A stretch of 45,600 nt of DNA from Thermoplasmata archaeon (GTDB lineage Archaea > Thermoplasmatota > DTKX01 > VGTL01). The notes under the pieces were generated by a model. It ran no database searches. It saw only the letters and a list, made by a program, of their open reading frames with translations, and was not told where the DNA came from. Positions 1 to 45,600 of the stretch are shown in pieces (position 1 is the stretch's first letter; the number at the start of each line of letters is the position of its first letter). The stretch is from assembly GCA_038851035.1 (NCBI GenBank), contig JAWCLH010000024.1, positions 1 to 45,600 of the forward strand, read 5' to 3'. The position numbers and the translations under genes are program-made.

Positions 1-584
1 CCGTGGCTGTAGCCGCCCCGCAGCCTCAGAGCGCAGCCGCACAGGCTCCACAGACACAGCCAGCCGCAGCAACCTCGATAGTGCCCCTGAAGAGGAAGAG
101 AGGAAGGCCTAGGAAAGTTCGGCCAGAGGAGGCTCCGGCACAGGCCGTGGCTGTAGCCCCCCCGCAGCCTCAGAGCGCAGCCGCACAGGCTCCACAGACA
201 CAGCCAGCCGCAGCAACCTCGATAGTGCCCCTGAAGAGGAAGAGAGGAAGGCCTAGGAAAGTTCGGCCAGAGGAGGCTCCGGCACAGGCCGTGGCTGTAG
301 CCCCCCCGCAGCCTCAGAGCGCAGCCGCACAGGCTCCACAGACACAGCCAGCCGCAGCAACCTCGATAGTGCCCCTGAAGAGGAAGAGAGGAAGGCCTAG
401 GAAAGTTCGGCCAGAAGAGGCCGCGCAACCTGAGGGCGTCGCAAATGCGGCCCCTTCTGAACAGAAATCCAGTGAGGACTCCTCCGGGCAAGGAGCCGAT
501 GAAAAGAGCGAGGCTCCCGCGGCGGAGGAGAAGATGGAGTCGAAGAGCCCGGGTGGCGCCGAGGGGAATACGCCGGGGCAGTGA
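1..584 (+). CDS. AT-hook tandem-repeat protein (5' end outside window)
   Basis: The reading frame is open from the left edge, so the true start and possibly more repeats lie outside. The visible part holds three 48-residue repeats (144 bp each, starting at 3, 147 and 291). Each has an Ala/Pro/Gln-rich linker followed by the basic motif KRKRGRPRKVR. The RGRPRK core is the canonical AT-hook, which in known proteins inserts into the minor groove of A/T-rich DNA. The copies are almost identical at base level, which implies recent tandem duplication or ongoing homogenisation. After the third hook comes a Ser/Glu/Lys-rich acidic tail (about 54 residues). No enzymatic domain is visible. A DNA-compacting or architectural role like HMGA is inference. 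The gene ends in a T-rich stretch facing a convergent gene. Confidence 0.8.
   Translation, partial: VAVAAPQPQSAAAQAPQTQPAAATSIVPLKRKRGRPRKVRPEEAPAQAVAVAPPQPQSAAAQAPQTQPAAATSIVPLKRKRGRPRKVRPEEAPAQAVAVAPPQPQSAAAQAPQTQPAAATSIVPLKRKRGRPRKVRPEEAAQPEGVANAAPSEQKSSEDSSGQGADEKSEAPAAEEKMESKSPGGAEGNTPGQ
3..425 (+). repeat. 144-bp direct repeats, three copies
   Basis: Near-perfect copies start at 3, 147 and 291, each encoding a linker plus one AT-hook. The first two copies run full length; the third diverges after the codons for RPEEA. One visible difference is an Ala versus Pro codon near the start of copy 1. The copies probably continue to the left of the window. Confidence 0.93.
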
Positions 585-604
585 TTTTTGCTGGATTTTT
601 TAGA
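585..604 (+). terminator. T-rich terminator between convergent genes
   Basis: Two T runs (5 and 6 long) follow the stop codon of the AT-hook gene directly. T-rich tracts without a stem are the usual archaeal termination signal. No hairpin is evident. Confidence 0.5.
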
Positions 605-646
605 CGAAGTCAACTCTTCAAGCTACTACCTAAGGCCCTCGGCAGG

Positions 647-1198
647 CTACCGGGGAATCGACGGAAATGGAGGCTGGGTTGGGGCCGGGGATTGCGGAGG
701 AGAGGGTGAAGGAGGTGAGTTCTGTAACTGGGGCGGATACTGGGGCGCAGGAGCCTGCGGCGCGGGGCAGGAGGAGGGGCTGGTGGGATAGGACTGGGGG
801 GATTGTGAATAGTAATAGGGGTAATAACACTGAGGCGGGTACTGGGCCTGCTGGACTGTAGACTGGGCCGGGGGCGGGCTCCAGGCCTGCTGGGGCGTCT
901 GCTGTCTCCGGGACTGCTCGAGCCAGACCTTCCAGATGTCCTTTGGATACAGCTTCGGGTCGTAGGAGAGGCCCGGGAGGGGCACGCTGCGCAGCCTCGC
1001 ATGGTTGGTGAGGCATACGATACTGCTGATCAGACCGGGGCCCACCACAAGAAGGAAAGGCGGCAGGAAGATTCCCAGCACGGCCATCGCTGCGGTCAGA
1101 CAGATTCCTGCCATCCCGCACGCTCTATTAAACTTGCCCAGCATCTGCTGCTTCCGGGATATCGGAGGCGGCGGCGGCACGTACCAGCTGTTCATCAT
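647..1198 (-). CDS. small membrane protein with Pro/Gln/Tyr-rich tail
   Basis: About 183 residues. A short Pro-rich N-terminus (YVPPPPP) is followed by two hydrophobic segments, roughly residues 25-45 and 47-65, so a two-span hairpin is likely. A short region follows (PGLSYDPKLYPKD) and then a long tail made of Pro, Gln, Tyr and Ser with runs such as CYYPYYYSQSPQSYP. I chose the ATG at 1198 over upstream GTG codons because GGTGAGG lies just in front of it; the next ATG at 1195 is equally possible. I recognise no family. The tail composition resembles low-complexity interaction tails. The promoter carries an 18-bp element shared with the cadherin-like gene ending at 31697. Real expression is likely, function unknown. 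Confidence 0.7.
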   Translation of the reverse strand: MMNSWYVPPPPPISRKQQMLGKFNRACGMAGICLTAAMAVLGIFLPPFLLVVGPGLISSIVCLTNHARLRSVPLPGLSYDPKLYPKDIWKVWLEQSRRQQTPQQAWSPPPAQSTVQQAQYPPQCYYPYYYSQSPQSYPTSPSSCPAPQAPAPQYPPQLQNSPPSPSPPQSPAPTQPPFPSIPR

Positions 1199-1237
1199 TT
1201 CCCTCACCTGCACCACCCGGTCCTTTCGTCGCCGGGG

Positions 1238-1264
1238 TATTTAAGAAGCGCGTGGTAGGTACCA
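1238..1264 (-). promoter_or_regulatory. TATA box plus 18-bp shared upstream element
   Basis: Read on the minus strand, TGGTACCTACCACGCGCT (1264-1247) lies directly upstream of the TATA-like CTTCTTAAATA (1248-1238). The start codon at 1198 is about 49 bases from the element. The same 18 bases recur at 35106-35123 before another membrane-protein gene. TGGTA and TACCA form an inverted repeat around two central bases, which suits a dimeric regulator. Confidence 0.65.
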
Positions 1265-1295
1265 TCAGATCGGGCTACGGGGTGCCGGCCCGCGA

Positions 1296-1306
1296 AGATT
1301 TATACC
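1296..1306 (+). promoter_or_regulatory. TATA box of the MBL hydrolase gene
   Basis: ATTTATAC is centred about 30 bases before the ATG at 1331, and there is no ribosome binding site in front of that ATG. This fits a leaderless transcript. Confidence 0.55.
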
Positions 1307-1330
1307 AGCATCTCTCGTTGCCCGCCAGCG

Positions 1331-2254
1331 ATGCGCGATGGACGGGGAGGCGGACCGGGGCTCGAGGAGCTGGCTCCCGGGCTCCTGCTCGTTCACGCCC
1401 CCATGGAGGGCAGGATACCCTACGCCCACTCGATTCTGGTCCCGGGCGATTCGGGGAGGGGGGGAATTCTCGTGGACACCGGTCTGGGCCCCGGGCCGCT
1501 CCGCACGCTTAAGAAGAGGTTCGGGGTCCGCCTGGTCCTCAACAGCCACTATCACAGGGACCACACCTGGGGAAACTACCTTTTTAAAGATGTGCCCGTG
1601 AAGGCACACTTCCTGGACGCCCCCATGCTCAACTCGATGAGGGTCTATTTCAGGATGATGGGGCTCGCGGGCAGGAGGGACGCCGCGCTGATAAAGCGCT
1701 TCACGCTCACTTTCATACCCCACACGCCGGGCCCGCGCGTGGGCACGTTTGATGGAGGTGAGGTCTTCGAGGCCGGCGGCGTCGAGCTGGAGGTCGTCCA
1801 CCTCCCCGGCCACTCGCCCGGCCACTGCGGGTTCCTCCAGCGCGAGGCGCGCGTCCTGTTTTCCGCGGACATAGTTCCGGACGACTTCGGCCCCTGGTAC
1901 GGCCATGCCTGCTCCTCGATGGAGGACTTCGCATCGTCCATAAACCGTATCATCGCTATGAGGCCCCATATCCTAGTCCCCGCCCACGGTTCCCCCATCC
2001 GCCGGAGAATCGTCTCGAGGCTCCGGAAGTACCGGGACAAAATTCGCTGGAGGGAGAGGAGGCTCCTGAGCCTTCTCGAGAGCCCGCTGACACTGGCGGA
2101 GATTCTCGCTCGCCACCCCTTCTACGGCGGCTCGCCCGCCGCTCTCAGACTCCCGTACAGCTTCTGGGAGGAGACAATGGTCGTCAAGCATCTCGAGAAG
2201 CTCGTTGAGGAGGGAGAGGTGGAGAAAAGGGGGGCGCGCTTCGTGGCCCGCTGA
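1331..2254 (+). CDS. MBL-fold metallohydrolase with C-terminal helical/winged domain
   Basis: 307 residues. The metallo-beta-lactamase signature HYHRDH (residues 73-78, HxHxDH) is present, followed by GHSPGHCGF with the next metal-ligand His, then SADIVPDDF, which holds the bridging Asp, and PAHGSP with the last His. All ligands of a two-metal site are therefore in place. After the fold, about 80 residues (from LRKYRDKIRWRERRLLSLLE) look like the helical extension seen in LACTB2-type members. That subgroup includes RNA endonucleases as well as thioesterases and lactonases, so the substrate cannot be named. The start is the ATG behind the TATA box. The gene diverges from the small membrane-protein gene and ends 33 bases before valS. 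Confidence 0.85.
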   Translation: MRDGRGGGPGLEELAPGLLLVHAPMEGRIPYAHSILVPGDSGRGGILVDTGLGPGPLRTLKKRFGVRLVLNSHYHRDHTWGNYLFKDVPVKAHFLDAPMLNSMRVYFRMMGLAGRRDAALIKRFTLTFIPHTPGPRVGTFDGGEVFEAGGVELEVVHLPGHSPGHCGFLQREARVLFSADIVPDDFGPWYGHACSSMEDFASSINRIIAMRPHILVPAHGSPIRRRIVSRLRKYRDKIRWRERRLLSLLESPLTLAEILARHPFYGGSPAALRLPYSFWEETMVVKHLEKLVEEGEVEKRGARFVAR

Positions 2255-2260
2255 AGGGAA

Positions 2261-2270
2261 ATTTCTTAAG
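2261..2270 (+). promoter_or_regulatory. TATA box of valS
   Basis: ATTTCTTAAG sits between the MBL stop and valS, centred about 22 bases before the ATG at 2288. It suggests valS has its own promoter with a very short or absent leader. Confidence 0.45.
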
Positions 2271-2287
2271 CACCGAGCGCTTTGGCG

Positions 2288-5032
2288 ATGCAGAGAGTGA
2301 TGGCCGGCGAGAGTGCATCCGGGACGGTAGTGGAGGCGCAGAGCCACTCCGACTACGACGTGAAGGCCGTGGAGGCGAAGTGGCAGGAGAGGTGGGAGAG
2401 GGAGAGGATCTACTGGTTCGACTGGTCATCTGAGAAGCCGGTGTACAGCATTGACAACCCCCCGCGATACGCCAACGCCGCGCTCCACCTGGGCCACGCC
2501 ACCTCCTACACACAAATTGATTTCGTCGCCCGGTACAAGAGGCAGAGGGGCTACAACGTCTTTTTCCCGCTCTGCGCGGACGTCAACGGGATGCCGATCG
2601 AGGTATCGACGGAGAAGAGGTACGGGGTCAGCCGGAAGAACACTCCGAGAAAGAGGCTCATCGAGCTCTGCTCGGCCTTCGCTGCGGAGAACATCGCGGA
2701 GATGAAGCGCCAGTTCAGAATTCTGGGTCACTCGATGGACCCCAGCATCTACTACCAGACCGACAGCCCGGAGTACAGGCGGATAACCCAGCTGACATTC
2801 CTCGAGATGCTCCGGAGGGGGCTGGTTTATAAAAAGGAGCACCCCGTGACCTGGTGCCCCCACTGCGGCACCGCGCTCGCGAGCGCGGACGTGGAGTATC
2901 AGGAGAGGAGGACGAAGCTGAACTATATTAAGTTCGGCGCAGAGGACGGAGGGACGGTGGTCGTGGCGACCACTCGCCCGGAGCTCCTGTGCACATGTCA
3001 GATGGTGGCAGTGCATCCTGAGGATGAGAGGTACAGGTACCTGCCTGGGACGAGCCTCACCGTACCACTTTTTGGCAAGAAGGTCCCGGTGAGGGAGGAC
3101 GGTAAGGTCGACCCCGAATTTGGCACAGGGGTTGTCATGGTCTGCACAATCGGCGACAAGGACGACCTTGAGTGGGTGCAGAGGTACGGCCTCCCAATCG
3201 AGAAGGGGATAGACGCGGACGGAAAAATGACCGCTCTGGCGGGGAAATTCGAGGGGATGGGAATTCGGGAGGCGCGGGAGGCGGTCATTGAGGAGCTGAG
3301 GAAGGAGGGACTCCTGGTGAAACAGGAGGAGCTGGTTCAGAGCGTCGGGACCTGCTGGCGCTGCCACACCGCGGTCGAGTTCCTAAGCGTGCCACAGTGG
3401 TTTCTGAAGACCCTAGACTTCAAGGACAAAATTTTGGAGAAGTCGAACAGCATCCGCTGGCATCCCGAGTTCATGAAGGTCAGGCTCGAGAACTGGACCC
3501 GCTCGCTGGCCTGGGACTGGTGCATATCGAGGCAGAGGTACTTCGCCACCGCCATTCCCATATGGGAGTGCACAAAGTGTGGGGAGGCCGTGCCCGCGAG
3601 ACCGGAGCAGTGCTATGTCGACCCGACCGTCACCCCACCGCCAGTGGAAAAATGTCCGAGTTGCGGTGGGGAGCTGAAAGGCTGCGAGGACGTCTTCGAC
3701 ACTTGGATGGACAGCTCCATCACCCCCCTGTACAACACATTCTGGGGCAGGGACGAAACAAAGTTCAAAAGGCTATTCCCCATGTCCCTAAGGCCCCAGA
3801 GCCACGACATCATCAGGACCTGGGCCTTCTACACGATTCACCGCCACCTCTTGCTCCTCGACAGCATTCCGTGGAGGGAGATCATCATCAACGGCTTCAT
3901 CATGGCCCCAGACGGGACGCCGATGCACACCTCGAAGGGAAATGTAATAGACCCATTACCCCTATTAGAGAAGTACGGCGCCGACGCCTTCCGCTACTAC
4001 GCAGCTTCCTGCACGCTTGGAATGGACCACGCGTTCCAGTCCAAGGAGGTTGTGCATGGGAGCAAATTGGTGATGAAGCTTTGGAACGTGGAGAGGTTCG
4101 TTGGGATGGCCATCGGTGGAGGGGATGAGGCTCGCGGGAATGGGGTTGGGGTAGGGAGAGGTGGAGGAGGGCCTCAGGGAGCAGGTAGGCCCGCGCGCCC
4201 TGACGACCTGAGGACTGTTGACCGCTGGATTCTCTCGGTCTACTCCGGCATTGTCGAGAGGGTTACGGCGCTCATGGACGAGTACCAGTTCGACAAAGCT
4301 ATGAGGGAGCTCGAGGCTTTTCTGTGGCACGAGTTCGCAGACCACTACATCGAGATGGTCAAGCACAGGAGCGACGGGGCGATGCGCTACACCCTATATA
4401 CAATTGGCCTCGGGGTCGCGAAGATGCTCGCGCCGTTCATGCCGCACGTGACTGAGGAGGTCTTCGAGCGGTGGTTCAGGGAGGCCGAGGGGGAAAAGAG
4501 CATCCACATCTCGAAATGGCCCGAGCCCGTGCTGAGGGACCCAGACGCCGAGAGGGCCGGGGCCCTAGTGCGAGACGTAATCGCAAGGCTGAGGGCTTGG
4601 AAGGTGGAAAAGGGAATCGGGCTTAGGCAGCCGATGGGGAGGGTGTTCGCCTTCGGCCCCGGGGCCGAGCTGCTGAGAGAATCGCTGGAGGATATCAAAG
4701 GCACTCTGCGGGCCACGGAGGTCGTTCTCGAGCGCCCCCCAGACCTGAGGGAGGAGGTCACGAGAGTGACTCCCGTGAAGTCGAGGCTGGGGCCTCTCTT
4801 CAAAGCCGATGCTGCGGCGGTCGCATCGGCGCTCGAGGCCCTCCCGCCGTCGCGGGTGGCGGAGGCACTTGCCGGTGGCCGGCTGGAGCTCGAGCTCCCT
4901 GACGGCAAGGGGGTGTCAGTATCGCCGGAGATGGTCAAACTGGAGAGAGCCACCTTCGCGGGCGGACGGAGGGTGGAGGCACTGCACGTGGGGCCGCTCA
5001 CCGTTTTGGTGGAAAAGACCGGGGGCGTGTGA
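2288..5032 (+). CDS. valS: valyl-tRNA synthetase
   Basis: 914 residues from the ATG at 2288; a TTG at 2282 and an ATG at 2300 are alternatives. It charges tRNA-Val with valine in the cytoplasm. Class I signatures are visible: HLGH (about 67-70) for HIGH, and PMHTSKGN (about 545-552) in the place of KMSKS, of which only Met and the final SK are kept. Two Cys clusters (CPHCG; CTKCG with CPSCG) look like zinc knuckles. An editing (CP1) domain lies between them, and a helical anticodon-binding domain follows. The sequence matches the archaeal/cytosolic ValS type and length. Oddity: a Gly/Arg-rich insert of about 30 residues (about 609-638) lies at the join to the anticodon-binding domain. The gene converges on the TPR gene with only 4 bases between stops. 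Confidence 0.96.
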   Translation: MQRVMAGESASGTVVEAQSHSDYDVKAVEAKWQERWERERIYWFDWSSEKPVYSIDNPPRYANAALHLGHATSYTQIDFVARYKRQRGYNVFFPLCADVNGMPIEVSTEKRYGVSRKNTPRKRLIELCSAFAAENIAEMKRQFRILGHSMDPSIYYQTDSPEYRRITQLTFLEMLRRGLVYKKEHPVTWCPHCGTALASADVEYQERRTKLNYIKFGAEDGGTVVVATTRPELLCTCQMVAVHPEDERYRYLPGTSLTVPLFGKKVPVREDGKVDPEFGTGVVMVCTIGDKDDLEWVQRYGLPIEKGIDADGKMTALAGKFEGMGIREAREAVIEELRKEGLLVKQEELVQSVGTCWRCHTAVEFLSVPQWFLKTLDFKDKILEKSNSIRWHPEFMKVRLENWTRSLAWDWCISRQRYFATAIPIWECTKCGEAVPARPEQCYVDPTVTPPPVEKCPSCGGELKGCEDVFDTWMDSSITPLYNTFWGRDETKFKRLFPMSLRPQSHDIIRTWAFYTIHRHLLLLDSIPWREIIINGFIMAPDGTPMHTSKGNVIDPLPLLEKYGADAFRYYAASCTLGMDHAFQSKEVVHGSKLVMKLWNVERFVGMAIGGGDEARGNGVGVGRGGGGPQGAGRPARPDDLRTVDRWILSVYSGIVERVTALMDEYQFDKAMRELEAFLWHEFADHYIEMVKHRSDGAMRYTLYTIGLGVAKMLAPFMPHVTEEVFERWFREAEGEKSIHISKWPEPVLRDPDAERAGALVRDVIARLRAWKVEKGIGLRQPMGRVFAFGPGAELLRESLEDIKGTLRATEVVLERPPDLREEVTRVTPVKSRLGPLFKADAAAVASALEALPPSRVAEALAGGRLELELPDGKGVSVSPEMVKLERATFAGGRRVEALHVGPLTVLVEKTGGV

Positions 5033-5036
5033 GGCG

Positions 5037-8000
5037 CTACTCTCCGCCCTCCTCCGGCTCCGGTATCTCACCGGCCATCGAGCGGCGGGGCGCGGCCGGA
5101 GGCTCCCTCTTCTTCTCCCTCGCCTCCAAAACGTCCTTGTAGACGGGCTCGAGCTCGATCGCCTTTCGATAGCACTCACGAGCCTTGACCGTGTGCCTCA
5201 TGCTCTCGAGTATGTGGCCCTTCTTGAACCACGCTTCGGCGCTGTCGGGCTTGAGGACCAGGACTCTGTCGAATGCCCTTATCGCCTCACCCTTCCTCCC
5301 CAGCTCGAGTAGGGCGTTGCCCTTCCCGAGCCAGGCCTGCGGGTTCTTCTCGTCAATACCCAGAGCGGCCTCGAACGCCTCGAGCGCCTTCCCTGACTTG
5401 CCCATTGCGTTCAGCGCCTCACCCTGCCTCACGAGCGCAGAGGTCAGGCCGGGGTTGCTGGCGAGGGCGCGTTGGTAGGCCTCGACTGCCCTCTCAAGGT
5501 CACCGAGGATGTGAAGGGAATTGCCCAGATTGAACCAGGCCTCGGCATAGCCCTGGTCCGTCTTCACTGCCCTCTCATAGCACTCGACCGCCTCCTTTAT
5601 CCTCCCCTGCCTCTCGAGCGTCACGCCGCGGTTGTTCCAGGGCACGGCGTAGCCGGGGTCTATAGCCGTTGCCCTTGCGAAACTCTGCTCCGCCCCCTGC
5701 AGGTCGCCCACCATCAGCTGAACCGCTCCTTTGTTGTTCCAGGCGCGGGCCGATTTGGGATTGATTCTGAGCGCTTGGTCGTAGCAATCGCGCGCGTTCT
5801 CAAGGTCTCCCATCTCGCGGAAAATATTGCCCTTCCCCTCCCAGTAGCTCTCGCTCTCCTTCAACCGCAGGGCGCGGTCGAAGGCCTCAAGGGCCTCTTC
5901 GTACCTGTGCAGGGCCCCCAGCGCGCTCCCCAGCGCCCTCCAGACCTCCGGGTCGCCAGGCTCGAGCTCGAGAGAGCGCTCGTAGCAGTCCACGGCCTCC
6001 TTGAGCTTCTTCATTCTCGCGAGCAGATTGCCCTTGTTGTTCCAGACCGATGGAGCCCTCGAGTTCCACTCGAGAGAGCTTTCGAAGGCCTTCAGGGCCT
6101 CCTCAAACCTTCCGAGGGCGAAGAGAACGGTACCCCGGTTATTCATGACAGCGGCGTTCTCGGGAGCATACTCGAGGGCCCTGTCATAGGCCTCTAGGGC
6201 CTCGGAGTGCCGCCCGAGCCCGTGCAGGAGCTCGCCGAGCTGGCTCCAGGCCGCGGGGTTGTCTGGGTGGAGCTGCAGCGACGCTCTGTAGGACTCAATT
6301 GCCTCGTTGTACTTGCCGAGCCTGCTGAGCGCGTCCGCTCTCCTCTCCCACGCCCCCCAGTCCCGGGGCGCCCTCTTTATTTCCTCGTCGCAGACCTTCA
6401 CAACCTCCTCGAGCTGGCCTATGCTCGCGAGCACGGCTTCCTTGCTCCGCAGAGACTCGAGATAATTGGGGTCTAGCTGGGATGCCCTGTCGTAGCTTCG
6501 GATGGCCTCCTCAGGCCTATTCAGGCCGAACAGCGCGTTGCCCTTTCCGACGAGCGCGTGGACGAAGCCGGGCTCCGCCTCCAAGGCCCTCTCGAAGGCC
6601 TCCAAGGCCTTTGCATAGTCCCCCTCCGCGTTCAGGATGCTACCCAGATTGCTCCAGGCCTTCGCGTCGTGGGGGTTCAGCTCCAGCGCCTTCCTGAAGG
6701 CCTCCTTCGCCCCCTCCCTGTCGCCGATGTTGAAGAGCACTGTGCCCCTCCAGTTCCAGGCCTCGGCGTGCAGGGGGTCCTTCTCCAACACCTTTGAGTA
6801 GCACTCCAACGCCTCAGCGCTCTTCCCCGCCCAGCTCAGCGCATTCCCCTTCCTGAACCAGGCCTCAACAAAGTTCTCGTTCAGCTGGAGCGCCTTGTCA
6901 TAGCACTCAATGGCCTCGTCGGTCCTCCCCAGCACATGGAGCGCGTTGCCGCGCGCGCACCAGGCCTCCTCGCTCCCGGGGTTCAGGTCCATCGCCCTGT
7001 CGAAGCACGGGACCGCCTCTTCGAAGCGCTCCATCTCGGAGAGAAGGTTGCCCTTCTCGTACCAGGCCTCGTGGTAATCAACCTTTATCTGAATCGCCCT
7101 GTCGAGCGCCTCCAGCGCTTCGATGTGCCTTCCCAGCCTCTTTTTCGTGAGGGCTATGTTGAGCCAGAGCTCGGCGTGGTCCGGCCTCACAGAGAGGGCT
7201 TTCTCGAAAGAGGCAAGCGCCTCCTCGTCCCTGCCGAGCCTCGAGAGGGCCTTGCCCTTGTTCAGCCAGACCTCCGCGAACTCATCGCTCAGACTCTTCA
7301 CGTTCTCGTAGCAGGCGACCGCCTCGGAATACCTCCCGAGAAGGAAGTAGGCGTTTCCCCTGTCCCTCCAGCCAGCCTCGCTCGATGGCTCGAACTCCGT
7401 CGCCTTCTCCAGCGCCTCCGCCGCCTCCGCGGGCCTGCCAAGTGTGTAAAGGATGCTCCCGATGTCGTGCCAAGCGACCGCGAAGTAGGGGTTGAGCTCG
7501 ACGACCTTTTTCAGCGACTCCAGCGCCTCCCTCGCCCTCCCCGCCCTTCGCAGCAGCCTAGCCTTCTCATAGATTCTGAGGTGATCCTCCGGTCTCGTCG
7601 CGAGCTCTCTTTCGCACTCGGCGAGCGCGGCACCCACCCTCGAAGGCTCGACGAGGGCGTCCATCCTGGCCCAGGCGTCCGGGAAATTGGGGTTGATTCT
7701 GACTGCCTCGCCATATGCCCTCCGCGCCTCGCCCCTCCTGCCGAGCTCCTCCAGCTCCCTCCCATAGGAATACCAGACCACCTCGTCCACACGGCCCTGC
7801 CCCAGCAGGGCCTCGTAGGCCTCCGCGGCCTCCCTGTGCCTCCCGAGCTGGGAGAGGACCTCGGCCTTGTTGTGCAGCGCAACCTCCCGCTCGCGGCCAA
7901 GCTCTAGGGCCCGGTTGAAGGCCTCCAGGGCCTCTTGGAGCCGGCCCATCGCCCTCAGCACGGCACCCCGGTTGTTGTGGGCCTTGGCGGAGGAGGGGTT

Positions 8001-8900
8001 GAGCGCCAGCAGCCTCTCGTACACCTTCAGGGCCTCCTCGTACCTTCCCGCCTGTAGGTGGGCCACGCCTAGGTTGTTCAGGGCCTTTTCGTGTCTGGGG
8101 TCGAGCTCGACTGCGCGCAGGTAGCTCTCGAGCTCCTTCTCGCCGTTGCCCATCTCCCCGTAGACCACTCCCTTGTTGTACCACACCTCCGCCGCGTCCG
8201 GGCTGACCCTGAGCTCGGTGTTGTAGGCACGAATGGCTCCGTGGCGGTCCCCGAGGGCATGTAGGGAGTTCCCCTTCTCGAACCACACTCCTTTAATATC
8301 CGGGCAGAGCTCCAGCACCTGGTCCCAGTGCTGGATGGCGCGCCTGTGGTCGCCAAGCGTAATCTGCTCGCGCGCTAGCCTAATGGCCTTCAGAACCTGC
8401 TTCCGGAGCGCCGGGGCAAGCTCCTCCGCCGCGGCCTCTGGTGTCAGAATTTTAGCCGCCGTGCGAGTCTCGGTGGGTGGAGCGCTGACGAGCGCCTCTA
8501 TCTCTCCCTCCATTTTCTCGAGCCTATCGAGCACCTTGAAGGACTCGATGCCTCTAGTCAGGTCGGAGGCGTCCAGAAGCTCGACGCCCCTCGCCGCCCA
8601 CTCCTCCCTTGTTTTTTCGTCGAAGTTGTCGATTGCGGCGTAGACGCCCTGCAACCCTCCGAGCGATGCCTGCAACTCCTGAAGCTCCTCGAGAATACCT
8701 TCGCCATGGCGGGCCATTATCAAGAACTCCCTCTCCCCAAGCGCGGCCGATATCCGAAGAACCTCGCCAGTGACGCGGGCATCCCTCAGCTCGAATTCGA
8801 GCGCCTCGAAAAGCGCTATGAGGGCCTCGAAGAACCTCTCCCTCGGCATGGAAGACAGGCGGCCGTCGGCTTCGCTCTCCGGGGGCCGGGGCTCGGACAC
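5037..8900 (-). CDS. giant tetratricopeptide-repeat protein
   Basis: 1287 residues, cytoplasmic (no signal peptide or membrane span). The first 150 or so residues are not TPR. They have an alpha/beta pattern (LEFELRDARVTGEVLRISA, then FLIMARHG, then VELLDASDL) that loosely resembles a restriction-endonuclease-like fold of the Mrr kind, but I see no catalytic Asp/Glu-x-Lys set. From about residue 165 to 1260 there are some 32 repeats of 34 residues of the form AWxxKGNxLxxLGRxEEAxxxYDRALELxP. This makes a long superhelical scaffold for partner proteins. It ends in a short Pro/Glu tail. The start is the GTG at 8900, 30 bases from a TATA-like palindrome; an ATG at 8849 (MPRERF) is possible. The partner is unknown. 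Confidence 0.9.
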   Translation of the reverse strand: MSEPRPPESEADGRLSSMPRERFFEALIALFEALEFELRDARVTGEVLRISAALGEREFLIMARHGEGILEELQELQASLGGLQGVYAAIDNFDEKTREEWAARGVELLDASDLTRGIESFKVLDRLEKMEGEIEALVSAPPTETRTAAKILTPEAAAEELAPALRKQVLKAIRLAREQITLGDHRRAIQHWDQVLELCPDIKGVWFEKGNSLHALGDRHGAIRAYNTELRVSPDAAEVWYNKGVVYGEMGNGEKELESYLRAVELDPRHEKALNNLGVAHLQAGRYEEALKVYERLLALNPSSAKAHNNRGAVLRAMGRLQEALEAFNRALELGREREVALHNKAEVLSQLGRHREAAEAYEALLGQGRVDEVVWYSYGRELEELGRRGEARRAYGEAVRINPNFPDAWARMDALVEPSRVGAALAECERELATRPEDHLRIYEKARLLRRAGRAREALESLKKVVELNPYFAVAWHDIGSILYTLGRPAEAAEALEKATEFEPSSEAGWRDRGNAYFLLGRYSEAVACYENVKSLSDEFAEVWLNKGKALSRLGRDEEALASFEKALSVRPDHAELWLNIALTKKRLGRHIEALEALDRAIQIKVDYHEAWYEKGNLLSEMERFEEAVPCFDRAMDLNPGSEEAWCARGNALHVLGRTDEAIECYDKALQLNENFVEAWFRKGNALSWAGKSAEALECYSKVLEKDPLHAEAWNWRGTVLFNIGDREGAKEAFRKALELNPHDAKAWSNLGSILNAEGDYAKALEAFERALEAEPGFVHALVGKGNALFGLNRPEEAIRSYDRASQLDPNYLESLRSKEAVLASIGQLEEVVKVCDEEIKRAPRDWGAWERRADALSRLGKYNEAIESYRASLQLHPDNPAAWSQLGELLHGLGRHSEALEAYDRALEYAPENAAVMNNRGTVLFALGRFEEALKAFESSLEWNSRAPSVWNNKGNLLARMKKLKEAVDCYERSLELEPGDPEVWRALGSALGALHRYEEALEAFDRALRLKESESYWEGKGNIFREMGDLENARDCYDQALRINPKSARAWNNKGAVQLMVGDLQGAEQSFARATAIDPGYAVPWNNRGVTLERQGRIKEAVECYERAVKTDQGYAEAWFNLGNSLHILGDLERAVEAYQRALASNPGLTSALVRQGEALNAMGKSGKALEAFEAALGIDEKNPQAWLGKGNALLELGRKGEAIRAFDRVLVLKPDSAEAWFKKGHILESMRHTVKARECYRKAIELEPVYKDVLEAREKKREPPAAPRRSMAGEIPEPEEGGE

Positions 8901-8924
8901 GTATCACGTAGCGACGCGCAAGGA

Positions 8925-8935
8925 TTAAAGTTTAA
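8925..8935. promoter_or_regulatory. palindromic bidirectional TATA element
   Basis: TTAAAGTTTAA is a near-perfect palindrome centred at 8930. It lies 24 bases from the ATG at 8954 on one side and 30 bases from the GTG at 8900 on the other. One TATA element may thus serve both leaderless divergent genes. Confidence 0.5.
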
Positions 8936-8953
8936 CCACACGATACGGTCAGC

Positions 8954-10327
8954 ATGGCGCGCCTGTTCGGGACCTCCGGCGTCCGTGGTCTGACCAATTC
9001 CGAGATGACACCCGAGCTCGCTCTGGAGCTGGCCCGGTCCTTTGGCACCATTCTCGGCACCGGGAAGGAAGTCGCGCTCGGGAGGGACACGCGCCACGGC
9101 GCGCAGATGCTCTCCCTCGCCGCCGCCGCTGGCCTGACCTCGTGCGGAGTCAGCGTCAGGGACTGCGGCGTCGTGCCGATGCCGGCACTGGCCTCCCACA
9201 TAGTCAGCGAGGGGCTGGACGGCGGTGTTCTCGTCACGGGGTCCCACATGCCACCGGAGAGGATAGGCCTGATTCTCCTGAACTCGGAGGGCGCCTACGC
9301 CCCGCACTCATTCACCGACAGGGTCGAGGAGCTGAGGGCCAGCAGGGGCTGGGTTCCCGTCCCATTCGACAGGGTGGGCACGCTCAGGCCGGCCGACAGG
9401 CCCCTGGAGAGGTACATGGGCAGGGTGGGGAGGATGGTGAACAGGAGGGCGATATCGCTAGCGAGATTCAGGGTCCTCGTGGACACCGGCAACGGCACAG
9501 CTGGGGCCGTGCTTCCCCGCCTTCTTAGGGAACTCTCCTGCGACGTCATCGCGATCAATCAGGAGCCGAAGCCCGTCCCAGACAGGGACCCGGAGCCCCG
9601 GGCGTCGACACTCGGTGGAACTATCAAGAGGGCTGGGGAGGCCGGAGCGGAGCTCTCCGCGGCGACGGACATGGACGCGGACAGGGTTGTTTTTTTGGAC
9701 GAGCGAGCGCGGCCGATTCCGGAGGACGTCACCGGTTGCATATTCGCAAAATACGTGCTGGCAAAGAGGAAGGGGCCGGTGGTCGTACCAATCAATTCCT
9801 CTACTATGATTGAGAGGGTCTGTAGGGAGGCTGGGGTGGAGCTGCACTATTGCCGCGTCGGTCAGCCCCCCACGATGGAGGCGATAAAGCAGCACGGGGC
9901 GGTCTTCTCCTATGAGGAGTCGGGCAAGTACTACTTTGTCAGGGACGAGTTCTGGTGCGACGGAATTCTCGCCACGCTCAAGATGCTGGAGATAATGGCC
10001 ACGAGCGGGAAGAAGCCCTCCGAGCTGGCGGCTGAGTTCCCCCCGAGACCGCAGCACAAGCTGAAGCTTCCCTGCCCGGAGAGCGAGAAGCCGCGAATCT
10101 ACCCGGAGGTGCGGAAGCTCCTCGACTCCCACCCGTTCGAGGACGTGGACAGAACCCTCGACCTCGACGGCCTCAAGGTCATATACAAAGACGGCTCATG
10201 GCTGCTCATCAGGCTGAGCGGGACCGAGCCCCTCGCGCGCGTCTTCGCCGAGGCGGAGAGCGATGAGAAGGCGGCGGAGATGGCCGAGTACGGCGCGGAG
10301 CTGGTGAGGTCGGTCCTGGGAGCGTAG
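8954..10327 (+). CDS. phosphohexomutase (phosphoglucosamine/phosphomannomutase family)
   Basis: 457 residues of the alpha-D-phosphohexomutase superfamily, which moves phosphate between O6 and O1 of hexose phosphates for nucleotide-sugar synthesis. The order of motifs is complete: TSGVRG near the N-terminus, the phosphoserine loop VTGSHMPPERIG (Ser97), the magnesium loop DMDADR (239-244), the sugar-specificity loop YEESGKYYF, and the C-terminal phosphate-binding loop RLSGTEPLARV. The phosphoserine loop reads SHMP where most members have SHNP. GlmM, ManB and Pgm activities cannot be separated from sequence alone. It diverges from the TPR gene through a shared promoter. It could feed the sugar cassette near 22.7-26.2 kb. 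Confidence 0.9.
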   Translation: MARLFGTSGVRGLTNSEMTPELALELARSFGTILGTGKEVALGRDTRHGAQMLSLAAAAGLTSCGVSVRDCGVVPMPALASHIVSEGLDGGVLVTGSHMPPERIGLILLNSEGAYAPHSFTDRVEELRASRGWVPVPFDRVGTLRPADRPLERYMGRVGRMVNRRAISLARFRVLVDTGNGTAGAVLPRLLRELSCDVIAINQEPKPVPDRDPEPRASTLGGTIKRAGEAGAELSAATDMDADRVVFLDERARPIPEDVTGCIFAKYVLAKRKGPVVVPINSSTMIERVCREAGVELHYCRVGQPPTMEAIKQHGAVFSYEESGKYYFVRDEFWCDGILATLKMLEIMATSGKKPSELAAEFPPRPQHKLKLPCPESEKPRIYPEVRKLLDSHPFEDVDRTLDLDGLKVIYKDGSWLLIRLSGTEPLARVFAEAESDEKAAEMAEYGAELVRSVLGA

Positions 10328-10463
10328 TGGGAAAGAGAGAGGGGAAAGGTAGGAAGGAAGTAAGGGTGGAGAGACACGGGGCAGTTGGAGAGCAGGGGCG
10401 CAGAACGCGCAAATAACTGTCCTGTTGATTCCTGATTTGGTATGAGAGTGGAGGTTTCCAGGA

Positions 10464-10474
10464 AAAAATATATT
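10464..10474 (+). promoter_or_regulatory. TATA box of the metzincin-like gene
   Basis: AAAAATATATT is centred about 28 bases before the ATG at 10498. The ATG at 10480 would be too close to it for a transcript start, so this box decides in favour of 10498. Confidence 0.6.
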
Positions 10475-10497
10475 AGTAGATGGCTCTTCTGAAAATC

Positions 10498-13400
10498 ATG
10501 AGAGCACAAACAGGGATAATAGCGGCCGTCCTGCTTCTGAACCTCATCTCGGTTATTTCCGTAGAATGGGCGGGGAGCGGGGGTTCTGATGCGGCGGGCC
10601 CCCGGGCGACCTTCTCGACCGACTTCAGTGACTCGTACGGGACCTATACAATGACCGTCACCTTCACTGAACCCCCTCCCGCGCATAACGGAAACATTAT
10701 CAGGATGTCCGGGACATTCAAGGTGGACAAGGGGTTCCCTCTCCACGAGCTGTCCCTCGAGATACAGAATCTCACAATACCTCAGAGCAGCTTCTGGTAT
10801 AACATGACGGGCGAGAAATGGAGTCTGGAGTTCAGGCCGCTGACGAGCGTCTACGACACTGGCTTCATCAAGTACCGGACCATTAATTATAAACTAAAAT
10901 TCAGCTTCATCACCCCGCAGAGTGCTGTATATACCGCCTGGCTGGGTCCCCCCGGCCTCGTCAAGGACGGAAACGCTGCGGGCTGGTTCACGCTCGACGT
11001 CTCCACGAACGACTGCCCGGCCATTGCCCACTCCTGCCCGGAAATCATCGAATGGGACCCAGCCTGGGGGGACTATTATCGTCTGCCCATATCCTTTACG
11101 GTCAGGGACAATGGCTATATCAAAAACGTGCTCGTGTTCGAGTACTCGAACATATCCAAGCGCTGGCAGGCGAACCGCACCTGGTCCTCCGGCCTGGACC
11201 CGGACCCCGGCTCCACGGGGAACGTCTCTTTCGGCGGCAACCTCACGGCGTTCTTCACCTATGCCCAGTACACCTATGCCCTCTCCCTGTCGAGATTCGA
11301 ACCCGCCGCATATTATGTGATAGCGGCTGCGGACTGCGCCAACTGCGTCACTTTCTCTCCCGTGATGCCGGCTTCCTTCGTGGAGGCTGCTCTCGGAGGC
11401 TCGTCCTTCAGCGGCAGCGAGGAGTGGCTCGCATCAGCATACAGCATTACTCAGGTGGAGCAGATTCCGCCGGTGCCCCTGACCATCATCCACACGCCCG
11501 TGAAGTCAATGAACGTCAATGAGGCGAGGAATCTGACGGCGGACGTGTTTTCCGAGACCGCCCCCTCGGTCGAGCTCTTTTACCGCGGTGTGCTCGACAC
11601 GGAGTTCATAACGGTCCCGATGTCCCCCGATGGCATGAGCGGAAACCGGTACAGCTTCCGCGCGAGCCTACCCGCTCAAAAGGAGCTGGGCGAGCTCGTC
11701 TACTACATCAAGGCCACCGCCGGCAACAGCACTGCCCACGACCCCCCAGGCGCTCCCGGCCTGGTGCACAGGGTTCAGGTCGTAGGGAAGTTCTGGGTGG
11801 CCTCGACCTACCCGGCCGACAGGGATATCAACCTACCGGCGGACCTTTCCAAGACCATCAGACCATCCATCTCGATCGCGTTCTCAATGGCGGCCAACGC
11901 CAGCACGGTCCGGGAGGGCTGCATCAAAGCCTACTACTACAAAAATATAGAAAGAACGGAGCGCGTCGATATTGATGGGCTGACGTCATACGACCCGGCC
12001 CGGTTCACCGCGAGGTTCGAGCCCGCCGGAGAGCTGCCAGAGGGGAAGCGCATCCACGTCACCGTCTCGAAGAGCATCCAGAGCACCCTTGGCGTGGCGC
12101 TGGGAAGCGACTACAACTTCTCTTTCCTGACTATGCCAAACATCACACTGCGGGTCGTCCCTGTACAGGTGGTCGAGGGCTGTGACCTCGTCCAGCACAA
12201 ACCGACGGTTGTTCGCGTCTTCCCTGAGTGGCCCGCCGACCAGTGCGATGTCGCCAACGTCACCGCCTCGGTCAGGCTCCGGGTTGACGGCGTCGACCAA
12301 TCCTGCAGGCAGTCCGCGCTGTTGAGACCCATGTGGAGCCTCAGCCCGAGGGAGCTGGCGGCGGGCAGGGCCTCGACGGACTTCGACAGTGAGCTCGGAG
12401 AGTTCTCATTCTATCGCGTGGCCGGAAAGCACACCGTGGAGGCCATCGTCGAGCCGCTGACGCAGCACACGCAGGAATTGAAAAGATTCTCTAACAGCAC
12501 GGTCACGAGGGTCCTGCCGTCCAAGAGGCTCGGGTACAATATATATTATGTCCCCATCAGGGTCGGCAACTACTCCCTCAACCAGACCCAGGAGATCATC
12601 AATTTCACAAGCGGCTGGGACTCTTACGTTGAGAAGGTCTTTCCGGTGGCCTGGACCAACCCGACCATCACATCCGCCTTCGGTTACTCCCCTCTGGACC
12701 CCTGGATGAACGGCCTGAGCGCGCATGTCGAGGAGCTGAGCGCTCTCCACTACGATTGCCTCCTCTCGGACTACGAGCGGTATGTCGGTGTCGTCCCCTA
12801 CGACTGGCTTAACGAGGGGCAGGGCTGGGACGGGACTCGGGGCCTCTACGAGTGGAAGACCTGGACGGCTGTGCTGGTGGAGGAGCCCATTCCGGCAAAC
12901 TGGAAAGTCCAGACGACCGACTGCGCCCATGAGCTTCTGCACTCTTACGGACTGGACCACTCCGAGACCACTCACGACATCATCGGGTATGATGTGAGCC
13001 TCCACGAGCCCATGTCGTTCTACGAGACCCCCGCCCACATGCTCAACAACATCCTCCGGGAGCGTCCGGTGAACTGCGACATTTCCTGGGTGCGTTTGAA
13101 GGACTACTCCGTGGTTCTGAGGGCTCTGACCACCGCCCCGGGCGGCCGTCAGGGCGGGGGCTCTGAAAACCGCTCGCTGCTCGTCTCAGGATTCCTGGGG
13201 CCCGGTGGCGGGCTCCAGCCACTATTCTCCATCAACCGCCCGCCCGAGCCCGGCCAGCTGCCACCCGGAAATGTCACCGTTCTCATGCTCGACGCGGCCG
13301 GGTCGCCCCTGTTGAGCTATGCCCTGGAGCCCCTTGAGCTGGGCAGCGGCCGTCGGTACTTCGCCTTTAGAGCGGCCTGGCCCGAGGGGCTCTCCGCCGT

Positions 13401-14433
13401 GGTTCTGATGGACGGGGCGAGTGAGATATCCCGAATCAATCGAAGCCCATCGCCGCCAACCCTGACCGTCCTGAGCCCCGCGGGCGCGATTTCGGGGGAC
13501 GTCAACATCTCCTGGAGCGCGAGCGACCCTGACGGAGACAACCTGACCTTCGCGGTTCTCTGGCGCCCTTCCGGGGGTCTGTGGCTCACCCTGGCCAGCG
13601 GCCTGAAGGGCACCTCGCTCATCGTGAACACCAGCGGCCTCCGGGGAGGTGCCGGCGAGTTCCGGGTGCTCGCATCAGACGGGTTCAATACGGTGAGGGC
13701 GGAGTCTCCCCCCGTTTCGCTGCCGGGGAGGCCACCCGCCGTCTTCCTGCAGCGCCCTGAGCCGGCCGCGGGGCCCTTCGAGACCGGCGACCTGATTTCG
13801 CTCGTGGCGTTCGCGTACGACCCCGACGACGGGCCCCTCACCGGCAAAACGATAAAATGGTCGTCGAGCGCCTCGGGAGCGCTGGGCACGGGCCAGAGGC
13901 TCCTCGTCGCCCTTCCTGCTGGTGTGCACACCATCACGGTCGTGGCGACCGATTCCGATGGGAACACGGCGCAGGCCTCCGTACGAATAACGGTTCTGGG
14001 CCCGGGGGAGATGCCACCCGGACCGAACCCGGTCTACTGGGTCTCCCTCTCGAGCGCGAAGAACCGGACCAGTGATGGCAGGGTATTGCTCTCCTGGACG
14101 GGCAGGTTTCCCGAGAGGGGTGAGCTGGCGCTATACTGGGACCAGGGCGGATCGTGGGAACTCCTGAAGCTCTTCAAGGGCTTCGACCGGTGCAACTACA
14201 CGGTGACCGGCCTCTCGACCACCGAGAAGCGGACCTATAGATTCTACATCGCGCTGAGAGACGAGAATGGCACAGAACTCGCCTCGTCCGAGGCCGTGAC
14301 CGTGACCTCCGTCCCCGCAGCGACACCCCGCGGGCCGAGATTCATTCCCGAACCAGCGTATCTCGCCCCCGCTACCCTCGCCTCCGCGATGGCTCTCGCC
14401 ACCATCAATCGGAGGCATGGACGGCCGAGTTGA
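10498..14433 (+). CDS. secreted metzincin-like metalloprotease with Ig-like domains
   Basis: 1311 residues. The N-terminus MRAQTGIIAAVLLLNLISV is a signal peptide. The middle holds beta-sandwich domains, including one that looks like a bacterial-type Ig domain (ASTYPADRDINLPADLSKT). Near residue 811 is HELLHSYGLDH, an exact HExxHxxGxxH zinc-binding motif, followed about 20 residues later by EPMSFYE, whose Met could be the Met-turn. Both features define metzincin proteases. C-terminal to this are Ig/PKD-type repeats (SASDPDGDNLTF and AYDPDDGPLTG) and an fn3-like domain. The last 25 residues are weakly hydrophobic and end in RRHGRPS, perhaps an anchor. It likely acts outside the cell on proteins or peptides; the substrate is unknown. 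It converges on purQ with a 22-base gap. Confidence 0.75.
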   Translation: MRAQTGIIAAVLLLNLISVISVEWAGSGGSDAAGPRATFSTDFSDSYGTYTMTVTFTEPPPAHNGNIIRMSGTFKVDKGFPLHELSLEIQNLTIPQSSFWYNMTGEKWSLEFRPLTSVYDTGFIKYRTINYKLKFSFITPQSAVYTAWLGPPGLVKDGNAAGWFTLDVSTNDCPAIAHSCPEIIEWDPAWGDYYRLPISFTVRDNGYIKNVLVFEYSNISKRWQANRTWSSGLDPDPGSTGNVSFGGNLTAFFTYAQYTYALSLSRFEPAAYYVIAAADCANCVTFSPVMPASFVEAALGGSSFSGSEEWLASAYSITQVEQIPPVPLTIIHTPVKSMNVNEARNLTADVFSETAPSVELFYRGVLDTEFITVPMSPDGMSGNRYSFRASLPAQKELGELVYYIKATAGNSTAHDPPGAPGLVHRVQVVGKFWVASTYPADRDINLPADLSKTIRPSISIAFSMAANASTVREGCIKAYYYKNIERTERVDIDGLTSYDPARFTARFEPAGELPEGKRIHVTVSKSIQSTLGVALGSDYNFSFLTMPNITLRVVPVQVVEGCDLVQHKPTVVRVFPEWPADQCDVANVTASVRLRVDGVDQSCRQSALLRPMWSLSPRELAAGRASTDFDSELGEFSFYRVAGKHTVEAIVEPLTQHTQELKRFSNSTVTRVLPSKRLGYNIYYVPIRVGNYSLNQTQEIINFTSGWDSYVEKVFPVAWTNPTITSAFGYSPLDPWMNGLSAHVEELSALHYDCLLSDYERYVGVVPYDWLNEGQGWDGTRGLYEWKTWTAVLVEEPIPANWKVQTTDCAHELLHSYGLDHSETTHDIIGYDVSLHEPMSFYETPAHMLNNILRERPVNCDISWVRLKDYSVVLRALTTAPGGRQGGGSENRSLLVSGFLGPGGGLQPLFSINRPPEPGQLPPGNVTVLMLDAAGSPLLSYALEPLELGSGRRYFAFRAAWPEGLSAVVLMDGASEISRINRSPSPPTLTVLSPAGAISGDVNISWSASDPDGDNLTFAVLWRPSGGLWLTLASGLKGTSLIVNTSGLRGGAGEFRVLASDGFNTVRAESPPVSLPGRPPAVFLQRPEPAAGPFETGDLISLVAFAYDPDDGPLTGKTIKWSSSASGALGTGQRLLVALPAGVHTITVVATDSDGNTAQASVRITVLGPGEMPPGPNPVYWVSLSSAKNRTSDGRVLLSWTGRFPERGELALYWDQGGSWELLKLFKGFDRCNYTVTGLSTTEKRTYRFYIALRDENGTELASSEAVTVTSVPAATPRGPRFIPEPAYLAPATLASAMALATINRRHGRPS

Positions 14434-14455
14434 AGGGAGTTCACCGGCCCTCTCT

Positions 14456-15292
14456 TTAGAAATTTGTGCAGATATAGTCCAGCACCGATTCGAATATCGC
14501 CCTCCCGTCGCCCGCGCCCCCCGGCCCGCCCCTGCGGGTCCAGTCCGGGTTCTGGAATCTGTAAAAGACTCTCTCGGGGTGAGGCATCATGCCAAATACA
14601 TTGCCCTTTCTGTTGCATATTCCGGCAATGTTGCCCGGCGAGCCGTTGGGGTTCCAGGGGTATCCGGCCGGATTGCCCTCCGGGTCCACGTATCTAAAGA
14701 CCACCCGCCCCTCCTCCTCAAGCCTCCCCATCAGCTCCTCCTGCCTCTCCAGCGGGAAGAGAAACTTGCCCTCGGCGTGGGCGCAGGGAATCTGGACTAT
14801 CTTCCCCTTCGGAATTCTCCGGGTGAACACGCACCTCCCGTCACTCTCGTGCCTGAGGTATGTCGGCCTGCACTCGAACCTCCCGGACTCGTTGGTCGCA
14901 AGCGCGGCCTCGGGGGCCTCGGTAATCACGGAGCCGAAGCCGGGCAGCATCCCCAGCTCGACCAGCACCTGAAAGCCGTTGCATATGCCCCCGACGGGGT
15001 AGCCCCTCTCCACGAACTCCACGAGCCGGTACCGGAGGGCGCTCTTCATCCTTGCCGCCAGAATCGCCCCAGCGCGAACATAGTCGCCGCTGGAGAAGCC
15101 CCCCGGAATCATCAGGCAGTGGTAATCCATCAGGTCCCTCTTCTCCTCTGTCGAGACGTCCTGCCCCAGCAGCTGCTTCAGGTGAACCAGCTCGGGCCGG
15201 GCGCCGAGCCTTTTGAAGCAATCGTGCATCTCTTGCTCGCAGTTGGTGCCCTCGATGCGCAGGACGCAGACCCTCACGTCCTCCCGCTTCAC
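14456..15292 (-). CDS. purQ: phosphoribosylformylglycinamidine synthase, glutaminase subunit
   Basis: Class I glutamine amidotransferase that supplies ammonia to PurL in the fourth step of purine synthesis. The start region VRVCVLRIEGTNCEQEM is typical of PurQ. GGFSSGDYVRAGAI follows, then the nucleophile elbow GICNGFQVL and the CAHAEGKF segment. The long PurQ-specific stretch NPAGYPWNPNGSPGNIAGI comes next, then MMPHPERVF with the catalytic His and Glu. The open frame extends to an ATG at 15394, but that lies inside an A/T-rich promoter and adds a GC-rich, non-conserved leader. I prefer GTG 15292, giving about 278 residues; GTG 15277, preceded by GGGAGG, would give the classic N-terminus. 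No purL or purS is nearby. Confidence 0.93.
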   Translation of the reverse strand: MKREDVRVCVLRIEGTNCEQEMHDCFKRLGARPELVHLKQLLGQDVSTEEKRDLMDYHCLMIPGGFSSGDYVRAGAILAARMKSALRYRLVEFVERGYPVGGICNGFQVLVELGMLPGFGSVITEAPEAALATNESGRFECRPTYLRHESDGRCVFTRRIPKGKIVQIPCAHAEGKFLFPLERQEELMGRLEEEGRVVFRYVDPEGNPAGYPWNPNGSPGNIAGICNRKGNVFGMMPHPERVFYRFQNPDWTRRGGPGGAGDGRAIFESVLDYICTNF

Positions 15293-15377
15293 GCCGGGTG
15301 GATGCCGCTTGGGGCTGAAATAGGTTGCGCGGGTCGGGGCCCGTTGGCAGGGCCCGCAGGGTCCGGTGCCGCCGGGA

Positions 15378-15438
15378 CAATTTTTTATATACATAATATT
15401 ATAAGCGGGAAAATTATTTATATTCAGTATTTAAATGG
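15378..15438. promoter_or_regulatory. divergent A/T-rich promoter region purQ / CARDB protein
   Basis: About 60 bases of A/T-rich sequence in a GC-rich setting. It holds several TATA-like boxes: TTTTTTATATA and TAATATTATAA toward purQ, and TTATTTATATT and TATTTAAAT toward the gene starting at 15474. Confidence 0.6.
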
Positions 15439-15473
15439 GGGCAGTAACCATTCACAAACGGGAGTGGAGCGAT

Positions 15474-17231
15474 ATGAGAGAAACCAGCATGAAAGGCACT
15501 GCCCTGCTGATGGCGCTCGGCTTTCTTATGAGCGCGTTCGCTTTCTCCGCGCCCGCCGGTGCAGCGGAGGGCAGGGCGGGGAGCTTCGTGGTCAGCGTGA
15601 CATTCACCAACCCGGACGGGAGCCACGACAACTCCTCGGTTTGGAGCGCGAGCGAGCCCGTGAACATAACCGCCAATGTCTCCCTGGCCGAGGGTCAGGA
15701 GAGCGTCACGGACCTCAGCCTGAAGCTGCTCGTGAACGGGAACTTGAAAGAGAGCACCCACGTAGGAGCTCTCAACGTCGGCGAGTTCAGGGAACAGACC
15801 TGGCAGTGGAGCTCCACGGAGTACGGCGACTTCACAATCGAGGTCATCGCCATCAACGGAACAGACGAGGCCAACCAGACCGTCGCCACCAGCTACTACA
15901 GACTCCTGGCGAGCGACATCGTGATAACGGAGGTGACGCTGAGCGCGACCACCGCGCTCATCGGCGTTGACACGGTCACCATCACGGTGAAGCTCACGAA
16001 CAACGGGAACAAGGACGGCCCCGCGAGCGTCAACTTTAATTACAAGAGCTCCACGGACGAGGGCACCCTCGGGTCTATCGGGACGGAGGTGATGGCCGGA
16101 GCCTCGGTCGAGCGGACGTTCGAGACCAACTTCTCCGAGCTGACGGATGGCGAGTACCAGATTGGAGCGGCCATGCATGACTTCCGCAGCAGCGAGGTCT
16201 GGGCCGAGACAAACATCACCCTCGCTACTCCCAAAGCAAATGTGACCATCCAAGACATCTCCGTGAGTCCGGCGCAGGCGCTCGAGGGGGAGAATGTGAC
16301 GGTCACGGCCACCCTTTTCAACAACGGCACCGCGGACGCCCTCAACCTGACCGTTGAGTTCTTCGAGGGCGAGACGAGCGCCGGGAGCGTGGGCGAGGTC
16401 GATGTGACTAGGGGAGCCACGAAGGAGGTGACCTTCACCATCACTCTCTCACCGACAACGGGGGACATGGAGAGGGTGATTAAGGCAAGGGCCGGTGAGG
16501 CTGAGGCCACCGCGACGGTAACCGTTCTCGACCGAGTGCCCAGGATGCAGATTCTGGACTTCACGGTGCCGGATGGAATCAGAATCGGCGACACGGTCCA
16601 GCTCCGGGCAACTGTCAAGAACGTCGGCACCGCCGACGCTGTGGAGATGGTTGTTGAGTTCTACGACAACACGACCAAGCTCGGCGCCAGCGAGCCGTTC
16701 AACCTGACGGTGGGGTCCTCGCAGGAAGTTATGGTCAACGTGACGATAACCGGCGACCCCGACGCCAACCACACCTTTTTCGCGAAGGCGCTGGACGCTC
16801 AGGCGAATGTGACCAAGAACGTCGGGAGGAGGCTGAACCCCGCCGCAATAAAGATATCGAGCTTCACCGTCAAGCCCAAGTCCAAGACCGACCAGCCCAG
16901 GGACAGCACCCAGAGCTACACGCTCACCCTTGTGCTCCAGAACACCGGCGAGCTCTCCGGGACCGTCACCGTCTTGATAATGGAGAAGACAAAACAGATC
17001 GCCAGGGAGGACGTGACGGTAGCGCCGGGGGCGAGCGCGACCAAGACCTACACCTGGAAGGTCAAGGGAGAGGGCGACCACAAGGCCGTGGTCACCCTGA
17101 CAGGGGACGTGGGCGCGCCCGCGACCTCGGAGGCCAAGTGCAGCCTGAAGTACACGCCGGGCTTCGAGGTCGTGGCCCTGGCCGCGGCGATAGCCATTGC
17201 GGCGGTGCTGCTGAGGCGCAGGAAGGGCTGA
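15474..17231 (+). CDS. CARDB-repeat surface protein with PGF-CTERM anchor
   Basis: 585 residues. Signal peptide MRETSMKGTALLMALGFLMS with a probable cleavage site near PAGAAEG. The body consists of repeated CARDB-like beta-sandwiches, seen as VKLTNNGNKDGPASVN, ATLFNNGTADALNLTV, ATVKNVGTADAVEMVV and VLQNTGELSGTVTV. The C-terminus is TPGFEVVALAAAIAIAAVLL followed by RRRKG. That is PGF, a hydrophobic span and a basic tail: the PGF-CTERM signal cut by archaeosortase A and linked to lipid in other archaea. Many NxT/NxS sequons suggest N-glycosylation. I chose the ATG at 15474 over 15435 because the latter overlaps the TATA box. Role: cell-surface structural or adhesive protein. Confidence 0.85.
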   Translation: MRETSMKGTALLMALGFLMSAFAFSAPAGAAEGRAGSFVVSVTFTNPDGSHDNSSVWSASEPVNITANVSLAEGQESVTDLSLKLLVNGNLKESTHVGALNVGEFREQTWQWSSTEYGDFTIEVIAINGTDEANQTVATSYYRLLASDIVITEVTLSATTALIGVDTVTITVKLTNNGNKDGPASVNFNYKSSTDEGTLGSIGTEVMAGASVERTFETNFSELTDGEYQIGAAMHDFRSSEVWAETNITLATPKANVTIQDISVSPAQALEGENVTVTATLFNNGTADALNLTVEFFEGETSAGSVGEVDVTRGATKEVTFTITLSPTTGDMERVIKARAGEAEATATVTVLDRVPRMQILDFTVPDGIRIGDTVQLRATVKNVGTADAVEMVVEFYDNTTKLGASEPFNLTVGSSQEVMVNVTITGDPDANHTFFAKALDAQANVTKNVGRRLNPAAIKISSFTVKPKSKTDQPRDSTQSYTLTLVLQNTGELSGTVTVLIMEKTKQIAREDVTVAPGASATKTYTWKVKGEGDHKAVVTLTGDVGAPATSEAKCSLKYTPGFEVVALAAAIAIAAVLLRRRKG

Positions 17232-17269
17232 GTAGGCCCTTCCTCCCCCCTTTTTTCCTTTTCTTTTCC
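17220..17269 (+). terminator. hairpin plus T-tract terminator
   Basis: AGGAAGGGC (17220-17228) pairs perfectly with GCCCTTCCT (17236-17244) across a 7-base loop that includes the stop codon. A pyrimidine tract with T6, T4 and T4 runs follows (17251-17269). This looks like an intrinsic terminator. Confidence 0.7.
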
Positions 17270-17530
17270 TCCTTTGTCCCCTCGATGAGCGGAGGACTGT
17301 CTTTCCCTCACACAGCCAATTCACCGGCTCTATCAATCCTCCAGACCAACACCGGAGGATGCGCGTCGTGTCTTCGCGCGGGTAATGCCCATTTTCGATC
17401 CCACATGGCGTTGCGCTCCGGCCTCCCAGAGCCTCAGGGCCTCAGAGGTCCCGCGGCCGGGCGTGTCCACGTCCCGCCACCTCCGCCCTTTACCCATTTT
17501 ATCCCGCGCTCCGCCGCGCCGACCAAACTC
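17270..17530. other. intergenic stretch without recognised gene
   Basis: About 260 bases between the terminator and the next promoter. Short frames cross it, but none has a promoter, ribosome binding site or recognisable protein. It may hold a regulatory RNA, which I cannot show. Confidence 0.4.
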
Positions 17531-17540
17531 TATATATAGA
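17530..17540 (+). promoter_or_regulatory. TATA box of the C11 peptidase lipoprotein
   Basis: CTATATATAGA is a strong box centred about 29 bases before the ATG at 17564, fitting a leaderless transcript. Confidence 0.65.
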
Positions 17541-17563
17541 CCCACCCTCATTTTTAACCCCTG

Positions 17564-20230
17564 ATGACCCGGCGGGCGGCGGCCCTCGCTGCAGTTGCGG
17601 CATTTGCGGTTCTGCTCTCGGGCTGCACCGGCCCAAGCCTCAACCACCCTCCTGTCGTCGAGAGCTTCGAGCCCTCCGGGAGCCCCGCACTGCCCGAGGG
17701 GGGCTGTGTCACATTCCGGGTCGTCGCCAAGGACCCCGACGGCGGCCGACTGAGGTGCAGCTGGTACATCGACGGTGTTCTGAACTGTACCTCGGCCCCG
17801 CCCTTCGTCTTCGTCTACCATCCCGGCAGGGCCGTCGGCGAGCACACGGTCACCGCCGTTATCTCTGACGGTTACCTGACCGCGCGGCACGAGTGGAATG
17901 TCACAGTAATGAGGGTGAACCACCCCCCGACCTTCATTCGGACCGACCCCCCCGCCGGCAGCCTCACCGTGAGCGAGGGCTACGCCCTCGAGCTCGCGGT
18001 CGAGGTCGCCGACGCCGACGGAGACCCGGTCGTGCTCAGCTGGTTCGCCGATGAAGTTCACATCGGCCAGGGCCGCTCATCGTTCAGGTTCGAGACCGAC
18101 TACACCATGGCCGGGGAGCACCGGGTCAGGGTCGTCGCCTCGGACGGGAGCGCCCTCTGCGAGGCCGTCTGGAGCATCACGGTGCTGGATGTGAACAGGG
18201 CCCCGAGGGTGGTGTGGAGGTCGCCGGAGGGGGGGGTCAAAATCAGGGAGCTGGAGAGCGTCGAGTTCTCGCTGGAGGCCGTGGACGACGACGGAGACCC
18301 GGTGAGCGTGGTCTGGTACCTTGACGGAGCGGTGGCTGGGACCGGTGAGAGGTGGCTGTATACAACCGACTACTACTCCCACGGGGGCCACACCGTCCGC
18401 GCCAGCGCCTCCGATGGCCTCCTTGAGACCGGCGTCGAGTGGAGGGTCACTGTTGACAACCTGAACCGCCCCCCAGTGATTTCACAGGTGAAGCCTGAGG
18501 TGGAGGAGGTCGCCACGGGGGAGTACGAGCCCCTCCGGCTGTCGGTGTGGGGGTGGGACGAGGACGGCGACCCCCTGAGCGTCAGGTGGTTCGTGGACAA
18601 CGCGAGCGACCCAACGGCCTACGGCTGGAGCTTCGACTATGTGCCTGGATACAACGCTCTGGGAAACCACACCGTCCGCGCCGAGCTCTCCGACGGCGCC
18701 GACACCGCGTCGCGCAGCTGGACCGTGAGGGCGCTGAGGAGGACGGCGCTCTGGACGGTCCTCGTCTACATGTGTGCAGACAGCGACCTCGAGCCCTACT
18801 TGATTGAGGACATAAACGAGATGGAGAGCGTTGGCTCGGACGCGAATATCAGCGTCGTCGCACAGCTAGACCGCCACCCCAACTACGACGCCTCGAGCGG
18901 GGACTGGAGCGAGGCGCGCAGGTACCGCATCGAGCGGGACGGCGAGATGGGGTCCATCGGCTCGAGGCTCCTTCAGAGCCTGGGCGAGGTCAACACGGGG
19001 TCGGAGCAGACCCTCCAGGACTTCCTCCTCTGGGGCCTCGAGCACTTCCCCGCCAAAAACTATATGCTGGTAATCGGGGGGCACGGCGATGGGTGGCCGG
19101 GCATCCTGCAGGACTTCTCCGACGGCAACTCAAGAATTTCTACAGAGGGCGTCGCCTCCGCGGTGCGCGCCTTCGCCGAGGTGAGGGGAGCCCCTCTGGA
19201 TGTCCTCCACCTCGACGTCTGCTACTGGGCGATGCTCGAGACCGGGTGGCCCCTGAGGGGCAGTGTACAGTACATCGTGGGCTCGGAGGACATCGACCCC
19301 AGCACTGGCCAGAGCTACGACGAGCTACTTAAGAAGCTGGGAGCCCGCCCCTCCATGGATGCCGGGGAGCTCGCGGTCGAGGCCGTCAGGACCTTCGCTG
19401 AAGCCTACACCGACGGAAAGCCCTGGCCCGAGGACAACGAGACCTTCACGATTTCAGCGGTCGGGGCGGACGCGCTGGAGGAGGTGGCTCTCAGGCTGGA
19501 CAACCTCTCGCGAGTGCTCATGGGCAGTCTGAGCCCCCTGAGCCCGGCCATCGCAGAGGCCAGGATGAGGGTGGAGCCCTATGGAAAGCCGGACTACATG
19601 GACCTCCACCACTTCGTCAGGGAGCTGCGCTCAAGAAGCTCGAGCGACTCGTTGAACGCGAGCGCTGATGCCCTCATTTCAGCCATTGACTCGGCGGTGG
19701 CGCTCAGCATTTCGGGGGCGCAGAGGCCGAACTCGCGCGGCATCTCGATTTTCTTCCCAAGAAACCCGTCCGGCTACAAATCCTCGTACACCTCCCTGGC
19801 ACTCAGCGCCTCCCACCTCTGGGACGACTTCCTGAGGGCTTACCATGGCGTCGGCGGCAGGGGCGGCGGGCCCCGGGGAGGGGACGGAGGAGGGTGCTCG
19901 CTCCCGGCCCGGGGGGGGGGGGGGCGGGAGGCTGACGGGAAGCAACACTGGACAATGGACAATCTGGGAGGGAGATGCTGCGGCGCGGCGGAATCGGCGG
20001 TGTCGAAAGGGGGCTTGGGCCTTCAGGTCGTGGGGGGACCTAGCGGGAGGCCTAGCGAATTCCAATTCTCCTCAGAACATCGTCAACCGTCTCGGCCTCG
20101 TGTCTGCGCTGTATCTCCTCCCACCGCCTCTTCCTCTCCTCCCTCCGCCTCTCCTCCTCCCGGCGGCGCCTCTCCTCCTCGCTGGGGACCGCCTCCTGGG
20201 CGCGCGAGACTGGGAGCTCCCCCTCCGTGA
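17564..20230 (+). CDS. clostripain-like (C11) cysteine peptidase lipoprotein with Ig/PKD repeats
   Basis: The N-terminus MTRRAAALAAVAAFAVLLSGC ends in a lipobox (LSGC), so it is likely lipid-anchored outside the membrane. Four Ig/PKD-like repeats follow, each with a DxDGDPVxxxWYxDG motif, up to about residue 390. The peptidase domain begins at TALWTVLVYMCADSDLEPY. The catalytic pair of clan CD proteases is visible as GGHGDGW (His507) and LDVCYWAM (Cys553), matching family C11, which cleaves after basic residues in known members. Downstream of about residue 770 the sequence becomes Gly-rich, and a run of 14 G at 19911-19924 lies in the frame. As read, translation continues to 20230 and overlaps the opposite gene by 179 bases. 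One extra G, or two fewer, would stop it at 19933-19935, which I think is the true end. Confidence 0.8.
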   Translation: MTRRAAALAAVAAFAVLLSGCTGPSLNHPPVVESFEPSGSPALPEGGCVTFRVVAKDPDGGRLRCSWYIDGVLNCTSAPPFVFVYHPGRAVGEHTVTAVISDGYLTARHEWNVTVMRVNHPPTFIRTDPPAGSLTVSEGYALELAVEVADADGDPVVLSWFADEVHIGQGRSSFRFETDYTMAGEHRVRVVASDGSALCEAVWSITVLDVNRAPRVVWRSPEGGVKIRELESVEFSLEAVDDDGDPVSVVWYLDGAVAGTGERWLYTTDYYSHGGHTVRASASDGLLETGVEWRVTVDNLNRPPVISQVKPEVEEVATGEYEPLRLSVWGWDEDGDPLSVRWFVDNASDPTAYGWSFDYVPGYNALGNHTVRAELSDGADTASRSWTVRALRRTALWTVLVYMCADSDLEPYLIEDINEMESVGSDANISVVAQLDRHPNYDASSGDWSEARRYRIERDGEMGSIGSRLLQSLGEVNTGSEQTLQDFLLWGLEHFPAKNYMLVIGGHGDGWPGILQDFSDGNSRISTEGVASAVRAFAEVRGAPLDVLHLDVCYWAMLETGWPLRGSVQYIVGSEDIDPSTGQSYDELLKKLGARPSMDAGELAVEAVRTFAEAYTDGKPWPEDNETFTISAVGADALEEVALRLDNLSRVLMGSLSPLSPAIAEARMRVEPYGKPDYMDLHHFVRELRSRSSSDSLNASADALISAIDSAVALSISGAQRPNSRGISIFFPRNPSGYKSSYTSLALSASHLWDDFLRAYHGVGGRGGGPRGGDGGGCSLPARGGGGREADGKQHWTMDNLGGRCCGAAESAVSKGGLGLQVVGGPSGRPSEFQFSSEHRQPSRPRVCAVSPPTASSSPPSASPPPGGASPPRWGPPPGRARLGAPPP
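19911..19924 (+). repeat. 14-base G homopolymer in coding sequence
   Basis: An uninterrupted run of 14 G lies near the 3' end of the peptidase gene. Its length decides whether the protein stops at once (TGA at 19933) or runs on for about 100 codons. It is either a slippage-prone site or an assembly length error. Confidence 0.9.
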
Positions 20231-21332
20231 CCTGCGACCTCGCTCCCGCGGCACCTGCGGCCTCCGCCGCCTCCCTCTTCCTCGCCTCCTCCTCCCTGCG
20301 CCGCCTCTCTTCTTCCCTTCTCCTCTCCTCCTCCTTTCTCCTCTCCTCCGCCTTCCGCCTCTCCTCCTCCGCCCTCCTCAACTCCTCCCTCTTCTTCTCC
20401 TGGAGGGCTTTGAGCTGGGAGGTCAGGGCGTCCATGTCCACGCCCCGGGCTTTCGGGGGCTCGGGCGGTGGTGGCCTGACCTCTGGCTTCCCCTGCCTCG
20501 GCGTCGGGGGAATCGATGGCTGCGGAGCCTTTTTGGAAATGGTTCGCTCGATGTCCTTCTGCAGGAGAACGAGGGCCAGAGGACCCTGGACGAAGTCCTT
20601 CTCAGGCGCGGGCTCCTCGGGCGGCGGGACCGCCGGTGGCGCCACGTCCGGCTGCTGGAGGGGTGTGCCGAAGGCTGGCCTTCCCTCCCTCCACGCGGGC
20701 CCGCGGGGCGCGGGCGGCGCGGCCGCTCCACTCACGGCGGCCCCTCCAGCACCTCTACTGGTCCCGATCACCTCAGCCAGCGGGCCCTCCTCGTAGACGG
20801 CCCGGGGCGGGGGCTCCATCTCGAGAACCTCAGGCTCGTCCTCGACAAAGAGGACCTCCTCCCCAGTCGGCCCGGTTTCTGGCTCAAGGGCCTCCTCGCG
20901 CAGGAGCTTGCGGTCCTCCTCGTGGAGAATTCGGTCGATCATCCCGAGCTCCCTGTCGTAGGACGCCGCCGGCGCCCCGGAGGGCTCGGAGACGACTTCA
21001 ACGGAGGGCTCGCGGTAGGCCGGTGGGTAGGAGGGGGTGCGGTAGGACTGGTAGGGCTGGTAGGAGTCGTAGGCCGGGGGCACCGGGGGCACGCGGGCCC
21101 TCTGGGCCGCCCTTCTCCGGGCCTCAATCACCGCCCTCGCCGCCCGCCGGTCCATCTCGGAGGTGTAGCGGATGTAGAAGAAGTAGATCACCAGCCCCGC
21201 CCCGAGTATTATCGCCATTATGACCAGCATCCAGAAAAGGACGCTCTCCACCCCGCTGGTCTGGTAGACGGGGCAGTGGATGGCCCGGATGTTTGAGGGG
21301 GCTGGATGCGGGGGGAGCGAGAAGGGCGTCAT
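20052..21332 (-). CDS. single-pass membrane protein with Tyr/Pro motifs and charged coiled coil
   Basis: 426 residues. A short outside segment is followed by one membrane span at about residues 31-53 (SVLFWMLVIMAIILGAGLVIY). The rest is predicted cytoplasmic, because positive residues follow the span (MDRRAARAVIEARRRAAQRAR). Next comes a Tyr/Pro stretch with PPAYDSYQPYQSYRTPSYPP, then a Pro/Glu-rich linker, then about 70 residues of Arg/Glu-rich helix (RREEERRRREEEARK). A distinct C-terminal end, ETVDDVLRRIGIR, closes it. No family is recognised. The ATG lies 31 bases from a strong TATA box. It may be a membrane-tethered scaffold; this is inference. Confidence 0.75.
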   Translation of the reverse strand: MTPFSLPPHPAPSNIRAIHCPVYQTSGVESVLFWMLVIMAIILGAGLVIYFFYIRYTSEMDRRAARAVIEARRRAAQRARVPPVPPAYDSYQPYQSYRTPSYPPAYREPSVEVVSEPSGAPAASYDRELGMIDRILHEEDRKLLREEALEPETGPTGEEVLFVEDEPEVLEMEPPPRAVYEEGPLAEVIGTSRGAGGAAVSGAAAPPAPRGPAWREGRPAFGTPLQQPDVAPPAVPPPEEPAPEKDFVQGPLALVLLQKDIERTISKKAPQPSIPPTPRQGKPEVRPPPPEPPKARGVDMDALTSQLKALQEKKREELRRAEEERRKAEERRKEEERRREEERRRREEEARKREAAEAAGAAGARSQVTEGELPVSRAQEAVPSEEERRRREEERRREERKRRWEEIQRRHEAETVDDVLRRIGIR

Positions 21333-21356
21333 CGGCGCTTTTCCCTATGTTTTATC

Positions 21357-21370
21357 GAATATAAATATTC
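21357..21370 (-). promoter_or_regulatory. TATA box of the single-pass membrane protein
   Basis: GAATATTTATATTC on the minus strand is centred about 31 bases before the ATG at 21332, with no ribosome binding site. It is nearly palindromic. Confidence 0.6.
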
Positions 21371-21563
21371 TGCATCCTGGGCTCCCGGGGCGCGCCCGCG
21401 CGAGGCGCTGGCTGGGCGCCCGCGGGACGCACGGGGATTTGGCTCGCTTCCCGCGAGAACCCGCGCACGGGCGCTGCGCGCCGTGCAAACGGGAACCCGG
21501 CGGAATTCCCACGCGGCCGGAAGAGTAATAATCCCGAGGGTCGATTTCCCTCCCGGTGACCGG

Positions 21564-21908
21564 ATGCCGGAGAAGAGCAAGGCCACGAGCGCTTGTATCA
21601 TGAGGTGGCGGCACTACCTGCTCGCCACGAGAAGGAACCTCCAGGACTTCCCCGACCTGAAGGACGAGCTCGATGTTTTCGAGAGGGACATCGCGGCCTT
21701 CGAGAGGGAGAACCAGGAGCAGGAGAAATTGAAGGCGGAGCTCAAGGCCGCGACCCAGAGGGTCAACGCCGCCATGCGCGAGCTCCGGAGGAAGGAGGCG
21801 GCGCTGAAGAGGCGCTGGGAGGCGAAGTACGGCCCACGCTCGCCGAAGATGATGGAGCTGGAGCCCGCCACCGAGGGAAAGTTGCGGAAGGCGCCCGCGG
21901 TCCCCTGA
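21564..21908 (+). CDS. small coiled-coil protein
   Basis: 114 residues, no signal peptide. The start region is MPEKSKATSACIMRWRHYLL. A continuous charged helix follows at about residues 30-85, with heptad-like spacing (LKDELDVFERDIAAFERENQEQ and LKAELKAATQRVNAAMREL), which suggests a coiled-coil dimer. A short tail, KYGPRSPKMMEL, follows. The open frame extends further upstream, but I chose this ATG because GGTGACC lies just before it and a TATA-like GTAATAAT at about 21525 would place the transcript start near 21550. No family is recognised. Confidence 0.65.
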   Translation: MPEKSKATSACIMRWRHYLLATRRNLQDFPDLKDELDVFERDIAAFERENQEQEKLKAELKAATQRVNAAMRELRRKEAALKRRWEAKYGPRSPKMMELEPATEGKLRKAPAVP

Positions 21909-21999
21909 GCGCCAGACCCGCGCGCTCGCTTCCATGAGCCGCCGCCGGGACACCCCGCAGGCCCGCCCCCGGAATTCGGAGGGGACCGGGCCGGCGCCG

Positions 22000-22630
22000 A
22001 CGTGAGGTTCATCGGCCCCGACCGGCGGCCCGCCGACCCCGACCAGAGGACCATCGACCCCGCTCTGGCGCCCGTCGGGTTCGATTGAAGCCCCATCGAC
22101 CTCGACGGGAAGCCTATCCGCCACGATTGAAGCCCCATCGACCTCGACGGGAAGCCTATCCGCCACGATTGAAGCCCCATTGGCCCCTAAGGGAAGCCCC
22201 TCCACAATGATTGAGCCCCCATCGACCCCGGCGAGCAGCCCATCCACCACTATTAAAGCACCCTCGGTCCCGCCGGGAAGCTCCTCCGCAACGATCGAGG
22301 CACCATTGGCCCCCGCAGAGAGCCCGTGTGCAACGATTGAAGCCCCATTGGCCCCTAAGGGAAGCCCCTCCACAATGATTGAGCCCCCATCGACCCAGGC
22401 GGAAAGTCCCTCCGCCACGATTGAGGCACCATTGGCCCCCGCTCTAGGGCCCATCGGATTCGATTGATGCCCCATCGACCCTCTTCTTGTGACCATCGGG
22501 CCCGATTGAGGCCCCATCGGCCTCGGCAGAAAGTCCGTCCAGCACGATTGAGACACCATCAGCCTTACTCTGGGGCCCATCGGGCCAGATTGAAGCCCCA
22601 GCGAAACGGGCCGGGAGCCGCTTCCACCAC
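22000..22630. repeat. 42-bp tandem repeat array, about 15 units
   Basis: The motif ATTGAAGCCCCATCGACC recurs at 22084, 22126, 22168, 22210, 22252, 22294, 22336, 22378, 22420, 22463, 22505, 22547 and 22589. Weaker units in the same phase lie at 22000 and 22042. Every step is 42 bases except one of 43 (22420 to 22463). Units at 22084 and 22126 are identical, as are those at 22168 and 22336. The unit is 14 codons long and open on both strands, but differences between units are not concentrated at third positions and the single-base insertion breaks every frame, so I do not call a gene. The array fills the gap before the GHMP kinase gene. Confidence 0.88.
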
Positions 22631-22756
22631 GCTCGCGCTGCTCTCTGGAGCGGCGGGGCGCGCGTCCATTCTGGCCGAAAGCGCGCGGCCGCGGCCGCGG
22701 CTGCGCCCCCGGAAACCTTTTTAGCCGCCCGGCCCGTTCCCCCCGCCGGTGTTGGC

Positions 22757-23776
22757 TTGCTCATCAGGAGCCGGGCGCCGCTGAGAATCAGCTTCTGCGG
22801 CGGCGGGACCGACGTTCCGCCCTACCCGCAGGAGAGGGGCGGGGTGGTGCTCAGCACGAGCATCAACAAGTACGCCTACGGCACCCTGATTCCCGCAAAG
22901 AGGAGGGGCGTCGAGGTCAGGTCGCTGGACTACAACGTCGTGGCGAGCTACGACACGCCCTCCGACCTCATCTACAACGGCGAGCTCGACCTCGTTAAGG
23001 CGGCGCTGAGGAAGATGGGCGTGAGCGGAGGCCTCAGGCTATTCCTGCACAGCGACGCCCCGCCGGGCTCCGGCCTCGGCTCCTCCTCGACGATGACGGT
23101 TACGCTCGTCGGGCTCCTCAGGCACTACCTGAAGAGGCCGATGACGGACTATGAGATCGCCGAGACGGCCTATGACATCGAGAGGAGGGAGCTCGGAATT
23201 CCCGGAGGGATGCAGGACCAGTACGCCGCCGCCTTCGGCGGCTTCAACCTCATCGAATTCAACCCAGACCGCGTCGTTGTCAACCCCCTGAAGGTCCCAG
23301 AGAACTATCTGAACGAGCTCGAGTACCACCTCGTCCTCTGCTACACTGGCAGGACTCGCCTATCCGCAAACATCATCAAGGACCAGGTCAGGTCCTACGT
23401 GGAGAAGAAAAGAGACGTCATGGAAGCGCTCGACAGGATGAAGGCACTGACCATCGAGATGAAGAACGCGCTCCTGACCGGAAGGCTGGAGGAGTTCGGA
23501 GAGCTCATGCACAGAGGGTGGCTGGAGAAGAAGAAGCTCGCGCGGCGCATCACAAACCCAGCGATAGAGAGGATGTACGAGCTCGCCCGGAGAAAGGGCG
23601 CGATCGGAGGAAAGATTCTGGGCGCCGGCGGGGGCGGCTACATGCTCCTGTACTGCGACTTCAGGCGGAAGCACCTTGTCACCGAGGCTTTGGAGCGCGC
23701 GGGCGGGGAGGTCGTGGAGTTCGGCTTCGAGCCCCACGGGCTCAGGACGTGGGAGGTCAACGAGTCCGGGAGATAG
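22757..23776 (+). CDS. hddA: GHMP kinase, D-glycero-D-manno-heptose 7-phosphate kinase type
   Basis: 339 residues from a TTG start, which gives the family N-terminus MLIRSRAPLRISFCGGGTD. The motif PPGSGLGSSS (about 102-111) is the ATP-binding loop of GHMP kinases, and KILGAGGGGYMLLY near residue 295 is the third GHMP motif. The sequence follows the HddA/FKP kinase branch, which phosphorylates heptose 7-phosphate or free sugars at the anomeric carbon. Assignment to heptose is supported by the GmhA-type isomerase gene downstream, but fucose or another sugar cannot be excluded. A CTTTTTAG box near 22716 could be the promoter. Tandem repeats flank the gene on both sides. Confidence 0.8.
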   Translation: MLIRSRAPLRISFCGGGTDVPPYPQERGGVVLSTSINKYAYGTLIPAKRRGVEVRSLDYNVVASYDTPSDLIYNGELDLVKAALRKMGVSGGLRLFLHSDAPPGSGLGSSSTMTVTLVGLLRHYLKRPMTDYEIAETAYDIERRELGIPGGMQDQYAAAFGGFNLIEFNPDRVVVNPLKVPENYLNELEYHLVLCYTGRTRLSANIIKDQVRSYVEKKRDVMEALDRMKALTIEMKNALLTGRLEEFGELMHRGWLEKKKLARRITNPAIERMYELARRKGAIGGKILGAGGGGYMLLYCDFRRKHLVTEALERAGGEVVEFGFEPHGLRTWEVNESGR

Positions 23777-23896
23777 CCGGCGCCCGGTCAGCGCGATGCG
23801 GCGCGCGCTGGGGAGAGATGCGGCGGCGCAAGCCGGGGGGCAGGTACGCGGCGCTGGAGCGGGAACTGGTGGAACAAAAGGGGGTGGAGGGGGAAA
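23777..23896. other. GC-rich spacer before repeat array
   Basis: About 120 bases between the kinase stop and the 28-bp repeats, with no gene recognised. The last 30 or so bases are already purine-rich and look like a decayed repeat unit. Confidence 0.4.
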
Positions 23897-24204
23897 GAGG
23901 AGGCAGGAAAGGTGGAGCGGGAAAGATAGAATGGAAATGGTGGAGGGGGAAAGAGGAAGCGGGAAAGGTGGAGCGGGAAAGATAGAATGGAAATGGTGGA
24001 GGGGGAAAGATAGAATGGAAATGGTGGAGGGGGAAAGAGGAAGCGGGAAAGGTGGAGCGGGAAAGATAGAATGGAAATGGTGGAGGGGGAAAGAGGAAGC
24101 GGGAAAGGTGGAGCGGGAAAGATAGAATGGAAATGGTGGAGGGGGAAAGAGGAGGCAGGAAAGGTGGAGCGGGAAAGATAGAATGGAAATGGTGGAGCGG
24201 GGGC
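23897..24204 (+). repeat. 28-bp polypurine tandem array, 11 units
   Basis: Units of 28 bases start at 23897 and every 28 bases up to 24177. There are two versions: A starts GATAGAATGGAAATGG and B starts GAGGAAGCGGGAAAGG. They run in the order B A B A A B A B A B A, mostly as 56-bp dimers. The plus strand is almost only G and A with a few T and C. The period is not a multiple of three, so it does not code a regular peptide. Confidence 0.92.
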
Positions 24205-24326
24205 TTTGCGGGACAACGAGGGCGGGGCGAGGAGGAAGGGGGAAGAAACGACGGGGGGCGGGACGCATAGCGGGCCGGAAGGCGGGGTAGAGGAGGGCCC
24301 GGGGGTAAGAGAGACGGGTGACGGAG

Positions 24327-25043
24327 ATGGGTGTCGATAGAAAGAAGTGCAAAAACTCGAGGAAGAGGAGGGGTGTGACGCCGCGGGCGAGGAAGGCCGC
24401 GCCCCCCGCCGACGCTCTCCAGACGGTCCTGAGGGCTCTGGAGGAGAGCGCAAGGACAAAGATGGAGCTATCGATGGAGGAGGCGGGGAAGCTAGCCCTC
24501 GCCGGCGGTATCATCGCTGATGCGCTTAGGGCCGGTAGGAAGGCGGTCTTCTTCGGGAACGGCGGCAGCGCCGCCGACGCCCAGCACTTGGCGGCAGAGC
24601 TCGTCGGTAAGTTCCAGCTGGAGAGGCGCGCCCTCCCAGCTCTCGCGCTGAGCGTCAACACCTCCGCTCTGACCGCCATCGCCAATGACTCCGACTACAA
24701 GTACGTCTTTTCGCGCCAGATCGAGGCTCTCGTCGGCGAGGGCGACGTTGCAGTGGCGCTGAGCACCAGCGGCCGCTCGCCGAGCGTTCTCGAGGGCATA
24801 AGGGCGGCGAGGGAGAGGGGGGCGAGGACCATCGGCCTGACAGGGCTGGCGGGGGAGCCGATGAGGAGGGAGTGCGAGCTCTGCATCACCGTGCCCTCGC
24901 TGAAGACGCCCAGAATTCAGGAGGTCCACATCACCCTCGGCCACATCCTCTGCGAGCTCGTCGAGAGGGAGCTCTTCGGCGAGCGCGCCCGAGCCCCTCC
25001 CGCTCGAGCTGGAGCGAGGGGGGGCCGCCCCGCGCGGCGCTGA
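24327..25043 (+). CDS. gmhA: SIS-domain sugar isomerase, sedoheptulose-7-phosphate isomerase type
   Basis: 238 residues. The SIS fold carries FFGNGGSAADAQHLAAEL (phosphate-binding loop), NTSALTAIANDSDYKYVFSR and the second loop VALSTSGRSPSVLEGI. These are the signatures of the GmhA/DiaA group. GmhA turns sedoheptulose 7-phosphate into D-glycero-manno-heptose 7-phosphate, the substrate of HddA. Relative to GmhA there is a basic N-terminal extension of about 30 residues and an Ala/Arg-rich tail. A start inside the extension cannot be ruled out. The gene lies 550 bases after the kinase, separated by the 28-bp repeats. Confidence 0.8.
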   Translation: MGVDRKKCKNSRKRRGVTPRARKAAPPADALQTVLRALEESARTKMELSMEEAGKLALAGGIIADALRAGRKAVFFGNGGSAADAQHLAAELVGKFQLERRALPALALSVNTSALTAIANDSDYKYVFSRQIEALVGEGDVAVALSTSGRSPSVLEGIRAARERGARTIGLTGLAGEPMRRECELCITVPSLKTPRIQEVHITLGHILCELVERELFGERARAPPARAGARGGRPARR

Positions 25044-25170
25044 GCCGCTCGGAATTCCGCGGGGAGCGACGGGTTCCGGGACGGCCTCAATCGGCGCGAT
25101 TGGCTGCGCGCTTCCATTTAGGCACCCTCATTGCCACCCCTCAGCCAGCGCGGCGCGCGCCGGGCTCGGG

Positions 25171-26163
25171 TCAGGCGGACTGGGGGCCGGGGGCTCGTGA
25201 TGCGACCCTCCTCCTCCAGAAGTCGAGCGTGTCCTGTAGGGTCTTACGGAGCGGTATCCTGGGTCTCCACCCCGTCGCCCTCCTCACCTTGGAGCTGTCG
25301 CCCATTATCACGGGCTCGTCCGTCGGCCTCAGCAGGGCCGGGTCCACACGGTACTCTATCTTCACGGTCGAAAGTGAGATCAGGTGCTCCAGAATATCCC
25401 GAATTCGGACGGCGCGACCGGTCGAGAGGTTGTAGGCCTCGCCCGGCTCCCCCCTCTCAATCACCGCCTCCAGACCCCTGACCTGGTCCCTCACATCGGT
25501 GATGTCCCGGCGCGCCGACAGGTTCCCCACCCTCATCGGTCCCCTCTGCAGCCCCGCCTCGATTCTCGCGATCTGGGAGGCGAAGTCCGCGCAAACGTCG
25601 CTCACCTTGCCCGGGCCCGTCGTGTTGAATATCCTCGCAGTGGCGCTCCAGATGCCGAAGTTCTTGAAGTACTGATAGCCCAGCATCTCCTGCGCCGCCT
25701 TGCTCACGCCGTAGGGGTGGAGGGGCCTGAGGGGGTGGTCCTCCCTGACCGGTACCTCGTCCTCATTGACCAGCCCATAGACCGCGCTTGAACCCGCGAT
25801 CAAAACGCGGGCATTCAGCTCGCGCCCCCCGCGCCCGAGACCCTTGATGGCCTCGAAAAGGTTGATTGTGCCTATAACGTTGGTCGTAATCGTGAGCGCG
25901 GGGCGCCTCCACGAGACCGTGGGGAAGCTCTGGGCCGCGAGGTGGTAGACCCTCTCCGGCCTGCACCTTCTCAGAACCCTCTCCACTTCATTTCTTTTCC
26001 TGACGTCGCAGCGGACTAGGCGCACCCTCCCCCCCATCCCCTCTAGCGCGGTTCTCTCCCTCTCTGAGAACCAAGTGCCCCATACCTCGTGGCCCCTGGA
26101 GATGAGATGAGATGCCAGGTGTGAGCCGATGAAGCCCGAGGCACCCATTATCAGGACCTTCAT
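25171..26163 (-). CDS. NAD(P)-dependent nucleotide-sugar epimerase/dehydratase
   Basis: 330 residues of the extended short-chain dehydrogenase family. The Rossmann loop is GASGFIGSHLA (about 7-17), with SS at 125-126 and the catalytic Y151-x3-K155 in PYGVSKAAQE. The C-terminal part (RDITDVRDQVRGLEAVIERG, then EAYNLSTGRAVRI) resembles GDP-mannose 4,6-dehydratase and GDP-4-keto-6-deoxymannose reductase. With the heptose genes beside it, a GDP-heptose dehydratase or reductase is a reasonable guess, but the substrate is not provable here. It starts 27 bases after the stop of the VCBS surface-protein gene on the same strand, so the two may be cotranscribed. Confidence 0.85.
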   Translation of the reverse strand: MKVLIMGASGFIGSHLASHLISRGHEVWGTWFSERERTALEGMGGRVRLVRCDVRKRNEVERVLRRCRPERVYHLAAQSFPTVSWRRPALTITTNVIGTINLFEAIKGLGRGGRELNARVLIAGSSAVYGLVNEDEVPVREDHPLRPLHPYGVSKAAQEMLGYQYFKNFGIWSATARIFNTTGPGKVSDVCADFASQIARIEAGLQRGPMRVGNLSARRDITDVRDQVRGLEAVIERGEPGEAYNLSTGRAVRIRDILEHLISLSTVKIEYRVDPALLRPTDEPVIMGDSSKVRRATGWRPRIPLRKTLQDTLDFWRRRVASRAPGPQSA

Positions 26164-26190
26164 GGGCTTCGCCAGCCATTCGCGGGCGCC

Positions 26191-29100
26191 CTACTTACGT
26201 CTCTTCCAGAGCCCGAGGAGGAGGGCCGCGGCCGCCAGCAGGGCGGTTCCCTCGAAGCCGGGCGTCGTCACGCTCGCCCTCTCGCGCACCACCACCGATA
26301 TGGAGTCCGTGGCGGTCAGGTTCCCGTCGCTCACGGTCAGTGTGACCGTGTAGCTCCCGGGCTTGCTCCACCTGTGCTTCACCGTCGCCTCGGTCGAGTT
26401 TCTACCGTCGCCGAAGTCCCAGAGCCAGGCAACGATTCCGTCCCCGTCGGGGTCCCAGCACCGCGTTCCATCCAGCGCGAGGCTCTTGCCGGCCTCGCAG
26501 CTCAGGTCCGGCCCAAGCACCACAACGGGGGGTGCGTTTATCCGAATTCGATGGTCTCCGACGACGAATGAGCTCCACACCCCATACTCGCTCCGAATTC
26601 TATAGCGGAACTCGTATACCATCCCTCTCTCGCCGACATAGACCACGCTGCCCAGGTCCCCCCCGTCCGTCCCGACCTCGCTCCAGCTCCCCCAGCTCCC
26701 AAGCTCGCCCCTATAGTACGGAGCGCTCCTGACCTCGAGGTCGCCATCGACAATTCTCGCCCCGCTCGCCTCGCTCCCGCCGAGCTCGACGAGTATCTCG
26801 CGAGCGTTCTGCACGCCCTCAGGGTAGCTGAGGCTGGCCGTTATGCCGGCGGCGCTGACTATTATCCCGTCGCTCCAGACCCACGCGCTCCACAGCCCCG
26901 CCCCGTTCCTCGCCCTCGCGCCTATGAAGTACATCCCGCCCACGGAGAGATTGAGCCCCGCGATCTCGACCTCGGTCTCGGTCGTGGCGGTCGGGGGAAC
27001 AATCTCCGGACCATCGACAGAAGTGGAAACCCGGTACTCGTAACGCGAGATTCCACTCTCCGGGTCGGAGAACTTCATTCTTGCCCTCAGGCTCACGGCG
27101 CTCGGCGTCTCCGCACCCTCATCCTCCACGCTGCCCATGGGCGGGGTGGTGTCGATCTCCGTCCGTGTATCGCCAGCAGCGTCCGGATAGTCCTCCAAAT
27201 TGCCGGCCCTGTCGCGCGCCCTGCACCGGAAGTAGTAGACGTGTCCATTAACACCCACGTAGTCCGCGCTCAGGCTCGAGGTCCCGAGCAGCCAATCCAT
27301 CCATGGGCCGTTCCCGTCCCTCACCTGAACGTCGAAGCTCTCTATACCGCTCCCGCCCGCGCCGTCCGTCCCCGTCCAGCCCACCGTGAAACTCGTGCTT
27401 GAGATGTACTCCGGCAGCGGCTCCACCCTCGAGGATGGCGGGTTGGGATCTATCGTGGTGCTCGTGTCCCCGTTCCCACCGCTGTATATCTTCCTGTTCC
27501 CCGCCACGTCGATTGCCCTGGCCCTGAAGTAGTAGGTGTGCCCCGGCTCCCCCGTGAATATCGCCGAGGTCTCTGCGGTCCTCACCTTCCAGTCGGTCCA
27601 CTCCCCGTCGTCGATTCTGTACTGCACATCGAACGGGGCCTCGGCCAGCCCAGAGCCCGGCATCGGGTCGCTGCCCTCCCACCTCACCTCGAATTGATTG
27701 TCCTTCGTGTACTGCGGGGAGACCGCCATCGCTAGCGGCGCCTCGCTGTCTATGCTGAAGTTCCCCACCCGGGAGTACTCGGACCAGACCGTCCCGTCGA
27801 ACACCTTGGCCCTCCAGTAGTAGCTCTTGCCGCTCGGGAACATCATGTGCGGGGGCGTTTCGAACTCCGCCACCTCGCCGGATCTGTAGCTGGCGTTTGT
27901 CCACCCAACGGTGCTCGAGGTCATGTCGAGAACCCGCTCCATAGTCGAGAAGTCTCGCTTCTCGGATATCTCAACGCGGTAAAGGAGCATGTCCTCGTCG
28001 GGGTCTGTGCACACGAGCCTGAGCACGGGTATGGAGCCGACGTATTGCCCGTCGAGAGGCTCCAGCAGCGTGGGTCTGGAGGAGGGCCTGTTATACCTTA
28101 TCTGGATGTCGCTGAAGGTCAGCTTGCCCATCCCTCCCCATCTGAAGTAGATCGGAATGGTGATGTACCCATAGCTGTCCTTCAGGTCCTGATTCTCCTG
28201 GATGTAACGGTTCAGGGTCGCTGAGAAATCGTTGACCCACTCCGAGCCGTTCAGGAACCCGTTGTGGATGTACTCGTAGTTCTCTTGGTCGTTGCAGATG
28301 TCGATCTGGATGTCCTTGGGGTCGGCCCCGTATCTATAGTCTATTGAGATGTCGTGGAATTTTGGGGTTACGTGGCCCCTAGACGAGTTCAGCCATATCC
28401 AGTACCTGAGGGCGGAGCCAGTGGTGTTGAATTTAATCCACTGCCCCTTTTTGTTGTTTATATTCTCCCATGTTCGACCGTCGTCGTTGGATATCAGGAC
28501 TGTGGACTGCTCTCCGTTGTTGGTCACGTTCCAGTAGACCCTCGCGCCAAGGATGACGGCGTAGTCGTTGGGCTTCGGGCCCGTCAGCCTCTTCGACAGG
28601 AAGGAGCCGTTGAACCAGGCGGGCTGGTAGTACACTCCGACATTGCCCGCGCTCCTCTCAGCAACGACGACGTCGTTCTTGCCATCGTCGTTGACGTCGC
28701 CGATCGCTATTCCGGTCGGCCCCGTTCCTGATGCCTGATAGCTCCTGAGCTGGTTGAGCTTGCCCTGAGCGGTCTGGTTGAAGACGACAAAGTTGTTGCT
28801 GTCCACATTGACGAGGAGAAGCTCGTTCTTTCCGTTCCCAGTGATGTCTCCAATCGCGATGTCCCTCGGGGAGGTGACACTAGAGGTGTAGTCAGTGTAG
28901 GACGTTAGCTCCCCATTGCTGTCCTGTAAATACACAAACATATGGCAGGAGCCGTAGTAGTCTCCCCAAGTCACAATCACGTCGGACCTCCCGTCTCCGC
29001 TCACGTCCCCGATTGCAACCGGGCGCGGCGTCCCCACCTTGCCATAGTAGTAGACCCACGTGCTCATCGTGAAGGTCTTGTAGTTAACAAGTGAGCCGTT

Positions 29101-30105
29101 GGTCTGTTTGTAGACAGCCAGCGTGGGATTAATATAATAATTGTAGTACTGAAGGGGCTCGTAGTAAACCGCGACCTCGTTCCCACTGCTGCTCATCAAC
29201 GCGTTTCCAATGGCAATTCCGCTCCCGCCGTTGCTTATTGTGTAGTCCTTCGCGCTGTCCAGAGTCCCCGTGGTCGAATTCTGCAGGAACACCTTCAGGT
29301 AGTTGTTGCTCTGGTCCACAGTGACGACGTCGTCGAGGCCGTCGGAGTTGACGTCACCGACGTCTACGAAGTAGACCTTCGAGTTCGAGGTGCTCGCCTG
29401 GTACGATGCCTTGGAGCTAAGCGTTCCATCGCTCTTCTGCAGGAACACATCGATGTAGCAGATGGCGTTGTTCCCACAGGATACCACCACGTCCTTCCTG
29501 CCGTCGTTGTTCAGGTCGCCTATGGCGACGTCCCAAGGGCCGGAGCTGGTGGAGTATGTGGCCTTATAGGTCAGGCCCTTGGAGCCTGTGTCGTAGACGG
29601 TGATGTTGTTGCTGCCCTGGTTGCAGACCACCACCTCGTTCTTGTTGTCCGAGTCGATGTCACCGACCGCGATGCCAGTGGGGTTGCTGCCGGCGCCGAA
29701 GGTCACGCGCGGCAAGAGGGGCCCGAGCTGGGATAGGTGCAGGACGAGGTTCTCACCGTTGTCTGCGCTGGTCGTGTTGTTCGCCTCTGGCTGGTTCATT
29801 CCCTCCCCGCCCCATCCCTCGGGGGCGTCGTTTGTGTGGTCGACGTGCCGCACCCTCTCGAGGAACTCTCCCGTCACCTTGAAAGTGGCATTCACGACGG
29901 TGGCGTTGGCTGGAAGCCTGAATGCAAGGCTCCAGTTCTCGCCGCGCTCCTCCAGAATCATCTCATGGACACTGTTTCCATTGGTGAACGCATTGACCAG
30001 CCCCTTCTCAGCCTCCGCCTCGTCCGTGAGGCCGGGAAGGACGCAAAGGAATGTCCCGAGCTGGATCAATGCCAGGAGGGCGGCGCCGAGTGCTCTTCTT
30101 GCCAT
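26191..30105 (-). CDS. FG-GAP/VCBS surface protein with PKD domain and PGF-CTERM
   Basis: 1304 residues. Signal peptide MARRALGAALLALIQLGTFL. About residues 130-510 hold seven or more FG-GAP/VCBS repeats of the form IAIGDVNDDGKNDVVV, which fold as a calcium-binding beta-propeller in integrin-like proteins. A jelly-roll-like region follows, then four or more fn3/Ig-like repeats (YYFRARAIDVAGN, YYFRCRARDRAGN), then a PKD domain (WDPDGDGIVAWLWDFGDG). The C-terminus TTPGFEGTALLAAAALLLGL plus WKRRK is a PGF-CTERM signal. The start is supported by GGGGTGA a few bases upstream. Many sequons suggest glycosylation. Role: adhesive or structural cell-surface protein. Confidence 0.88.
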   Translation of the reverse strand: MARRALGAALLALIQLGTFLCVLPGLTDEAEAEKGLVNAFTNGNSVHEMILEERGENWSLAFRLPANATVVNATFKVTGEFLERVRHVDHTNDAPEGWGGEGMNQPEANNTTSADNGENLVLHLSQLGPLLPRVTFGAGSNPTGIAVGDIDSDNKNEVVVCNQGSNNITVYDTGSKGLTYKATYSTSSGPWDVAIGDLNNDGRKDVVVSCGNNAICYIDVFLQKSDGTLSSKASYQASTSNSKVYFVDVGDVNSDGLDDVVTVDQSNNYLKVFLQNSTTGTLDSAKDYTISNGGSGIAIGNALMSSSGNEVAVYYEPLQYYNYYINPTLAVYKQTNGSLVNYKTFTMSTWVYYYGKVGTPRPVAIGDVSGDGRSDVIVTWGDYYGSCHMFVYLQDSNGELTSYTDYTSSVTSPRDIAIGDITGNGKNELLLVNVDSNNFVVFNQTAQGKLNQLRSYQASGTGPTGIAIGDVNDDGKNDVVVAERSAGNVGVYYQPAWFNGSFLSKRLTGPKPNDYAVILGARVYWNVTNNGEQSTVLISNDDGRTWENINNKKGQWIKFNTTGSALRYWIWLNSSRGHVTPKFHDISIDYRYGADPKDIQIDICNDQENYEYIHNGFLNGSEWVNDFSATLNRYIQENQDLKDSYGYITIPIYFRWGGMGKLTFSDIQIRYNRPSSRPTLLEPLDGQYVGSIPVLRLVCTDPDEDMLLYRVEISEKRDFSTMERVLDMTSSTVGWTNASYRSGEVAEFETPPHMMFPSGKSYYWRAKVFDGTVWSEYSRVGNFSIDSEAPLAMAVSPQYTKDNQFEVRWEGSDPMPGSGLAEAPFDVQYRIDDGEWTDWKVRTAETSAIFTGEPGHTYYFRARAIDVAGNRKIYSGGNGDTSTTIDPNPPSSRVEPLPEYISSTSFTVGWTGTDGAGGSGIESFDVQVRDGNGPWMDWLLGTSSLSADYVGVNGHVYYFRCRARDRAGNLEDYPDAAGDTRTEIDTTPPMGSVEDEGAETPSAVSLRARMKFSDPESGISRYEYRVSTSVDGPEIVPPTATTETEVEIAGLNLSVGGMYFIGARARNGAGLWSAWVWSDGIIVSAAGITASLSYPEGVQNAREILVELGGSEASGARIVDGDLEVRSAPYYRGELGSWGSWSEVGTDGGDLGSVVYVGERGMVYEFRYRIRSEYGVWSSFVVGDHRIRINAPPVVVLGPDLSCEAGKSLALDGTRCWDPDGDGIVAWLWDFGDGRNSTEATVKHRWSKPGSYTVTLTVSDGNLTATDSISVVVRERASVTTPGFEGTALLAAAALLLGLWKRRK

Positions 30106-30141
30106 TCATTTCACCCCTACTGGTCGGTATATCTCTACAAT

Positions 30142-30162
30142 GATTTAATTATTTAATAATAT
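30142..30162 (-). promoter_or_regulatory. A/T-rich promoter of the VCBS protein
   Basis: ATTATTAAATAATTAAATCA on the minus strand lies 37-57 bases before the ATG at 30105. It leaves room for a short leader that carries the ribosome binding site GGGGTGA. Confidence 0.55.
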
Positions 30163-30180
30163 TCCACAACCCGTTGGTTT

Positions 30181-30200
30181 TATTAAGCCGTATTAAGCCG
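30181..30200. repeat. 10-bp direct repeat
   Basis: TATTAAGCCG occurs twice in a row in the intergenic region between two divergent genes. Its function is unknown. Confidence 0.8.
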
Positions 30201-30257
30201 TTTGGAAAGTATTAGGTCGGGAGGGGGAGGCGTTGAGTGGGGGGTTGCGACGGAGGA

Positions 30258-30283
30258 GGGGGGGCGGGCGGGGGTGGGTGGGG
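30258..30283 (+). other. G-quadruplex-forming motif
   Basis: Five runs of three or more G (7, 3, 5, 3 and 4 long) are separated by single bases C, C, T and T, in a wider G-rich stretch of about 30217-30297. One-base loops favour very stable quadruplexes. It lies about 130-150 bases upstream of the MBL gene at 30409. Confidence 0.7.
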
Positions 30284-30371
30284 CGGTGAGGGGCGCTGCG
30301 GCACAGGGGAACCGCCGCCCACGGGAGGCTATCGGGACCGGCCTCAGCTTCGGCCGGATGGACATGCATGC

Positions 30372-30384
30372 ATAAAAAATATTA
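30372..30384 (+). promoter_or_regulatory. TATA box of the ETHE1-like gene
   Basis: ATAAAAAATATTA is centred about 31 bases before the ATG at 30409. This fits leaderless transcription. Confidence 0.6.
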
Positions 30385-30408
30385 ACCGTCACTCTTAATT
30401 CATCGACC

Positions 30409-31026
30409 ATGCTCCTCAGACAGTTCAAGGAGGGCGTCATGGCCAATTTTACGTATCTCATTGCGGACGAGGACTCGGGCCGGGGGGTCGTGATTGACCC
30501 TACTGCCGGGACCCTCTCGAAGGTCATGCGCATGGTCGAAAGCGAGGGGCTTAGAATCGAACTCGTCCTCATCACCCACTCCCACCCCGACCATACCTCA
30601 GGACTCAAGCAGCTGCTCGCGGAGACGGGAGCGAGGGTTGGCGCGCACAGGGGCGCTGGTATAAAAAAGGACCTCGCGCTCGATGATGGGAGTGCGCTCG
30701 AGGTCGGGGGACTAAGAATCAGGGTCATCCACACCCCCGGCCACTCACGCGACAGCGTCTGTTACCTCATCGACGGAAAGCTTTTCACCGGCGACACGCT
30801 GTTCGTCGGCGAGTGCGGAAGGACGGACATCCCCGGGGGTGACTCTGGGGCACTCTACGACAGCCTGTTCGGGAAGCTTCTCAAGCTGCCGGACGAGGTC
30901 GAGGTCTACCCGGGCCACGACTACGGCCCGAGGCCAACCTCCTCGCTAGGTCAGGAGCGCAGGACCAATTACGTTCTAGAGCCGAGGTCTAAAGAAGAAT
31001 TCATTGAGTTCATGGCAGAGGGCTGA
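30409..31026 (+). CDS. MBL-fold hydrolase, glyoxalase II / ETHE1-like
   Basis: 205 residues. The metal-binding motif HSHPDH (57-62, HxHxDH) is followed by HTPGHS, then GDTLFVGECGRTDIPGGDS with the metal-bridging Asp, then VYPGHDYGPRPTSSLGQER. The GRTDxxGG and YPGHDY segments are typical of the ETHE1-type persulfide dioxygenases and related hydroxyacylglutathione hydrolases. Archaea usually lack glutathione, so a persulfide or other thioester substrate is more likely than classic glyoxalase II. No rhodanese domain is fused. It stands alone, with its own promoter. Confidence 0.85.
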   Translation: MLLRQFKEGVMANFTYLIADEDSGRGVVIDPTAGTLSKVMRMVESEGLRIELVLITHSHPDHTSGLKQLLAETGARVGAHRGAGIKKDLALDDGSALEVGGLRIRVIHTPGHSRDSVCYLIDGKLFTGDTLFVGECGRTDIPGGDSGALYDSLFGKLLKLPDEVEVYPGHDYGPRPTSSLGQERRTNYVLEPRSKEEFIEFMAEG

Positions 31027-31161
31027 GCGGGGCATCAGCCCCATCGCACCCTCGGACTCCTCTCGAGAACTCGATTCTGGCACTGCGATTCTCGCACCGG
31101 GTCCCACTGAGCAATGGCCGCAGGGTAATGGAGAGCGCCGCCTCTCTGAGCAGGTCTCTGA

Positions 31162-31395
31162 CTATCTCCCGGACCTCCTCTTGAGCTTTCTGTATAGCCA
31201 GTGAAGAAAGAATGGTGCGATTATCCAACCGGTGACCAAAAGGTAGAGGGCCTCGACGCCGAGCTGTAGCGCCAGCACGCTCGTGAAGGCGATCAATGTT
31301 CCGAGGAACAGCCAGAGGAGGAGCATCGGGAGGTGGAAGCGGTACCGGCGGTCTCCGGGCAGGGTGCCCGACTCCCTCTCTTTCTCGACTCCCAT
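31162..31395 (-). CDS. small two-span membrane protein
   Basis: 77 residues from the ATG at 31395. A charged N-terminus (MGVEKERESG) is followed by two hydrophobic spans (LPMLLLWLFLGTLIAFTSVL and ALYLLVTGWIIAPFFLHWLY) and a basic end (RKLKRRSGR), so both ends should face the cytoplasm. The frame is open up to an ATG at 31632, which would add a 79-residue Pro/Gly/Arg-rich leader. I prefer the short form because a TATA-like AGTTAAAAG near 31610 lies inside that leader. No family is recognised. Confidence 0.55.
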   Translation of the reverse strand: MGVEKERESGTLPGDRRYRFHLPMLLLWLFLGTLIAFTSVLALQLGVEALYLLVTGWIIAPFFLHWLYRKLKRRSGR

Positions 31396-31696
31396 CTGAC
31401 GTGAACCCTCGCCCGGATGAAAGCGGCGCTCTCTATCGACTCTCGGACCCCCTGATTCCTCCCGGCGCTGAGGCCCCCGGTTCAAGGGAGACACTCTGGA
31501 GGGCTGTGGCTCTGAATGTCCGGGGCCACTTGGCTTCCCGGCCACCGTGGCTCGCTGGGAGGGTGGGGGAGGAGACCCTGCGGGCCTGCCGCTCCCGCCC
31601 CCCTCTTTTAACTGAAAACGCGCGCGCACCATCGCCCCCTCCTCCCCTCCGCCCTGAATTCACCGCGGCTCAATTAATTTATGGCCCCCGCAAATT
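31396..31696. other. intergenic stretch
   Basis: About 300 bases between two same-strand genes. It holds an A/T-rich patch at about 31672-31684 just after the stop of the cadherin-like gene, which may act as its terminator, and the possible N-terminal extension of the small membrane protein. Nothing else is recognised. Confidence 0.4.
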
Positions 31697-34600
31697 CTAC
31701 TCTCCAGCGGAGATCCGCTCGAGAAGTGAGAGCGCAACCGCCTCCGCCTTTTTAGCGAGGTTTCGCGCCCTGTTGTAGTCCATTCTGTATGAGGCGGCCA
31801 TTGCCTCCGCCAGAAGCCTCTCGCACTCCCGGAGCTCGAGACCGGCGGCCTTCCCAGCGCGAATCGCCTCTCTGGCATCGAGAATCGCGGCCCTCATAGC
31901 GTCCTTCGTGACGGCGCCGTCCTCCAGCGGCCTGAGGTTCCTGAAGAAACCGACGGGAATTCCCTCCCCATTCTCTCCATCCGGCGCGGGTTCCGGCACG
32001 GGCTCCGCCTCGGGCGGGTCCCGACCCGATTCCCTCCCGCCGGCAGAATATCCGGAGCCGCCGTTGGCAATCAATGGGTAACTCCTTGCACTCGCAGGCT
32101 GCAAAGCGTTGACTTCCCCGAGCCGCCCCCCGGCCGCGCTGCCCGGATGGAATGGGACTGTTGGGGACGCCGATGCTGCGGGTGGAAATGGGGGATACGC
32201 GCAGGGGGAGGTGACGGGAGGAGCCACGGGGCTCTGGATTAGGTGAAAGTCATTCGCTTGGGTGGGGGAAGTGGGAAGTGCGGTGGCCGGACCCGTGGGT
32301 GGTGAGAGCGAATGGAGCGGCCTGAGAGCGGGGTCTTGCGGAAGGTGCGAAGGGCTGGTGGCTGATGGGGGCGGCATGTCGGCCCCCGCCTCGTTGGCCC
32401 TAGGCGCGCCGGATGACTCCGCCGACGGCGTGAGCGGGAGCGAATCGCGTGAGTGCGCAGGGAGTTGCGACGCGCCTTCCCTGGCTCCGCCTCTACGCTT
32501 CCTGCGCACCGCGAGCGCCGCTGCACAAACCGCTAGGGCACTCCCCGCGGCAGCAAAAAGGAGGGTCGGCCAGAATCCAGAGAGCACATCACGAAGCCCG
32601 CCGGAATTCGATGCCCGTTCTACGCTCACGGTGACGGACGCCGTCGCCGCGAGCTCCCCGTCAGACACCTCGAGAACTATTAAGTGTTTGCCGGGCCCGA
32701 GCCTAGCCTCCATCGAGGCTCCGCGCCCGAGAACGGTTCTTCCCTCCCTCCATGTGTAGGTCAAGACGTCCCCGGCATCGGGGTCGACCGCGCTCCCGAT
32801 GAAGGTGATTCTATCGCCCTCCATGAAACGGCTCTCATTGCCCGGAGCCACGATGGTGACGCTCACTGGTGGGTCGTTCACGTTCTCGACAACTATCGTC
32901 AGCGTGCCCGAGGCCTCGGCTCCCTCCCTGTCGCGCACCAGAACTCGGACCCTGTGAATTCCGACGTCCTCGTTGCCCGGAACCCACCTCAGAACCCCCG
33001 TTGAGGAGTCCAGCTCGACGAGTCTGGAGGTCGTGGAGAAGGTCAGGGAGTCACCGGGGTCGACGTCGTACGCCTCAAGCACGTACTCCACCTCCTCCCC
33101 CTGCTTGACCGTCAGCTCCCGGCCGTCCTCGACGACCGGCGGGTCGTTAACGTTTTGGACGACGAGCAGGCAGGGACGGGTGGCGAGCTCACCCACGCTG
33201 TCCGAGACGGAGAACTTAAGAATGTGCTCTCCGACGTGGGAGTTCTCGAAAAAGAAGCTGAGCTCGCCCGTCGCGGGGTCGGCCGAGAGGCCCTCGATGT
33301 CGCTCTCCACAGAGTAGCTCAGCGAGTCTCCGGCGTCAATGTCCTCAGCGACGATCCGGTACTCGAAAAGCTCGTCCTCGAGGGCCTCCAGACGCTCGGG
33401 GCACTCGAGCTCTGGGGGGTCGTTGCGGTTCTCCACGGTGAGGTTGAAGGAAGCGCTCGAGGAGGCGCCCTTCGTGTCCTCCACGGATATCGTGACAAGA
33501 TACCTTCCCACCTGCTCATTCGTCGGTGTGAACACGATGGCGCCAGAGACGGGGTCGATGTCGAATAGGGGCGAGTCGTCGGAGAAGCTCAGGTTGTAGC
33601 TCGGGTCGTCGACGTCGTGGGCCCGGACCGCGAGGGAGAACTGGAGGTCCTCGGGTGCGATCTGATCCCTGATATTGGATACCGTCGGAGGGTCGTTCAC
33701 GGGTAGGACGGTGGCGTTGAAGAACAGGACCGCTGTGAGTCCCGATGAATCCGTCGCCCTGACCGCGAACTCCCTTGTTCCGAACCAGTTCAAGTAGGGC
33801 GAGCGAAAGTCGAGCGTGTGGCCGTCGGCGCCGAGCTCGGCCGTTATCCTCCCGTCCTCGGGCGAGACGACGAGCTCGTACCCCAGCCGCTTGTCGCGGT
33901 CGTCGGTGGCGTAGTCGTCAAGGTCGAGGAGCGCCGGGGCGTCGGTGTCCTCGTCGAAGCACACCGCGCCGGGAGGGACGGGCCGGAACTCCGGCGGCCG
34001 ATCGAAGTCGAACTCCGCGCGGTTCACCGCGACCACGCCACCTGTCTTCGAGGCCATGCACAGGACCACCTCGGCCACCATCCCGGAGCCCGCAAAGGAG
34101 TCGATCAGAGCCTGGGCCGGAGGCCTGAGGAAATCGTCACCGATGACCACGGTGCCTCTGAGCTCGCCCGCCATTTGGTACTCGACAATTCCATCGGCGC
34201 CTATATCTACCGAGAGGTCTGTGGGCCAGACGGGGGAGGAGCCGGTCACGGTGAGCTCGACGAGCTCCGTCTCCACTCCACAATATATCAACCCATAAGG
34301 TCCCATCACGAGAATATTGACCATTCCCTCGCTGTCGACGCATCCCTGGGCACCGGCCTGAATCGCACGCGAGACGGAGTGGTACTCAAAGTCCGCGCCC
34401 TCGTATTCCACGCTCCCGACGCACTCCCACGAGCCTGAGCGGTAGAGATAGACGGAGGCCTCGGTCCAGTCCAGAAGGAGGTCGAAGCCTGTGCCAACCC
34501 ACCTCACCCTGAGCCCCGAAACACTCGCCTCCGTGATTTTGAATCTGAAGAGCTGGTAGGGGCTGCCGGGGCCATAAGTGATGGTGGTGTGGCCGACGCC

Positions 34601-35050
34601 GTCCTCGTAAGAGAGGTCGGCGCAGGCCGCCTGTGGAATCACCTGGGACTGGAACGATGACGGGGGACTCTTCGGCGAGGCCTCCTTCGTCGCCCCTTCG
34701 TAGGCCCTGTTGCCCGCTCCGGAGGGATTCGTCCTCCGGTCGCTCGGGGGAGGCAGGGCGGAGCGGCCCTCGAGCTCGAGCGAGGCTTTGAGAACCCTCG
34801 CCGGCACTGGAGCGGATATCCTGAATGAAGTGTCGGAGCCCCCCGAGAATGGAAACGTGATGACTGTGCGAGAGGAAACCGCGCCCCCGATTTCGCCTGA
34901 TGGCTCGCCTGAGGGCGGCCCGGCCCCATCTCCCTCGGTCTGACCCGTTTCTGGGATACTGCCCGTAACTCCCGCCGCTCCAGCGGCGGCCCAAACGTTC
35001 GAGAGCGCAAAGGCGAAAAGCATCACGGCTGCCTTCACTTTGCCGTCCAT
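31697..35050 (-). CDS. cadherin-like single-pass surface protein with cytoplasmic helical domain
   Basis: 1117 residues. Signal peptide (VKAAVMLFAFALSNVWAAAG). A beta-rich N-terminal region is followed by four or five tandem cadherin/dystroglycan-type repeats, each ending in NVNDPPV or a variant (VLPVNDPPTV, VENRNDPPEL, VQNVNDPPVV, VENVNDPPVS). A PKD/REJ-like domain comes next (GSAVDPDAGDVLTYTW). One membrane span (LLFAAAGSALAVCAAALAV) is followed by RRKRRGG, placing the remainder in the cytoplasm. That part is about 180 residues of Pro/Ser-rich linker ending in a helical domain (DAMRAAILDAREAIRAGKAA through NRARNLAKKAEAVALSLLE). The ATG has GGGTGGG upstream. The promoter contains the 18-bp shared element. 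The receptor-like topology is inferred from this order. Confidence 0.85.
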   Translation of the reverse strand: MDGKVKAAVMLFAFALSNVWAAAGAAGVTGSIPETGQTEGDGAGPPSGEPSGEIGGAVSSRTVITFPFSGGSDTSFRISAPVPARVLKASLELEGRSALPPPSDRRTNPSGAGNRAYEGATKEASPKSPPSSFQSQVIPQAACADLSYEDGVGHTTITYGPGSPYQLFRFKITEASVSGLRVRWVGTGFDLLLDWTEASVYLYRSGSWECVGSVEYEGADFEYHSVSRAIQAGAQGCVDSEGMVNILVMGPYGLIYCGVETELVELTVTGSSPVWPTDLSVDIGADGIVEYQMAGELRGTVVIGDDFLRPPAQALIDSFAGSGMVAEVVLCMASKTGGVVAVNRAEFDFDRPPEFRPVPPGAVCFDEDTDAPALLDLDDYATDDRDKRLGYELVVSPEDGRITAELGADGHTLDFRSPYLNWFGTREFAVRATDSSGLTAVLFFNATVLPVNDPPTVSNIRDQIAPEDLQFSLAVRAHDVDDPSYNLSFSDDSPLFDIDPVSGAIVFTPTNEQVGRYLVTISVEDTKGASSSASFNLTVENRNDPPELECPERLEALEDELFEYRIVAEDIDAGDSLSYSVESDIEGLSADPATGELSFFFENSHVGEHILKFSVSDSVGELATRPCLLVVQNVNDPPVVEDGRELTVKQGEEVEYVLEAYDVDPGDSLTFSTTSRLVELDSSTGVLRWVPGNEDVGIHRVRVLVRDREGAEASGTLTIVVENVNDPPVSVTIVAPGNESRFMEGDRITFIGSAVDPDAGDVLTYTWREGRTVLGRGASMEARLGPGKHLIVLEVSDGELAATASVTVSVERASNSGGLRDVLSGFWPTLLFAAAGSALAVCAAALAVRRKRRGGAREGASQLPAHSRDSLPLTPSAESSGAPRANEAGADMPPPSATSPSHLPQDPALRPLHSLSPPTGPATALPTSPTQANDFHLIQSPVAPPVTSPCAYPPFPPAASASPTVPFHPGSAAGGRLGEVNALQPASARSYPLIANGGSGYSAGGRESGRDPPEAEPVPEPAPDGENGEGIPVGFFRNLRPLEDGAVTKDAMRAAILDAREAIRAGKAAGLELRECERLLAEAMAASYRMDYNRARNLAKKAEAVALSLLERISAGE

Positions 35051-35095
35051 TCAACCCACCCTTTCCTTTCACCATCAGAAAAAAACTCACAGCCT

Positions 35096-35123
35096 GTTTA
35101 TTAAGAGCGCGTGGTAGGTACCA
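35096..35123 (-). promoter_or_regulatory. TATA box plus 18-bp shared upstream element, second copy
   Basis: TGGTACCTACCACGCGCT (35123-35106 on the minus strand) directly precedes the TATA-like TCTTAATAAAC, about 56 bases before the ATG at 35050. The 18 bases are identical to 1247-1264, and the spacing to the box and start codon is nearly the same (49 bases there). Confidence 0.65.
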
Positions 35124-35252
35124 ACAAGATGGAGCGCTCCCGGGCCTCTGCTGCTCGCGAGGCCTCCGCATCCGGGGCCCATGGCGCGGCCAACTTCGCA
35201 GTGGGGCCTCCTGAAACGCCTGAGATGGCGAGGCGCACTGGGAGGGAGAAAG

Positions 35253-35265
35253 ATATTATTATATT
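35253..35265 (+). promoter_or_regulatory. TATA box of the propeller/CARDB protein
   Basis: ATATTATTATATT is centred about 27 bases before the ATG at 35286. It lies inside the longer open frame that begins at 35181, so that upstream start is unlikely. Confidence 0.65.
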
Positions 35266-35285
35266 GGCTCTTGCATTGTAGATTC

Positions 35286-38200
35286 ATGACCAGCCCCAGG
35301 CCTGAGCGCAGCACTGTCCCCGGGCAGCGTCCGGAGAGAGCGTTCCAGAAGAGGCGCCGCCATCGCCTGTCCGGATGGCTACCAGCGGTCCTCATCGCGA
35401 TTCTGCTTCTCCCATCCCTCCAGACGATTCCGGCTGGCTCCCCGTCCTCTTCCGACAGAGCCGTGGGAGATTCCCAGGACACGGAGCCTACTTGTCGCGC
35501 CATCCGCAACAACCCATGGCCGATGTTTATGAGGGACCCATCCCACACATCCAACGCGGGCTCGTTCGCGCGGAAGCTGACCGACCCCCTGCTGCTCTGG
35601 AGCACCGACACGTCGGTCGAGTCCCACACAATGACTATCGGCAACTTCACCGCCAACATTATGCTCAACGCAACCCCAGATTATGGACGGAGAACCCTCC
35701 ACATCGCCTTCATTGACGGGGGCCAGGCAGTCGTTGCGGAGGCCGCGACGGGGGTCTTTATGTGGCAGGCACCCCTGACCGGAACGCTCCTCGCGGCGCC
35801 GACGCTCACCGACTTCAACGACAATGGGAGGCAGGAGCTAGTCGTGGTCTCGGCGCAGGGAACGGTCACCTGCTACGAGCCCATTCTCGAGTGGAACGGG
35901 TCGGCGTACCAGTGGAACAACACGAACCTGACCTCACAGAGGCTCTGGGAGAGGTCACTTGGGGCCGAGGTCATCTACTCCTCACCCGCGGTTGGGGACA
36001 TCTCAGGAGATGGGACGCCGGACCTCGCAGTCTGCGCGGGGGCGACGCTCTACGTCCTCAACGGAGCGAACGGAAGCGTCTTGTGGAGCGCCGGGCTACC
36101 CGGGAATCTCGCCTCCTCACCGGTACTACTAGACTACGGCGGCGGGGGCCTCTGGGTCGCGGCACAGTCGTTCAATGGAACAATCACGCCTTTCTTCCTA
36201 GACAAGACATATCTGACCCTCTTCAGCAACAGGGGCCTCGAGTCTTGGAACAGGAGCATCTCCCTGAGCACAACCTTCACAACCTTCACCTCACTCCCCT
36301 CGCCCGTCGCCGCGGACCTGACCGGGGACGGCTTCCCGGAGCTACTCATCCTCTCTCCGTTCGAGTCCGGGAGCGGGAGGCTCCACGCCTTCAAGCAGGA
36401 CGGCTCGCCTGTCTGGAGCCCCATCCAGATGGCGGGCCAGTGCGAGGCCCCCCCTGCAGTCGGGGACTTGAACAACGACTCAACTCCAGACATCATAGTG
36501 GCCTCCTGGAACTTCACGCTGATGACCGGCAACGCCCGCGTCTCCGTGGCCGCCGTGGACGGGAGGAACGGAACGGAGCTCTGGACAAGGACGATTGACC
36601 GCACGAGCGACATTCTAATGACGGAGAGGGTCGTCTCCGCGCCCGCGCTCGCGGACCTGAACCGCGACGGCAGGAGCGACATCGTCCTCTCGCTGTGGAA
36701 CGGGAGGGTTGAGGCCCTCGATGGGAAGGATGGGAGGGACCTCTGGAGCTACACAAGCTCTGCGCGCGCTTCGGTCCTCTCGAGCCCCTCCATCGCAGAC
36801 GCCGAGCTCGATGGCTTTCCGGAAGTTTTCGCCGATGGGCTAGCGCTCACGGAGAGGATAGGGGACCTCGTCCTCTCCCCAGAGGACCTCGTGCTCTCTG
36901 ACGACGCGCCCGACGAGGGGGACCGCGTCCAGGTCACGGCGTTCGTCCGAAATACGGGCACCAAGGACCTCAACAACGTCTCGGTGCTCTTCACCGATGT
37001 CTACGACGGGACCGAGGTCTGGAGCGCGAGGGCTGTTGTGAACGTGAGCGCGAGGGGGAGCGCGGGGGCGACCGTGACCTGGCCCACGGCGGGGGGAGGG
37101 AGACACAGGATAGTCGCCCTCGCAGACCCCTCGAACGAGCTCGAGGAGGTTTCTGAAGGGAACAACGGGGCCTGGCGGGAGCTCAACGTGAGCTCGCCCT
37201 ACACCTTGGGCGCCTCGTGCGGGACGAACGAGAGCTATATCAACGCGGGAGAAGAGGCCGCCTACTTTGTCGAGGTGAGGAACCTGGGATCGGTCGCGCA
37301 GAGCGTGTCCGTCAACGTCACACGCGCACCTGCGCACTGGACGGCCGCGCTCAACCCACAGCGCCTCGAGCTCGACCCGAGCGAGAGCGCCAGCGTCCTA
37401 GTGACCGTCAGGTCCCCATCGAACGCCTCCGCTGGAGGGTACGTCGTGAACGTGACCGCGTGGTCCGGGGAGTCGCCCGTGAACAGGGCGACAGTCACCC
37501 TCACGACCTTTATCAGGGGCCGCTACGGCGTCAGAATCTCGCCGGCCCACTGCTCCACCGCCGTCATGCCGGACGACTGGGCGCTCATCAGGTTGACCGT
37601 GACCAACGTGGGGAATGCCGCCGACACAATAACGCTCGACAACACCACCCCGCCCCCGGACTGGCGGGTCTTCCTCAGCCACTACTCGGTCGGGCTCGAG
37701 GGGGGCGCGAGCATGATTCTCAGCGCGAGCGTCAAGCCCCCTCCCTATGCTACCGAGGGGGACGCCGCCACAATTCAGCTCATCGCAAGGTCCGCGGGCG
37801 ACCCCTCCCAGACGGACACAGCCACGCTGCAGGTCGTCGTGGCGATTCCGGACCTGGCGGTCGTGGACATGAGGTTCCTGAGGGCCGACGGAGTGGAGGC
37901 CGACGGCTCGAGAGTTCACCTTGTTGAAAACGGGAGCGCCACGGTGGTCCTGAGCGTGATGAACCTCAGGGAGAACGTGGACGTGGGCGGGGTGAGGGTG
38001 GTTCTCGAGGAGGGGGAGATCAGCATCGGACAGGAGTCACTGGGACTTCTAGAGAAGAGCGCCGGTTGCAGCGTCAGAATTCCCTGGACCCCCGGGGAAG
38101 GCCGGCACTATCTCTCCGCATCCGTGGACCCAGAGAACATGATCAAAGAGACTGACGAGACCAACAACATACTCTCAGCCGTCGTTGATGTGAAATCCCG

Positions 38201-40400
38201 ATACCCCTCAGGGCCCTACGTTCTCAGCGGGACGGTCTACAAGCGCGGGGGCGTGCCGGTTTCAGGCGCGTCTGTGGTGGTAAGCAACCTCCGCACGATG
38301 GAGAACGTTTCCCTGACCACCAATGGCCTAGGGAAATATTCCACAGAGCTGTCCGCCATGCCCGGGGGCTACCAGGAGGAGGACAGGGTGATGCTGACCG
38401 CCACGGACGGCCTCACAACCTGCTCGACAACGCTCCTCGTCTACTCCGAGGATGGGGGAAAGACGGTGGACCTCTTCCTCATCCCCGGACCCTACGACTT
38501 TTTCATGGCCGCCGAGAGGACTCAGCTCAACACCGACCCCCAGATTCCGGCGCTATACAAGATATGGTTGACCAACGTGGGTTCCAAACCCAACACGCTC
38601 CTCGTCAACTACTCCACCCTCCCCCAGGGCTGGACCGCGGCGCTGCTCGACTCCTCCGGAAAACAGGCCTCGCTGCTCACCCTTGCGCCCAACCAGACGG
38701 ACTATGTCCAGCTCGGCCTCACCCCGCCCGCAACTGCCAGGGCCGGGAGCAGGGCCGGCGTGAGGGTGACGGCGACCTCCCTGAACGAGAGCTCCGTCTC
38801 CAGATACATCGACACCGTCACGACCGTTAATCAGGTGTTCGGCGTGGCGCTGGAGGCCTCTCAACCCCCGCGCCTGAGCCCCGGCGCTAGCGGCTCCGCT
38901 TCGCTCACCATCAGGAATGCCGGCAACGGCAATGACACCTTCGACCTGAGCGTGAGCGCACCCGCGGGCATCGCTACGGAGCTCGATTCCCCGAGCGCCC
39001 AGCTGGGGCCCTTTGAGGAGACTGTGGTCCGGCTGAACCTGACGCTCTCGCTCTCGCTACAACCCGGCACCTACAACCTCAGCGCGACGGCCCGCTCCCG
39101 CTACTCGCCGGCGGTGCTCGAGTCGAGGGCGGACATCAGGGTCGTCGTGGAGCCCTTCACATACCGCGTCGTGGTCACGGGCGGCGTGGGGTCTCTCCAG
39201 CAGGAGGAGTACGGGAGCGTGAACTTCACGGCCAGAAACACGGGCAACATCAGGGAGACGTTCCTGCTGAGCGTGAGGCCCGACAGCCCCTCCAGCCTCC
39301 CCGGGGACTGGAGCTACTCGATAAGAAGGGATGGCGCACAGGTTTCGAGCGTTACCCTGGACCCGGACGAGAGCCTCCGGCTCGAGCTCAGGGTCGAGCC
39401 CCCGGCCGAGACCCCCGGCATCTCGAGGGTGAACTTCAACCTGACGGCGAGCTCGACCACCGACCCCTCCAGCTCCCACTCCAGCATCCTCTCCCTCGCG
39501 ATCGAGCGTCCGGACCTTTACATCGAGCGAACGATTCAACTCAGCCCGACCAGCCCGCGCGCTGGAGAGAGAGCGAGGCTCTCCGTGAGCATCCGGAACC
39601 AGGGCTTCTGGGACTCTCCGCCGGTGCTCGTGCGCTTCTACGACGGCGAGAGAATTCTGGCTGAGGTGATTTCCCAGCCGGTGCCCTTCGGCTCCGCAGT
39701 CGAGGTGCAAACGGAGTGGAAGGCGGTCGCGGGTGGCCACACGATAAAGGCCGTGGTCAACCCTGAGCACCCGTCCCACACACGGGTCAAAGAGCTGAGC
39801 TACATCAACAATGATGTTTCAAGGTACGTGCAGGTCGGGGAGGGCGAGGCGGAGGTGCCATGGGGCGCGCTCGCGGCTCTCGCGGTTGTTCTGGCGGCCG
39901 CATCCGCGGGCTACATCCTGTACAGCCGCAGGGGCGGGACGAGGCCGGGCCGATTGCGCCGGAGGTGCGGCGAGCCGGGGGAGGAGGGATACGAAGAGGA
40001 GGAGGGCGAGGGAGGAGATTACGGAGGGGGCGAGGCGGAGGGGGAGGATTATGAGGAGGGTGGGGAGGAAGGAGGGCACCATGAGGAAGGGGGTGAGGAG
40101 GGTTCCGAGGGCGATGAGGGGGCGGAGGGACGCGGTGCTGAGGAGGAGGTAGGGGCGGCTGGGGATGAAGCGGATGAAAGCTACGGGAGAGGTGGGCGGG
40201 CTGGAGAGGAGGGTGTTGTTGTGGGAGAGCTTGTTGAGGAGGAGGGGGGCGTGGGACCCGCTGCGGTCGGTGAGGGGCGCGGGAGGCGAGAGAGGGAGGG
40301 AAGCGAATTCCGAAAGGAGGGGGCCGTGGCCCGGAAGAGGAAGCGGCCCCCGCCCGAGGCGAGGAGCTTCGAGATGCCGTCGGTGATAAGAATCGGCTGA
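35286..40400 (+). CDS. giant surface protein: beta-propeller, CARDB repeats, membrane span, acidic tail
   Basis: 1704 residues. A long basic n-region precedes the signal core LPAVLIAILLLPSLQTIPAG. A PQQ/FG-GAP-type propeller follows, starting at NNPWPMFMRDPSHTSNAG and repeating motifs such as VGDISGDGTPDLAVC, DLTGDGFPELLIL and DLNRDGRSDIVLS. After about residue 530 come CARDB and NEW3-type beta-sandwiches (FVRNTGTKDLNNVSV, VTNVGNAADTITL, IRNAGNGNDTFDL). In their midst is one carboxypeptidase-regulatory-like domain (SGTVYKRGGVPVSGASVVVS). One span (WGALAALAVVLAAASAGYIL) precedes a cytoplasmic tail of about 160 residues, very rich in Glu and Gly, ending ARSFEMPSVIRIG. No PGF-CTERM. It is probably an abundant surface protein; the partner of the tail is unknown. 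Confidence 0.87.
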   Translation: MTSPRPERSTVPGQRPERAFQKRRRHRLSGWLPAVLIAILLLPSLQTIPAGSPSSSDRAVGDSQDTEPTCRAIRNNPWPMFMRDPSHTSNAGSFARKLTDPLLLWSTDTSVESHTMTIGNFTANIMLNATPDYGRRTLHIAFIDGGQAVVAEAATGVFMWQAPLTGTLLAAPTLTDFNDNGRQELVVVSAQGTVTCYEPILEWNGSAYQWNNTNLTSQRLWERSLGAEVIYSSPAVGDISGDGTPDLAVCAGATLYVLNGANGSVLWSAGLPGNLASSPVLLDYGGGGLWVAAQSFNGTITPFFLDKTYLTLFSNRGLESWNRSISLSTTFTTFTSLPSPVAADLTGDGFPELLILSPFESGSGRLHAFKQDGSPVWSPIQMAGQCEAPPAVGDLNNDSTPDIIVASWNFTLMTGNARVSVAAVDGRNGTELWTRTIDRTSDILMTERVVSAPALADLNRDGRSDIVLSLWNGRVEALDGKDGRDLWSYTSSARASVLSSPSIADAELDGFPEVFADGLALTERIGDLVLSPEDLVLSDDAPDEGDRVQVTAFVRNTGTKDLNNVSVLFTDVYDGTEVWSARAVVNVSARGSAGATVTWPTAGGGRHRIVALADPSNELEEVSEGNNGAWRELNVSSPYTLGASCGTNESYINAGEEAAYFVEVRNLGSVAQSVSVNVTRAPAHWTAALNPQRLELDPSESASVLVTVRSPSNASAGGYVVNVTAWSGESPVNRATVTLTTFIRGRYGVRISPAHCSTAVMPDDWALIRLTVTNVGNAADTITLDNTTPPPDWRVFLSHYSVGLEGGASMILSASVKPPPYATEGDAATIQLIARSAGDPSQTDTATLQVVVAIPDLAVVDMRFLRADGVEADGSRVHLVENGSATVVLSVMNLRENVDVGGVRVVLEEGEISIGQESLGLLEKSAGCSVRIPWTPGEGRHYLSASVDPENMIKETDETNNILSAVVDVKSRYPSGPYVLSGTVYKRGGVPVSGASVVVSNLRTMENVSLTTNGLGKYSTELSAMPGGYQEEDRVMLTATDGLTTCSTTLLVYSEDGGKTVDLFLIPGPYDFFMAAERTQLNTDPQIPALYKIWLTNVGSKPNTLLVNYSTLPQGWTAALLDSSGKQASLLTLAPNQTDYVQLGLTPPATARAGSRAGVRVTATSLNESSVSRYIDTVTTVNQVFGVALEASQPPRLSPGASGSASLTIRNAGNGNDTFDLSVSAPAGIATELDSPSAQLGPFEETVVRLNLTLSLSLQPGTYNLSATARSRYSPAVLESRADIRVVVEPFTYRVVVTGGVGSLQQEEYGSVNFTARNTGNIRETFLLSVRPDSPSSLPGDWSYSIRRDGAQVSSVTLDPDESLRLELRVEPPAETPGISRVNFNLTASSTTDPSSSHSSILSLAIERPDLYIERTIQLSPTSPRAGERARLSVSIRNQGFWDSPPVLVRFYDGERILAEVISQPVPFGSAVEVQTEWKAVAGGHTIKAVVNPEHPSHTRVKELSYINNDVSRYVQVGEGEAEVPWGALAALAVVLAAASAGYILYSRRGGTRPGRLRRRCGEPGEEGYEEEEGEGGDYGGGEAEGEDYEEGGEEGGHHEEGGEEGSEGDEGAEGRGAEEEVGAAGDEADESYGRGGRAGEEGVVVGELVEEEGGVGPAAVGEGRGRREREGSEFRKEGAVARKRKRPPPEARSFEMPSVIRIG

Positions 40401-40414
40401 GGGCGCTACAGGGC

Positions 40415-42040
40415 TCACTCCCACTCAATCGTTCCCGGCGGCTTGTGGGTGATGTCGTAGACGACCCTGGTGACCTGGGGAATCTCGTTCGTGATTCTGG
40501 TCGAGATGCGCTCGAGGACCCTGTGGGGCAGGGGGAAGAAGCTCGCGGTCATTGCCTCCTTGCTCACCACGGCCCTGACCGCAACAACATAACCGTAGGA
40601 CCTCGAATCGCCCTTCACCCCGACGCTCTTCGTGTCCGTGAGGACGGCGAAGTACTGCCAGGGTCTCCTCTCGAGCCTCGCCCGCTCGATCTCCTCAGTG
40701 ACTATCCGGTCTGCCCTCCTCTCGATATTGAGCTTTTCTTCAGTCACTTCGCCCATTATCCGGACCGCCAGACCGGGCCCGGGGAAGGGCTGCCTCCAGA
40801 CCAGCTGGCGTGGCAGGCCGAGCTGGCGCGCCACCCTCCTGACCTCGTCCTTGTAGAGGTCACGAAGCGGCTCCGCGATTCCCCTGAATTTTATGTCCGC
40901 TGGAATTCCCGCGACATTGTGGTGTGTCTTGATTCTGTCCGAGTGCCTCCTGAACCCAGACTCTATTCTATCCGGATATATGGTCCCTTGAATCAAGTAC
41001 TCAGCGCCCTCGCGCCGCGCGACCTCCTCGAAAACGCGGATGAACTCCTCGCCGATTATCCTGCGCTTCTGCTCCGGGTCCGCGACGCCCCTCATTTTTT
41101 GCATGAAGCGCTCCCTCGCGTCGACGCAGACGAGCTTCATCGGGAACCTCGAGAAGGTCCGCGCTATGAGCTCCGGCTCCCCCTCCCTCATGAAACCGTG
41201 GTCCACGAAGACCGCGACGAGCCTCTTTCCTATCGCTCTCGAGGCGAGCAGTGCCGCGGTGCTAGAATCGACTCCGCCGCTGAGGCCCATGATGCTCCTT
41301 CCCCTGCCTATTGTGGCTCGGAGCTCCGAGACCGCCCTCCTGACGAACCCGGCCATCGTCCAGCCGCGCCTGCAGCCGCAAACCCTGAAGACGAAGTTCG
41401 AGAGAATCTTCCGGCCGCGCGGGGTGTGGACGACCTCGGGGTGCCACTGCACACCGTAGATTCTCCTCCTAGGCTCCCTGAAGGCGGCCACGGGAGCGTC
41501 GGCTGTTCTGGCGAGGGTCTCCCAGCCCTCGGGCAGGGAGAAAACGGTGTCGGCGTGGCTCATCCAGACCCTCTCCCGGCGCCCCAGACCGGCGAGAAGC
41601 GTGCCGGGGCGAAGGATGGTCGCCGTCGTCGCCCCGTACTCCCTGCCGCTCGAGCGCCTGACGTCGCCCCCGAAGTGAAGGGCGAGGAGCTGGTGGCCGT
41701 AGCAGATGCCCAGAACCGGCAGTCCCATCTCGAGGATGCGGGGGTCGAATCGCGGAGCACCCGGTTCGTGGACGCTCGAGGGCCCTCCCGAGAGAATCAG
41801 GCCCCGGACGCGCAGCCGGGGCCCCATCGCCGTTATCCCCTCAGGAGAGATGTCCGGAGGAGCGATTTCGGAGTAGACCCGCAGCTCCCTCACCCTCCTC
41901 CCGATGAGGTGGCAGTACTGGCCCCCGAAGTCCAGAATCAGAATCGTGTCCAGCCCGCCAGAGCCTCCCGGCCCGCCCCGGGCCCTTTTGCCGTTCCCGT
42001 GAGCGCCCTCTGCCGAGGACCGCCTCCCCACCATTTCCAT
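40415..42040 (-). CDS. guaA: GMP synthase (glutamine-hydrolysing)
   Basis: About 541 residues, a fused two-domain enzyme that aminates XMP to GMP. The N-terminal class I amidotransferase has DFGGQYCHLIGRRVRE, LSGGPSSVHE, the nucleophile elbow GICYGHQLLALHFGG and WHPEVVHT. The ATP-pyrophosphatase domain has the P-loop IMGLSGGVDSSTAALL, and the C-terminal dimerisation domain ends RVVYDITHKPPGTIEWE, the usual GuaA end. Many archaea split these domains into two genes; here they are fused. A Gly/Arg-rich lead of about 30 residues precedes the conserved part, and the ATG at 42034 is also possible. The start is 11 bases after the stop of the GTPase gene, so the two probably form an operon. Confidence 0.95.
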   Translation of the reverse strand: MEMVGRRSSAEGAHGNGKRARGGPGGSGGLDTILILDFGGQYCHLIGRRVRELRVYSEIAPPDISPEGITAMGPRLRVRGLILSGGPSSVHEPGAPRFDPRILEMGLPVLGICYGHQLLALHFGGDVRRSSGREYGATTATILRPGTLLAGLGRRERVWMSHADTVFSLPEGWETLARTADAPVAAFREPRRRIYGVQWHPEVVHTPRGRKILSNFVFRVCGCRRGWTMAGFVRRAVSELRATIGRGRSIMGLSGGVDSSTAALLASRAIGKRLVAVFVDHGFMREGEPELIARTFSRFPMKLVCVDARERFMQKMRGVADPEQKRRIIGEEFIRVFEEVARREGAEYLIQGTIYPDRIESGFRRHSDRIKTHHNVAGIPADIKFRGIAEPLRDLYKDEVRRVARQLGLPRQLVWRQPFPGPGLAVRIMGEVTEEKLNIERRADRIVTEEIERARLERRPWQYFAVLTDTKSVGVKGDSRSYGYVVAVRAVVSKEAMTASFFPLPHRVLERISTRITNEIPQVTRVVYDITHKPPGTIEWE

Positions 42041-42050
42041 CACCCGCAAC

Positions 42051-42692
42051 TCAGTTGGAGGGGGCTCCCCTCCCCCGGGCGAATGTGTTCTGAATCAGGG
42101 CCCTCCCCAGAGCGCCGAATGCGCTCTCGACGTTCTCCCCCGTCTTTGCGCTGCTCATGAAGAGACTGGCCCCCATCCCATCCGCCACCGACGCCGCCTC
42201 CGCTTCAGTGTACTGGGCGTGGGTCTTCAGGTCGCTCTTGTTTACTATGAGCACGATGGGAATCTCACCGCACACCCTCCGTATCGATTCCGCCCAGCGG
42301 GGGACGTTGCCCAGCGTCTCCCGGCGGGTAAGGTCGGCAACGACGATGGCGCCCTCCGCGTCCCTGTAATAGGTCGGCTTGATGAAGTCGAGCGTCCTCT
42401 GGCCCGCGATGTCCCATATTATCATCTTCAGCCTGTAGCGCTCACCCGTCGAGACCCTCTCCACAGCCATCGTCCTCTTGACCACCTTCGCCCCGATGGT
42501 CTCGATGTACCTGTCGTCGAAGACACTGAAGACAAAACGCGCCACAAGGCTCGTCTTCCCGACGGCCGGGTCGCCGAGCATGCAGACCTTCTTCATCAAT
42601 ATCGGCTCCGGGGGTGAAGGGGCATCCGCCTCCTCCTCCGTCAGAAACCAGTCCATGAACTCGTTGATACCGGGCCCTCCGTCCGTCCCCAT
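42051..42692 (-). CDS. Ras-like small GTPase
   Basis: About 213 residues. All five G motifs of the Ras superfamily are present: GDPAVGKTS (G1, about 40-48), an effector-region Thr in ETIGAKV (G2), WDIAGQ (G3), NKSD (G4) and SSAKT (G5). The G3 form DxAGQ and the overall pattern (RDAEGAIVVADLTRRETLGN) match the Rab/Ras-like GTPases found in archaea. An acidic N-terminal extension of about 30 residues (INEFMDWFLTEEEAD) precedes the G domain. There is no C-terminal prenylation Cys. A GTG at 42701 is an alternative start; the ATG at 42692 has GGTGG upstream. Its process is unknown. It is followed directly by guaA, which makes the precursor of its ligand. Confidence 0.9.
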   Translation of the reverse strand: MGTDGGPGINEFMDWFLTEEEADAPSPPEPILMKKVCMLGDPAVGKTSLVARFVFSVFDDRYIETIGAKVVKRTMAVERVSTGERYRLKMIIWDIAGQRTLDFIKPTYYRDAEGAIVVADLTRRETLGNVPRWAESIRRVCGEIPIVLIVNKSDLKTHAQYTEAEAASVADGMGASLFMSSAKTGENVESAFGALGRALIQNTFARGRGAPSN

Positions 42693-42728
42693 CGGCCCCA
42701 CCAGCGTGACGGGAATGGGGCGCGGGGC

Positions 42729-42739
42729 TTATCAAATCT
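42729..42739 (-). promoter_or_regulatory. TATA box of the GTPase-guaA unit
   Basis: AGATTTGATAA on the minus strand lies about 37-47 bases before the ATG at 42692, allowing a transcript start near 42708. Confidence 0.45.
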
Positions 42740-42819
42740 GCCCTGCCGACGCCGCCTGCGAGCGCGCGCAATCCCACGGGGAGCCACAGGGGCGGGCGCT
42801 CACCGTACCGCCAGCCACC

Positions 42820-45261
42820 TCATTTCCCGCCGCCGCGCTTCCTCGCTCGCCGCGCCGCCCAGAGAACCACGCCAGCGACAAGAATGGCAATGACCGTGAG
42901 CGCAGCAAGAATCAGGACACGGCCGCCCTCGAGAGGGCCCGCTTGGCCTCCACCGGCGTCTATCGGCCTCTCAAGCACGAACTCCATAATCCTGACATTG
43001 CCGGCCGCGTCCCGGGCGCAGAGCTCAATTGTCTTCGTTCCACCGGACAGGAGGACCGTGTGGCTGAAGCCGCCGTCGGCCGATAGCTCCACGGTGCTGC
43101 CGTCCACTGTCAGCCGCGCCCCGGGCTCCACCACGCCCACGAGCGCGACCTCGGAGGCCCTGACCACGCTCCTGTTTGCCGGCGACAGAATCGTTATCGT
43201 CGGCGGGATGAGGTCCACGATTATCCTTCGGACAACGCACGCCGTGTTGCCTCCCCTGTCCCTAGCGACCACCAGGACCTCATGGGTCCCCTCCCCCAGC
43301 TCCACGACTGTCTCGAACGCTCCACTGGCCTGCACCGTGGTCATCTCACCGTTGATTGTCAGGCTGCAGCCCCTCTCGGTCGTGCCCCTGAAAACGATTC
43401 CTGTCCTGTTGACCAGGAGGCTCTCTTCAAACGGCTCCTCGAGCTCGAGCGTGGGGGGCTCGGTGTCAACAAAGAAGCTCGCGCGGGAGGAGGACGAGAG
43501 GCCCGCGGCGTCCTTCGCCCTGAGCTCGATGACATGCTCTCCGTCCGCGAGACCGGAGAGCTCGCGGGACCACTCCCCGCTTGCCCTGTCGCTCCACACC
43601 AGCACCCCGTCGAGCCTCAGCTCGGCGATAGTATTGCTCTGGTTGTCTCTGCAAAGGGCCTTGACGACGAGCGTGGTGCTGTTGGTTCCGCTCCCGTCCT
43701 CCGGCTGGAGAATTCTCGCCTCCGGCGGCTCCCCGTCCGTGAAGACGAGGGCGACCTCCATGCTCCGGTCAACGGCGACGGAGCGGCTGACGTCCTCCAG
43801 ACCGCTTCTTGAACCGAGAATCGTGTGGGCGCTGAGGTTGGTGGACCCATCCCTGGTCAGGAGCTCCTGAACCGCCCTCACCCACCTCACCCGGCCGTCG
43901 GGTCCCACGGGCCCGTCGAAGAGGACGAGCTGACGCGAGTCCCTTATCACAACTCTGGCGCCCTCCACACCGGCACCGCTCTGCCAGATCGCGGCCACCG
44001 ATAGGTGCCATGCGACCTCCATGCTGGAGCTGGAATCGTTGAAATGGACCCGGTCGGCCCGGAAGCTCACGTTGGTCAGCCTCAGGGCGCAGCGGGCGAG
44101 CCAGATGTCCAGAACAGTGCCCCGGAGGGTGGTGTTGTGCACGGAGAGGTTCGCTCCGTCGCATATCAGGGCGCCCGGGCCCCCGGCCAGCTCCGCGCCC
44201 GCTATCAAAGCCGAGCCCCTGATACAAACACCGGAGTCGGCGAGCTCCCCGCCCTCCCAGCCCGCGTCGCGGATGGAGGAATTCTCCACCACCAGCCGCC
44301 CTCCGCTCTCCACGCAGAGGCCGTAGGCCCCGAAACCCTTCGCCGCGCCCAGCGAGCTGACCTCGAGAAGCCGGAGCTCCCCGCCCCCGCGGACCAAGAC
44401 GCGCTTCCTGTCCCCGGCGCTCGAGAGCATCTGGAGCGACGAGGAGCGCAGGGTCAGCGCCCCTCCACCCTCGACCGTCAGGTTCCCCCGGAGGGAGACG
44501 GATGAGCCGAGCCACTCCGTGTGGGTATTGACGCTCCACTCGGCGCTGGAGTCCGGGCTCACGTAAACCCCGCCCCTCCTGTTGCCAGCGATGTTGTTGT
44601 TCAGGAGCCTTGGAGAGGATGAGTTTTCGATGTAAATCCCCCACTCGTTCCCGGATATCGTGCAGCCCCTGAGCTCCGGCGAGGAGTAGCGACACCAGAT
44701 TCCCCTGTCAGCGTTTCCGGAGACGTTGCAGCCCGAGACCGTCGGAGAGACCTGGCCGTGGATGAGGAGGCCGGCGTTGCAGTCCGTTATCGTCGTGTCA
44801 ACGAAGGAGGCCTCGGAGCTGTGGACATAGATGCCCCAGGAGGTCATGTTCGCCTCGAAGAAGCCGACGTTCCGGATGGTGCAGGAGCGCAGCTCGGCCC
44901 TCGCGCCCGAGTTGATGATGAATTTGTAGGGCTTCGCGGGGTCCGATGCGGAGAATGTCACTCCATCGGCCAGGAGGGCCCCGCCCCTCTTCACCTCGAT
45001 TCTGAACTCACCCCTCTCGTAGCAGTCGAACACTATCTCCCCGCCCCTCAGGTTCAGGGTGCCGTCTTCGTAAATGATTATGCTGCCCATCATGACCAGC
45101 GTGGAGCTGAAGGTCGTGTTGTCGCGTATCTCCCAGTCGCCCGACTCCGGGGGCGGGGTGTGGGCGGCCGCGGGCCGCGGGAGGAGAATGAGAAGAGCGA
45201 GGGCGCAGAGCGCTCCAAGCCCGACGGCGGCGCCGGTGAGACGCAGGGGTCCGGAGCTCAT
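42820..45261 (-). CDS. parallel beta-helix surface protein with Ig-like domains and C-terminal span
   Basis: 813 residues. Signal peptide (LTGAAVGLGALCALALLILL, then PRPAAAHT). The first two thirds form right-handed beta-helix rungs of the NosD/PbH1 type: SCTIRNVGFFEANMTSWGIY, VSGCNVSGNADRGIWC, RGCTISGNEWGIYIENSSSP, NNNIAGNRRGGVYV. Such helices often bind or process polysaccharides. Three Ig-like domains follow (PPEARILQPEDGSG, PPTLELEEPFEESL, PPTITILSPANRSV). A membrane span near the end (RVLILAALTVIAILVAGVVL) is followed by WAARRARKRGGGK. The start is the ATG at 45261 with GGAGGGG upstream; an ATG at 45324 lies before the promoter box. Confidence 0.85.
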   Translation of the reverse strand: MSSGPLRLTGAAVGLGALCALALLILLPRPAAAHTPPPESGDWEIRDNTTFSSTLVMMGSIIIYEDGTLNLRGGEIVFDCYERGEFRIEVKRGGALLADGVTFSASDPAKPYKFIINSGARAELRSCTIRNVGFFEANMTSWGIYVHSSEASFVDTTITDCNAGLLIHGQVSPTVSGCNVSGNADRGIWCRYSSPELRGCTISGNEWGIYIENSSSPRLLNNNIAGNRRGGVYVSPDSSAEWSVNTHTEWLGSSVSLRGNLTVEGGGALTLRSSSLQMLSSAGDRKRVLVRGGGELRLLEVSSLGAAKGFGAYGLCVESGGRLVVENSSIRDAGWEGGELADSGVCIRGSALIAGAELAGGPGALICDGANLSVHNTTLRGTVLDIWLARCALRLTNVSFRADRVHFNDSSSSMEVAWHLSVAAIWQSGAGVEGARVVIRDSRQLVLFDGPVGPDGRVRWVRAVQELLTRDGSTNLSAHTILGSRSGLEDVSRSVAVDRSMEVALVFTDGEPPEARILQPEDGSGTNSTTLVVKALCRDNQSNTIAELRLDGVLVWSDRASGEWSRELSGLADGEHVIELRAKDAAGLSSSSRASFFVDTEPPTLELEEPFEESLLVNRTGIVFRGTTERGCSLTINGEMTTVQASGAFETVVELGEGTHEVLVVARDRGGNTACVVRRIIVDLIPPTITILSPANRSVVRASEVALVGVVEPGARLTVDGSTVELSADGGFSHTVLLSGGTKTIELCARDAAGNVRIMEFVLERPIDAGGGQAGPLEGGRVLILAALTVIAILVAGVVLWAARRARKRGGGK

Positions 45262-45290
45262 CCACCCATCCCCTCCTGCCGGTGCGCGGA

Positions 45291-45300
45291 AATAAAAGGA
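45291..45300 (-). promoter_or_regulatory. TATA box of the beta-helix protein
   Basis: TCCTTTTATT on the minus strand is centred about 35 bases before the ATG at 45261. It leaves a short leader with the ribosome binding site. Confidence 0.5.
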
Positions 45301-45326
45301 GTGGGCGATAATAAAGATATGCACGC

Positions 45327-45600
45327 GTGCGCGACCCTTGTTCTCTGGAGAGCCTTTGCTACAAGAGGTCGAGGGAAAGTTCGGAAAGCAGGTACTGTTG
45401 TGGCAACCCTTGTTCTACTGGAGAGGCTTTGCTACACCCTGCCGGGATTGTGATACTCCGGCGGAAACAGTGTTGTGGCAACCCTTGTTCTCCTGGACAG
45501 GCTTTGCTACAAAGAAAGAGGAAGGATGGATAAGGTTCGAGGACTATGATGTGGCAACCCTTGTTCTCCTGGATAGGCTTTGCTACGGAGATGACGGGAC
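45327..45600. CRISPR. CRISPR-like array, four 36-bp repeats, continues past the window
   Basis: 36-base repeats lie at 45327-45362 (degenerate), 45400-45435, 45475-45510 and 45551-45586. The last three differ at only two or three positions. Repeats begin GTGGCAACCCTTGTTCT and end AGGCTTTGCTAC. Spacers of 37, 39 and 40 bases are unrelated to each other. The ends of the repeat (GTGGCAA and TTGCTAC) pair along seven positions with one G-U wobble when the plus strand is transcribed. The degenerate repeat at the left usually marks the end far from the leader, so the leader and any cas genes may lie to the right. No cas gene is in the window. Confidence 0.85.

Follow-up and report, generated by a model that had tools for sequence, protein, structure and literature searches.

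A short palindromic element lying just upstream of the TATA box of two genes in a Thermoplasmata archaeon very probably serves as the place where a single regulator protein docks to control about a dozen scattered pilus and surface genes. It is a real and well-conserved regulon element, new in its sequence and target set but known in kind. Sequence establishes the element itself, its composite geometry and its targets, and also that orthologous promoters keep it and that it is confined to one family. On balance, we consider it probable that the element is a regulator site, bound most likely by a homodimer, at 11 promoters at least, and that the bound protein activates by contacting TFB and/or TBP.

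Anatomy and genomic distribution of the element

The window (the whole stretch of DNA analysed, 45,600 nucleotides) comes from a genome of 2,687,448 bases (~2.69 Mb; G000), which was compared with MAG M_DeepCast_200m_m1_298 (VGTL01; G001), from a sister genus and the only other member of the family among 390 genomes of the phylum; L- and C-numbers below are locus labels for stretches of G000 or G001. A first-pass annotation of the window had reported an exact 18-bp match, AGCGCGTGGTAGGTACCA, and both copies are indeed present at 1247-1264 and 35106-35123, contain the inverted repeat TGGTA/TACCA that it described, and point toward minus-strand genes. Read on the minus strand, each consists of TGGTACCTACCA, a 7-bp spacer starting CGCGCT, a TATA box and a gene. 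From the window and an alignment of 30 sites, the core of copy 1 is placed at 1253..1264, followed by the spacer CGCGCTT (1246..1252), of which CGC is conserved, and the TATA box CTTAAATA (1238..1245); the ATG at 1198, 49 bases from the copy, opens a gene for a small membrane protein with an N-terminal PPPPP and no Pfam or NCBIfam family (647..1198, minus strand). Copy 2 has its core at 35112..35123, the spacer CGCGCTC at 35105..35111 and the TATA box TTAATAAA at 35097..35104, with the ATG 56 bases away at 35050; its gene (31697..35050, minus strand) encodes a surface protein of 1117 aa that combines Ig/PKD/cadherin-like domains with a single C-terminal membrane helix and a Pro-rich tail. The TATA-like boxes, the distances to the start codons and the Shine-Dalgarno-type sites of the two genes (GGTGAGG and GGGTGG) thus all stand as first described. 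Divergent to copy 1 lies a metallo-beta-lactamase-type gene (1331-2254, by Pfam) with its own TATA box near 1299, and a second gene of this type, judged by eye, occupies 30409-31026.

The 18-mer itself is not the conserved unit. Allowing up to three mismatches, no third match to it was found in the window (shuffled mean 0.01), nor any further match with up to two mismatches in the rest of the genome; a three-mismatch search of G000 and G001 together returned many extra matches, in many of which TGGTAGGTACCA was intact. The idea of a shared promoter element was sound, and reaches far outside the window, the conserved unit being a 12-bp core, TGGTA-SS-TACCA, behind which CGC usually stands; the original 18-mer is this core and CGC plus three bases found at the window pair only. 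As just these two of the ten G000 sites share the full 18-mer, its last three bases look like coincidence.

Thirty sites (10 from G000, 20 from G001) align without gaps, in the order core, CGC (weaker), four free bases and an 8-bp TATA box, which begins exactly 7 bp beyond the core in 30/30 sites, some of them admitted to the alignment partly for a TATA box behind the core. The same geometry fits all eight exact copies in G000 and all 16 copies of TGGTASSTACCA in G001, where the sites carry an extra AAA on the far side of the core. On that side, long tandem arrays of low complexity, of the GCAAGGC/GCAAGG type, border many G001 sites (for example in L044, L046, L047 and L056). A variant site, TGGTCAGTACCA (L114:4077-4088), is flanked on either side by TATA-like boxes within a strongly AT-rich intergenic region and may serve divergent promoters; behind it is a PKD/Ig surface protein with a caspase-like N-terminal stretch, recognised by eye (L114:4120-7794).

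Exact copies of the 12-mer number eight in G000 and 14 in G001 (expected 0.22 and 0.19), and all 36 one-mismatch words combined occur at only six and seven places, respectively, two TGGTACGTACCA places in G001 scoring on both strands. Across the phylum, TGGTASSTACCA has eight copies in G000, 16 in G001 and at most two in any of the 388 other genomes, and a reversed control pattern gave none in either G000 or G001. From these counts, exact, one-mismatch and phylum-wide, the element is a sharp, family-restricted feature. It was absent from T2SSE genes of same-class genomes outside the family; in viruses, a search for core, CGC and TATA box returned no matches, and none of 13 matches to TGGTACCTACCACGC was followed at the proper spacing by a convincing TATA box. 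The 12-mer string appeared in the literature only in unrelated mentions.

Target genes and their orthologues in the sister genus

At 10 of the 11 confident G000 promoters the G001 orthologue carries the site in the same place. The one exception is the first window gene (647..1198), for which a homologue was sought in G001 and none was found. The second window gene (31697..35050) corresponds to L050, with 46.6% identity over 1059 aligned residues in a full local alignment, of which BLAST had aligned the C-terminus alone. The remaining pairs, G000 before G001, are a pilin-like Big_1 protein (L037/L056, 72%), a T2SSE operon (L038/L097, 70%), a DUF7285-like protein (L041/L044, 41%; the next gene, DUF7286-like, is also homologous), a TctA-OB protein (L042/L048, 52%), a lamin-tail protein (L043/L068), an OB-HD nuclease (L064/L049, 67%) in a conserved gene order that takes in a divergent M50 protease, a zinc-ribbon protein (L065/L047) followed in both genomes by S19e and then by the same three genes, an OB membrane protein (L083/L054) with conserved gene order, and a surface protein (G000:C2:6059/L055, 51% over 983 aa). 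Weaker sites of the same geometry precede G000:C15:63145, a paralogue of the window surface protein, and the PKD surface protein G000:C29:27576.

The targets comprise T2SSE/T2SSF and pilin-like operons, Ig/PKD/lamin-tail proteins, a TctA/OB-fold protein, the OB-HD nuclease and a zinc-ribbon/ribosomal operon, and the genes for the T2SSE ATPase and the T2SSF platform share one operon with the site. DUF7285 and DUF7286 are families found as neighbours of haloarchaeal pilus-like loci; the matches to them are weak and fall below Pfam cut-offs. These predicted functions point to a type IV pilus-like machine together with surface proteins as the shared theme. The description of the targets as membrane proteins with Pro-rich tails, drawn from the window pair, does not generalise, the wider set being pilus machinery and surface genes with some OB-fold, nuclease and translation-linked genes. 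Outside the pilus and surface theme, and to that extent against a purely surface-directed regulon, lie OB-HD, the zinc-ribbon/ribosomal operon, acylphosphatases and toxin-antitoxin-like genes of G001. Three acylphosphatase-like genes stand behind the element in G001 (L059:329-1156, L072:3691-3924 and L171, near 2252-2910), one assigned by Pfam and two by eye, and two of them have near-identical N-termini. Also behind the element in G001 are two toxin-antitoxin-like pairs: a DUF433 gene and its neighbour (L052/L091:544-1325), and an RHH-like gene with a PIN-like one, the latter recognised by eye (L057/L095:7873-8638).

A predicted activator and the rival explanations

A palindromic core, together with one symmetric double substitution (TGGTCATGACCA, carried by the T2SSE promoter of G001), points to a dimeric protein binder, and the placement of the site upstream of BRE and TATA box at rigid spacing suggests activation rather than repression, a reading that draws on position and spacing only. 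Under the proposed mechanism, each half-site TGGTA would be read by one subunit of a homodimer, which would sit next to the BRE, always on one face of the DNA and 7 bp before the TATA box. The bound protein would then most probably contact TFB and/or TBP and recruit them, turning on the pilus and surface genes together; the fixed spacing over 30 promoters fits direct TFB/TBP contact. A weak BRE would favour recruitment of TFB, the prediction of the TFB-RF1 type. RA at -6,-5 was found at 1/10 element promoters against 24/51 other promoters in G000 and at 5/20 against 6/31 in G001, and a control flank on the downstream side of the TATA box showed as large a difference as the BRE region; the BRE region of element promoters is less AT-rich than that of other promoters, and so is the control flank. 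Candidates for the regulator were also considered: the RHH gene of G001 that carries a site at its own promoter (L057) has no homologue in G000, and a search of the RHH family gave no clear family-specific regulator candidate.

The same site and regulon could instead serve a repressor, which when bound would cover the BRE and block TFB/TBP until freed by an inducing signal. The spacer overlies the BRE position, so that a dimer on the site could get in the way of TFB; position by itself fits either reading, and archaeal repressors can bind inside the promoter (PMC5512572). Steric blocking needs no strictly fixed spacing, yet 30 promoters show it, and the dual regulators characterised so far with sites in front of BRE/TATA act from there as activators (TrmBL1/Tgr, PMC4158304), leaving repression an unlikely reading, albeit one that merits serious thought. 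That the element is itself a core-promoter element, a different BRE read directly by an alternative TFB with no separate regulator, is very improbable: it does lie beside the BRE position at constant spacing, with the conserved CGC falling in the BRE region, but its core, a 12-bp palindrome, stands 7 bp off the TATA box and beyond the usual BRE, and the presence of a single TFB gene in each of G000 and G001 (two TFIIB repeats in one gene) largely excludes it.

Multiple near-identical copies per genome might also be expected of a dispersed repeat, the end of a mobile element or a recent duplication of a promoter segment. Yet the shared part is confined to core, CGC and TATA box, and the flanks beyond this composite are at background (upstream identity in G000 26.6%, against 26.4% expected by composition), which excludes a repeat to the point where we give it hardly any credence; in two genera, sites also occupy matching positions ahead of orthologous genes, and no exact G000 copy lies within a gene. 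Indeed, a genome scan for scatter inside genes, the check that accompanied the original observation, found that each of the eight exact G000 copies precedes a TATA box with a start codon behind it, and the accompanying expectation of conservation at orthologous promoters was likewise borne out. A chance match, for which low-order arithmetic alone speaks and which had been judged improbable from the outset, is of negligible probability given Poisson P values for the core copies of about 1e-10 in G000 and 1e-21 in G001, enrichment in this family alone among 390 genomes, and orthologous conservation.

Known archaeal systems and the inverted centre

The usual binding place of archaeal activators is upstream of the BRE (PMC5512572, PMC4158304), and those acting immediately upstream of BRE/TATA include TrmBL1/Tgr (PMC4158304), EarA (PMC5512572), GvpE (PMC4390858) and TFB-RF1 (PMC5937170), with the ups motif also placed upstream of the core promoter (PMC5817253); placement of this type is seen at 30/30 aligned sites. 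The TFB-RF1 motif of Thermococcales (TCTGAANTTCAGA; PMC5937170) is, like the element, a short palindrome that several promoters carry in front of BRE/TATA with the distance conserved, and TFB-RF1 is a proposed dimer that recruits TFB (PMC5937170). It differs in its known regulator and in a far smaller target set (two operons described); a weak BRE was shown there (PMC5937170). Its sequence, TCTG-N5-CAGA, does not match the consensus TGGTA-SS-TACCA. EarA sites at the Methanococcus fla operon (PMC5512572) are likewise found directly before the BRE, where they turn on an operon for a surface filament, but as four 6-bp sites at one operon rather than a single 12-bp palindrome at each of a dozen dispersed promoters. 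The ups-pilus hexanucleotide of Sulfolobus, A(N)TTTC, resembles the element in lying upstream of the core promoter of pilus and other genes, at -39 to -44, where it is essential for activity (PMC5817253); unlike the element, it is a non-palindromic 6-mer at 214 genes with a link to the UV response, and the two share no sequence similarity. The upstream activating sequence of haloarchaeal GvpE similarly has two half-sites adjoining the BRE and a presumed dimer, which contacts TBP/TFB and for which close distance is essential (PMC4390858), whereas its sites are two 8-nt sequences with a 4-nt spacer, at gas-vesicle genes only.

Only the central two bases break the symmetry of the core. In the direction of the TATA box they are CC in 8/10 G000 sites, whilst in G001 they are GG in 17/20 and CC in 0/20 (Fisher P = 2e-5 over the 30 aligned sites), and six orthologous promoters differ as CC versus GG between the two genomes. 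As TGGTACCTACCA is the reverse complement of TGGTAGGTACCA, the site has in effect been flipped across the regulon. The centre should make no difference to a fully symmetric dimer, and an asymmetric contact or a shifted preferred centre is therefore implied. It is possible, though we hold this only tentatively, that the whole regulon coordinately inverted its asymmetric site relative to the promoter between sister genera, such that the contact of regulator and machinery was reoriented whilst the targets were kept.

To our knowledge, very little is known of how the surface and pili are controlled in uncultured archaea of this kind. The analysis defines a cis-element across the genome, lists its targets and describes a promoter geometry that is conserved, and with these in hand the regulator can be sought. 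The strict 7-bp spacing and the genus-inverted centre, taken together, constitute a natural experiment on the contact between an archaeal regulator and TFB/TBP.
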